DNA of 64,000 nucleotides from Hericium rajendrae. Its lineage: Eukaryota > Basidiomycota > Agaricomycetes > Russulales > Hericiaceae. Of the stretch, positions 1 through 64,000 are shown one piece after another (position 1 is the first letter of the stretch; each line of letters opens with the position of its first letter). The DNA lies in contig CM065888.1 of NCBI GenBank assembly GCA_033439255.1, positions 930,001-994,000 on the forward strand. The letters are read 5' to 3'. The notes under the pieces were generated by a model. It saw only the letters and a program-made list of their open reading frames with translations, ran no database searches and had not been told where the DNA came from. A program made the translations under genes and the position numbers.

Positions 1-1474
1 GCCCTAAGCTAGGGGTTACATTGTACGGTCAATATTTCTGGTAAGCCGACCGACACTCTAACTAACTACCTAACCCCCTGTCCCGGATTAACATCCCGCA
101 CCCCCCTTGTGTTGAGGTGCTACAGACACGTGGTATGGACAAGTACAGTACAGTTCAGGAAGGTTCAAAAAGGAAAAACGTGCTATACGAGTGGTGGTCT
201 GACTATCGTACTACTCTCAACAGAATGATAAATGAATAGACTGGTGATAGTCATGAAATATTCAAAGATTGACAATGTTATAATATGATATATAGTCAAA
301 AATGATCAGATATTAGTAGTAATATTTAATCTAGTGTTCTGATTAGATTTATAATCTACATTGTTCTCTTATTGTATAATAAATATGTTAACATAGCATT
401 AAGTCTGTTATTAAAGCAGATGCACTATTAGTGATCTCATATAACTTTTTATAGTAGAGAGTCAGAGCCATCAGACAAGTATATGAAAAGATAACAATCT
501 AATAGTTTGATAAAAAATTACCATCAGATGAAAAGTACTAAGCCATAAAGCAATATTGTTAGATAGTACAAAGAGCTATAAGTATATGAAACAGTGAGTC
601 AAAACTTGAATAATCATAATGAGAGACATGATGACAATGAGTAAGATTTACAAGTGAGTAAGAAGGATATGTTATTGTAGAGAATAATATATAAATAAGT
701 AGTAGCAATATAAATATCAAGATGTTAGTAAAAATATAACACAATGTAAGATCTTATTTAAAAACTTTCTCTTTTTATATATCTAGTAATACTTGAGATT
801 TATATCAATGCAAGAAATTCCTGTCTTCAGAAGTCTTGAGCATAGATCAATTGAGTTTATTATATTTCTGAGTACTAGTAAGAATTATTTAATCCTATGT
901 CAATCTTTTAATTACAATCATATAGTAATCTACTGATTTAGTTGTAGTAATGCTAAGTTACGATTCCTTAGAATCGTTTACTCTAACCCGCTTTTCAACT
1001 CAAAAAAGATGACACCCAGCCAATGTAATGCCTTTTATAGTAATAATTTCTCACATCTTAAAGTAAGGTTGTAGGTTCGATTCTGGCAATTGTCATTTTT
1101 GTGATTTTAAATGTTTCTTAGAGATATCAGTCTACTAAATCAAATTTAATTAGTGTTAAACTATATGCATATGTAAATCAATGCTAGTCTTATTAGAACT
1201 GAAAGATTTTAGTATAAGAAAGTGCAAACTTGTTGAAATAACAGATAAACATATTTAATAGGATATTCTGCACCTTGTTATTGATGTAAGTGAGTGGTAT
1301 GTATGATAACATGATAAAGGCAAATTATACCTCCTCAGAACATTTTTTTCCATGAGAATAGGTTCAGAAATGACTGAGATATGAGCAAATCACTTCAAAA
1401 GATACCTTTGAGGAGAAGATCATAGTGATTGCATCATAGCGGTGCAATAAGTGGTGCTATTTACACGATAAAGA

Positions 1475-1513
1475 TACCGTTGGAAAGATCTGATTCATAC
1501 CTTTCCAACGGTA
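1475..1513. repeat. Perfect 13 bp inverted repeat (hairpin)
   Basis: TACCGTTGGAAAG at 1475-1487 is the exact reverse complement of CTTTCCAACGGTA at 1501-1513, with a 13 nt loop. It could be a short foldback relic of a transposon end. Nothing else identifies it. Confidence 0.7.
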
Positions 1514-1771
1514 TATTGTACAAGACGATCGGATATGTATTGAGAAAACGCGGTAGTGATTACTGAAGGGTTGGTGTTAGAGGTAGAGGCAAAGTTGTTG
1601 AGGCCATATCTTTTTATCGACTCATCCAATTGTAATGTACCTAGCATCATTGGAAAGGTATAATAAAGAACTTTCTGATGCAATCAAGGGACCGGTGATA
1701 TCTCCAGTATTTAAGGAGGTACACTCGAATTATCACAAAACCTCCTATTTGACTATTTTCAAGGTTTTACA

Positions 1772-1861
1772 TAATCCGCAGCACGGGCAAAATGACATAC
1801 TCCCATCCCCCTCATGATGTCATGGGACGGGAGTACGTCATTTTGCCCGTGCTGCGGATTA
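1772..1861. repeat. Long hairpin, about 38 bp arms
   Basis: The arm at about 1772-1809 pairs with 1824-1861 around a loop of about 14 nt, with only a few mismatches (the core GCAGCACGGGCAAAATGAC is conserved on both arms). The arms are GC-richer than the surrounding AT-rich sequence. It may be a foldback MITE or a transcribed hairpin. Confidence 0.75.
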
Positions 1862-2179
1862 CATAAGCGATTTATAAGCAGGAAAAAATCGAAAAAATCA
1901 TTCAAGTCTAGGGGCAAATCATCAAATCATCTGAGAATAGGCACATACTGAGTAGTGTAAAAAATCAGTAAAAATCGTCTTAATATGGCCATTGATAGTA
2001 CTATTCAGAAACACTTAAGTTTATGTTTATAGCTAGAGAATTGACAGAGATATAGCCAAATTACTGATTCAGACCCCTAGAAGGCAAAAATAAAATCAAT
2101 CTAGGCAACATACAACAGTTGACAGACTTTCAAAGGCCACACTTATGTACTTCATAAATGTAAACACAATTTTTGAGAA

Positions 2180-2225
2180 GTCACGTGCAACAGCGAGCCT
2201 GACCGGGCTCGCTGTTGCATGTGAC
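2180..2225. repeat. 20 bp-arm hairpin
   Basis: Positions 2180-2199 and 2206-2225 are reverse complements with one mismatch (CACGTG versus the complement of CATGTG) around a 6 nt loop. The arm core is CAACAGCGAGCC. It is GC-rich in an AT-rich setting, like the hairpin at 1772-1861. Confidence 0.75.
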
Positions 2226-2853
2226 CATTATTTTGTCATTAGTTCAACTCTTGCTGGTAACAAAGTTTAAAAATAAGAGATAAGTGTAAAACAATATACT
2301 TTGAAGATGGAGATCTTTGCAGTATTACAATACTAGTATATTCAATTCTCTGTTATCTTATCAATTCTGTGAGCATAACACTACAAAGTTAGAACAATTC
2401 AAAAGGAATCGTATTGCCGTGCAGAGCATCGGCCCTCTTCCCCCAAGTTAGTGAATAGTAGTCTCATAGTAGTACTGCTTTTGAATTAGTTGATCGTAGT
2501 CTTGTAGTAGTAGTAATCTTGAATTAGTCAGTAGTAGAAGTAATAGTCATCTCAGATCAGTTAATAGTAGCAAGATGTTTATTAGTCATTTTTAAGTGCT
2601 ATGCAAAATGTTTTCATCAATTAATGCAGATCACTTTTAAATAGAACATAGTTTAAGCTTGCAACTAAATATTTGCTTGAAGTCACATTATATACTGCTT
2701 CTTCATTATATGACATATTCAGTGTTTGATACAACTAAGTCAGATCTCACTATAAATTCAATAAGTGCATTGGACAAAGTCTCTCAAATCTCCATTATTG
2801 AAGGACTAGTTATAATTCACTGACTTAGCATATTTCTACCTGTAACATATATT

Positions 2854-3090
2854 TTACAGGTCTTCATCAGCATCTTCAACCATAGGGTCTTCATCATCAA
2901 CACCTGATTCCTCATCAGAGTCATCTCCAACAACTGATTCCTCATCAGAGACTAAGTCATGGATGTCAAATGTCTCACTCGATACAGCTGCAATGAGATC
3001 GTCTACTATCGATGGCCCGGAAGTGCAAAGTTTATTTGCACATGGTTCCCTCGAGCTCGTCAGCATGTTTCCCACCTTGAAACTTTGCAT
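2854..3090 (-). pseudogene. Possible 3' end of a gene with an acidic tail
   Basis: This is an open minus-strand frame of 78 codons ending in a strongly acidic tail (repeated DEES and DDED runs, terminal DADEDL). Such tails are common at the C-termini of fungal nuclear proteins. No complete upstream exon could be assembled. The opposite strand is also open and Ser-rich, so the coding strand is uncertain. It contains a 25 bp exact match, in inverted orientation, to the 3' part of the KDZ gene (10443-10467). It could be the remnant of a transposon-carried or host gene. Confidence 0.3.
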
Positions 3091-3587
3091 ACTTGTTTAA
3101 ATACATCTAAATACACATTCTCTGAAGTTGTGATTTTTTTCATCGAAGGGAAAGTGTGCTACGCTGGGGCCATTGAGCCCTTGCAAACCCCTGCCAGAGT
3201 CACGCAATGTCATGGTGGCTGCCGCGATGCCGCGATGAAGCATTGAAACTCCGATGCGTGGCTCGTGTCTGCTCGATGGTGATCTCGCTCGGAGCTCTCA
3301 CTACCAACTCGCGAGCTGCTTGCTACTCGTCTCTCTATACCCCATGGCTCTTGACACCATCGAGAATACGACTGAGCACGTCAATGTATCTGTATATCAC
3401 GACGACTCAGTCGACATTTCTCAGGTTTTAGTTGTACCCAAGTCCGCTATCGTGAAGCCTGTGGTAAGCAAGGTTTGTTTTTTGTGCCATTGAAAGCTGC
3501 TGACTCAGGTTACTACCATAGATGTTCTCTATCATACGCATGAAGGACTCAGTTGTTGAGGGAAAGCTCAAGCCCGTTACACCACAT

Positions 3588-4874
3588 TAGGAAAAACTGG
3601 AGTTTCACTAAATCAGATGATGTGCCTATAGAAGCATTGATGTGCCTATAGAAGCACTGATATAGATATAGAAGCACTGATGGTAGCTACCGGTGTTTTC
3701 CGGCTGATCCTGTAGCTCTTCTATTACATACTGTATGACTGCATTCAGGTCCCATAGCTTGTCTTGTCCTACCGTAGTCTCCTGTAGTTTTCTGTAGTGA
3801 CACTGTCTTTTTAATCCATTATATTGCTCAAAAGTCTTTCAAAAGTGATGTGAGGCTTGTATTTCATTATATGATCTGTCAGTTTTGATTACTAATGTGC
3901 TATCACCACTAGTGACATGTTATGCACACGTATGTGCCTCTAAGCAAGTCCTGCTCATACTGTGTGTCTGCATTTTTTTGCGGTTCCAAGGCAAGCAGGA
4001 AATAACTCAGAAAAAATGTGAGTGTATTAAAATACTCTTGACTAACACTTTTCAACAAGTCTAGGATAACACCCTTGCATAGATGACTTCAAGTAAAGGT
4101 ATGTGTGGCTGACGTTTTGACACCATAGATTTTGATGTTGTGCACCAAGCACTGCACCAATTTGCATGTATGTACATGCGTTCGAAAGCTACTGATTGTG
4201 CTTTCTGAAACACCAGAAATGTTGCCGGTGCGTTCACTCATTGTAAAGATATCCTCAAAACATATTCTTGCTGACAGTTTCAGAGATTCTGTTGTAGTGC
4301 CTCGAGTTTTTCACCCATCAGGGCGTACAATAACTCATTCGAAAGCTCTTGATGAGCTCCTTTAACGAGATAAAGATTTTCATGGTATGTCCAATATTTG
4401 TCATGATATATCCAATTTTCGCTCAAAGGGACGATTTTTAAATCTTCTTGGATCAGGTTGTGTAGGGCACCGTTCGAAAGCTACGCTCAACCGCGTTCAG
4501 GAATGTCTGAAACGTCAGCGGTGCGTGTTCTCGTTGTGAAGATATTCCAAAACTGCTGTTTGACCCCCATTTTCAGAGATTTTCCCACTGGTGCACGAGT
4601 TCTGCACCTAACATAGCGTATGAGGGCTTGTTTGGAAGCTATGAATAAGAACATTCAGATGAGCTAAAAATATATGTGGTGCGTGCAATATTCATAAAGT
4701 TATATCACTTTTTGTGTCTACTAAATGTCACTTATAGCATTCTGGCCATAGCGCCTTTAATATCCAACAGATCATGGCGTAAAAGGCATCGTTCGAAAGC
4801 GACGATTCGTTTGGCTCAGTCAGTACTAGGTACGTGTTAATCAGATGAAAACTGATGTTTGTAGCAGAGAAATG
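3588..4874 (+). repeat. Left arm of element A (1.29 kb inverted repeat)
   Basis: This arm pairs with 5928-7215. The only indel I noticed is a missing T near 4353 (three Ts here; four in the other arm and in element B). Near the tip are three units of about 20 bp around TATAGAAGCA (about 3618-3679). Further in, a motif around TTCGAAAGCT recurs near 4180, 4337, 4471, 4630 (as TTGGAAGCT) and 4791, spaced 134-161 bp. Confidence 0.85.
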
Positions 4875-5188
4875 CAGAACTCTCCAGGGGACCCGGATAC
4901 TCTCCCACGCTCCTTGCAGCTAAGGCGCACAACAGGGCAGAACACAGATGGCCATATCTGGCAATCTGATTTCTGCCAGCATTGGACAAGTGTAAGTCAG
5001 TGTAGAGTTCATATCTATAAACACTGAAGGAAAATTTGTAAGTAATGTAACTTGCAATGTTTTCATTTTTCGTGCAGGAGCCAGAAATCAGATTGCCAAA
5101 TATGGCAATCTGGTTTTTGCCTTTGGTGTTGTTTGGCCTCAGAATTTGCCAGCAGCGCGTCGTCTTTGCCACTCTTTCTAAGTCTCTT

Positions 5189-5286
5189 CTCTCTCACTCT
5201 CTCACTCTCTCACTCTCTCACTCTCTCACTCTCTCACTCTCTCACTCTCTCACTCTCTCACTCTCTCACTCTCTCACTCTCTCACT
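5189..5286. repeat. (CTCTCACT)n microsatellite in element A
   Basis: About twelve uninterrupted copies of the 8-mer CTCTCACT. Element B has about one unit fewer at the equivalent site. The tract is followed by GTAAGT at 5307 and a pyrimidine-rich run ending TTTTCAG at 5343. Confidence 0.9.
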
Positions 5287-5433
5287 TCTCTCCCTCTTGT
5301 TTTATTGTAAGTCTGTTATTCTTTTGTTCTCATCTCTTTTCAGGTTAGAAGGGTGTAAGAGAAGGCTACAAGAGTGATATTGGTACATTGTATGTATGTT
5401 TGTTTTTATTTTATTGGTTGTTTCAGCGCTGAC

Positions 5434-5715
5434 ATGCTTGCTCATCTGCCCCCTACCTGCCCGCTTGCCCACGCAACCATCCACATGCATGCCTGCCTGC
5501 TTGCCTGCTCACTTGCCTGATGGCTTGCCCGCTTGCCCAATGGCTTGTCTGCTTGCATGATGGCTTGCCTGCAATCTGCTTGCCTGCCTGCTCATCTGCA
5601 CACCTGCCTGCTCACCTATGTACCTTTCCACTTGTTCACATGCTCGTCTGCTCACCTGCTTGTTTGCATGCTCATCCACTCACCTGCTTGCATACATGTC
5701 CACCTGCTCACTCGC
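5434..5715. repeat. Degenerate TGCCTGCT / CACCTGCT minisatellite in element A
   Basis: Degenerate repeats of TTGCCTGC, TGCTCACC and TGGCTTGCC fill this interval and generate Cys/Leu/Ala/His-rich open frames that are compositional artefacts. The same block is present in element B. Confidence 0.8.
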
Positions 5716-5927
5716 ATGTCTGTCTGACCTATGTATGTACTACAGTAGAGGGGGCTGGTGTCTTATATCTGTGAGATGACAGCACAAGTGGCCTAATGTA
5801 GTATGGAGTAGTGATTAGCTAGCTCATGTTATGTAGTTATCCTTAAATAAAGTTTTTGAATGTTCTGATATATTGCAATTGAGTGAAATATAAGGATATC
5901 AACAGTTGTTTATACATTGAATTGCAT

Positions 5928-7215
5928 CATTTCTCTGCTACAAACATCAGTTTTCATCTGATTAACACGTACCTAGTACTGACTGAGCCAAACGAATCGT
6001 CGCTTTCGAACGATGCCTTTTACGCCATGATCTGTTGGATATTAAAGGCGCTATGGCCAGAATGCTATAAGTGACATTTAGTAGACACAAAAAGTGATAT
6101 AACTTTATGAATATTGCACGCACCACATATATTTTTAGCTCATCTGAATGTTCTTATTCATAGCTTCCAAACAAGCCCTCATACGCTATGTTAGGTGCAG
6201 AACTCGTGCACCAGTGGGAAAATCTCTGAAAATGGGGGTCAAACAGCAGTTTTGGAATATCTTCACAACGAGAACACGCACCGCTGACGTTTCAGACATT
6301 CCTGAACGCGGTTGAGCGTAGCTTTCGAACGGTGCCCTACACAACCTGATCCAAGAAGATTTAAAAATCGTCCCTTTGAGCGAAAATTGGATATATCATG
6401 ACAAATATTGGACATACCATGAAAATCTTTATCTCGTTAAAAGGAGCTCATCAAGAGCTTTCGAATGAGTTATTGTACGCCCTGATGGGTGAAAAACTCG
6501 AGGCACTACAACAGAATCTCTGAAACTGTCAGCAAGAATATGTTTTGAGGATATCTTTACAATGAGTGAACGCACCGGCAACATTTCTGGTGTTTCAGAA
6601 AGCACAATCAGTAGCTTTCGAACGCATGTACATACATGCAAATTGGTGCAGTGCTTGGTGCACAACATCAAAATCTATGGTGTCAAAACGTCAGCCACAC
6701 ATACCTTTACTTGAAGTCATCTATGCAAGGGTGTTATCCTAGACTTGTTGAAAAGTGTTAGTCAAGAGTATTTTAATACACTCACATTTTTTCTGAGTTA
6801 TTTCCTGCTTGCCTTGGAACCGCAAAAAAATGCAGACACACAGTATGAGCAGGACTTGCTTAGAGGCACATACGTGTGCATAACATGTCACTAGTGGTGA
6901 TAGCACATTAGTAATCAAAACTGACAGATCATATAATGAAATACAAGCCTCACATCACTTTTGAAAGACTTTTGAGCAATATAATGGATTAAAAAGACAG
7001 TGTCACTACAGAAAACTACAGGAGACTACGGTAGGACAAGACAAGCTATGGGACCTGAATGCAGTCATACAGTATGTAATAGAAGAGCTACAGGATCAGC
7101 CGGAAAACACCGGTAGCTACCATCAGTGCTTCTATATCTATATCAGTGCTTCTATAGGCACATCAATGCTTCTATAGGCACATCATCTGATTTAGTGAAA
7201 CTCCAGTTTTTCCTG
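5928..7215 (-). repeat. Right arm of element A (inverted copy)
   Basis: This is the reverse complement of 3588-4874 and near-identical to it. At the variable T-run it matches element B rather than its own partner arm, so it was probably copied from a B-like element. The junction at 5921-5931 (GCAT next to CATTTCTC) shows short overlapping homology with the original left-arm sequence (GCATTTCTC). Confidence 0.85.
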
Positions 7216-7529
7216 ATGCTAAGCTCATCGGCAGACACTCGAGGAAGTCTCTCGTCGAACTCATGGGCTGGGACAACCCTGACGACCTGATGTTTTTCAG
7301 CCCAAATCAAGTCTCGGCGCATACTGCTTTGACGAGTGGTGGTCCTCCTAGCTTCAAGGCCGAAGAAGACAAGGCTGAAGAAGACATCAAACCTGTGCTC
7401 AAGTGCGCTCGAGAGGACTAGTAACGGCAGCTGTATGCGCTTGCACGCTCGTGATTCAACTTGTTGTATTCTAGGTCTCTGTCAGGATTGTGTACTTTGT
7501 CCAACCATGTGTGTATATTGTACCGTATC

Positions 7530-7535
7530 AATAAA
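7530..7535 (+). terminator. AATAAA polyadenylation signal of the split gene
   Basis: AATAAA lies about 110 bp downstream of the TAG at 7419-7421, the expected place for the 3' end of the interrupted plus-strand gene. It sits just before the stop of the convergent pogo-like transposase. Confidence 0.45.
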
Positions 7536-7548
7536 AGATTACATTGAT

Positions 7549-9892
7549 CTATGACTGATAATATGAAAAATAGTTTGAAGAGCTTGCAGCAGGCTGCTGA
7601 TAGAAAGAATGCTGTGCGACAGAGCCTCCTGGAGCTGAAGTCAGAAACGGCGGCTCTTGCATAAAATATGGAGGGAGTGAATATGCTGTTGCAGCCGTGC
7701 TCCTTTCAATCAAGTTCTCATTGGACGTTGAAGGCATCGGCGCCACCGCAAGTCGGTTCTTGCCCTTACTGAACAAGGGTGCAAAACGGTTCTCGCTGCA
7801 CATGTCAGCATTCTCGGGGTCATCGAAAAACTCGCGGACTCTTGCTAGCAGGTCAGCGTGCTTGCCGTCCTCCGAGAGGTCCAGTGCCCAAGCTAAATCG
7901 CGCAACTCGGCAATCTTTTGCGACGAGAGGAGTGACTCAAATTGCAGCTCGTTGCAGCCAAGGTTAGCGCGACGAACACAGTGCTGTGCTTGTGCAAGTT
8001 CCTTTTTGCTGCGGTTCTCCTTCGTCCGTCGCTCGCGTTCTTCCCGTGCCTCTCGCTGCTTTCTGACTGTTTCTTGACCTTCAGGAGTACTGACAACATG
8101 AGACTCTGAGTTGATGGTGCGACCGTGACCTTGCTTATTTGTTTCGAGTTGAGGACTGTTTGCAAGCCAGTAATATGACCAGCGGCAAGGACAGCATGTG
8201 AAGTGCTTTCATCGCGTTGCCAACGAGAGATGTTGCGCTGTTCACGATAAGTCTCCGCCTTCGATTTCCAATACGAGATAATTAAGGCATCATCCCAGTC
8301 TTCGTCAGGTTGGAGTGGACTTGACAATGGATCATTGAATTGAGTCGAAAGCTGAGAGAGATCAGAGGAAGATGATGACTGAGTATGAGGCTGAGAGCAG
8401 GGAAGTCCAGCTGTTTGTGGCATGTCATCATCAAGGGAGGCACCAGTGGGCATGGTATCAATGTCTTCATCGTCAGAGAATGTCTTCATCGTCAGAGCTC
8501 TCATCAGAAGACGTCTCATGCGGTGAGTCCAAAACTGGCCCTTCTTGCACATCTCGGTCAGGATATTGTGCCCAATCAGGAACAGGATAGCCTTCCGGCA
8601 AATGGAGCTGTGTCAACGTGGAGATGCTCGGAGCAAAATCAGCAGCCGTAAAGATCTCCGGGGTGCAGTGCAGGTACAGTCCGCTCTCATCTATTGCAAT
8701 TCCAGCCTTTCGAAAAGCCTGTTCAATTGTTGTCTTCTTGAAGGCCTCTTTGCGAGCAATCATATACTCATGGACAACGTCCTTTGCCTTGAGAGATGAT
8801 CCTGTAGTCTGCAGGACGTACGAGCACCGAGCATTCCAGCTATTCTTCAGAGGCCCGAAAGCGCCAACATCACATGGCTGAAGATGATGAGTTGTATGAG
8901 GCTTAAGACAGAATAGGATAATGTTGTGACCCATTGCAGCATCAATCGTCTCCCAGGTGAGGTGCAAGCCATGGCCGTCATACATGAGCAAGATGAGAGA
9001 AGCCGGATCTGCATGCGCCTTGGCCTGAGGGATGAAATTTCGCGTGAACCACTCAACAAATAAATTGTCGTTCGTCCACCCATTTTCTGTTGTCGCAACC
9101 CTGTCGAGTCATCAGAAAAGCTCTTGAGCAAGAAGTAATAAAGCCTTACAGTATATCATCATCCTGTTCCTCAAACCAGCTCTCGCACATCTTAACACCG
9201 GAGAAGACAAAGCAAGGCTTGACCGGTGCAGTTCCATCAGCACAGACAGACTCGAGAATAGTCACGAGCTCTAAGTCATCACTCTTGATTTGATACTTGC
9301 TCTTGTCCTTGATGGCGAAGAAAAACTGTTCACCTGTCCCTTTGCGACCACCGCCAAGCTGAATACCAATTTCGTCCATGTTGTGAAAGTTACGACGTGG
9401 GATCTTGTGTAAGTCGATGATCTCTTGAAGTCGTTCGAAGTGCTGGTTGACAGACGTAAAATTGAAAGCCCGAGCGCGCTACGTATCAAGTCCAGAAGGG
9501 CGACCGAGAGTGCAATCGGGATGTCGTGCGAGAAAGCGATAGATCCAGCATCGTGAGGGCCGCTGTCCACAGAGTGCTTCAACTTTCGGAGAAATAGTCC
9601 GCTTCGAAAGTGGGATACCAGCATAGCCAAGAAACGTGATCCAGTTCACGAGAACGCCTTCCTGAGCCTCGTTCAAGAGCTGTTGGCGCATGTGTGCTTG
9701 CACTCGTGATTTGGTCCTGCCAGTAAACCGTCGCCAGATGTTGTAGTATTGCTTCGGTGCATTCAGGGACTTGGCAGCATGTGATGAGTTTCTGTATATG
9801 CCATTGCAAATGCCGTCGACAGCTTGATTGACGAGAGATTCATGAATCTGATACTTGCAGCTGCGTACTCGATAGGCTTTTGCTCTTGGCAT
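7549..9892 (-). pseudogene. Broken pogo/Tc1-like DDE transposase
   Basis: The N-terminal part (from ATG 9892, MPRAKAYRVRSCKYQ) is a helix-turn-helix/CENPB-like DNA-binding region ending near RFLARHPDCTLGRPSGLD. The DDE_1-type catalytic core follows, with Asp in MDEIGIQLGGGRKG, Asp in LMYDGHG and Asp in LQPCDVGAFGPLK. An intron (about 9079-9150) joins the second and third blocks. The C-terminal region has a basic coiled segment and a SAP-like helix pair (ELRDLAWALDLSEDGKHADL, near 7.9 kb). Lesions: an in-frame TAG at 9479-9481 where relatives have a residue before RARAFN; a perfect 19 bp tandem duplication at 8460-8497 that shifts the frame; and a further frame change between 7.9 and 8.15 kb that I cannot assign to an intron. 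This copy is probably dead. Confidence 0.8.
8460..8497. repeat. 19 bp perfect tandem duplication inside the transposase
   Basis: The 19-mer beginning AATGTCTTCATCG occurs twice in direct contact (8460-8478, 8479-8497). On the minus strand this doubles a stretch encoding SDDEDI and adds 19 bp. Removing one copy joins the upstream acidic tail frame to the downstream DTMPTGASLDDDMP frame. Confidence 0.85.
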
Positions 9893-10255
9893 GTCGGGGA
9901 GGCTTCCAATAGATATATAGTGTGATGATATTATAGGATAGAATAAGAGTATGGTCTATGGGGTATGTATAGGTTATGTGGGTATACGAGCATGATGTTC
10001 TGGGGCTCCAGCCTCAGTTTGTGTTCGAGATGACGGTCGACGGCGGCAATCTCGCACGTCCGAATCGAGCTGGGCGGAGTTCAAGCGGCGCTTAAATCAT
10101 GTCTGCAGCGTTGTCACGCCCGAGCTTGCAAAGGGCTCAAACCCAGAAAGCTCAGTATATTCTAGCTATACAACAGAGACAAAAGGGATATAATCGTTAA
10201 GTATCATGACATATCTTTTTTCTGTGCTCTCGAACGATTGAGAACCTGCTAAATC

Positions 10256-13200
10256 TCAAACTTCGTTGAGATGCTGTCCAAAACCCGTACTTTCAGATTT
10301 ATGATGCTTATATTTCTCATTGTATTCCCTAGTTATTTTACAACTGGAACTGTATACTATGCGAGAGACTATTGTAATTGTTTGAGGGTGAGAGAACAGA
10401 GCGCGGAGGCAGAAATAAAGAAAATGGCACATCCGGGTCTGATTGCACTTCCGGGCCATCGATAGTATGCCGGTGAAGTCTTGATTGCTAATAGTGGGAG
10501 GCTGTCCTGAAGGCTGCATGAAAGATGGTGCATAATCTTGTGTCAGAGAAGTTGCAGAGATCCCTGCAAGAGGGGCTGACATGGTAGGCTGATGTGGTTC
10601 GATGGCTGGCCAATGGATGGATAAGAGGCATTTTTGAATCAATGGATCCCACCGATTCTTGAAGGAGGCTGCAAGATTCTTGTACATATCGCCTTGATGA
10701 ACTGCATATGCTCGAATACTGGACTTGATTTCTTCAAGGACATCGGGACGCTTATTTATGCAGACCATCCACCAGTCGGCCTTCCAACAGAAATACACAA
10801 CCGTTCGTAGCATCTCTTCTTGTATGAACATGACCTCTTCCCGCCATCGATGAACATGAGCGCAGGCCTTTGCATACGTTGCTTGCAGACCTACGAATAT
10901 CAATCAGCAAGGTCTCAGGTAAAGAAGGAAGGATATAGCTTGCCTTCATGGACCTCCTCAGGACTCATCTCCTCCCCACCTGGTACGTCGCGTCTATCAT
11001 GCGTGATTGCTCGCCATATCCAGGGCACTTCCTTTCGGCCCTCTCCAAGTGCCTTCTCCCTGCGTGAGTTTACATCATCCTTACCAATGTCATCCTCATC
11101 ATCTCCGGAAGGATCTACGAGATCTGTCTTCTTCATAGGCAGAAGCCACGTTCGCCAGGGGGCTTCCGGATCTGGGTCCAGAGCTTCAAGTGCACGATGT
11201 GCCGCAGTATATCGCTCAAATTGACGATCATGCTTGACCGTGAACTTACTGATAAGGCTTCGAGCACGCGTATGTCGTTTTTGACTTGGCCCATTAACAT
11301 GTACAGTCTTGTAGTTCCGGAGGCCCATCCTGATACGGATGATGTGACGCAGCTCGTGGAGAGAATCTTGTGCCTCTGCCTGATGCAGTTTGATCTCCTT
11401 CGCGATTAATCCTGCCTGTATACCTGTTTCACGCATGGCAGGTGGGACGTCGGATGGCATCCAGAGCTTCTTGTACTCAGGCTTTGGCCTATCGTGTGCA
11501 GACTCGGGCTGCTCAGCTGCACCCTTGGTCAAAATGAGGGCGGATATGATCGGCATGTATATTGCCTGAACGACTTGCCAGGTCTTGATCTGGTGTTGCA
11601 GAGAGTTTCGCTTTTCTTGAAGTGACACCTTTTGCTTGGATGTATCCCCGTCGCTACCTCCGTCTTTTCGGCGGAGGACACGTCTGCAAATATTACACGT
11701 TTATCAAGAGAGTGGGAAGAAGATGGTGTTGACCTCACTGCTGTTCTTGGAGTTCGAGTCCGGCACTAATGAAAGTGCTTGCTGTCATCTCATGTAGGGA
11801 AATACCACCACGTGAGATTTCGTCAGCCTCTTCTTGTGCTAATTCGAGTCGAATATCTGCCAAAGTTGCCTCTTATCTTAGAGTTAGATGGCAAAATCTG
11901 ACTCCGCATGAACGACGCACTCACTCATCTCTGGCTCCTCATATGGATTTGGCTGTGCATGATCTGCATCCCATGTGGTTATCATCACATCCCATTGATC
12001 TGTGACGTCAGTCGGGAATGTCTGTTTGATGTCTTCGTACACCATTTGCTGCTTCGCCAGGCAGACAACGGCATCCTTGAGAACTCGAGCGAGCTGTGTG
12101 CCTAAGTGGTTCTTGACTCGTGAAACAGCTATTGCATATAGTATCAACACACTTACCCATAGAGAGGGTCTTTCGCCAGTTCATCGCACCAAAAAAGTCG
12201 TTCAAGGCTTCGTGTCTTGCTCCTACAGACATTTCCCGCGTGCTGAGGGCGGTGCCGTTGGTCTCAGCCCAATTAGCCTCGATCCCTTCACCGCAGGTCC
12301 AGCTGACACCTTCAGCGAAGTTAAAAGAGTATTTGACATGGCAGCTTTCACCGTGTGCTGGTAGATAGAACTTCGGGATCAAGAACGTGATATCGGTCCT
12401 AGAAAAGTCGAGACGGAGAGTCGGCGGCATTTGTACCTGCTGCTTGAAGTTCTTTGAGTACTGGCATGATATATTGTACGAGATCACCAGGATCAACCAT
12501 GTCTCCGCTGCGATGATGATAGTCATGAGAACTATGAAGTCCATATTTGCATACCTACCACCGAAGGGATTTGAGCTTCAGCATTTGTGGAAAGTTGTAT
12601 GCTTACCGCTCTCCTCGTTCAAGGTCGCAGACAGCATTCGGCCGAAAGGAAGAATGCCGACCACAGATAACTGCACCTACGCCATTAATAGAAAATCACT
12701 TTTGCCTGGGCGTATTTGCATGATCCACCGTCGCAAAATTTGAGTTGCATGACTTCATCTGAATCATAATATTTTCAGGATGATGGGAAATAAATAGCCA
12801 TGCACTGCACGTACCTCAGCTTGGCTTTTATACTTTGCAAGATATCCTTGAAATAGAGGCTCCGGGACAAAATATGCCCAACCCGGAGCGAGTTCAATAT
12901 CATCATATTCATGGTTCTTGAGTTTGAGATTGAAGTTAGCATCGACCGCTAAGAACATTGTGTACAGAAACCTGGAAGTGACGTGAATCTTCGATATAAA
13001 TGCAAGTCATAAACATCATGACATACCGAAGATGGGGAGGTGCCGATTGTCAGGAATCAGACATATTGTGACCTGGATGAGGACAGGCTGGACACTCGAT
13101 GATAAGAGACCCGAGGAGAGTGCCCGATATACTGGTCGAATCATGCCCATGCCTGCCACGCTTTGTCAGGAGGATATGACGGAAGCATCGGAATACTCGT

Positions 13201-14320
13201 GAAAACTCATTGTAGCAATTCTAAAGCAGGGATCATCAGTCGGTGATCACATTGTGTTATTCAAAATCTTGAACGTACCTTTGGTGGGTGTAGACCGCTT
13301 CCATCAGTCAATCGGACCAGTCCGTTGTAGTAATCGAACACATTCAGTTTGCCTTGAAGGGTGAGGACATGGAAGAGTTCAAGTGCACAGAACGTCACAG
13401 CCATCTGGGGACGATTGAATGTAGCCGGCCACCAACGTGCACGTAACAGTTGGACGAAGGGGCGAGATGCTCCAATGCGCGCGTAGTCACAGTACCGCAC
13501 TGAGACATGATGAAGACCAGACGTGTCGAGGACTGTGATATCGTTGGTGCCAATATGTGGGTGGGGACACGCTGCGCCATCATGACCTAACTGCACAGTC
13601 AGACCCACTTTCTGCAAACTTGTTCACTCGAAATATGACCCGTTCCAGTGCTGTTGAGGAAGACTCTTCAGCAATCCATTGAAATACCAACCGATCGAAC
13701 ATACCTGGATTCGGTGTAGAGGTTCATGAGCATGCCTCATCCGCAAGCACAGCATGCATTCCAGTTCCGATGAGATACAATCCACACATTTGTATTCCCC
13801 ATTGGCGGTCCCGCAGAGCGAACAGAGTGTGGGGTACGCTTGTATTCTGATTCCTTCGTGCTGCAGGACCTCGTCCAGGATAGTGTCCCAGAGTGCCTGG
13901 AACTCTCTCAAATAATCCACCTTCAGTGGGTTTTTTTTTGTCAGAGGGACCATCACATTGAAGGATATGGGGCCTACTTACCCTCCTTTTTCGCTGAGAT
14001 CCTCCGTTCCGTTGCTGTTTTCTCAGGCCACAATCTGCGCCCACTTGGATAACATCGGGATCTGCAAAGTCACCTTGCGTAAATTCCTCGGAGGGTATAG
14101 CACCACCATTGACAGGCAGAGATGTCGGGTCTGGAGTTGTAGGGAGAGGGAGATTGTCCTCTGGAAGCAGCTCTTTGACTGGCACAAATTTCGCCTTGTA
14201 CTTGGTTCGACGGCGGCCAATGATAATAGACATATGTCGAGTGAGATCTGGGCCTTGCTCATTGTCGCTGATATGGATTAGGGCATCCTTGCGACGCCGC
14301 TTCTTGCCTTTGCTAGCCAT
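10256..14320 (-). pseudogene. KDZ-superfamily transposase with CxC2 cysteine cluster, three premature TGA codons
   Basis: Many short introns separate exons that read in order as follows. A basic N-terminus (MASKGKKRRRK). A CxC2 zinc cluster with spaced Cys and His (CSLCG, YKCVDC, CMLCLRMRHAHEPLHR). VGLTVQLGHDGAACPHPH. QLLRARWWPATFNRPQM. The block IECPACPHPGHNM. FLAVDANFNLKLK. GERYANMDF. ISYNISCQY. FLIPKFYLPAHGESCH. GEGIEANWAETN. STREMSVGARHEALNDF. A long helical C-terminus follows (SAGLELQEQ onward). These are hallmarks of the Kyakuja-Dileera-Zisupton transposases. In-frame TGA codons interrupt it at 13624-13626, 13050-13052 and 12696-12698, and no plausible intron removes them. The rest is well preserved, suggesting recent inactivation. 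Exons toward 10256 are the least certain. Confidence 0.85.
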
Positions 14321-15974
14321 GACTGCAAAAAGGGCTGTACTGACACTTGCCCTAAATTTGCATCTCGTGCATCAGGAAAAACTGGAGTTTCACTAAATCA
14401 GATGATGTGCCTATAGAAGCATTGATGTGCCTATAGAAGCACTGATATAGATATAGAAGCACTGATGGTAGCTACCGGTGTTTTCCGGCTGATCCTGTAG
14501 CTCTTCTATTACATACTGTATGACTGCATTCAGGTCCCATAGCTTGTCTTGTCCTACCGTAGTCTCCTGTAGTTTTCTGTAGTGACACTGTCTTTTTAAT
14601 CCATTATATTGCTCAAAAGTCTTTCAAAAGTGATGTGAGGCTTGTATTTCATTATATGATCTGTCAGTTTTGATTACTAATGTGCTATCACCACTAGTGA
14701 CATGTTATGCACACGTATGTGCCTCTAAGCAAGTCCTGCTCATACTGTGTGTCTGCATTTTTTTGCGGTTCCAAGGCAAGCAGGAAATAACTCAGAAAAA
14801 ATGTGAGTGTATTAAAATACTCTTGACTAACACTTTTCAACAAGTCTAGGATAACACCCTTGCATAGATGACTTCAAGTAAAGGTATGTGTGGCTGACGT
14901 TTTGACACCATAGATTTTGATGTTGTGCACCAAGCACTGCACCAATTTGCATGTATGTACATGCGTTCGAAAGCTACTGATTGTGCTTTCTGAAACACCA
15001 GAAATGTTGCCGGTGCGTTCACTCATTGTAAAGATATCCTCAAAACATATTCTTGCTGACAGTTTCAGAGATTCTGTTGTAGTGCCTCGAGTTTTTCACC
15101 CATCAGGGCGTACAATAACTCATTCGAAAGCTCTTGATGAGCTCCTTTTAACGAGATAAAGATTTTCATGGTATGTCCAATATTTGTCATGATATATCCA
15201 ATTTTCGCTCAAAGGGACGATTTTTAAATCTTCTTGGATCAGGTTGTGTAGGGCACCGTTCGAAAGCTACGCTCAACCGCGTTCAGGAATGTCTGAAACG
15301 TCAGCGGTGCGTGTTCTCGTTGTGAAGATATTCCAAAACTGCTGTTTGACCCCCATTTTCAGAGATTTTCCCACTGGTGCACGAGTTCTGCACCTAACAT
15401 AGCGTATGAGGGCTTGTTTGGAAGCTATGAATAAGAACATTCAGATGAGCTAAAAATATATGTGGTGCGTGCAATATTCATAAAGTTATATCACTTTTTG
15501 TGTCTACTAAATGTCACTTATAGCATTCTGGCCATAGCGCCTTTAATATCCAACAGATCATGGCGTAAAAGGCATCGTTCGAAAGCGACGATTCGTTTGG
15601 CTCAGTCAGTACTAGGTACGTGTTAATCAGATGAAAACTGATGTTTGTAGCAGAGAAATGCAGAACTCTCCAGGGGACCCGGATACTCTCCCACGCTCCT
15701 TGCAGCTAAGGCGCACAACAGGGCAGAACACAGATGGCCATATCTGGCAATCTGATTTCTGCCAGCATTGGACAAGTGTAAGTCAGTGTAGAGTTCATAT
15801 CTATAAACACTGAAGGAAAATTTGTAAGTAATGTAACTTGCAATGTTTTCATTTTTCGTGCAGGAGCCAGAAATCAGATTGCCAAATATGGCAATCTGGT
15901 TTTTGCCTTTGGTGTTGTTTGGCCTCAGAATTTGCCAGCAGCGCGTCGTCTTTGCCACTCTTTCTAAGTCTCTT

Positions 15975-16064
15975 CTCTCTCACTCTCTCACTCTCTCACT
16001 CTCTCACTCTCTCACTCTCTCACTCTCTCACTCTCTCACTCTCTCACTCTCTCACTCTCTCACT
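15975..16064. repeat. (CTCTCACT)n microsatellite in element B
   Basis: About eleven copies of CTCTCACT, the counterpart of the tract at 5189-5286 and about one unit shorter. Confidence 0.9.
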
Positions 16065-16211
16065 TCTCTCCCTCTTGTTTTATTGTAAGTCTGTTATTCT
16101 TTTGTTCTCATCTCTTTTCAGGTTAGAAGGGTGTAAGAGAAGGCTACAAGAGTGATATTGGTACATTGTATGTATGTTTGTTTTTATTTTATTGGTTGTT
16201 TCAGCGCTGAC

Positions 16212-16493
16212 ATGCTTGCTCATCTGCCCCCTACCTGCCCGCTTGCCCACGCAACCATCCACATGCATGCCTGCCTGCTTGCCTGCTCACTTGCCTGATG
16301 GCTTGCCCGCTTGCCCAATGGCTTGTCTGCTTGCATGATGGCTTGCCTGCAATCTGCTTGCCTGCCTGCTCATCTGCACACCTGCCTGCTCACCTATGTA
16401 CCTTTCCACTTGTTCACATGCTCGTCTGCTCACCTGCTTGTTTGCATGCTCATCCACTCACCTGCTTGCATACATGTCCACCTGCTCACTCGC
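16212..16493. repeat. Degenerate TGCCTGCT minisatellite in element B
   Basis: Counterpart of 5434-5715, with no difference that I could see by eye. Confidence 0.8.
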
Positions 16494-17136
16494 ATGTCTG
16501 TCTGACCTATGTATGTACTACAGTAGAGAGGGCTGGTGTCTTATATCTGTGAGATGACAGCACAAGTGGCCTAATGTAGTATGGAGTAGTGATTAGCTAG
16601 CTCATGTTATGTAGTTATCCTTAAATAAAGTTTTTGAATGTTCTGATATATTGCAATTGAGTGAAATATAAGGATATCAACAGTTGTTTATACATTGAAT
16701 TGCATAACTACTGTAAAGAGATTCATTGCTACAGTAGAGACATATTCACTACAGGTCACTACGGCTCACTATTGGAGCCACGGTAGTAGGGGGGGGTCCT
16801 ACGAGTACTACAGGAGCTATGGGAGCTACAGGTCACTACGGTAGGATTCTGATCACTACTGTAGCTCATGGTAGCTCACTGTAGCTCTTCCTGTTTTTCC
16901 AGATGTGGTCAGACTCTCACTAGATCTCACTGCTCCAATCATAATGGGGCCGATCTAGGTCCCTCACATGTGACGGGACCGGACAGGACATGCTCATGCA
17001 AACGCTTTACCTATTTAACTGTCGCGAAGGTTGTGCTCGATTCTTTAGACTACTAGTATATGTAGATGAATTATGCCTTTATGCCAGAGAGCCTCATGAC
17101 ATTTAGAAAGCATATATAGAACGGAAATGAGATTTA

Positions 17137-17832
17137 CTAATGCTGTTCGAATGAACATCTGTCAAGCTCGGGGTGCTTTGGAGCACATTGGAAAGCATAC
17201 CTGCATCTGAGGAACACCAATGCAGAATCCCCAACGGCCTGCAAGCGAATAGCGTGACCTTGTGGAAGTAGTTCCAGTTCTTGATGAAGACCTGCAATCA
17301 AATGCTTCAGACTGTGCAAAACTTCCTTGTTGCCACTTGTCAAGACTGCTGGAACAGTGGACAAATGGTCCGCAATCATCCTTTTGATCGACTGAACATA
17401 TTGGTCTTCTGAGATTACTGCATTTTGGAGGTCGGCGTAAAGTTGAGTGGTGATAGTGAGCATCTCCGCTTCATCGAGCACCATCTTGGAAGTCTGAAGG
17501 GTGTCGCGATGACGGTGCAGGAGGATCATGTTGTTGGTATACTGTCTTTTATATAATCCAGAGCTCGTAAGCTGTATCTCAAGTATGAAAGATCTAAGAC
17601 TTACGGCCTCAGTCCCAGTGTATGTGCTCTCCGAATATTGATCTCATCTTCTCGCTCTCGTTTGCTGATTTTACGTCGACTGATGGCTGCAATGTACTTG
17701 TACTTTCGCTGATATGCGATGCGCTCAGAGCGATGTCTTTACATATCAACAATTGCCTGAGAACAGACAACAGTAACAAGCGTACCTATCATAATAAGTT
17801 GGTGCTCTGGGCGACCGAGGCGTGCGAGACAT
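17137..17832 (-). CDS. Hypothetical protein with basic N-terminus
   Basis: I do not recognise this gene. ATG is at 17830-17832 (MSRTPRSPRAPTYYDR). A first intron (GTACGC to TAAAG, about 49 bp) leads to a very basic helical exon (YQRKYKYIAAISRRKISKRE). A second intron (GTAAGTCT to AAAAG) leads to the long last exon (QYTNNMILLHRHRDTLQ onward). The phases agree throughout and the protein is about 190 residues, mostly helical. An alternative C-terminus exists through a GTATGC donor near 17200 joined to TAG near 17136, ending in SHFRSIYAF. The basic region could bind nucleic acid, but no named domain is evident. It lies just beyond element B. Confidence 0.6.
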
Positions 17833-18302
17833 CGTGAGGATGGTTGAAGCTCAAGGCTGGGACCCGAGGGTGGCATTTGATATGTCGCACCAGGTCGCGC
17901 GGCACGTATAAATGTCGCCTGTCTCCCCTATGTATACCGTGTTTCACGACAAAGCACTTTCATGTGCGACATAAAATCACCATGACTATATGGGGGCATG
18001 TCGACTAAATACTTCTATATAATTTTAAGACCTCCCAATACTGGAGTACAAGTAAGAATTGTCATGTCAGTATGTTTTCGGTTCTACATGCATGGCACTC
18101 TGCCTCGCCTGGAAGAAGTCTTCAAGGCGGGGTCTCGATAGTTATGCCATTGCCATAGCCTTAAGTTGTGTGTTCTATCAGGCCCCGACATTCATTAACA
18201 AGACAAAAACATTGCATAGTGATAATATCATAAGCACAGGCAAGTATTTGATGTTAGCAGCCATCGGACAATCACGGAGCTACTAGACTTTGACACCATC
18301 AT

Positions 18303-19334
18303 TCAAACGAGATTCATCTGTTTCCTGAACCACTGAATGGTCTCGTCGAAACTCGCGAAGGTCTTCCAGACCCCGACGCCCTCCTGCATGACTTCCGTGC
18401 GAAGATCCAAACTGTACAAAGCAGATGAGCAGATGAGCACGGCATGGCCAATGAAGGCGGAACGTTAAACTTACGGAGGGTGTAGATAGATTGCAGGTTG
18501 ATGGCCTTGAGCCACTGCCAGCCATGGCATCGTCTGGAAGGGACCAGGCATGCGAAGAACTTGTATATCACCTAGCTTGCGCTTGCTGCTCTCGCCGGCT
18601 CGCTCGTTTGCCATGGTGGTCAGGGTCGGATGACCTTTGGACTTGTTTGCAGGTATCGGCTGTGCCTGATGCTTGGACTTCACCTGAGGCTGGCGGTCGT
18701 TCGAGGGACTAACCACAGGAGCCTTCGAAGCGAGATTGCTCTTCTGCGCCGACAGAGCGTGGAGACCCTTGCATATAAGCATGGTTAGGACTCAGAAACC
18801 ATGACACAATCAAACATGCGTACCTCGACTGCCATCTTAATCTTGATGTCCTTTCTGCACTGTAATTCACCGGGTATGACGATGTCGAACCCTAAAGCAG
18901 TGTGGAACACCTGAATGCCACGCTCGCCGCCTTCCTCTTCATCAGTGTCCATGATCTCAATCACCTCCGTAGCCACTCGTGGCTGTTTCCCCTTATCTCT
19001 GTCTTCAACAGACATCGCGTCCTCATCCGTGGTTGGAATACTGATGACACTACCTTTGTCGTCATCTGCATCACGGGCTACTTCAATGTGGCTGTCCGTG
19101 TCACCGGCGAACTCGTCCGTTTCGTCGTAAGCCGAGCGTGAGTGACCTGTAAGCAAGGAAGGGCAATATGCCCTTTGTCAACGAACCTATTTATCTAGCA
19201 ACCAAGATAAACCTACCTCTCTCTGCTTTCTGGGGTGACAGCATACCATCGAGCGCAGCTATAACTATTAGGTCAGAGAAGTTAGCAAAATATGACCACA
19301 GAATTAAGAATGAGTGAAGCTTACCTCGAGACAT
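18303..19334 (-). CDS. Hypothetical protein with Asp/Glu-rich N-terminal half
   Basis: I do not recognise this gene. ATG at 19332-19334 opens a four-codon exon (MSR plus a split codon). Two 5' introns with GTAAGC and GTAGGT donors give MSRVIAALDGMLSPQKAERS. The main exon is acidic and Ser/Thr-rich (VIEIMDTDEEEGGERG) and ends DIKIKMAVE. After a GTACGC intron come a Lys/Pro-rich linker (SESS-like runs, NERAGESSKRKLGD) and a last exon containing VWKTFASFDETIQWFRKQM before TGA at 18303-18305. All five exons join in phase, giving about 270 residues. The gene looks intact. Its location beside the transposon island suggests an accessory gene, which is inference. Confidence 0.65.
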
Positions 19335-19487
19335 ACAAGGGATATGGGACGTTGTCGTGCAGAGCGAGCGATGAGGCTTGTGAGGCAGGTCTGACTTATC
19401 GATAAAGCCTCAAAAGTGAGCAGCAAAGTCGCGCCATAATTTCTTGATTTTGGATCACGTGTAATAAGGCGAGTCGGAGCGGTGGAA

Positions 19488-20300
19488 CAGGGTGGAGGGT
19501 TAGTGAAGATATTGTCAGCAGGATAGTAATGGGGAGAGGCAAGGTTGGCCAGATGCCATGGGAATTTGGCCAGCCCGTACCATCACTATCACTACCACAA
19601 CATCCAACTCATCTGCTGTAAACATGAGTTTGTGGACAACAGACGAACAGATCGCATTCTTAGATGCTTACCTACCCGAGTTTAGACAAAGGCGATCAGA
19701 GGGTAGAACTGCTGTATTTTGGCCGAAAATATTTGAGGAATGGTTTCGGAGATGGCCTGACGACCCACAGGAAATCAGCTACTGCGGAGTAAGTTCTCCC
19801 TCTAAGATAGCTTGACCCATACTTATCAGGGGTTCAGCGAATAAAGTCCTGGTACTGGAACATAACTCGAGAAGCTAATAGACCTAGAGGCGGGGTGGAG
19901 GGTTAGTAAAGATTATCGGCAGGATAGTAATGGGGTCAGAGATCACCAAGTCGGGAAAGCACGCAGAAATCCGATTGCATGTACCGTCACTACTATATTC
20001 TCATTCACCTTCGGTAGCCTGTCATCGCATCGAAACATGAAGGCATGGACAACAGACGAGCAGTTCACATACTTACAATCTTTCGTCGCTGAGTACAAGA
20101 AAAAGCAAGCAAACAGATCAACTCATACAATATGGGAGAAAATCTTCGCGGGTTGGTTCAAGAAATGGCCTGACGACCTGGACGACATTGACTACCGCAG
20201 AGTAAGCTCTCCGTCTTTGATAAACTATGACTTCTCCTTACCAGAGGACAGCGAATAAAGACCTGGTTCAATAATAAGACTCACGGCCACGGTGGGGCTG
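19488..20300 (+). repeat. Diverged tandem duplication of about 405 bp
   Basis: A segment starting with GGGTGGAGGGTTAGT (19488) and GCAGGATAGTAATGGGG recurs from about 19893. Both units continue through an upstream region into a WTTDEQ exon, an intron of about 50 bp and a CGAATAAAG exon start. The copies have drifted considerably, so the duplication is not recent. Confidence 0.7.
19624..19906 (+). pseudogene. Truncated upstream copy of the WTTDEQ gene
   Basis: ATG 19624 opens MSLWTTDEQIAFLDAYLPEF and continues through WPKIFEEWFRRWPDDP. A GTAAGT intron ends at TTCAG before CGAATAAAGTCCTGG (RIKSWYWN). The frame then runs into TAG at 19904-19906, within the start of the second tandem unit. It duplicates only the first exon and the beginning of exon 2 of the gene at 20037. 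It may produce a peptide of about 75 residues or be a dead 5' duplicate. Confidence 0.55.
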
Positions 20301-21420
20301 GTCAAAAGCAGTCACGATGCGTAATTGATCTGATGGGCCACTCACGACGACCGGCAGATTACCAGATTTACCAAAAGCTCTACTGGGAATCGAAAAAGCT
20401 TGGCCCCATGGTCGACGCGGCATATGCAAAATATCTGGAGGAAAAGAAAGGAAGCAATAAGATCAAAAAGAAACTCACTTTTCAAAATGATATGTGCAAG
20501 AACCTGCTTGACAACGAATCACCGGAGGTCAAAGCTGAGGTAGAGAAGGCGGGGCATGACACGTTACTATCCAGCGAATTGGAAGACAATGCGGATGACG
20601 AGGCCGACGGAGAAGGCGAGGCGAGGCAGTCTACACAGCCTCGTGCTCCGAAGAAAGATCGCCGTCGGGAAGAGTTCGAAAGGTAAGTACTATGCTCGTT
20701 ACGGTTGTTTCGACACTCACCACAATGACATTCAGAAACATTGAGGCATTATACCTGACCGGGCGACAGGTAGTGAGTGAGATATATCGAAGGACCGGAT
20801 GGGTTGCTGTGTTACACACTGGGGGGCCTCAGCCGAGTGAAAAAGGAAAGATCCAGTCTATGAGGTGAGTTTAAGACCCCATATGTATGACCGTATGTTC
20901 TGATTCTGGTCATTTCCCAGTTTCGAAACCGAGATGATTGGCCCGCATAACTCTACTTGGAAGTCCTCGTGGAGCGGCTATGAGGAAGGTGTCGAGAAAC
21001 CATGGCTATGATATATGAACAAGTTGTTCAGTGAGTACTGGGCATTCCGAGAAGACAGTCATACGACTAACCGGCGCTGCAGCGAAGGAGATTTGCAATG
21101 CTCGATCGCTTACTGATGAGGTGACGGAGCTGAAGGAACCAGCCCCCGAACAACAGGCAGAGGGCTCCATGTCACAGACAGAAACACCGGCGGCTTTGAC
21201 GTCTAGCCAGAACACAGCAGGCCCGTCCCGAATTCCTGCAACCTGCGACTCTGCAAGCGCACCTACCACAACTAAGAAAAAGCACAGGCGCAAGCAAAAG
21301 ACTGCCGACGACGTCGAGGCTGGCACCCAGAAGAAGCCGAGACACAAGAAGAAGACGACCGAGAGCGACGCTGAAACTAGCACCAATGACAGCGAAGACA
21401 GCTTGGGAAGCACTTCATGA
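20037..21420 (+). CDS. WTTDEQ-type hypothetical protein, possibly DNA-binding
   Basis: The start is MKAWTTDEQFTYLQSFVAEY. An intron joins YRR to RIKTWFNNKTHGHG, so the N-terminal 85 residues hold a helix-rich domain with WF/W spacing (WEKIFAGWFKKWPDD, RIKTWFNNK) reminiscent of small homeodomain- or Myb-like folds. Next come a Lys-rich helical segment (YQIYQKLYWESKKLG), an acidic linker, exons reading IEALYLTGRQVVSEIYRRTG and ETEMIGPHNSTWKSSW, and, through a GTGTCG donor near 20990, a low-complexity tail with KKKHRRKQK ending at TGA 21418-21420. Introns are about 50 bp with agreeing phases. I recall similar WTTDEQ proteins as common hypotheticals in Agaricomycetes, but assign no function. The next frame overlaps the stop as ATGA. 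Confidence 0.6.
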
Positions 21421-23045
21421 AGCGGGGAGAGGACACAACCGAAGAGGAAAAGAGCGACACTCCAGCCATAGAACGCCCGCCCCACAAGCCCACACCTTAT
21501 GAGCAAATACGTCTTGATGCAATCGCTCGAAATGAAGCCCTTCAGCGAGAGCTCGGCTTGGAACAGATCGTCCCGAAGGAAGCAAAGGATGCCATGGAGA
21601 AGAAAAAGAAACACAGCAAGAAGTCGAAGGAGAAGTCGAAGGACAGATCCAAGGGAAAGTTGAGGGAGAAGTCTAGAGAGCATACAATTATGACTAGAGC
21701 GAAGAGGCAGTAAGTAACATTGCCTTTTTGCAAGACGAGGACTTATCTTGGCACAGACAATCATCAGCGTCGGGTGGTCGCCTCGGCGAAGGCAAGGTTT
21801 GGCCTGGCTCTATGGTTGGGATGACATCAGGACTTGTGTCGGAAGCAGCGCAAGCCACCGAAACGGCCAACGGCGACCAACCAGAACAATCGCAGTTGGC
21901 GGGACAGCATCCTTCCATAGGACCAAAGACAAGTCAACCTGCCAGCACTTCAGGCACCGACTGGGAAGACGGACTGCAAACTCAACGTCCATCCGATGCA
22001 CCACCGACGACAAGTGCACACGTGGAGCCGCAGGCGCCATCTGAGAAGACTTCATCCACCAATGAAAATGGCGTACGTCCACCAAGGCCAACCATTAGTC
22101 GTCCGGCGGATGCGTCAGGTGGGGACAAGACAACAGACAATAGCACGCGGGAACCGCCTGCCGCCAAGTTGAAGGAAGGCACAGCTCCGACCGCAATCGC
22201 GAGTCCGTCGGCATCATCACGGCCGTCCATGTGCGATGAAGGCGCCAATCCCGAAGATGATGCAGAGCGCCCGCAGACGACTGCTACTCGATCAGAGCAA
22301 GCTTGGGTCACCCAGACCCTTGCGTTCTTGAACGCGACGGGCCCAAAAACCGAAGAGTGGTTGAGTGCCACAGCACTGTGGTGTGAATTTGAAGGGCATC
22401 TGGGCAAGATTGACACCAAGGTCAGTAAAGCATGCTTGGTACTGCTGTGCACGATTGACTCACTTGGCTTCAGGATCGAGCTCACTGGCTGCAAAGCAAA
22501 GATCGACCTGAACAATATGCTCAATGGTCGAAGAGGAAGAGGGAGTTCAAAAACATACCTGATCTCGGCTCGCTCACGGTCTGGGCGGGCGGATGGCGGA
22601 CGTGGTGGCGAAGCCTTCAGCTGACATGGAGGACTGAGGGCGTTGAATGGCTGCTTCATCATGGACACAACGCTGACGAGAAATGGGAGCAGTTGAAGAA
22701 AGGTGGGAAAAGCAGAATTTCTTCCATCCTTATCATGATCTCCTGGTGGTATTATGCGGCAAAGACCCAGTCCGCGAAGAGCGAGGTCATGTCCGCTATC
22801 GAGGATACTGAGTATGTCCTGAAGGAGATGGTCAGCTTGCTCAGAGCTGACAGGACGAGTGAGAAGGGCACGGCTCAGCCTGATGGGAAACGGGGGAAGA
22901 AAAGGAAGGCAGACATGGCAGGGAACGACGAGACTGCGTCGTCCATCGAACCAAAGAAGTAAGTTTGCGGCAGCGTGGATCTTGCATGTGGGAAGCATGC
23001 TGACTTCGTTGGACTTCTAGAAGACGTACTAGATCTCGGAAATGA
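21417..23045 (+). CDS. Hypothetical protein with W-rich C-terminal domain (possibly same gene as upstream)
   Basis: The frame opens with MKRGEDTTEEEK, then YEQIRLDAIARNEALQRELG and a Lys/Ser-rich coil. An intron (GTAAGTAAC to GGCACAG, about 47 bp) leads to a long disordered, Pro/Ser/Thr-rich region. A folded domain follows: TEEWLSATALWCEFEGHLGK, an intron, then KDRAHWLQSKDRPEQYAQW, DLGSLTVWAGGWRTWWRSLQ and LTWRTEGVEWLL, ending SILIMISWWYYAAK. The final exon adds a basic KKRRTRSRK tail that looks like a nuclear localisation signal; stop TGA 23043-23045. The ATGA overlap with the upstream frame is atypical for fungi, so a single gene with a frame change at 21417-21420 is a real alternative. Confidence 0.6.
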
Positions 23046-23971
23046 AAGGATGGAGATCGAGGGCAAGGGTTATAACTTACATACGAATAGGAGCAGTACC
23101 TCGGGTTCAGTCGAGGGATTCATCGTATTGTAGGTTAGACTTATAGTTAGTAGGTCTCCCCAGAGTCAAAAATACCTCCATCGTCCGAATTCGGAATGAA
23201 ATCTCGATGCAATCTCAGGACGCCAGATCTGATCAGAGCTTCTGATTTGCCTCCGGTATCATGCATTGATCACATAAGCCTAAGATACTTACGACTGATG
23301 CTCACTCAACCAGCTCATTAATGCTAAGTGAGCTCGAACGGAACTGATGAATCATGACCGCGAATGATATACGACAGCGCAGGATGATGAGATAAGAAAG
23401 CACCTTTGCCTAATTGACCTCATTACATCTACACTCCGAAATTAGTGTAATACGTCTAACTAGAGGCAATAGTAGTAATGCAGTACTCGATATCAGAGTA
23501 CTTCGTTGTAACCAGCGAAGTAAACATATAGAGCAAGGGGAGAGCTCGCCATTGGCTGAGGATTTGCTCCAAAAGCCTAGAGCAGCACCTGTTTATAGAT
23601 GGAAATGGCCGATGGCCGAGCGCCTGCCGCGTCAGGGAAAGAAGCGCCTGCCCAGACCAATTGTCAAATACTTAGAATAAGTTGCCGGTGCCCGCTGTTC
23701 GTATTTGCATCCTCCCGGCCTGCTTAGTAATTGAGCTCCGAGCAGAATACTGTATGCATGTGTAGCCTTGAGTAGTGACAACTGCACAGCCAGTATTCAA
23801 ATAACATAAATATAGGTGCTGGTAGCACTTTGAAGGCCCTCAAAATTCTTATGCTTTCTATGCCCTGCTGAAACTCGAAACACCACAAAAAACAGTGTAA
23901 AAATAATATCAAGTTCCTACCACATGCAAAAGCACTAGCTTGATCTGACTAGATAACAAATCTGACTACTA
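23046..23971. other. Intergenic, no gene seen
   Basis: No supported gene. An 88-codon plus frame at 23414-23680 has no domain or splice context. Composition shifts to AT-rich toward 23.7 kb. Confidence 0.5.
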
Positions 23972-24456
23972 CTGTACTCTTTCGACCATTTCTCACATCA
24001 CATGTCACGGCCCTCTGGCCAGCGCGAAATTCATAGATTTGTCACAAGTCACAAACAGGATGCACGAAATTTACCTTCGGTCTCAAAAATGTCTGAAATC
24101 CCCCAAAATGGTCTGAAATTGCTTTCTGGTGGCCATTTGCTACCCCAGGCAGCACGGAGACCTCCACTGACCTCCGAGAATGGCCTCAACACGATTTGGG
24201 CCTGTGGAAGCCCAGATTTGCCCTATCCGGCCACATTTCTGCTCGAATTTGGGCGTGGTCTAACAACTACCTTCATGCAACTCAAGACAGGTGCGCGGAC
24301 CCTCGTAGGGTGGATTATTCGCACCAGTGGGCGCGAAATACATACCAGCATGAAATTGTTGTATATGTTCCCATCACAAGACCCTTGCGCGAATGTGCGA
24401 AGTGGTCACACGTCACAGGGCTCCCTTATCAGCGAGAAATGGTCGAAAGAGTACAG
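23972..24456. mobile_element. 485 bp MITE with TA target duplication
   Basis: CTGTACTCTTTCGACCATTT continues to CTC at 23972-23994 and is exactly mirrored at 24434-24456, giving 23 bp perfect terminal inverted repeats. TA dinucleotides flank both ends (23970-23971, 24457-24458), the hallmark of Tc1/mariner/pogo-type insertion. The interior carries a 157-codon open frame without domain features. It is non-autonomous. Confidence 0.8.
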
Positions 24457-24458
24457 TA

Positions 24459-24987
24459 TACCATTTCAGTCATAGAGTCAACAATATTGGCTGTGATCAA
24501 ATTCTTAAAATCCAACAAATCAAAAGAAAATTAGACACACTAGAAAATTTAGATTTATCTGTAATCTGTAACATGAGTCTATAATCAGAATGATACAATC
24601 TTACTACTATAGGTGTATAATTCTGAATGACTAACACATTACTACTAACATCTGATCTTGTTCAGCTATATATAGTATTCTGTAAATAGAGGATACATGC
24701 AGCTAAACAATCTAAGATATTGATAATTTGAGCAAATATAGGCTCATTTGGTTCATTAAGCTTGTTGTACACCCTGTATGTTTACAAATCCTAGTCAAGA
24801 GCATCAACAGATGCTCAAAAGTGGCTTTCAACACATAATTATAGTGTTACTGGGTGAAATGTTTTCTCTCAAAGATATTTTTTATTTTTTCAACTTTTGT
24901 AGGCTCACTGGCCTCTGTAACCTATGATCAAAGATTGGACAAAAGGCTTGTGTGACTTGTAATCCAAGCCATGATCAAAATGATATA
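24459..24987. other. AT-rich spacer
   Basis: AT-rich sequence with no supported gene between the MITE and the tandem repeat. Confidence 0.5.
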
Positions 24988-25400
24988 GTACTACTAACAT
25001 CTTGATATACAATACACATTACTACTATCTGACCATGATTTAAGAAATTAGGCTTTTCAAAATCACTACTAACATCCTGACATATGATATGCATCACTAC
25101 TATCTGACTATAATACAAGAGACTAGGCTTTGTAAAAATCACTACTAACATCCTAATATACAATATATATTACTACTATCTGACTATAATATAAGAGACT
25201 GGACTTTGTTTAGAATCACTACTAACATTCTGATATACATTGTATATTACTACTAGTATCTGACTATAATGTAAGAGACTAGGCTTGTCAAATATTACTA
25301 CTATCCTCCTGATATGTGGTACATATTACTACTACCTGGCTATATTATAAGAAACTAGGCTTTGTGCACTATCACTACTAACATCTTAAGCACTACTACT
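24988..25400. repeat. AT-rich tandem repeat, 76-79 bp unit, about 5.3 copies
   Basis: Units start with ACTACTAAC or ACTACTATC at about 24988, 25064, 25140, 25217, 25296 and 25374. Each contains a second ACTACTA box, then TCTGACTATAAT-like and GAGACTAGGCTTT-like blocks. Copies differ at several positions each. The regular spacing of paired ACTACTA boxes (about 31 bp apart within a unit) could act as iterated binding sites. Confidence 0.85.
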
Positions 25401-25556
25401 ACTTACCTGTTATATAGGAGACATTACCTTGTAATGGCTGCGATCACTTTGTAATCCCTAATATATTAGGGGTTTAGTTAACTTTACTAACCAGTACAGT
25501 TGCTTGCTCGGGAGTATCACCTGCACGTTCTTGTCGTTCGCGACCGTCTTAGCTAT

Positions 25557-26105
25557 GATTTACCTGTGCGTTTTGGTGATGTGCGGCGGCGAAACGATCT
25601 CGACACCGTCGAAACGTGAGGCTGACCGCGAGATGGAGCTGGAGCGGGTGGTGGATGAGGAGGATATGGTTCGAGAGATAGGAACAGATACGATGGGGGC
25701 GGTGCAGATACACGCGACGAGCGCCGTGGTGCGCGCTTTCGCGTCGGGTGTCGGCATGTGCTCCTGCGCGGGCGAGGTGGACGTCGGCGTGCTCGGCGAC
25801 ACCGGTCTCGAGATGGGCTTGGACGTCGTGTTCATGTCGATGTCAAAGTCGGATGTCGGTGCAGACGTCGACAGCGGGGAAGATGGCGGGAGCGGGATGC
25901 AGGCCGGCTGCGACGGCGGGTCGGCGAGGGCAGACCCGTGTCCGTGGGCCCAGTCAGCGGCGATGTCGCGAGCGCAGGCATCGTCGGCGGGGCCGATGGG
26001 CGATTATGTCTTCCGAAGGGTGGCGCGAGATTCATAGTCGAAGCACAGTGCTTCGACTGACGTTGGTGACTATGTAGCAGGGCCTGATGCAGCCGGATGA
26101 GAGCT
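25557..26105 (-). CDS. Possible Ser/Thr/Pro-rich terminal exon (uncertain)
   Basis: A minus-strand frame reads DFDIDMNTTSKPISRPVSPS and ends SASRFDGVEIVSPPHITKTH plus Arg before the stop near 25560. It is low-complexity. The plus strand is open as well (177 codons, 25504-26037), and GC-rich sequence favours chance frames. It lies directly downstream, in minus orientation, of the intron-like array at 26106-27547, and could be the last exon of that transcript. The frame does not connect cleanly to the upstream exon. Confidence 0.25.
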
Positions 26106-27547
26106 CTGCACAAGAAAGTGAGTTCATATAATTCGCTCAGCTAAAATGAGATTCACCTAGATCTCAATAAACCAGATTTTCTATCGTCATTTTTGTGGGA
26201 TCCAAGGGCCCGCGCCGAGCAGCAAATGGATCCGTAGGACAAGCATTCGAAATCAGCGTCCGCGGACCTCTGTCGATGCCGAGCCACCAGGCAGGAGTCG
26301 CTAGACGATCACTGTTTCGCGATGTGCTGATGTCAATGTCGCATGTGTTGGGGACAGCCCAAGCGCAATTTCTACATAAGTGAGTTGATGTCGTGAAATT
26401 AATCAAGTGAGAATGATGCTCACTTAGCTCTTCAAAGATCATCCAGTTTCCGTCGCCAGATTTCCAGGATTTGACGGCCCGCGCCGAGCGGCGAGCACGT
26501 CCGTAGACCAAGCGTTCGAGGACAGCATCGAAATTTGACGGGCTTCCGTCGATGCCGACATCACCAGGCCGACATCACCAGGCAGGAGTCGGGCGAAGCC
26601 CGACGGATGCCGACATTCGGGCTGCATTAAATGTCAATGTCGCGGGCTGGGCGCAGCCGAAGAGCAATTTCTGCACAGATAAGTAAGTCGGTACCGTTGG
26701 ATTAGCTAAGTCGAAACGATACTGACCTAAGCCTTCACAAAATACAGTCTGTGATCACCACATGTCCAGTGGCGATGGCCTGCGGCGAGCAGCGAGCAGC
26801 GTGCACGCCCGTAGCCTAAGCACTCGAAGTTGGCATCGACGCTGACACCACCAGGCGGGAATCGGGCACAGCCCGATGGACGCTGTCATTTGGGGGTTTA
26901 CGCTGATGTCAACACGGCGGCGCTGGGCGCAGCCCAAGCGCAATTTCTGCGCAGATAAGTAAGCTGATACTGCAAAATCCACCGAATCGAAATGAGACTC
27001 ACCTGAGCCTTCAAAAATCCAGATTCTGTCGCGAGTTTTCCAGAATCCAGTGGCCCGCGCTAGCGGCAAACGGGCCCGTGAGCTGATCAGTCGAAGTCAA
27101 GGATGGACGGAGTCCTGTCAATGCTGATGCCAGAGGCGGAAGTCGGGCGAAGCCCCACGGACACCGTCATTTGTGCTACGTCGATGTTGATGTCGAGGAG
27201 CACCATGCGCGCTATTCGTCGCTATGTACACGGATGTGAGTTATGCACCTTGAATTTAGCCAAGCGAATTTCTGACTCACCGAGACTCCCTAAAATCGGT
27301 ATTGAATGCCAAATTTCTGGGGCTCAGGCCCTGCGACGAGCAGCGTACATACTCTTACGGTAAGGGTGTCGAAGTGAGCATCGACGAAAAACCGTCGAGG
27401 CTCACGTCGCTTCGGTAGGAGTCGGGCGCAGCCCGACGTATGCCTCCGCTGTGTGCATGGCGCCGCAAGTTCACGCTTTGTAGGCGCTTCTCTGTGCACT
27501 GGTAAGCTCTATCGTGCTGTGATTAGCCGGAATCCCTCGTACTCACT
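26106..27547 (-). repeat. Tandem array of six homologous intron-containing modules
   Basis: On the minus strand six intron-like segments of 51-59 bp recur at 27492-27546, 27222-27280, 26947-27002, 26671-26726, 26372-26423 and 26106-26156. Five begin GTGAGT, GTCAGT or GTGAGC and the sixth GTGAAT. They end CAG or TAG, and most carry a CTAAT- or CTTAC-like branch site. The exon-like parts between them are 211-247 bp and related to each other (AAATTGCGCTTGGGCTG at several starts; a CGGGC hairpin-like core; GCCGCTCG blocks). Their lengths are not multiples of three and none is open in a constant frame, so this may be a non-coding transcript or a decayed repetitive gene. Confidence 0.6.
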
Positions 27548-28975
27548 TAGACTCGCAGAAAATTTGATTTTGACCCCGAAATTCCAAAGTTTCCGAGCGG
27601 TCTGTATGGCTTTCGAGCTGGGCCTTCGAACGGGGATCGGCCACGCAAATGTCGCACTGGGCAGCAGTCGCGGGGCATCTCGCAGCGAGGAATACCACGG
27701 GGGCGGAAGGTGCTCTTCGAATCCCTGCAGCGCGTCCTCCGACGCCACCTCCCGGTGCTCGCCATCGCACCCGCGTCGTCATGATCACGTCCGTGCCCTG
27801 TGAGGCCCCGGCCGATGCCCACTTCTTCTCTGGCGGTATGATCTCCGGGCGCGCAAGTCACAACTCAAGCGGTTCCTGCGGCACTCTGTGGTGCCTTCCG
27901 GACCATCTCGCGCTCGAGTCGTCTTGTCCACCTCGCCGTTGGCGTTATCCATTGGTCTCAACGCGCCGGCAGTCGTATTTCCCCTCTCCCGTGTGTCTCA
28001 ATTCTCGAGTGCCCACGGACTGATTTCCGCGCGACCTTCGTGTCGGCGCAGCGCCTGTTCGCGCGCCTTCGCTGCTGCGTACTCGCACACAACGCCATAT
28101 CGATATTGCGACGAGCTGCGGCACGCGATGAAGGGAAGGGGGGTCGGCGATCAGGCCCTCCGTCCCGACGTCACGCGCTGCAGTTCGGTCTCTCTCTGGC
28201 TTGCAAAAACCTGGCCACTGCCGGATGGATTTGACTACAAGGACTGGTTACAGCACGTCTCGACACCGCAATTCTGCACGCCCTCATCCCTGCGTACGCG
28301 GCGCATGCAGAACGTCGTCCAACCCTCTCCGGCACGATCTTTCGCGAGGCCGGCCGCCTTCTCGGTGCCCAAAAGTCCGACGGCAAGTCCTGGACGTAGA
28401 GCGCGTGGGGCGCTACGGGCGGTGACGTCGCTAGCCCGCCTCGTGCACTTCGAGGTCATGACTGGGCATAGTGGATGGCCAGTGCCCGCCCATCACGGCG
28501 CCATCCGACGCTTTCCGGAGTCCTTCTCTCGGTGCTCGTTGCTGGCAAGTCCTCTTCCCGACGCTATTGGCCTTTTGCGCGGGTCCAGCACGCTGATCTC
28601 GCGAGACCTGATCCTAATGACGGCGCGTCACCGGGCGCATCTTCGCGTAGAACGCACGCAGCGTCTCCAGGCTGCGGAAGGAGGGCGCGTTGGTAGCCCG
28701 GCATTTACAAGGGATCCTCGTCGTTCAGATCGCCCTGGCATATCTGCGCAGAATGTGTATGGTGTCTTCGGACGGCGCTGCTCGTGGTGACATCGCCAGC
28801 TTGACTCGTGTGTTGAGACGTCGGGAATGCGTTTCGTGCAGCGGCCGCAGTTGCAGGTCGCGCATCGCGGGACTGCGCTGCTGTGTGCTGTGCGTGAGCG
28901 GTCGTGAGAATGAGAAAAGGCGCGAAAGACACGTACGCCGTGTAAGAGCACAGAAGACTGCTCAAGTCTAACATT
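27548..28975. other. GC-rich region without convincing gene
   Basis: Both strands contain long open frames because of high GC; the longest is 300 codons on plus, 27888-28790. None has a recognisable domain or codon pattern. Fragments such as DTAILHALIPAYAAHAERRP appear in shifting frames, as in a decayed gene. I do not annotate a CDS here. Confidence 0.4.
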
Positions 28976-29004
28976 TCTCCGCGGTACGTGCGAAATTAGC
29001 ACGC

Positions 29005-30712
29005 TCAGAACACGTGCAAGCCTCCGAGATCGGCGAACGGGTCCTTCTGCGCTGGGGCCGGTGCCGCCTGTGGCTGTCGAGGCACTTGCGCTTGGGGCTG
29101 CAATGGCTGCTGCCACAGCGACGAGGACTGCTGCTGCGCGAGGCTGCCCATCGACGCGCTCTGACCCGGCGAGGTGGGGTTCGAGCGCACCGGCGGCGTC
29201 CCCGGCAGCATGATGTGGCCAAACTGCGCCGACGTCGGTCTGGGCCCAGTGTTCGCCGCCTGCATCGGCTGTGGCGACACGGCCGACGTGGCCTGGTTGA
29301 ACCCGCCAAAGGCCAAAGCGCCGTTCCCGTTGGACGGGGAAGAGAACGACGTGGTGGGCGCTGGCATGGACGGGAGGGGCGCGTTCGTGGAGCCGAAGAG
29401 GCCCATGAGGTCGTCTGCGGGGTTTCCGGTGCTCGAGTCGGTCTGTTGCGGAGGTGCGTCGTCGAAGTCGATGAGCGAGAGGTCGTTCTTGCCGGGCCCT
29501 AGTTCCTTCGGTATGGGATTCGACGCGGCTGCAAAGTCGCCTTTCTCGTATGCTTCGTAGCGCTCGAGGACGGTGTTGATCTGGTCGTTTATTTGGAGGT
29601 ATGTATCTGGAAGAGCATGAGTACTCTGCCTGATGCACGACTACTGCGTGCTCACCAAGGGATTCGGGATCGTCGGACTCGGCATCGGATATCCATTTCT
29701 GAATTCTTGGTCTTGAGTTTATGAGGATCGAGGCCACTTGCTATGACATACGTCAGGCATGGATGAAAGGAAAATGTTGGAGGCAACTCACGTCGTAAAC
29801 GTCGCCTTTCGCAAACTGCTCGCCGCTGGCGGTGTCGACATTATCCAGCATCTCGTTGAGTAGGATCACCTTTTGTTCGAGCTTGTTCAGCTCGTTCAAT
29901 GCCTGCGTGCGATAGTCGGGCTTCGCGTCCGGATTGGCTCCCGCCAACGACTTCATCAGCTCTTGCGCCGCCGCCAGATCTCTCGGTGTACCGCGCCGGA
30001 TGAGCTCCTGCAGCTTCGCCGATTGCGCCTCTCGATCTTCCGTCTCCAACTCCTCCGCTGACTTCAAATTCTGAACGACGTTGTCAGTATGCTGACTGCA
30101 AATATCAAGACGAGTGTACGCACCGAGGCCACGGTGGCGGACGACGACGAAGGCGTACGGGGGAGATCGCGGAAACGATACCCCTTGAACGTCAACAGGC
30201 GGTGCATATCTCGGATGTTCCCCAGATCATCCTTCCATCTCGAGTCCACACAGATCCCCTCCTTCCATCCATGAATGAGCTCTAGGATCCGCGACATGAC
30301 CGGTCCTGGGAACGGAGGCGGGCGCTCCGGAAACCGTCGCACGAGTTCGTTCAGGAACTCTTTGGTGGCGATCTGAAGGTGAAACGGGTATCCGCAGCTC
30401 TGAGCGAGGGTATCGAGAAGCGCAAGGCTGAGCATGCCGATGTGCGGGTTCGGGTGGTTCACCAGTCGCGCAATCATCATAGCCGCTTCTCGAGGCCTAT
30501 TCATTATGAGATTAGGGGTACAGTGATAGATAAATAGCACATGAGACGCACGTATTGGCCTTCTTCTGGTTAATGTGCTCCGCAACCTCGAGGTGCAGGG
30601 CATAGTTCGGCTCTGGGAGAGACGCTGCGGTAGCACGGGTGATCAGGATCTCCAGAGGCGACGCTCGTGGCCAGTTCATGTTGATCGGCGCGCCTTGCTG
30701 GTTGTTCCACAT
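29005..30712 (-). CDS. VHS and GAT domain protein (GGA-like clathrin adaptor)
   Basis: The start is MWNNQQGAPINMNWPRASPL at 30712. The VHS domain follows over roughly residues 10-155 (LEILITRATAASLPEPNYAL, NHPNPHIGMLSLALLDTLAQ, HGWKEGICVDSRWKDDLGNI). The GAT three-helix bundle follows (KSAEELETEDREAQSAKLQE, LNELNKLEQKVILLNEMLDN, KWISDAESDDPESL). The C-terminal third is a flexible Pro/Gln/Ser-rich hinge with an acidic LSLIDFDD motif and a terminal KDPFADLGGLHVF. VHS-GAT proteins bind sorting signals, ARF and ubiquitin at the trans-Golgi network and endosomes. The gamma-ear (GAE) domain of yeast Gga proteins is not visible; the protein stops after the DPF motif. At least three short introns are needed. 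An in-frame upstream Met exists, but MWNNQQG suits the family. Confidence 0.85.
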
Positions 30713-31060
30713 GGCGGCAGAGAGGAACGAGACGAGGACTAGAAACACAAGAAATGGAGGGGGACGTGGAATGTCATGGCAAGCTCGCATCGCCGTCGCC
30801 CTTGGGCGCTCCTCACCCGTGGGAAGCCACCACCGATTCATCGATCATCCGAACATCCTGCCAGCAACTATGTTCGATCCATGTCGCCCACGCATTCTTG
30901 TCAAAACTCTACATAGCATCAAATGTATTCACCAATTACAGTACTGAGTATAGACATAGCAAACGTAAACAGGCACATAGCTTATCAGAAGAACATAGAA
31001 CAGAACATATACGCACGCGATACAACACTAAGATCACAGCACAACACTACAAGAAAATCA

Positions 31061-32594
31061 CTACTTCGCCTTCTTCCCCCGGCCCTTGCGAGACGAACCT
31101 GCTGGACGACCCGGGCACTCCAACTTGCCATGATTCGTCAACTCCTCCGGTGTGGCGAACTTCTTCTTGCAATCCTTGCACCGGCAGCACCCCTTCAGAT
31201 GCCTCTCCCCGGAGTCCAGCCGGCTCAAGGTCGCCCCGCATACTTTGCAGCTGCCCGCCCCGAGAGTGAGGTGGCACGTCGTGACGTGCCGGACGACGGA
31301 CCCGAACTTCATCTCCTCCTCGCATCCGTCCCACAGGCAAGGGTAGAGGTCCTGACCCTCCTTACGCTTCACGTGGCAGTCCTTGAGATGCTTCCCGAGG
31401 TTGAGCGCCGCGGCGAGAACATGCTCTTCGCAGTCGCCCCAACGGCACTTCATCTCCCCTGGAGATGCCTTGGCGGCAGGGGTGGAAGATGTCGTAGCCT
31501 CGGTGGAAGAAGTAGAGGTGCCAGCCTCAGGCTCGGGCTGAGCATCTCTGCGACGCTTGGCAGCAGAGGCGGGAACATCGTCCTCCAAGGCCCGCTTCTT
31601 GCCTCTGCGCCGAACGGTTGCACCCTTGGGGGCCGGGACGATGGTTGGGGCTGCCTCGTCAGCCGAGCTTGCTTCCTCGAGCGCGCGTTCAGGGACGGCA
31701 GGAGGTGCCATCGCATGCACGGGAGTGGCAGTGGGCAGGGTAGGCTCTGGTTCAGACCACGGAGCGGACGAGCTAAAGTTGAAAACTAAGTCACGTTATA
31801 CAACGAGATACGACGAATTCACTCACATGTCTGAGACGGGCGTGAGGGTACTTTCCATCGTCGCAAGAGAAGCTGAGGTCGTCCTAGAGTTTTTTAATCA
31901 ATATGACACCAGGCCTGACGAATGCAAAAACACTCACATGGGAAGACGGCCGTACCCGTCCATCTGGCCCATATGGGCGATGTCATCGGAACTCGAGCTC
32001 CCCCACTCCTCGTCCGTAACCTCGCTCAAGCGGTAGGACGATCGCAGAGACGAATCAGGGCGACGAAGCCTGTGGATGGGAGGATAGGTCATGAATTAGT
32101 ACATGCGAATAAATGCGGAGTGTTGGTCACTTACCGAGGGTCGATATTGCTGTCCGAGAATTGCGACGTCGCACCCGGCGTGTACGGCGGGCCGTAGGCA
32201 GCCACATATCCATTGTGCTCGGCATCGACCGTGTGGCCTCTTAGAGGCTCTGGGGCGAACGCTGGGTATCCTCGTGGAGCGCTCGCATCTGCAGACATAG
32301 CGGCACGGTTGTCAAAGCTCGGGAGCGGATAGCCACGCGGGACAGCGGGGTCGTAGCCGGCATGGGGTCCGCTTGGTCCATGCGCCGCGCTAAAGGACAA
32401 CGCAGTGAGTGGTGAACGACAAGTCAAGGCGGAAATGGCACTCACGGATCGTATTGGTACATCGGACCCGCATGATGTTGAGGGTAGGTGACATTAATGT
32501 GGATGCCACCTTGGGAAGGGGCGACAACACGCGGGTCGGCGTGCATAGCGTCGCGGGAAGGCGAACCGTAATGATACTGGGAGTTGTAGGCCAT
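31061..32594 (-). CDS. C2H2-like zinc-finger protein, putative transcription factor
   Basis: ATG at 32592-32594 (MAYNSQYHYGSPSRDAMHAD). Several exons encode a Tyr/Pro/Gly-rich, disordered N-terminal region (AAYGPPYTPGATSQFSD, LSEVTDEEWGSSSSDDIAHM, MESTLTPVSDM). Then comes a basic region with KKRALEDD and AKRRR, likely nuclear localisation. The C-terminal about 120 residues hold fingers: CRWGDCEEH with HLKDCH; CLWDGCEEEM with HVTTCH; CKVCG with HLKGCC; and CKDCKKKFATPEELTNH with a following Cys. The C-x4-C spacing of the first two is typical of basidiomycete finger proteins. The last residues are Lys/Arg-rich. The target genes are unknown. Confidence 0.75.
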
Positions 32595-34207
32595 GATGCC
32601 GGTAAGACAACAAACGATTGAGAAAAGTGGACAAGAGACAAGACTGTAGACGACGACAGAGATGTCGTGGAGTTCGACTATGAGTCTAATATCCGGGGTG
32701 TATTAGCGGGGAAGATGAGGAAGGAAGGGCAAGGGCGAGCTCGTCTTATATGTTGGAAAAGCGGCCTCGGCTAGAGCGTTGAAGACAATTTGTATAAACA
32801 GGGAGACAATGAAGTCCGCTAATACCAACACGTGTCCATTATCATGCAGCCTGCAATAACCAGTCGTCGCTAGAGCAACGGACAATAGGAGTGGAATTGC
32901 GCAGAGATGCTAAAATCTCTTTGTGCCATTGAGCCTGGACCAATTTCATTCAGCGCTATTGCTACCCGGGAACGGAATGAAAGCGTACCGGGCACGAGGT
33001 GGTGGACTTATTCCACCACTGCAGCCGGGAAAGTCACGGTGGTGACCGAAAAGCTACAGATCGTCTCCATGTCCGATTTCATTGGGCGTATTCAGGTACC
33101 GCTTATCCTTGAAGCTGTTTCAGAGTAATCGAGGACCGCATTGAGCTCGGTCTAGAGGGAATGAATCAGTGGCATACTCTACATAGTTGACACGGCATAG
33201 AAAACCACAGATTGGTAATGGCCAGCAGTACAATGGATTTTGCGCGTGTGGCATCATATACAAATATAATGTAATATAAATGCGCGCCTTGCAACAATCA
33301 CCGCTGGGTGTAGGAGAATCCCGACGCTCGCCATTATGTGCCGCTTTGGAAGGCACGCATTGACGGCGGAAACGCCCAGGTCAGCGTAGACTGCTTGCTA
33401 CGAAAGCCTGTCGGCTCAGGCCGATGCGTGGACCTTCGTCGTCTCGCGCTTTGGACTCTAGCCTGTGGCTCTCCACGACGAGCGTGCGAAGAGTGCGAAC
33501 CTCTGACCTTTATTCCCACTCGTGGTACCTGCCGTAGGAGATGTAACTGTCAGCATGTTCTTCATACTCATGATTGGGAACTTACAGGGCAGCAGGTCGC
33601 CCATAGACTCGAGGTATGCGCTCCGCAGTGGCTGAATAGGAACGAGTCGTCTCGAGTCGTCCTCAACTTCGGGAGGCGGACGCAGAAGGTCAAATTTTGG
33701 GCAGAGATCGTCCAGTTTATCCTTCCACGATATGAATCGGCATCTCTTGTTGATCAGTATGGTGCGTTGGAAGGGTATGAAAGACAAAACATCACGAATG
33801 CGTTCTGTCAAGAGATATTCCACGTCAATTCAGTTCGAATGAAGCGGAGCAGGCGCCGCGGAGCATTTCCACTCGGCGAATGCCGATCTACTCAACGCCT
33901 CCGACACGTATGGGCGCTTAGATTCTGGAACTCGACGTCCTTGACCGTAGCGACGACGATGTGTGCATTCGCCTCTCAGTTTATTTTCGTGTTCTGAACT
34001 GGGGTTCGCATCGATGTCGGCTTAGACCAAGATCACGTTGTCAAGAGCAGCTGCGAACGGGACTGCGTGGCCAGTGTGTCCAGCTTGAGCCTCATTTAGG
34101 ACTAAAATGTTTCAATTTCGCTGGTCTGCATACACTTTGCGGCAAGTTTTACATGTTTTTTCTGTAACAACTGGCTTGCAGCGTGCTAATGAGATCGCAC
34201 CATATGT
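32595..34207. other. Intergenic with one possible gene fragment
   Basis: No complete gene. The 220-codon plus frame (33338-33997) overlaps a more protein-like minus frame listed separately. The rest shows no signals I can support. Confidence 0.4.
33458..33823 (-). pseudogene. Possible gene fragment, unknown
   Basis: A minus-strand frame reads EYLLTERIRDVLSFIPFQRT, then INKRCRFISWKDKLDDLCPK and VEDDSRRLVPIQPLRSAYLE, with alternating hydrophobic and charged residues like a real globular protein. It continues upstream only in shifted frames (NAHIVVATVKDVEFQNLSAH near 33.95 kb). I find no start or family. It may be a relic of an enzyme gene. Confidence 0.3.
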
Positions 34208-35348
34208 TTAACTGAACCAGGTCGCCCATCTACTCCCCTTTCCCAAGATGATGTTGGCAATTTCCCGAGCCACTACACGGTCTGACTGTTCAGACGGATG
34301 CAGCTCGTCGTACCTTCGAAGACAATGTTAGCCTTTCTTATGCTGGACTAAATTTCTTCACTGCTCACCAAGCGAAGCTATCTCGATCTGTGCCCTCTGC
34401 GTCGGTACAGTTGCCTGTATCACTGGTTGGCTCGAATAGGTTGAACTTGCAGGCATGCACCGCTCCCGTGATATTCAGCGGTGCCGTGCCATTGAGGTAC
34501 TTGGACGGATGATCAAGGATGTCATTGAACAGACTGTGAGAGTCGAAGAGACCTTGATTCATCGACTGTCAATTCGTGCGTGGAACTTCCATAATGTGAA
34601 GAGACTCACCGATGTGGGCGCCTGGCAGAGACGCTGGCAGCGCCTGAAGCATCAGTTCTGCGATCGCGTTCCCTCCAACTGCCAACTCGTTGATGACCAG
34701 GTTCCACTCAGTTCTGTTCCGTGGCTGATTCCAATACCGATTCCAGTACCCATCAACGGAGTAAAGCGGTACTCGCTGAAGAGGGATGATCTGTGGGCGC
34801 CATTTCACGGTCAATCTCCATTTGTCCTAAAAGAAAGGATGACTCACGTTCTGATACAGGAAATTCCTTGCGCCGCTTTTGTACAACGTATTCACCCATC
34901 CAATGGCACACTTCGTCACGTCCACGATTGTCGCGTTGTGCAAGACCTCGCCATTCAGAAGCGTGTTCGGCCCGAGGTCGTTCGTGCCAATCCAAAGCGT
35001 ATAGATGGTCTCGTCCGGCTTCACCTTGATGCTTCCGTTTCCCGTCGCGGCGAAGTACTCAGGCAGCTCGTTTTGCACAACGGACGGGAATGGTGTCGGG
35101 GTAAGGAGGTCAGAGCACGCGGCCCCGGAGTGGGCGAACGGAAAAAGGTTGACATGCGCGTAGTCTGCGACATAAACCGGCCACTGCGTGCCATTGTTGC
35201 TGGGTATAGCTACGTCCGTGTAGGAGTCGCCAAAGGTAACGAGGTTTTTTATCTGGCCAGGCTTAGGACCATGGGCTGCGGTTCTCGTCCGAGGCGATAT
35301 GGCGAGGACAGATGTGATGAAGGTGAGTAAAGTAATTGAAGGCATCAT
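34208..35348 (-). CDS. CE16-like SGNH/GDSL acetylesterase, copy 1
   Basis: A secreted esterase of the SGNH/GDSL superfamily, most like carbohydrate esterase family 16, which removes acetyl groups from plant cell-wall oligosaccharides. A hydrophobic signal peptide (MMPSITLLTFITSVLAI) precedes the mature start. Block I is NLVTFGDSYTD with the catalytic Ser (about residue 40). The WIGTNDLGPN block carries the oxyanion Asn, and the last exon has YDELHPSEQSDRVV with the catalytic Asp and His. N-glycosylation sequons are frequent (NGS, NAT, NGT). About four exons with short introns; stop TAA at 34208-34210. First in a four-gene head-to-tail array; all copies share the GxGSxWAxWFS C-terminus. Confidence 0.85.
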
Positions 35349-35750
35349 GAGCGAGACTGAGGTCCTGTCTCAGCCATGCGGACCGCCAGGTCATTTATAT
35401 CTCTGTCGCCTCCATCTGACGAACATTCTCGTGACAGACTCGTAGACAGAGCGCGCCGGCCTCTTCCATCGCATTGCTTCAATGGTCACGTTGGCGCGCG
35501 CGAAGCGCGGAAATGCGGAGCATCGAGATAGCGAAGCTGAGTGAGATGAGGGAAGAACGTCACTCAAGGAAACTGCTTCTTTTCAGCTCTGGCGGCGGTT
35601 GTAAGGACTGTTCTACCAACGATGACTGGCTTTCCTCATCTTGAGTCTGATAAATCTATGGCGAGTAGTGCAGCGACGTTCCTTCTCTAAGTCTGACTGA
35701 CGCGGACGAAGCCAATTAAATGTTCAGGCATGGAGACAATCCCAGTCCAT
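35349..35750. other. Upstream region of esterase copy 1
   Basis: 400 bp with no gene. It serves as promoter of copy 1 and 3' flank of copy 2. Confidence 0.5.
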
Positions 35751-36907
35751 CTAGCTAAACCAGGCGGCCCATTTACTCCCCTTGCCGGAAATGACATTCG
35801 CGATTTCGCGAGCTACGACGCGATCTGATTGTTCAGATGGATGCAGCTCGTCGTACCTGTCACGACAACGATCAGCACCTCCATCTCAGAGTAGGACAAC
35901 ACAATTCCTCACCAAGCGAAGCTATCTCTGTCCGTTCCCTCTGCATCCGTGCAGTCACCTGGGTCGCTGGTGGACTCGCCAATTTTGAACTTGCATGCAT
36001 GCACCGCGCCCGTGATGTTCAGGGGGGCCGTACCGTTGAGGTATCGAGATGGGTTGTCAAGAATATCGTTGAACAGGCTGTGCGAGTCGAATAGACCTTG
36101 CTTCACAACGTCAGTCCGTGCATAGGTCATTTAACATTTATACGGACTAACCGATATGTGCTCCTGGCAGAGACGCGGGCAATGTCTGAAGCATCAACTC
36201 CGCGATTTCGTTCCCAGAAACAGCCAACTCGTTAATGAACAGGTTCCACGCAGTCGTGTTGCGCTCGGCAGTCCAATAGCGGTTCGGGTATGAGTCGACT
36301 GCATACAACGGCAACCGCTGTAGAGGAACAATCTACGTGCGTCATTGGCGGGATATCTTCAGCAACGGCAGTTCCGGAAATATTGTGTGAGCTCACGTAC
36401 ATTTTGGTACAGGAAGTTCCGCGCACCGCTTCTATAAAGCGTATTGATCCATCCAACCGCGCATTTGGTCACATCCACAATCGTAGCATTGTTCACGACG
36501 CCCCCAGTCAAGAGCGTGTTTGGCCCGAGGTCGTTCGTGCCAATCCATAGTGTGTATATCGTCTCCTCCGGGTTCACCCTGATGCTCCTGTTACCCACAG
36601 CTGCGAAATACTCCGGCAGCTCATTCTGCACTACCGCGGGAAACGGGCGGGGCGTGAGCAGTTGCGAGCACGGTGCACCGGAGTGCGCGAATGGGAAGAG
36701 GTTCAGGTGCGCGTAGCCGGCGGCGTAGACGGGCCACTGTGTGCCGTTGTTGCTGACGATAGTCACGTCGGTGTAGGAGTCGCCGAAGGTGACAAGGTTT
36801 TTGATTTGCCCCGGCCTAGGACCTCGGGCCGCCGTAGCTGAGGCCGCTGGTGACGGTAAGGCCAGGAGAGCAGTCGCGAGGGCGGTGAGCGAGACAGCGA
36901 AGTGCAT
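35751..36907 (-). CDS. CE16-like SGNH/GDSL acetylesterase, copy 2
   Basis: The preferred start is MHFAVSLTALATALLALPSP at 36907, a good signal peptide; an in-frame Met lies 11 codons upstream (36940). The protein shows GDSYTDVTIVSNNGTQWPV, LWIGTNDLGPNTLLTGGVVN and YDELHPSEQSDRVVAREIAN. It is closest to copy 1 in the exon encoding KQGLFDSHSLFNDILDNPSR. It appears intact, with stop TAG at 35751-35753. Confidence 0.85.
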
Positions 36908-37279
36908 GATTGACGCGATGGGTAACGTTCGCTGCAACATCCCAGTTCGCTGGGTAGCTTATATGTCTGCAATGTCGTGCTCAACAAAAGCTGTGACGCG
37001 TAGAATCTTGATGGACAGATCATCAGCTTTCGTGCGCTGAAAACAAGGTCACGTTGGCGCGACGCGTACGTGAACCTACGTGAACGCGGTCCGCGGAGAA
37101 ATAGGAAGCAAAGCGTCCATAAGGGTCTCCCAGCGGTCTTGCAATTGTGTCCGAACAGCGACGAGTCCCATGACTGATTTGAACGCTGAAAATATCCGTG
37201 GCAAGTACTACCTGAGGTTTATTTTCACAGTCGGACTGAGGCAGGTTATACATAGCTGAAAGACGGCCCCATGACGCGC
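36908..37279. other. Spacer between esterase copies 2 and 3
   Basis: About 370 bp. No gene supported; it contains the promoter of copy 2. Confidence 0.5.
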
Positions 37280-38437
37280 TTAACTAAACCAGGTTGCCCA
37301 TTTACTTCCCTTACCCTGGATGACGTTGACGAACTCGTGAGCGACAATGCGGTCCGTCTGTTCAGACGGGTGCAGCTCGTCGTACCTTCGCGGCCCAGCC
37401 ATGTTTAGTTTTTCATGCCTCACCAGATCGTGCTAGGACTCACCAAACGAAGCTATCCTTGTCCGTGCCAGTGGCAATGGTGCAGACGCCTGGGTCGCTG
37501 GTCGACTCGTTCACCTGAAACTGACAGGAAATTACCGATCCTGTGGTATTGAAAGGTGCGGTGCCATTCAGATATTCGGAAGGATTATTGAGAATGTCGT
37601 TGAAGAGGCTATGGGAGTCGAATAGCGCTTTTACGTGCATGGTCAGTATGTAGCCATGATCCTACTGCAGGCTCGAGCGAGTGGCTCACCGATGTGGGCA
37701 CCCGGCAGAGACGACGGCAGGTTTTGGAGCAATAGCTCCGCGATTTCATTACCGGCGACAGCCAGTTCGTTGATGAACAAGTGCCATTCGGTCGTGTTCC
37801 GAGGTGCTGTCCAGTACTTGTCAGGATACGAGTTCACAGCATAAAGCGGAAGCCGCTCGAGAGGGACGATCTACGTAGCTCTTTCAGCAACACTGACGAC
37901 TCGGGAAAAACACGCAGCTATGCCACGCACGTTTTGATATATGAAATTCCTAGCTCCGCTTCTATACAGCGTCTGCATCCACTGAATGACACATTTCGTC
38001 GTATCCACGATCGTGGCATTGTTGATCTCTCCTCCGGTTAAGAGCGTATTCGGGCCCAAGTCGTTCGTCCCGATCCACAGCGAGTAGATGGTATCTTCGC
38101 TCTTCACCTCGATGCTCCCATTGTTCACCCGGGCGAAATACTCCGGGAGTTCATTCTGTATGACGGCGGGAAACTGGCGCGGCGTCAGCGACTGGTTGCA
38201 CGTTGCGCCGGCGTGCGCGAACGGGAAGAGGTTGAGATGCGCGTAGCCGGCGACATAGACAGGCCACGGCGTGCCGCCGTTGCTGTCGACCGTCACGTCC
38301 GTGTAGGAGTCGCCGAAGGTGACGAAGTTCTTGATCTGGCCTGGCCTGGGGCCGAGTGCTGGCGCCACTGGGGCAGCCCACGACGAAGATGCTAGCAGAA
38401 GGGACGCAAGGGAGGCGAATGCTGCTGCTGGACGCAT
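37280..38437 (-). CDS. CE16-like SGNH/GDSL acetylesterase, copy 3
   Basis: MRPAAAFASLASLLLASSSW is a signal peptide, followed by the conserved LGPRPGQIKNFVTFGDSYTD block, TIYSLWIGTNDLGPNTLLTG, and the His block DELHPSEQTDRIVAHEFVN. Together with copy 4 it forms a subgroup (MRPA start, QIKNFVTF instead of QIKNLVTF, Cys in YAHLNLFPFAHAGATCNQ). It is intact by eye; stop TAA at 37280-37282. Confidence 0.85.
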
Positions 38438-39385
38438 GATTAGCGAGGCCCGCGGACGTCTGACTTACGGGTGTTTGCTCACAATGAAATTTATCCCTTT
38501 GGACTGTGTGTATTAGAAGGTAACGGTGGCACGTCGACCAGAGCTGCATGCACTGCGTCACTGAAAATAGCTTGAGACACACCTGTATGCGGCGAAATAG
38601 GAAGCGGACGTTCGATGTGGAAGGAGTTGAGGGGACCTAGTAGTCCCGAATGGCGAGTTCGCTGACTATTCAGACGGGCCGCCAGCGGTATTTGCGGTGC
38701 GGTCGGGGACAGCACGCATCCATCGAGCAGACATGGTGTAATGCGGGTTCAAGCGCGCGCGATCCTCCATGGTGATCAAGAAGTTCGACCTTCGCGCGGC
38801 CCGCTACATGAGTAAGATCAGCCATTTGCTCCAACGCGTGATATCAGTAAAACGCTGGTCTTGATGAGATAACTACGTCCGAGATACTTCAATAATGAAG
38901 AAAGGTGAGACGCAATGGTCGCTTAATCTGAGAACATGATGGCTATAACCGCCAGCGATCTGGACGAAATTCAGAGAATAGACGCGTCAGAACGTGCAGA
39001 GACAATTCAGAGACGTACCAGAGCCTTCTCTGCCATCCTTTTTCCTGAACAAAAATTGCCCGTTCAAATTGGAAAGTCGACTGTATCGAGATCGAGGAGC
39101 GTGATGTGGCCAAAGTCCACGAGAACGATGTTCTAGACTATATTCAAGAGTCAGTATGTCGTTCAAGCGCTGCGATCGTCTACAAGCGGCCTCGACCCAT
39201 AGAAGCAAAGCCAGAATACGCATGCAGTCGCGTCCAATGCCCTTAAAACACAGAATGACTTTCTTCTGTGTGAAGTCTGCTCGGAGACTAAGTACTACCA
39301 GAGGTTAATTTTCATAGTCGAGCTGACGCAGGTTATATATAGCCAGAGGGGGTATACATAGCTGAAAGATGGTCCTATGACGCGC
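38438..39385. other. Spacer between esterase copies 3 and 4
   Basis: About 950 bp without a gene. The distal part (38600-38960) resembles the region upstream of copy 4 (40720-41090): both contain GACTATTCAGACGGGCCGCC and a CAAGCGCGCGCGAT stretch. The duplicated unit therefore included the promoter. Confidence 0.6.
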
Positions 39386-40541
39386 TTAACTAAACCAGGT
39401 CGCCCATTTACTTCCATTACCCTGGATGATGTTCACGAACTCGTGAGCGACGATGCGGTCCGTTTGTTCAGACGGGTGCAGCTCATCGAGCCTTTGCGGA
39501 CAAGCCATGGTTAGCCTTTCATACCTTGCCAGATCATTCTAGGACTCACCAGACGAAGCTGTCCTTGTCCGTGCCAGATGCAACGGCGCAGTCGCCTGCG
39601 TCGCTGGTCGACTCGTTCACCTGGAGCTGACACGAAATTATCGATCCTGTGGTGTTCAAAGGTGCGGTACCATTCAGATATTCAGAAGGGTGGTCAAGGA
39701 TATCGTTGAATAGGCCATGGGAATCGAACAGCGCTTTTACATGCAGGGTCAGTATACAGCCACGATCCTACTGCAGGGTCGAGCGAGCGGCTTACCAATG
39801 TGGGCGCCCGGCAGAGACGCTGGCAGGTTCTGGAGCAATAGCTCCGCGATTTCATTACCGGCGGCGACCAGTTCGCTGATGAACAGGTGCCACTCGGTCG
39901 TGTTCCGGGGTGCCGTCCAGTAATGATTCGGATACGAGTTCACAGCATAAAGTGGAACCCGCTCGAGAGGGACGATCTGGACGGCCCCTTCAGCACTACT
40001 GACGAGGAAGCACAAGTGAAGTCTGACCACGTACATTTTGATATATGAAATTCCTAGCCCCGCTTTTGTACAGCGTCTGTATCCAGTGAATAGCGCACAT
40101 TGTCGTATCCACGATCGTCGGGTTGTGGATAACTCCTCCAGTCAAGAGAGTATTCGGGCCCAGGTCATTTGTCCCGATCCACAGCGAGTAGATGGTGTCG
40201 TCGCCCTCCACCTTGATGCTCCCGTTGTTCACCCGCGCGAAGTACTCCGGGAGTTCGTCCTGCATGACGGCGGGGTACTGCCGCGGCGTCAGCGTCTGGT
40301 TGCACGTCGCGCCAGCGTGCGCGAACGGGAAGAGGTTGAGGTCCGCGTAGCCGGCGACGTAGACGGGCCACGTCGTGCTGCCGTTGATGTCGATCGTCAC
40401 GTCCGTATAGGAGTCGCCGAAGGTGACGAAGTTCTTGATCTGGCCTGGCCTGGGGCCGAGTGCTGGCGTCGCTGGGGCAGCCCGCGAGGAAGATGCGAGC
40501 AGAATGAATGCAATGGGGGTGAAAACTACTGCTGGACGCAT
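39386..40541 (-). CDS. CE16-like SGNH/GDSL acetylesterase, copy 4
   Basis: MRPAVVFTPIAFILLASSSR is the signal peptide. GDSYTDVTIDINGSTTWPV, WIGTNDLGPNTLLTGGVIHN and LDELHPSEQTDRIVAHEFVN mark the catalytic blocks. Copies 3 and 4 are very similar over coding sequence, introns and both flanks, so this is the most recent duplication of the array. Stop TAA at 39386-39388. Substrate differences between copies cannot be read from sequence alone. Confidence 0.85.
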
Positions 40542-41094
40542 GGTAAACGAAATTCGCAGATGTCTCACCAATGCCTGTTCAGAATGAAATTTATACCTTC
40601 GGACTTTATGTATTGGAAAGTCACTGTGACACATCCCCCTCCGTATCAATCGTCTGCTTCATAATTTGTTGCGTACAGGTATGCCTCGAGCCATTGCGAT
40701 CACCTCTGTGTATATTCTCAGCGAACAGCGCATGTAGCTTTGGTCACCGACGAGGGGAGCTAATAGTCCTGAATGGCTAGTTCATTGACTATTCAGACGG
40801 GCCGCCGGCTGTATTTGCGATGCAGTCGGGGATAGCGCACATCCATTGTGCAGGCATGGTGTGATGCGAGTTCAAGCGCGCGCGATATGCTCCACGATGG
40901 TCAAGAAGTATGACCGTCGGGCGGCCCGCAACGTGAATAGAACAAGCCATTTGTTGCAGTGAATGACATTAACAAGACGCTGGTCTTGATGAGACAACCG
41001 CGTCCAAGATACTTTAATAATGAAGAAAAGGTAAGAAGCAAGCAATAACTGGTCGCATAATCTGAAAACATAAGGGCTATAACCACCTATTCCA
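40542..41094. other. Promoter region of esterase copy 4
   Basis: 550 bp without a gene. It shares blocks with the region upstream of copy 3. Confidence 0.5.
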
Positions 41095-42672
41095 TCAATC
41101 ATACTTGGACATCTCTGCATCCAACGCATCCATATCAATGGACATGTCCCCGTAGTCGTAGCTCGAGTCGGCCTCGGCCGGCGCAGGCGGGGAAGGCACT
41201 CGGCGCGGTGGCGGGGGAGGCGATGGATTGGGCGTCGGAAGCCGTGAAGGCAGTTGGGATGGCGGTTTGGTATGGTGCGGGCGCGCCAAGGGGGGCTTGA
41301 AAGGGCGTTGGCGTTTGGGGAGGCTTTGAGAAGGTGTAATTCCGAAGCTGGTTGTATTGTGGGTTCGTCGCATACCCAAGGCAGGTGGGCGTTGTGAGAG
41401 GCGTGGGGGCTGGGCAGCAGCAGCTGAAGAATGGGCTCCTTCGACGCTCCTATCGTGAGGCAGACCTTGCGGTTTGTCCACCGTAGTATGAGACAGATAT
41501 TGAGGAGGACAGTATCTAGCGGTCGCTTGCGATGATGGTGCGGAAGACGTCGATGGACCATCAATAGGACATTCCCCGTAAACAGAATTTGGCTGTGGAG
41601 CACTTGTCGATCTAGATGAAGTGGACGATGACTGCACCGCCCGACTAGGAGGACTCGGCGTGGGTTCGCTACTGGTTGTAACAGGTGTCTGAGAATGTGG
41701 AGGAACATTTGTGGGTGTTGACGGAGTAGATGCAGATGCCGAGGAGACGTCGGAGGTATCTGCAACTAATTGCGGCATTTGCGATAAGTTCCATGAGCCA
41801 GTAGTGTCGATACGGGGGAATAAAGGGGTATCGACGTCCATACTGCAGGTATCGTCATCGTTATCAAATGAAGTGCTGGTGGCAGATATCATTGCCTGAC
41901 TGAACTTTGCGGCACTTTGATCGACTGCAGTGCCTTTACCCTTGCTGGTACCAATGTTCGTCTGATCGAGAAGTTCTCCTGAACCCTGTCGGTCCAAAGC
42001 CTCAGCGCGCACAGACCCCTTGTCCTTAGTCTTGGCTCGGAGAAAGGTCGGTGTCTGTGATTCTCTGTTTCGAGGCCTTCTAGTTACAGGGTCCGAATGC
42101 CGACGGGAAGTTTGCTGTTCTTGTAGGCCCTTCCACTTCATCTTTTCGCGCGCGTTCTGATCGACCTGCGCGGACACGGTCTTTAGCATGCTAAAGAAGT
42201 CTTTCGGCTCCTCAAGAGGAACGCCAGAGTTGAGTTTCGCATGTTTAGCAGAACCATGTCTGACATTACGGGGGTGGGTGCGTGTCGTGGATGCAGGAGG
42301 GCCCATTCGCGAGGAATGTGCAGGAAGAGCCTTTGATGAAGAAGCCTCTGAGAAGAGCGGTACTGGAGGACGCTCGGCAGATGTTATCTGAGCTTTCCTG
42401 CGAGCTGTTAGATACTGAGATGAGAATGGCTTCGGGGAATAAAATGATGCTAGCTCACGACGCGAGACCGGCTCTGCCGCTTTGTTTATGAGTGCCTTGA
42501 GTGCAGGATTGGCACTTTGTGAGTTCTGCCACTGCACATGGTCGATATCTGCCGCATAATCGGAGGCAAAGGTGCGAGCATGGACTTGGGTTGCTGTGAG
42601 CTGAGAAGATGCTGGCACAGTCGTCTCGTTCGTCTCGGAGTCGGAAGAATCCATGACGTGGTCGGTGTTCAT
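41095..42672 (-). CDS. Large intrinsically disordered hypothetical protein (525 aa)
   Basis: A single uninterrupted frame of 525 codons (MNTDHVMDSSDSETNETTVP to DMSIDMDALDAEMSKYD). It is rich in Ser, Pro, Thr and Gln throughout, with poly-Pro (PSPPPPPRRVPSPPAPAEAD) near the C-terminus. Short conserved-looking islands are NPALKALINKAAEPVSRREL, KDFFSMLKTVSAQVDQNARE, QRPFKPPLA and the acidic YDYGDMSIDMDALDAEM end. Such islands suggest short linear binding motifs. No catalytic domain is visible. I do not recognise the gene; a nuclear scaffold is a guess. Intronless structure is unusual for this window. Confidence 0.65.
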   Translation of the reverse strand: MNTDHVMDSSDSETNETTVPASSQLTATQVHARTFASDYAADIDHVQWQNSQSANPALKALINKAAEPVSRRELASFYSPKPFSSQYLTARRKAQITSAERPPVPLFSEASSSKALPAHSSRMGPPASTTRTHPRNVRHGSAKHAKLNSGVPLEEPKDFFSMLKTVSAQVDQNAREKMKWKGLQEQQTSRRHSDPVTRRPRNRESQTPTFLRAKTKDKGSVRAEALDRQGSGELLDQTNIGTSKGKGTAVDQSAAKFSQAMISATSTSFDNDDDTCSMDVDTPLFPRIDTTGSWNLSQMPQLVADTSDVSSASASTPSTPTNVPPHSQTPVTTSSEPTPSPPSRAVQSSSTSSRSTSAPQPNSVYGECPIDGPSTSSAPSSQATARYCPPQYLSHTTVDKPQGLPHDRSVEGAHSSAAAAQPPRLSQRPPALGMRRTHNTTSFGITPSQSLPKRQRPFKPPLARPHHTKPPSQLPSRLPTPNPSPPPPPRRVPSPPAPAEADSSYDYGDMSIDMDALDAEMSKYD

Positions 42673-43985
42673 GATGGAAACTGCGATATAAGATGGTATT
42701 ATATGTGCCAGGACAATGTCCGAATATTGGAATGGGCTGGTTCCACGATGAAAAGGCGGCTTTGGGAGCTTAAAAATGCATTATTGTGAATTGGCCTTTG
42801 GAAACTCAGAGGACGCAAGCCACCTACCGACTATCTGCACCACAATTAAATTTGAGCCGCCTCTAAGTTTCCATTGATGAGCAAGACTGTGGAATGAAGA
42901 AGAGAATAGGTAGCAGTGTCCAAGCAATGGCGGCTCGTCGAAAAATCGGGGAGGTCCCAACGACGGGCGTCTAGCCAATAGCCAACGGGCGCGTCGGACA
43001 CGATCACGTGGCACGCGCGTAAGTGGCGCAACAAGGCTGGCAGGGCGCTTAACCAGCTTTTTGGCAGCAACACTCATGTCCCTCAACGCTGCATGCTCCT
43101 CTTTGTCGGACAGCTACGACGACGTCGGCGTGCTTTGGCCATTTGATGGGACACTCTATAGTAATTGAGGTAAAGTGTTTTGTTGAGGTTCTTGTTCACA
43201 TGAATCGTTTGACACCTGCGCATCTTCTGTTCCCTCGATACGGCGCGGCGCAGTGGCTTATACGATTGCAAGGGCTTATCTACAACGTACTGAAGCGCGA
43301 AGGCTTGCTTGTATGTGACAGGTACATGCACGCTTTATTGCACGGCCATGCCAATGGAAGTAGAACTTTGGATTGCTTAGGGTGTGTCCCGGATTTTGTT
43401 GTCTACGCGACACGATGCTCAATAGATCATGGACAGCATGTCCAGCTCTGAGGTCGTGATTTGACAGTGGCGACGGGCTGACATCCCAGGAAATCGGATC
43501 TCGTATGATTATCAAGATTTCCCCGACGTATCAAGGTCCCTCTTACGCAGAAACATCCGCATCTATCATTTTTTTTCCGGCGCTGCAGATGGTGGCGGAC
43601 TCGAGTTCGCTGGGTGCGCCCGAGCGTGAGGCGCATAGCTGGCGTATCCGCATTCAAAGAATGCTCCGTTCATCCCCTCGTTGTGGCAGCACTGTCTGTG
43701 CGGTCTCCGGGATCCCTCTCCTCGCTCGTGTCCTGCGTTCCGCATCGCTGGGTCAGGTTGTGATAGCTGATTCACTGTGGGACAAAATGTACGTAAATCA
43801 ACAAACAACCGACATTCGTCTGTATGTAAACCCTTCAGCAACTCGTCCATTGTCTTTAACAGATTTTGGCACAAAGACGAACGATGCCTAGCAAGATACA
43901 TTGACTCTCTATGGCGCGCTCTCGATAACGCTCCCCCACTTAGTTCTTTTGCTAAGCATTCGTTTTCTAGGCAGCACCATTCGAC
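42673..43985. other. Intergenic, no gene seen
   Basis: 1.3 kb with short, overlapping frames on both strands. Nothing has exon structure or domain features I can defend. Confidence 0.45.
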
Positions 43986-45389
43986 ATGTGTAATCGACTC
44001 CCTAGGGATGTAATCGACCAGGTCCTCACGCACATCCCCGATTTTTGGATTCTGAGAACTGTCTTTACCTTGTCGAAGTACACGTACAGAGCATTCTCTG
44101 CACGTCCGCTGTCCCTCCTAAAAGCAGTTCTTGAGAATGAAAGACCAGTGACGTGGCCATCGGATGCGCATCTGCTCCACTTCAAGGCCACTGGCAAGAT
44201 CGTCGAAGAGGCGCAAGCCGAGGACATCCTTCTCGACAGGAGCGCCATCACGCAGTATCGTACCCATTCAGCGTCATGCTTGAGTTAATAGAAATGTTCA
44301 AGAAGAGGTATGCGTCCCGCCAACGCTGTACGCCATTTCATAATCTCAACCGCGCAATCGCAGGTATACTGGCAACCGCAACCTAACCGAAGGGCAGTTT
44401 GACCGCGTATACCGCGCACTTTATCATATCTGGTTCCATCAGGCCAGATCTGGAACCGATTGGAGTGATTGGATGCGAACCCTGTCGACCGCAGAGCAGG
44501 CACGGAGCACGCACCGCTGACGTTTTCCAGAAGATCCGCTGCTGGCGCTCCCCACACTCAGACCAGAATCGCCGGCTGTCGGACGAACTCAATTCCTCAC
44601 GACGCTGCCATGCGACGGCCTAATGGATGTTGTAGTCGTCTTCCATTTTCTCCGGGAACTTGTTCAACGGCTTTGCACAGATCACATAGTCGAAGTCGAC
44701 ACGACCGACGAAGGTAAGTGACATTGCTATTGCGGAAATGAGCGTATTTCGATGGTGGTGATTCCAATTATATCTCAGTGTATGCGCCCATGAGCTTCCA
44801 GATATTCTACAGACCATATACTATGAACGTGCTCTGAATCCCATCTATGTTAGATTCACCGACAAAATGGACGATCAATTCCTATATCCATGCCTGCCCT
44901 ATCACCAAGAGGAGCTCTCGCAACCTGCGGTAGTGATTCTGGGGCGAGATCATATGTGTTATTTGCAGTATCAGTATTCGCATGTATTCAGCGACTGCTT
45001 GACCGACTACCGTGACCATAATCAGGCGGACTCTGCACAGAAAATCGGCCGAGAGCTTTGGCATCGTACGGCCTCGTCTCCTCATTATGCGCCGTGACTA
45101 ATCGATGATCGTGTCGACAGATGGGCTGGACACAGCGGGATACTGGAACTGCCTTCCGTCGGATGTGTTAGATTGGCTATCGCATAAACCAGGCCACCAC
45201 TGCAACGGAAAATGTAGGGAAGTATGGTCTCAGCCAGTCAGGTAAGGCGATCTTCCTGCAGCCCGACTGTACGCTGCGCCTGACGTTGACGACGTCGAGG
45301 ATGAGTCTGACTTGGATTCGGATGATTCTGAAGACGAAGACAAAGAGTCTGATCAGGGGGATGATGATAATGCTAGCTTGGAGGAATAG
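43986..45389 (+). CDS. F-box-like protein
   Basis: MCNRLPRDVIDQVLTHIPDF and WILRTVFTLSKYTYRAFSAR form an F-box-like N-terminus of the kind expanded in mushrooms; such proteins recruit substrates to SCF ubiquitin ligases. Later exons read YTGNRNLTEGQFDRVYRALY, DPLLALPTLRPESPAVGRTQ, VVFHFLRELVQRLC and TIYYERALNPIYVRFTDKMD, then IGRELWH, DVLDWLSHKPGHHC, and a strongly acidic tail (DVDDVEDESDLDSDDSEDED) ending at TAG 45387-45389. Apparent stops near 44518 and 45096 fall inside introns with agreeing phases and branch sites (GTGATT to TTTCCAG; GTACGG to CGACAG), so the gene can be read intact with about seven introns. Confidence 0.6.
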
Positions 45390-46071
45390 AGTGATGGTTA
45401 TCTTGATGACAGCACAGAAAGGCAAGTGCCTCACTCTGAAAGATAGTACGTTTCTGATGATTGCTTGCTGGGGGGAGCTATGAGCCGTCCGCAGTCTGCC
45501 TAAGTGCTTACACGCGTTGATTTCAGCTCAGTAGTCGATCCATCAGCTCCTGTACCGATGCTGTTGTTGAAATCCACAGAATAAACTTACTGCTGTGCAG
45601 AGATCGCATAAGTACTGTATGTACTTACGAAGAGAGAAAGAAATACATAGTGAGAATCCCTCGGGGACCGGACAAATGACTTGCTCACATCGTACGACCA
45701 TGACAATCCGCTAAGTTACCGATGCATATGACAGGCATACCTCTCTTGCAATCGGGAATCAGGGAACGCCCCTTGCAATTTCAAGTTAAGTGCGCAGTCA
45801 GCAAGATGATGTAACGAACGAAGGCTTTGGACAACAGGTGTCAACAAACCACTACGCCCGGCGTCTCCATTCACTTGACCAAATGACATCGTCACACGGA
45901 CTATACGGGCCATCAAAGGGCCCAACTTCTTCTCCCATTTCTACGCTTGAAAACTAGACAGGTGTATAGTTGAAACAATAAGGAAAGACACGAGACCACC
46001 CTGGAACAAGCTGGACCGAGAGAAGACTAGCTGCCGCGTACATCAATACTATCCAGGTCATAAACAGGGTC
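45390..46071. other. Intergenic, promoter of the Bem46-like gene
   Basis: 680 bp with no supported gene. Confidence 0.5.
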
Positions 46072-48954
46072 ATGTCGAATTACTTTCCGAGTTTCGAGTC
46101 GTTTGCGAAGGTGAGTATCGTCTGGTTAGCTCTGTTGTACGATGCATGCTTACCTCCTCATGTGTCGTCGCTAACGTGCTATGACGTCGCATACTATGAT
46201 AGGGCACGGCTGCCACTGCTGCAGGCTTGTCAACAGTTGGTGCGTCGGCGTCGCTGGGGTCACTTCCTCTGCCACTTCCCCCAGTATCACGACTCCATCG
46301 ACTTACTGTCCAATATGGATTTCCTTAACGCAGGAATGGGCCTTCTCTACTACGGCCAGAATTTCCTGATATACCCTAGTGCCTTCCCTCCAGGCTCCAG
46401 AGTTGGTCCGTAAATTAGCTGTTCGCGGTGCTTTTCGGGTTTTCATGATCAATTTATTCACATGTTGCTATGTTCCATTGCTCTACTGCATATATTTTGC
46501 AAGTTTAGAAGTGCCCACTCCAGCGGACTTCTCATTGCCATATGCCGACGTCACACTCGTCACCCCTGATAATGTCAATATCAAGACTTACATTCTCACC
46601 CAGCGCCGAGATCTGGACCAACAAGTGCCCGGCGCGACGCCAATTGACGTGACTGAAGACCTCAACGACGATCAGAAGGCAAGTGCCTCTCCCATACTTT
46701 GTCATGCAGTGCGCGTTCTACTCCCTCTGAATACGAGAATGAGCAGAACGGCGGATTCTTTTTGAGATTATCTGCACCATCATTGCGTAGATGTCAGGTC
46801 ATTGGTTTGCGTACTGACTTCCTTCGAGCGGTTTGGTCTTCTGTCGATTTTTACTTACTGTGTTATCTCTACAGTTCGCGGCGTCTCGCCCCACTGTCAT
46901 TATGTTCCACGGAAATGGCGGAAATCATGGTCATCGTATCCCGCTTGCAAAGATTTTCTATTCGAAGATGCGTTGTAATGTGGTCATGCCGTCGTACCGA
47001 GGGTGGGTAGTTTCGTCTCTTCATTCGCCAGGATTTTGCCACAGCATGGTCAACATGCCTTCCAATGGCGTGCGGAAGCATGTCATCACGCCTTTCGGGA
47101 TCTGGAATACCCGTTCTCCACGGCCGGCTCGTTTGACCACTTCACCTTCACTTTGGATCTGGTCCGAGACCCAATCGACTTGCAGATCTTTGCTTCTTTG
47201 TGTTCGTTCCTTGTCCGTTTACCGCTTCATTTCCGCGGTGGTGTCAGTACCGAGGACAGGGTACTTCCCATGGATCTGCATCTCGTCTTTCCTCCTTCCG
47301 CTTCTTTTATCTCCACTCCCAGGTTTTCCCAGCTCCATCTCCTCGTGGAGATTCGCAAGCAGTCGAAATGAATTGCTATCCGAGCTCCACTTCCTGCATC
47401 GAGAGTTACTTGCTATAGGGGACCGTGCCCTGATTCCTCATTTACTCTATTACTTTCTTTTGTCTCCCTGACATCCGTGCCGCCGTCTTTCACCACGTTC
47501 TCCCTTCTCATGTCCCTGTTTCTGAACATTTCTCCCACCCGGCTCGCGCTTATCAACATAATGACCCCATTCGACCACGGCCACGTTGTCGTTTGGCCGT
47601 GTCATTCGTCCTCATAACCTTCTTGCCTCCGCGTATCTACATGCATCCGCTGACCACTTTCTGAACCCACAGGTATGGGCGCTCCGAAGGTTCACCATCG
47701 GAAAAAGGTTCGCATCATTCTTCGACGCTGTCACAGACTCCTATCCTTGTTCCTCGGTGTCACGACGAACATCCTCTCTAATTCAGCTGGCTGGGGATGT
47801 TGTCCTGCCTCAGCAAAAGTAGCTCGAGTTGACGCCTGCTGCGTGGATCGTTCCGCTCACTTGTCACACTGCACTCCCCACATCTATCACAGGTCGTTTT
47901 CCCTTATGTGTCTTTTTGGGTTCTACGCTTGACGCACGAGGGAACTGACTGTATTACATCTGGACAGGCTTGCAAATTGACGCCCAGACGGTTCTCGATC
48001 ACGTGCTGCAGCATGAGGCGTTGGGCAGGTCGCCAATCGTAAGTCTTCATTCGTCGACCTCGGACTCTTCTCTCTCCGCCTTGACACGTTCGAGACGCTC
48101 GGCTAATGGATCGCGCGATGGGTAGATTTTGTATGGGCAATCCATTGGCGGTGCTGTTGCCATCGACTTAGCAAGTAAGAATGCGCACGCGGTACGTCGC
48201 TGCTCATGTTCAAACGTGCTTGTGCTGAAAGCCGCCGAATGTTCGCGTTGCGCCCGTAGATCACAGCTATGGTTCTTGAAAACACATTCATGTCCTTGCC
48301 GCGCCTTATTCCTACCGCCCTTCCTCTACTCGGACCGTTCTCCTTCCTGTGTCACCAGAAATGGGAGTCATATTTGAAGGTACATACATTTTCTTCTCGC
48401 TCGCTTTCTTCGACGCTGAGACTGGGCTGGATGTTGCGCTTTAGGTGCCCAAGATCCCCAAGTCGATACGAATCTTGCTGCTCGGTGGCGCGCGGGACGA
48501 GGTCGTACCTCGTGAACAAATGCAGGGCCTCTGGGAACTTATCCGCACACGGTCCTTGAACCCGAGCGCCGCCTTTCCCTCCGCGTCTTCTTCGGTGTCT
48601 TTCTCTTCGCCCGGTACCCCGATGAAGGGCGCCTCGGCTGCGGACAAACCGAGCCCACGCAAGAGTACATCTGACGGATCCGGCGGCCCAGCTGCGGAAG
48701 AGCCGGTGGGCGGCACTAAGGTGGACGGCGGGGACAAATACATCGAGTACCCCGACGGAACGCACAGTGAGTACCTGCGCTGCCGGCGGTTTCGCTCGTC
48801 CGTGCTTCGCGGCTGCGTTATTTTGCTGCGTTATTTTGGTCGCTGAACGGTCTTTGCAGACGATACATGTGTGCAACATGGGTATTGGAAGGCCGTATCG
48901 GAGTTCATCGCTAGCCTAGGTCCGTCCATAGATGAGAAGAGGAGGGGCCTGTAG
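46072..48954 (+). CDS. bem46: Bem46/ABHD13-family alpha/beta hydrolase
   Basis: A membrane-associated serine hydrolase of the Bem46 family. Exons read MSNYFPSFESFAK, GMGLLYYGQNFLIYPSAFPP, PADFSLPYADVTLVTPDNVN, RPTVIMFHGNGGNHGHRIPL, VVMPSYRG, a 36 nt exon encoding YGRSEGSPSEK (about 47674-47709), LQIDAQTVLDHVLQHEALGR, and ILYGQSIGGAVAIDLASKNA with the nucleophile Ser in GQSIGG. Then come MVLENTFMSLPRLIPTALPL, LLLGGARDEVVPREQMQG with the catalytic Asp, and HGYWKAVSEF with the catalytic His. A Ser/Gly/Pro-rich insert separates the last two. Introns after YRG (about 670 bp) and after the small exon (about 260 bp) are far longer than the usual 50-60 bp. In fungi the family is linked to cell polarity and hyphal growth. 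Stop TAG 48952-48954. Confidence 0.85.
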
Positions 48955-51900
48955 ACGTTAATATGAGGGCTCGTAAGGCGCCTTTGGGTGCGCTAATGAC
49001 GCGGCTATCCGTCTCTCACTTCTTCTGCTCGTATGCTCTCGCGGCCGCGCTTTAGTACCATGCAGCCTTATGCATCCTGGCTAGGACATTTCCAGATACG
49101 CTTGTGCTGATATAGGATTTATCTCCCGTCCGTTCGTTGCGTGTCCCGTCTTTTCGTCAAGCGTTTCCATAACCTGATGAATGTCCAGGTCAAGTAGATT
49201 CGGTGACCTTTCTGTCTATATATGAAAAACGAAAGGCAAATACTCGTATTGACGGAATGTCCCCTAGTTCAGTGTTTCGTACTTACAAGGATTGGTTATG
49301 AGTCAAGCTGTTCAGAATCACTTCGTCGTGTTTTCCAGAGGCTTCGATCACGTAAACTACTTGTTGATCGCATTGATGGACGGTTCATTTTCACCGGGCG
49401 TTCATGCTTTCATGGAAGACGACTCTTGACTGACTTCTCATATTAAACCATACTATGCGTACACCGGAGTTGGTCAGCTTTTCACTATTTGCGTTGTGCT
49501 GCTCTATACACAACACATATCGTCAAAGTTTTTACATACATGATGGGGCAAATATCTCAATTTTATGAACATGCTTTTTCCCGATTTTTCGAAGGGGATG
49601 CAGTCGTGTCGGGCAGTGACCGAGGAGGGGGGGTCGCAAACTGGCCCTCTGAACGGGAGTTGGTCAATTTCGCCGGGGACTTGTCACTGGGGAAGCGCCG
49701 ACTGCGTCGGCAGAAACCTTGCTTGCAGGATGAATTGGGTTTTATCAATAAATCTACAGATATGTTGGACTAATGTACTAGGCATTGACCGATAGTATCT
49801 TCTATGTTTGTATACATCTTGGTGTTTGCTTCGTATGCTTATGCTAAAATCCACATCTCGAGACACTCATTTTCTTCTACGTGCCGTTTACGTTAGCCAC
49901 TTTCAGGGCATGTTAACTTCAATGATGACCCGCATGTTGGTTCATTGAAGGTATTCAGTGGCGCGCACCTCGTGAGCCATGGCCCCGCAGCAGTCAGATA
50001 CTTGGAGTCGTCGGCAATGTCATCAAATCTCTCTTCTGCACGACATTGTGACCGGCAGAGATGACCTACAACATCGATTGATGCCTGTGTCGGGGAGCTG
50101 GAAGGAGCAGTGGGGCACTGGAGTCTGGAGAGCATGTGCACATTGTCGGCTCCGTGCGCGCGATGCTGGAAATGCACGTGCATTGCATAGGCTATGCACA
50201 CGCTGCTGGGAGTGCGTATGCATGATGCTGGGAGCCATGAGTGTGTTGTTGGGTGTCTGCGACGTGACAAGCTCGCGCGAGGTTGTCGAAGGCCGAGTCG
50301 GTATGCAAGACGTTGCGCAACGGTCGGGCGCGAAAACACAGAGCCTGCACACAGGGGTCATCGAAATGGTGATGGCTTGTCGGGGCGCTGGAGATGAGAG
50401 ATATGTGTGCTGTTACGCCCACTGTCATCCGTGTGGGCAAATTTGGCGAGGATGCAACAAGTACGTACAGACGTTGTTGGATGCAGAGACACGGCACAGC
50501 GCCGAGGTAGAGCATATTCATCTCGATCGTAATGGCTTGGAAGTCCTCCCGCAGGCACACAGCTCAGCAACCTGCTTTTTAATCTGTAGCAGATTGATCT
50601 GTCTTACCTGGACTCCCTCTGTCAATTGAACCAAGTTGGCGACAGCTTCAAGTAAGGCATTGCTACAAGTTTTCTGCAAGCTGCCACAAATAATATGCTC
50701 GCGACGGTCATCGACACATATGATGCTGCTCATCGAGCTGAAGCCTTGCGGGCCTATCAAGCTGGAGTCGTACAACTGTGGAGAGTATCAGACCACTATG
50801 ATGTACAAGTCACATAGGCGCACTTACCATTTTCTTAGTGAACCAAGCACGATTGGACTCATGTACGGAAACTGACTACTTACTGGCTTCAGTGCATTTA
50901 ACTTTGTATATCCAAGTGGGTCGACCCTCGTGGCATAATCAGTGCTGTTCGCTCACATACGATCTAGATCTCTGGGCAGTAAAGATGCATTATTCTTGCA
51001 CCAGAATTGCGCGCAGTACTGGGCGATCAGGAAAGCTGGTTTGCGGTGATATGAAAGAGGATAGAATGCTAGCGCTTTTACCGTGAAGGAACGGCGCTAA
51101 TGCAATGTTTGTAGCTGTTGTCTGGGTTGGTTTCGGCGCTATAATTACGAGGGTGCGATAAACCTTGGCAAGCAAGGTAACGGTCAGTCACGTATGCCGA
51201 CTTAGAAGTCCGACGGCAAGTGGGCGAAGATAGCGGGCGCATGAGACGTCGGACATCGAAAGCAACGCCTGCGCCGAGCGAGTGCCGGTGGCTGCAGTCA
51301 CGCTTCACCTCCTCCACGCCAGGACATCGAGATTGCTGCCTCCTGATGCGAAACTTGTCGCGGAGAAATGTAGCTTCGTATGAAGCATGTGTACCCTCCG
51401 CGGTTCATTTTTTTCGGAGGCCGAAGACTGTCCGATCTTGTGGATCTGGACCATCTGCGCACAGAAAAGTGCGCTTTTCAGCACTTTACGACGTTTGACT
51501 TGTTCATCTTCGAACAACAAATCGAAAAAAATCAGAATCATATTCAGAGTATCCAAATCATCGTGTATGAATATTTTGGCTATCAAATTCGTAGTGGAAG
51601 ATGTCGAAATCCAAAAAACCATCTCTAGTCTCAAATCCAACTCCCATCTACGGATAGTACCTGGATTGCTTCAGCTAGACGGCAGGTCACGTCGAGCCGG
51701 CTCGCAAATTCGCGCTATGAAACCAACTTTATCTAGGCGATCGGAAGTGTTCAACTCGGGCTTCTGGCGTTTGTCACTAGCTTAGTCGCCCAGAGACAGA
51801 GTATACAGGACTCAACGCTTCGTACCTCAGGATCGTCTGTCTGACCACTAGCTTGCCTCCAGCCGACATTCTGACCCGCGGGACTCTTGCTGTTCTCATC

Positions 51901-53272
51901 CGACATCTGAACAGGGTCCTAATCATTTGCCAGACCCATCTTGCTCAATACCATGAAAGTCATCATACTGTTTCCGATTGTACTGTTTCCGATTGTACCG
52001 AGACAGCACCTGACACCAAGCTCGAGTTCCATCCCACGCACTCCGAGGTCTCAACGTGCTCTCGGCTCACATCACGCAGGGTCAATGCGTCTTGGGAATC
52101 TGCGATCGCTTTCACAGTGATGGAAGCGTAGCTGCTGGATTTTCATCATCTCATCAACTCAGACCTACGAGCCCATCTTCCGGCCAAATGCGTTGTCAAA
52201 ATCTGATCCTGAACCTCTGATGATAGTTTGCACCGATGGAAGGTGTGTTCCGCCACAACTCAAACTACTTCGCAAGCGAGCCCGCCTCGTTCTCACCTCG
52301 TTCTCGATATCGATTGCACTACGCCTAGCCGCAGAGTCATGGTCCACCTGCAGGCTGCAATTCAGCCTAAAGCCGTAGCTTTCTAGAACTTATCATGCAA
52401 AGATTGTTAACACTTAAAGATGCTCCTGAAACATCCGGCTTTCGGCTTCCATGCGTCGACGTCGATTAGCGCGCGTGCCGACGAGGACTCGAGATCTCCG
52501 ACCGATGCCATCCTATGCCATCCCGACGCGCCGAGGCGCGATTTCTGGAAGATAAGGCCCCCGGCATCCATTGATGGGATTTCCTATGACCTGCATCATA
52601 TGACGTTGATCTCCACTAACGCATGAGGCTGCATTCAAAATTTGAGGGTTTTAGGCTTCGTGACTAGCCGCAACGTCAGGAGGCCAAAAGCTGGCCCGCA
52701 TCAAGAATGTAATTGGCTGAGAGGCCGTGGGACACTGGCATTACGTCCAAAAGAGGAAGGTAAGTAAGTTCGTTTCGTGCTTCTTCTCGGTCACGTTTCA
52801 CGAGCTAACCCTTATGCGACTCCACAAAATCACTTCCGTCACTTCCGAGCGCGCTCGCATAGACAGCTTCCCTCGGCTAATGCTCATAGGTATGTCTCGC
52901 CCCTTCCAGACCATCTCCATTCGTCGAACATAGCTCTGGTATTGATCTCTGAAAACATTAGAAGATATTCATCGACGAGACAGGGCTCTAGGGCGGCACT
53001 GTGATCACCTCTCGGAACTTCCTCTCAGCTGTTCGGAATACCTTGGCCTGTTGATTCAATCTATGGCGATCTTCTTTCACTTTCGTTGCCTTGGTACTGT
53101 GGCGCGCTCCGCGGCGGAAATTTAAAGAGCCTTCGATTATTGAGTAGCACGAGCCCGCCTCGCGGCGCATTCACGACCCTCGCATCGGCATCTTCTGACG
53201 TTCACAATCTCAATGATCTCGGGGCCACCCCGAATTCCGGCATATTCCTTGCGCACGGACTGCCCCAGCGAG
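48955..53272. other. 4.3 kb region with no confident gene
   Basis: No complete gene is seen. The best candidate is a minus-strand fragment near 50.6-50.95 kb (TRVDPLGYTKLNALKP, then after a possible intron LYDSSLIGPQGFSSMSSIIC and NALLEAVANLVQLTEGVQ). It lacks a start and end. Other frames, including a 216-codon plus frame at 49979-50629, look like chance frames. Confidence 0.45.
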
Positions 53273-53279
53273 TATAAAA
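53273..53279 (+). promoter_or_regulatory. TATA box of SC15-like gene 1
   Basis: TATAAAA lies about 115 bp upstream of the ATG at 53394, followed by a CT-rich leader typical of highly expressed fungal genes. Confidence 0.65.
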
Positions 53280-53393
53280 TCTTGCATCCGCATTGATCTC
53301 GCCCATCGACTTCTGTCTTCTTCCCCTGCTCAAGCCGAAAAGCCCAATCCCCTACCCACTACATTCCTTACCACCCACACAGTCTTTACCACA

Positions 53394-54148
53394 ATGCCTT
53401 CCTTCGCCAAGATCGCTTCCTTCGCTGCCCTCGCCTTCGGCGCCCTCGTTTCTGCCGCTCCTCTCAGCGCCGTTAACGGTGCAGTTGGCAAGGTCGCATC
53501 GACCGTCCCCGCAGTGCCTGCCCTCCCCCGTGGTGTTGCCCCCGTTTGCATTGAGGGCATCTTCAACGACCTGACTGAGACGCTGACTCCCATCACTGGC
53601 GAGCTCAGTAAGTTTTCGATTTCTCGATCGCATGGAGTAGAGCCTGACAGGCGTTTCAGAGTTCATCGTCTCGGGTAACGCGACCCAGGAAGTCCTTGGC
53701 CCCATTGTCGATGATATCAAGGACACCATCCAGGATGCGGTCAACGCCCTGAACACCCTCGTGGGCAAGCCCGTCGATCAGATCCTCATCTCGGTCGACG
53801 GCACCGTCAAGTTGACCCTGGGTGATGTCGCTAAGCTCGTTGCTGGCGTCCTCACCATCGTCTTCACCGCTCTTGGCAAGGTCCTCCGCCTCGCGAGCAT
53901 TGATGTTGCAGTAGTCGTCTCTATCCTCGCGCCCGTCGTGTACGTGTTTTTCATCGCGCGTCTAAGAGTGATATATTGATCCGTGGTTGTTCAGTGAACT
54001 TGTTGCTGCTCTCCTCTCCGTCGTGCTCAAGCTCGTCGGTGGTGTCCTCGGCGACGTTGTTGGCGCCGTCCTCCCCCTCATTGGTGGTCTCATTCCCATC
54101 ATCCTCCAGCTCAACGTTGCTGCTATCCTCTCCATCCTCCGCATCTAA
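53394..54148 (+). CDS. SC15-like small secreted protein, copy 1
   Basis: MPSFAKIASFAALAFGALVS is a signal peptide ending near SAAP. The mature part begins hydrophilic (EGIFNDLTETLTPITGEL, NATQEVLGPIVDDIKDTIQD) and becomes increasingly hydrophobic (LGDVAKLVAGVLTIVFTALG, then ELVAALLSVVLKLVGGVLGD, ending LNVAAILSILRI). The hydrophilic N-terminal and hydrophobic C-terminal halves match SC15 of Schizophyllum commune, a secreted protein that helps form aerial hyphae and attach mycelium. Two introns (GTAAGT at 53609; GTGTAC near 53937) break the frame. Identification rests on overall architecture and the signal peptide, not on a domain signature. Confidence 0.65.
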
Positions 54149-56707
54149 GGAATTTCTGTACGCCGCCTTCCATGTTATCAGCCTTATGGCGCAGCTTTGA
54201 TATTTTAATATTCCAGATTGCGTTATGCTCATACCCAGGCTCCTTTTCGTTGGAGGAATGATGGCGGCATATCGTGCTCGTAGCTACATCTACTGCGCAA
54301 TATAATCTCTCACTCTCAGTCGTCAGTGTGGAGCCTTATGAGTCTATTTTGTGCATCATTGCGTCAATCCTTGCATCGAATTATTGTAAAGAGGATGCTA
54401 TTTGTGTTCGTTTTACGGTGCTCGAGGCGTGTGGGTTGGCCATGCGTGCTTCGGCTCATCATTGGCGTAATTTTGAGTTCACCCGGCGGAGTTGGCAAAG
54501 GCTTCTAGATGTGGAGCACCCCGGTACGGCAATGTCATTATTATACGTGATCAGTCAAATGGCGGTGCACATAGATTGATCTTCCGTTCGACAGGACAAG
54601 ACAAGGGTCAGACGTGGAACGGGTCTTCCTGATTTCCGTCGACGTGTCTTTGGCACATTTGTATCATTTATGTGGTGGTCTGTTCTGCGCGGCAGGACAA
54701 CGGTGAGTAGGTTTGCCGCCGACCCGATTTCCATCTAGAGAGGTCGGAAGCTCATCGTCTTGTACACGGTACGTTGTCGCCTGCATGGCAAAGCGTGGAA
54801 GCTGGAAAGCTGAGATAGTGCGGAAATATCTAGCCTTCGACACCATTACATGATTGGCGCTAAGAGAAGTCTCTACCAAACAGGAGGCCTCGTGGCTGAT
54901 TTTACCGCGCGGGTTGAGCAGAAGGCGGGTGACACGAACGTTGGACTCGGTGAAGTCCTCGAGCCGCATCGTACGTAACGCAATCAACTTGCGATCAACA
55001 GCTCAACACCTTTCGAGACGCACCCCGATGCGGTCAGTTTCACTGATCCTGCTGGTGCATCACTAGCACGAGAGCATCCGGGATTTCTGCCATTCTGGCT
55101 CGGTATTTTGAACTGTAGCGTCATAGAACGCAGGAAGCGCTAGTCACGCTGCGGTTAACCGCAGAATCGGGATGGTTCGGCGTTCGCGACACCGACGCAA
55201 ATTTAGTCTCGAAGGCAGCAGGACAGACGCTTTCTCACTGAACGATGGTTCGTTGAGGCTAACATGTCTGTATCGGCGGGATACCTCAAAGCTGGTGCTT
55301 CTAATTTCATTGGATGTACGTTTTGAATATGTTCAGTCATTTCATTCCAACTTGACAGCTGATGCAATGGCGTTTGTCTCTCATGAGCCCGATGAACTCC
55401 GACCGTGCACAGCTCGCACTCCACATAACGGAATGCCATCCTGGAGCAGCGCCTTGGATGGCAAAGCGATCCTCGCTTTGTCACATCTCGTGGGTCCCAA
55501 TCGATGAGAGTCAACCGTGCAGGTCATGGCCATGTGCAAAGATGATCCTCTTTTCTCCCAAACGGTCTATCAAGTGGAGTCTCGAGCGCACGGGACATCC
55601 TTCAGGCACAATGAACTGTCGTTCATGTCCTGGACATGTTGTCGTGACAAGGAGCCTTTCCCCAAGTCAACGGCGCCATTGATATTGACTTTGTCCTGGC
55701 ACCACATTTCTTCGCAGGCACTTCAGTTCACATCGTACCCCAGACGTTTGTCGTTTATTCTTGGGAAAATTCTGCCGTGTTGTATCTGGGCTCCTCTTGG
55801 CGTTCTTGCCTTCGTGCGTTCAAACTCCCTACCACCTTCGGTAGTTTCCGAAAAGGCTGTAGTTCAGTACGGTGCTGGGCAGGCGCGTTGCGCTTCTTTC
55901 TCATACCCTAGATCATCGGCTGGTCGTTCCCATGAACTTTCAGAGAGATTATATCACTAACGTCTCAGTCACGATCTAGGTCGCATTTTGGGGTTCAAGC
56001 TTCAAGCTGAAGTAAAACCCGTCCTCGAGAAGCACGCAAGGTTATATTCATTTTGCGTCAGCTGTCGGTGACGAATGGAATATCGTTGCCTGTCATTGCT
56101 GTTTAAAACAGTTCTGATTCTGTTCAGTCAAAGGAGAATACCAATAAGGTGTAGTCGTCAGAGAAAATCTGGATTAAACGGACTGTTGAAGTTGCAGGGA
56201 AACTGACGGTGGACTACGATGCACGCGGAAGTAAAAAGAGGTACGTGGGTGAAAGTCGCTGATGAAAGCTCCAGTGCCTGTCCATCGAGGTGTACGCTCG
56301 ATATTGCGCTGTCGTCAACACTTACTCAGTGGCCAGCAGGATTTTGAACGAGACTTGGCCCTTGAGATACGCATATGACGATACACCTACCCCAGAATTC
56401 GAGCCTTGAGTCTATTCCGTGGGTAATGAACCGCGTGGACGAGAAAGTGCATGTCCATACACTGTCCGCATCGAAATGGTGCCTAGGTGAGCCACCAAAG
56501 CTTCGAAGATGCGTCAAACTCACAGAACCACTAGCATTTCGGGCCCACTCCAAGCCGCGAGGCGGACCTGTCACGCAAAGCCTTCCTGGCTGTGTGTTTT
56601 CTCGTTCATCTGTAGGAAAGCGTGACGATCAGCGGACCTCGCGCAATATCTCCTACTAATTTCCTTTCGCCGACCTATCACCTCTGGCTTTGCAGCATCG
56701 CAATCCC
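54149..56707. other. Spacer between the two SC15-like genes
   Basis: 2.6 kb without a gene I can support. Frames near 55.4-55.9 kb are not convincing. Confidence 0.45.
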
Positions 56708-56715
56708 TATAAAAG
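56708..56715 (+). promoter_or_regulatory. TATA box of SC15-like gene 2
   Basis: TATAAAAG lies 93 bp upstream of ATG 56801, with a pyrimidine-rich leader (CCAAGACCTCTACTATTCC). The architecture resembles that of copy 1. Confidence 0.65.
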
Positions 56716-56800
56716 CCCGCCCAAGACCTCTACTATTCCTCACCCCCGGGCCATACACAGTTCGCATTCAGCAGCTCTTCGCTTTCTACACAGATCAGCC

Positions 56801-57530
56801 ATGTTCTCCTTCGCCAAGATCGCTACTCTCGCGGCATTCGCGTTCAGCACCCTCGTCGCTGCTGTCCCTCTCGCTGCACCCGGTGCCGCCGGTGTCGCCG
56901 ATGTCGAGAAGCGCGCTGATTCTGTTGACAGCTTGCTGTCTGCGCTGAACAGCCAGCTCCAGCCCATAGTCAGCCAGCTCAGTACGTCGTGCTTCGCTTC
57001 ACTGTGCTCTGATCGTCGCTGACCACCGGAATCGGCTCGCAGCTGGTCTGACCTCCCAGACCGCGACCAGCGACGCTATCACCCCCATCATCAACGACAT
57101 CACCAGCGTCATCCAGAGCACCGTTGACCAGTTGAACGTGCTCCCCGCGGGCACCGACTCCTCCAACGCGCTCTCTGAGCTGACTTCGATCTTGAGCGTA
57201 AGTAATCTTCCACAGTTTCACTGCCATTGAGCTGATGATGACCATGCAGACCGTCCTGAGTCCCGCCAACAGTGTGGCGGGCCTCGGCTCGGGCCTCATC
57301 CCCTTGTTCTCCCCACTCGGGTGAGTGCCTTATAATTGTTGGGAGCCGCGGTATTAATATCATTACCGGCTTTTAGTGGTATCCTCGCCGCTCTCGTCTC
57401 GGTCGTGCTCGGCTTGCTCGGCGGAATTCTGCCCACGTTGATCCTCACCCTCCTCGGCCTGCTCGGCCCCCTCCTCACCATCATCGTCAGCCTCCAGCTG
57501 ACCGCCCTGCTCAACATCCTCATCATCTAA
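56801..57530 (+). CDS. SC15-like small secreted protein, copy 2
   Basis: MFSFAKIATLAAFAFSTLVA is nearly the same signal peptide as copy 1. A dibasic DVEKR site follows, a likely Kex2 cleavage point absent from copy 1. Exons then read SVDSLLSALNSQLQPIVSQL, TSQTATSDAITPIINDITSV, QSTVDQLNVLPAGTDSSNAL, SPANSVAGLGSGLIPLFSPL and a very hydrophobic end (ALVSVVLGLLGGILPTLILT to TALLNILII). Three introns of about 50-60 bp. It is paralogous to copy 1 with the same orientation and a conserved C-terminal LxxxALLxILxI motif. Stop TAA 57528-57530. Confidence 0.65.
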
Positions 57531-59294
57531 ATTGGCCAACGCACGGTTCCGAGTTTTTCTGTGCCGAGATGAAGGGCGAGAGCTCGGGGGCCGGGGGCGG
57601 GAAACATCCATGGAAACCACTTTCTTTACTTTTTTGGTCCGTATTCACGACACGATGACGCCTGTCTCTTGCCTCGGAGTGGATTTTCTCGTTTGAATAC
57701 AGTGTTAAATTTTGCCTCGGACCCAGGTCTGCCGCTTCCAGTAAGAATGACTACGTGCGAAGCCGCAGAGCGCTGAAGCTTCTTCAAGTCCGAGTCGAGC
57801 ATGTGCATCTCGTCCGTAGCTCCTTCGGGGGCAGCTGGATTGGTCCCCGGGCATCTTCGTTTCCCAGGATCCTTTCCGCCAGTGGCCTTTCACAAGTGCA
57901 ACGTGCCGTGCGCTCTAAGTGCTCGGTCAAATCGGTACCAGTACACCGAGGTCTGTGTTTGAATATTCACATCCTGGCGCCCGTGAGGGTCCAGCTCATC
58001 CGCATATACCCACATACGATCTTCGAAAGCATTTGATACTTCCCGCGCAGTTGACGCCGTCAAGCCAACTTCATGCACGCATAACTATACGCGTCTTATT
58101 CTCAGCGCGTCCCATGCATCGACGCACGACAGAGAAGATGGATGCGCTGTGTTGACGCTGATCATCATCGAGCCAGACGCCCCGCCAACCATCTTCCATC
58201 CAAGCAAACCTTCAATGCATTAGTGCCCCGACATCTACCGCCCAAACGGTCATCGCCTTTCTTGGGAATACCCGACGACTCGAGCCTGGCACGCACGCAC
58301 ACAACGTAACGCGCACCCCAGCACGCAAACGAAGTCTTGTTTATAATAATGAAGCGTTCTCTTCTCGGACCTGTCGCCGCACCGGGCTAGCGCGTCTCGC
58401 GCCCGCCCATCCCCAATAGACGGAAAGTCGTTCCTGCCGATCCTTCCAAGTTTGTTCTCTCCCTCAACACATTCTGTCCGCAAAATCAAATGAGCTCAAG
58501 CCCACATTCACGACGCCGTCTGCCAGTACCTGCTCGCGAGGCGCGTCGTCGTCGCCGGAGGCACCTCAAACCCGGCCCACTGGCAGGAAAGCTCGTTCCG
58601 AGCCCAGGACTAGAACGCGGGCGCGGGCGTACGTACGCCTCGGGCGCTTCGCAGCGTTGACGGAGATCATCTTCCGTGCACAGGTGCGGTGATATCAGAA
58701 CACCCATTTACACGCATGCATGCAATTTATTGTCTCGCCGGCAGCTAGCACGGTCAGAGACAATTTTGCCTTCGTCTTCGTCTTCCCCGCAAACGGAGAC
58801 GTCTAAAACCCGCTTGACAGTGTTCCGCACAATACAGTACGACGAAGCTCGACGCACGGGTGTGACATGTGAAACCTTAAGAATCGCTGGGAAAACCGAT
58901 GTGCGCACGCACGCATGCTGGGGTGATCGGCGGCTGTAGCGGCATGGCGGACGGAATGCGGGGCGTGCATTGCAATTTTGTTCCCATATGGCGAACATGC
59001 GCGTACACACATGTGAACCCTTACGCGTTACGCCTAGGCATAAGCGGGGCCACGACAGTGGGAAAAACGAGAAAAAAAAAACGCCATGTCCGAGATCCAA
59101 TGTTCGGCAATACAGGAGGGCTGGCGGACCGAATGCGGAGCGATGCAAATGACATATCCATATAGCAACATATGAGCCCATACACCTAGAAAATGAGCAA
59201 GAACCATAACGGTGGGAAAACCTAAGACCAAACCAAAAAAACAAAACGAAAACAAATCCATAGATGACACCCGGCGAGAGCCACCCTCATCGCC
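57531..59294. other. Intergenic, no gene seen
   Basis: 1.76 kb with only short frames on both strands. Confidence 0.45.
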
Positions 59295-61322
59295 CTAAGC
59301 CCGATCCACCGTCTCCCACACCTCCGGAAACACGTACCACGACATCGGCAGCGGCACCACGCCCACGTCCTTCTCCGCGCCCCGCACGACGCAGAAGTCG
59401 AGCCACGAGTCCTGGTACTTGTGCGTGCCCGTGCGCTCGCGGAACTCGAAGCCGACCGTGCGCAGCGCGGGCAGCGCCGCCGCGAGGAAATGCGCGCACT
59501 GCGCGCGGTCCGCGGCCCACGGGCGCGGCGCGGGCCCGTCGGTGTCGTCGTACTCCGGGAACTGGATGCACAGGCGCAGCGCGTGCAGATGCGCGAGCGG
59601 CTGCAGCGCGCTGGCGAATTCGGTCTGCGTGCAACGGCCAGGTCAGTAAGGGCGCGGTAATGGAAGGGGCGGATGGGGGCGGACCCAGTCGAAGACGGTC
59701 TTGCCGTCGTGGTATCCGCAGAGCTCGATCTCGAGCTGTTCGAGGTGCGGCAGGCGCTTCGCGATGGTGTGGCAGAACATGGGCGTGACCTTGTCCTCGA
59801 TCATGAGCCGCAGCTGCCTCAGCGGCGCGCCGCTCCTCGCGATGTCCTGCACGACCTGCGCCGCGTCGCCGAGACTCAGCGCGATCGGCACGCGCGGGTA
59901 GTCGATGATCGACAGGACCGTGAGCGCCTCGAGGCCGGCGGCGTGCGGCAGCAGCCCGTCGAGCTCGCACGCAGTCGACACCGCGAGGTGCGTGAGCGTC
60001 GATGGCAGCGCCGGCGGTGGCGTGGCGGACGGGCGCGGCAGGATCTGCAGGAGACGGTGCGGCGTCTTGGCAAGGAGGAGGCGCACATCGCGCACGCGCG
60101 GCATGCGCGCGAGCACGGCGCCGAAGGGCACGCCGTCGCGCTCGGGGACGTGACCCGTGAGGATGAGCGTCTCGAGCGCGGGCCAGTCGACCGTGGCGAG
60201 GCGCGCGGGTGTGCAGAGGTCGCCCGAGAGCTGCACCGTGTGCAGGTGCGGCGCGTGGCGGCGCAGGAGCGCGGAAGCAGTCATGGCCTCGAGTGGCAGG
60301 CGCAGCTCGCGGCGTGCGCGGTAGCGCTTTTTCCAGCCGCAGACCCAGTAGCGGTATGTGTCGGCGATGGAGGCGTCGACTTTGCCATCACCGACGCGGA
60401 TGGCCTCGCCGACAGCTACGAGCTTCACGGAGCGCAGCGTTGGGATGGAGCTGTCGGCGGGGAAGGGCAGGTCCAAGGGCGTGTCCTGGCAAACGAGGGC
60501 CGTCAGTGTGGTGGAGCGCAGGAGCGCGCTGACAAGCGACGTCGGGGGGATATAAGGGCATTGGAAGGTGAAGCGGGTGATGTGCATGCATGGGAGGGCG
60601 TCCACGAGCTTGCTGATGTCGCGGGGGATGTAATGGCTGCCGCTGAAGGTGGTATCTGCACCAAACTCGCCCCACTTCGGAGGGAAGTTGTCTAGCCATT
60701 CTTGGGGCCAGTGCAGATGGAAGTGTCTGCATTCGAGATCAGTCAGCCAACAGTCGATCATTCGATAGAAAGAATGTCTGCAAGTTCCCATGTATGTTCT
60801 CATTGAGGTTGCATCTGCATGATTAAGTGTACAAGGCCAACGGTAAAAGATGAATCAAGGTTTTCCAGATCCAAAGCAGCTACGAATACGGATTCGCCTG
60901 GCATCTTTGATTAAAGGCATGGTAAGCGTCGACTGATATTTGAACCCACGTCTCGATGGTTGAATAACTTCTCACCTTCGCGATCGTCAGCCTACGTCTA
61001 CTACTTCCAGCGTCGTCCAGGACGTTGATCCGAACATACATGGAAACCCGCGCGACAGTTCTGGCGTCGATTCTCACCTGAAATACCGCCACAAGCTTTG
61101 AGGAAAGAAGTCCAACCCTTCTACCTCGTCTGTCTTCGATCTATGTGGCCACTGGACCTCTGCGAAGAGCCTGGGGAGCACCATGGCCCGCAGGCCGTTG
61201 CACACACTCGCGAGGCTCACGAGCGCCTGTGCGCGCTCGTGCCCTTCCCATCCCTCCGAGACCGTAAGACTGATGAGGTAGAGTATGTCCGCATTCAAGG
61301 TCTTCGTCCCCGGTGAGTCCAT
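59295..61322 (-). CDS. F-box/LRR-type protein
   Basis: ATG at 61320-61322 opens MDSPGTKTLNADILYLISLT with LVSLASVCNGLRAMVLPRLF, the degenerate F-box start common in mushrooms. Exons reading VRIDARTVARVSMYVRINVL and MRTYMGTCRHSFYRMIDCWL lead to a long region with leucine-rich spacing (LHTVQLSGDLCTPARL, LETLILTGHVPERDGVPFGA, VRDVRLLLAKTPHRLLQILP, LRQLRLMIEDKV, LEQLEIELCGYHDGKTVFDW). A last exon (LAHLHALRLCIQFPEYDD) ends FPEVWETVDRA with stop at 59295-59297. It probably acts as a substrate adaptor in an SCF complex. The 340-codon plus frame opposite is a GC-driven shadow. Confidence 0.7.
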
Positions 61323-61779
61323 GGCCGAGCAGCGGTCAGACGTGCGTCTGGATGGCGAGACGGTGGGGGGTGAGAGGCGAGGGGTTGCGGTTGGCAGGGC
61401 TTTGAACGGGCATGCTGCGATTGGGGGTTCTAAATACGAGACTCTCGTCGATTTGAATCTGTCATTGTCAACGCATTCTGAATGAGCGGTTCTGCGAGTC
61501 TGGGCTCGCGCGCTGTTGCCCCATCAGCACACACTCGAAGCAGGGTCGCTGCTCTACACGTGACGGTCTGGACTCAACGGCCCTTTACGGCACTTGCTTT
61601 TACGCAACCCAGAGCAAGGCCGCTCCGTGCTGCACGCAGTATCGACGAGAGTTTATATGGAAGTAAGTGTACAACAGGAGAAGTATGGTGCTCGCATAAG
61701 CCAATTCATGATATCGCCGTGTCCCAAACGTACAATCGCCCAGATCCGTTCTATGCAATCCACGCACCTCGGCAGCAAG
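61323..61779. other. Intergenic, no gene seen
   Basis: 450 bp between the F-box/LRR gene and the 3' end of ubc13; no feature recognised. Confidence 0.4.
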
Positions 61780-62510
<731 letters not shown>

Positions 62511-62711
62511 GGCGGTGTGTGCAGAGGAGATGTGTAGTTGTAGGAGGATCGAGATGGTTGTCTTTGTCTATGTTCAGCCCGCAGACGGGCACAGTGTATC
62601 GCGGTGAACAGCCGGCAGAAAGTCTTTGCTTACGTCAGACACGCGTTGCTTGACTTCGACCCAATCCGCGTCGAGTTCATTGAAATTCAGACTCGACTCG
62701 CATCTCGAGCG
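62511..62711. promoter_or_regulatory. Shared divergent promoter of ubc13 and the elongin C gene
   Basis: The two start codons are 201 bp apart on opposite strands, so one short interval must drive both genes. No clear TATA box is visible. Confidence 0.6.
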
Positions 62712-63334
62712 ATGTCAGCCAAGGTAATTTGGCACAGTATCTCTAACGGGCATTACTGACCAGTTGCGTCGCATGAATGTCCAGGATAAAGCAGATCCGA
62801 ATGAGGAGTGGGTGCGTATCGTCAGCAACGACGGCTACTCCTTCCTCGTGAAGCGCAAGGTAGCGTTGCGGAGCGGTACTCTGAAAGCCATGTTGAGCGA
62901 GGACGGTAAGCATCCACACGTATAGTCATGTCGCCTTCGGATGCGAGTCTCTTTCAGTAAACTTCGCCGAGGCCGCAAGCAAGACCTGCGAGGTCCAAGA
63001 GCGGTGCGTTTCATGCTAGCTCCTTCCCATTTCGTGCAAAGCCAAACTGCACTGCACCGGTATCTTCAGTGCGGCCGTCACCCAGTTATTCGTGGAGTAT
63101 CTGGTGCACAAGACGACATACGAGGGCGCCCCGCCGAAAGAAGAAATCCCGGAGTTCATGGACCGCATCCAGCCACAGATGGCACTCGAGCTGTGAGTGT
63201 CCTTTTCGCTCTTGCCTATCATAGACTCAGATCTCCACGCGACGGACAGCCTGGTCGCTGCGGATTATCTCGAAGGTGCGTATTACATGACCGTGCGACC
63301 GGCCGTCGCTGAATGCAAGTGCTTTGCAGTATAA
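62712..63334 (+). CDS. elc1: Elongin C
   Basis: Elongin C, the Skp1-fold adaptor of elongin/cullin ubiquitin ligases. MSAK is followed by an intron. The second exon begins either DKADPNEEW or LRRMNVQDKADPNEEW, since both acceptors keep phase. The rest reads VRIVSNDGYSFLVKRKVALR, SGTLKAMLSED, VNFAEAASKTCEVQER, TGIFSAAVTQLFVEYLVHKT, EGAPPKEEIPEFMDRIQPQM and ALELLVAADYLE. A last intron (GTGCGT to TTTGCAG) would end the protein after one more residue at TAA 63332-63334; without splicing it gains about 15 residues. The short, spliced end fits the family. Confidence 0.88.
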
Positions 63335-63748
63335 TCCGGGATTCTTTCTCCTCCCTTTCTCCTCCTTGTATCACAATGCACTCTTTCTACTGCTTCGCTA
63401 TCAAGAAGCAATCGATGTTGTAACGTCAACGAAGTCTCTGTCGTCGACGGGGCGCTCGTGATTGAACGGGTGCGGTGTCTATCACTGCCGCTTATTCCTC
63501 CCTGCCGCGTTCCTTCCCGCGTCACGTCAACGTAAAAAACATGGTCTGGTAAGACATGACAATGTGAGAACAACAGACACAACAGCCAGCTCCAATACAG
63601 GGTAGTACAGTATATGCAACGCAGGGTATACATCAGCGTGTCACTGTCCCTTCCGATCCGTTCCCGATCCAGATCCATTGCCACAGGCCACACCATGCCC
63701 TCTATACCATCACAATCGATGCAATGCCACTCCAGGCAGGCCTCGGTC
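63335..63748. other. Intergenic, convergent 3' ends
   Basis: About 410 bp separating the elongin C 3' end from the partial gene on minus; no gene seen. Confidence 0.5.
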
Positions 63749-64000
63749 CTACGCCGTCTCAAACCTCTTCAGCGGCCTGGGCCGCCCCGTGGGCTTGCGC
63801 CCGCGCGCAATGCGCTCCGCGAGCCGCTCGACGACGCCGCCGTCGCCCTCGTCCTCCTCGAGCGTGCGGCGGATGAGCGCCTCCATCTCCATCTGCTGCG
63901 GGGGCCACGCGCCGGGCAGCCGCTCGGGCTCCGTCTGGGCGTCCTCCTCGAAGCCGTCGGCCGTGGGCGTCGTGCTGCCGCTCGCGTAGCCGCGCGAGAG
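63749..64000 (-). CDS. C-terminal end of a gene leaving the window
   Basis: Minus-strand frame open to the window edge: LSRGYASGSTTPTADGFEED, ERLPGAWPPQQMEMEALIRR, TLEEDEGDGGVVERLAERIA and RGRKPTGRPRPLKRFETA before TAG at 63749-63751. It is hydrophilic with an acidic then basic end. I cannot name the family from this tail. Confidence 0.55.
   Translation of the reverse strand, partial: LSRGYASGSTTPTADGFEEDAQTEPERLPGAWPPQQMEMEALIRRTLEEDEGDGGVVERLAERIARGRKPTGRPRPLKRFETA

Follow-up and report, generated by a model that had tools for sequence, protein, structure and literature searches.

Introner elements spread as introns alone that are copied into unrelated genes. RNAi genes are common in fungi, and in Cryptococcus a spliceosome-coupled RNAi pathway feeds poorly spliced transcripts, mainly those of transposon genes, into small-RNA production; we know of no intron array of the kind described below in Cryptococcus. 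In fission yeast, the non-coding RNAs of the centromeric dg/dh repeats carry introns whose splice sites matter: according to PMC5322907, the dg intron helps the heterochromatin made by RNAi, and its mutation or removal lowered H3K9 methylation.

We analysed a window of 64,000 nucleotides of Hericium rajendrae (C11:930001-994000 in a 46.8-Mb genome of 19 contigs) with an array of introns on its minus strand. The array is not an ordinary one and not a dead gene; it is a repeat-derived, intron-bearing non-coding locus of a new variant. We consider it probable that its tandem non-coding exon-intron units, here called B units, belong to a large dispersed family and yield non-coding, multi-intron transcripts engaging the spliceosome, transcription itself being predicted.

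The array in the window

The region 26106-27546 contains, on the minus strand, six homologous introns (51-59 bp) and, between them, five homologous exons (211-247 bp). The sequence-only reading had described the six introns, their strand and both size ranges; unit alignment and intron mapping bore out the first two, and the ranges were correct. It had also described preserved splice and branch signals, and each of the six introns indeed has its 5′ splice site, followed by a branch-like CTYAC and a terminal YAG. The GT-AG ends and the 5′ splice-site consensus of spliceosomal introns were found in six of six. The parts of the array, from upstream to downstream, are as follows.

27537 to 27672, minus strand: weak, partial and decayed unit on the upstream side of intron 1 (E 2e-4 and 4e-4 in nhmmer)
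27492 to 27546, minus strand: intron 1, 55 bp, GTGAGT ... GCTTACC ... CAG, strict pattern match
27281 to 27491, minus strand: exon 1, 211 bp, best-preserved unit (covariance model E 1.8e-20, the unit itself being in the model)
27437-27421 and ~27409-27370, minus strand: exon 1 palindromes P1 and P2, respectively (folding z -3.88)
27222 to 27280, minus strand: intron 2, 59 bp, GTGAGT ... ACTCACA ... TAG, strict pattern match
27003 to 27221, minus strand: exon 2, 219 bp, core 27162-27050 (E 9.6e-8, folding z +0.61)
26947 to 27002, minus strand: intron 3, 56 bp, GTGAGT ... GCTTACT ... CAG, strict pattern match
26727 to 26946, minus strand: exon 3, 220 bp, core 26881-26775 (E 4.6e-10, folding z -1.30)
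26671 to 26726, minus strand: intron 4, 56 bp, GTCAGT ... ACTTACT ... CAG
26424 to 26670, minus strand: exon 4, 247 bp, core 26608-26474 (E 4e-12, folding z -0.83), with a 14-bp tandem duplication at 26554-26583
26372 to 26423, minus strand: intron 5, 52 bp, GTGAGC ... ACTCACT ... TAG, strict pattern match
26157 to 26371, minus strand: exon 5, 215 bp, core 26310-26205 (E 3e-9, folding z +0.04)
26106 to 26156, minus strand: intron 6, 51 bp, GTGAAT ... ACTCACT ... CAG

The strict pattern, GTGAGY-N25-38-RCTYAC-N3-20-YAG, matched four of the six array introns. The whole window contains seven matches where 0.53 are expected, and none of 100 shuffles reached seven; of the three matches besides the array introns, one is an overlap in antisense at 26380-26446, and the remaining two, at 32390 and 56487, lie outside the array. 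Both the exon core and the intron are common to the window units in the unit alignment. The covariance model of the exon core was built from 24 units, only one of them from the window, and recovered the other four window units with the E values given above, so the homology of the units is independent of the splice signals.

A family of units dispersed over the genome

A DNA search of the genome recovered an array of 93% identity (L009) at a distance of 55 kb; five other contigs gave weaker matches. With a profile of the five window units, we found many more units in seven further stretches, arranged in tandem with a spacing of 200-270 bp, and drew 57 units from nine stretches for alignment. 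The core motif GCCGCTCGSCGCGGGSCC has 329 sites in the genome at up to two mismatches, versus 47 for the reversed control (locations refer to the first 100 of the 329 sites). The intron module, at up to one mismatch, has 58 sites versus 0 for the control; a single copy, identical and recently spread, accounts for 16 of them. The covariance model gave 126 matches in the 22 stretches searched; these came from 36 loci after omission of L001-L008 (short duplicates of others), L027, and L019-L024 (five near-identical-copy stretches and part of their flanks). Judging from these matches, the array in the window is one member of a large dispersed family and no lone dead gene.

Conservation of splice signals

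We compared the signals between paralogous arrays, pooling five pairs, counting positions as independent and excluding a pair of identical arrays as uninformative. The 5′ splice site differed at 12 of 198 positions versus 1255 of 8540 elsewhere (p=1.4e-4), and the branch-like CTYAC at only 4 of 164 versus the same background (p=1.7e-7). For the first YAG past the branch (9/87 vs 1255/8540, p=0.16) and for the CGGCTAAT box (36/264 vs 1255/8540, p=0.35), conservation fell short of significance in the same pooled pairs. Between the window and L009, none of the 84 signal positions (36 in the 5′ site, 30 in the branch and 18 in the YAG) has changed versus 78 of 1364 elsewhere; splice signals are intact in both of these arrays, and the palindromes described below are mostly worn in the window.

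The 5′ site follows the profile GTRAGY across 122 distinct intron modules. Of 118 modules, 92 have a YAG 5-30 nt beyond the branch-like site, and in the two 25-nt bins that follow the numbers fall to 66 and 47, counts that include related, non-independent units. As GTRAGY and RCTYAC are mutual reverse complements, we considered a hairpin between the intron ends. The two motifs are not parts of one palindrome, since they vary independently across the 122 modules (+3 R vs branch Y, p=0.16; +6 Y vs R, p=0.59). A point against the spliceosomal reading is that the branch-like motif of the arrays is CTYAC, whereas the neighbouring VHS/GAT gene shows, by eye, CTAAT, CTGAC, CTGAC and CTCAT in its four introns.

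Since the 5′ site and the branch diverge so little while the exons are without a frame, selection appears to act on the splicing signals of non-coding exons, as far as can be told from paralog comparisons. This favours the earlier suggestion of selection for splicing of a non-coding RNA. The looser 3′ end would suit engagement of the spliceosome over efficient splicing, and the YAG assignment may be wrong.

In the reading that we favour, transcription would run through the B arrays toward the 3′ end and yield non-coding RNAs with multiple introns; the selected trait would be recognition of the introns by the spliceosome, with U1 acting at GTRAGY and branch recognition at CTYAC. With much less certainty, the transcripts might act at their site of synthesis by offering small-RNA or chromatin factors a platform; we propose this by analogy with the fission yeast dg intron, and because the genome has RNAi genes, RdRP and Piwi genes among them, and part of the loci are arranged as facing pairs. 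If transcribed, the arrays would be natural material on why cells keep dozens of introns in an RNA that codes for nothing, and could be used to ask whether spliceosome recognition is itself the function. As many paralogous arrays of varied length and age exist, the question would be accessible to comparative and experimental work alike.

Order of modules in the loci

Upstream of the B arrays we noticed a 17-mer, ACTTGACGATGACGCCC, of which the genome has 200 exact copies and the control 0. The corresponding motif of 17-22 bp, WACTTGACGATGACGCCCTYGG (L010, L011, L012 and others), is conserved amid otherwise unlike sequence, has sharp bounds in 118 aligned sites, and usually shares its strand with the B array that follows it. 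Downstream of B there is a block, one per locus, that contains TTATAT as well as a palindrome, GCGGAGGAACA-N-TTCCTCCGCGC. It was found at L010:6949-7060 and in nine other stretches, and a search at up to three mismatches gave 11 places in the genome and none in the control. As a promoter, the block with its TATA-like box could point either way, since TATAAG reads well on the opposite strand.

We refer to the 17-mers, the B array and the palindromic block as A, B and C. Among 21 mapped stretches, four of which are near-identical copies, this fixed order was seen in ten. The 17-mer, at up to three mismatches, occurs in 19 of the 21 and the block in ten, eight of which went into building the block profile; C8_838000 and C11_1480000 did not. 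B arms facing each other were seen in five of the 21 stretches (L010, C4_3147000, C13_247000, C8_838000 and C4_512000, where the second arm is a single unit), a count taken over many stretches too short to reveal a second arm; in L011, no second arm was found within 5 kb beyond its block. Exceptions to the order are 17-mers on the opposite strand without an adjoining matching B arm in L016, C1_4926000, C4_512000 and C4_3147000. The window and L009 have B only, with neither 17-mer nor palindromic block. By eye, we saw no common open reading frame or protein in the centres between facing arrays at four loci. In the literature searched, which left most subscription journals outside, we found no paper with the 17-mer and no comparable fungal locus or module plan.

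The arrangement raises the tentative, and in our view unlikely though serious, proposal of a new class of fungal locus composed of A, B and C, sometimes with two facing arms, in which spliceosomes would be retained on nascent transcripts, thereby nucleating small-RNA production or silent chromatin. The working part of such a locus would be the intron array itself and not the spliced product, and its B introns would have a guarded 5′ site and branch together with a loose 3′ end.

Duplications and possible mobile repeats

Several duplications were observed in and around the window. The array is part of a segmental duplication that spans 4.2 kb or more (window 25502-29693) and is 93% identical to its copy 55 kb away on the same contig; the 3′ part of the gene with the VHS/GAT domain falls within it. 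An AT-rich tandem repeat of ~76 bp occupies window 24990-25385 in five copies, each with ACTACTAACAT. Further away, window 3585-7219 and 14370-16705 hold a 2.3-kb direct repeat whose copies are 99.5% identical, the first being joined to an inverted copy of 1.3 kb, and window 34209-41087 holds four tandem copies of ~1.1 kb with 68-80% identity.

Elsewhere in the genome, C1:4926000-4955700 and C4:3147000-3166800 are tandem repeats of ~12.3 and 13 kb, each with A-B-C modules; the reading frames beside these modules presumably resemble an AA9 monooxygenase and a copper-transporting ATPase. A reading frame with retroelement RNase H and integrase zinc-binding domains lies near a B array at L036:7858-9900. 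A near-identical repeat of ~9 kb, with three B units and three 17-mers, is present at C1:185109-194098 and 15 further places, and contains a frame whose weak F-box-like match falls just below the Pfam cut-off. The BLAST-defined ends of this repeat are provisional, because two copies share flanks beyond the third.

The arrays may also be selfish, forming the tail or body of a non-autonomous mobile element able to spread and to amplify in tandem. B units are dispersed over many contigs among the matches listed, and the ~9-kb repeat, which carries three of them, has 16 identical module copies and 98.5-99.4% identity among four of its copies. However, its provisional ends have no terminal inverted repeat, no common open reading frame was seen in the centres of four loci, and older loci have diverged yet kept the order of their modules. 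We regard this explanation as unlikely.

Palindromes in the exons

The exon core has three palindromes: P1 (about CGGGC-TGC-GCCCG), P2 (up to 14 bp) and P3 (CYRC-N5-GYRG). They could mean that the exons belong to a structured RNA family in which the hairpins P1, P2 and P3 are selected and the introns are incidental. In an alignment fitted to the structure (124 distinct units), the arms pair in 88.7% of the cells, compared with 33-45% when slid, and 278 both-sided changes were counted versus 107.5 in shuffles. Two further alignments were made, A1 with 51 of the 57 units and A2 with 24 of the 57. In a plain MAFFT alignment of the 24, 90.3% of the cells pair versus 34-46% slid, with 36 both-sided changes versus 16.1, a result that leans towards structure because these units were picked for clean alignment of P2. 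Single stem pairs show three states (GC 48, CG 39, UA 27), and between near paralogs the stems change less (166/1964) than the remaining sites do (481/3028).

As an RNA fold of the sense strand, the hairpins fare badly on two counts. Wobble pairs are no commoner in the stems than A-C mismatches (GU/UG 110 vs AC/CA 145), and both strands fold alike (z -1.88 for sense and -2.03 for antisense, p=0.16), so such a fold lacks support. No subset by total departures has a wobble excess (wobble/A-C 41/55, 46/56 and 23/34); grouping by true mismatches gave 57 wobble versus 44 A-C, and this grouping itself removes A-C by construction. Near paralogs differ by only 9 double changes, against 48 changes between Watson-Crick and AC and 42 between Watson-Crick and GU. 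Within the window, only unit 1 out of five folds better than its shuffles (z -3.88; the others range from -1.30 to +0.61). Neither the window nor seven related stretches contain an Rfam 15 family that reaches its threshold, and eight sub-threshold matches in the latter were taken as chance. Template switching in replication can also yield compensatory changes of this kind (PMC8794818), and template switching has been linked to high transcription in yeast (PMC3820800). A structured RNA family appears quite unlikely to us. The pattern fits a double-stranded or both-strand constraint, or a process in which template switching corrects imperfect palindromes. Strong co-variation without wobble excess, as seen here, is a caution for calls of RNA structure based on covariation.

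A function at the level of DNA only, with palindromes, repeats and intron-like ends as protein-binding or chromatin sites, would agree with the strand symmetry of the stem departures and with the sharpness of the 17-mer and its exact copies. Against this, the intron ends do not co-vary and follow the degeneracy of splice sites (GTRAGY), and YAG is enriched beyond the branch-like site; we hold this explanation to be very improbable.

Absence of a reading frame

The exons of the window were said in the sequence-only reading to keep no common frame, and we can confirm this, as their lengths (211, 219, 220, 247 and 215 bp) are 1, 0, 1, 1 and 2 mod 3. We searched 18 arrays for a conserved frame and found none. 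The lengths of their 84 exons are distributed 26/32/26 mod 3, and 43 of the 84 have stops in all three frames. Phases of substitutions are flat, with no codon periodicity, both between the window and its 93% identical twin and between L010 and L011, and indels of 1, 2, 7 and 14 occur within the arrays of these pairs. A reading frame was thus rejected for every array. With exon lengths even mod 3, frequent stops in all frames and no codon periodicity, no coding ancestor is visible across the 84 exons, and the "recently dead repeat gene" once offered as an alternative loses its basis.

That the exons formerly coded for a repeat protein is extremely improbable: the regular exon-intron units of similar size would suit such a decayed gene, but none of the 18 arrays has a frame, phases are flat, indels are not in triplets, and splice signals are retained though the reading frame is absent.

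Comparison with known systems

The arrays resemble introner elements in having many homologous introns within one genome. Unlike introners, they have homologous exon cores as well, exon and intron having been copied together in tandem; as copying of the intron alone is not what we found, introner elements were rejected. The candidate structured RNAs of fungi in PMC5640933 are likewise non-coding fungal elements with covarying stems, but the text of that paper contains neither "tandem" nor "repeat". A basidiomycete pathway of the kind operating in Cryptococcus would give intron arrays a role. The likeness to dg/dh would lie in repeat-derived non-coding transcripts with introns, predicted in our case from the splice signals. 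The dg/dh sequences described there have a single intron in long centromeric repeats, whereas the arrays of H. rajendrae have many introns, one per unit of ~270 bp, at many dispersed loci.
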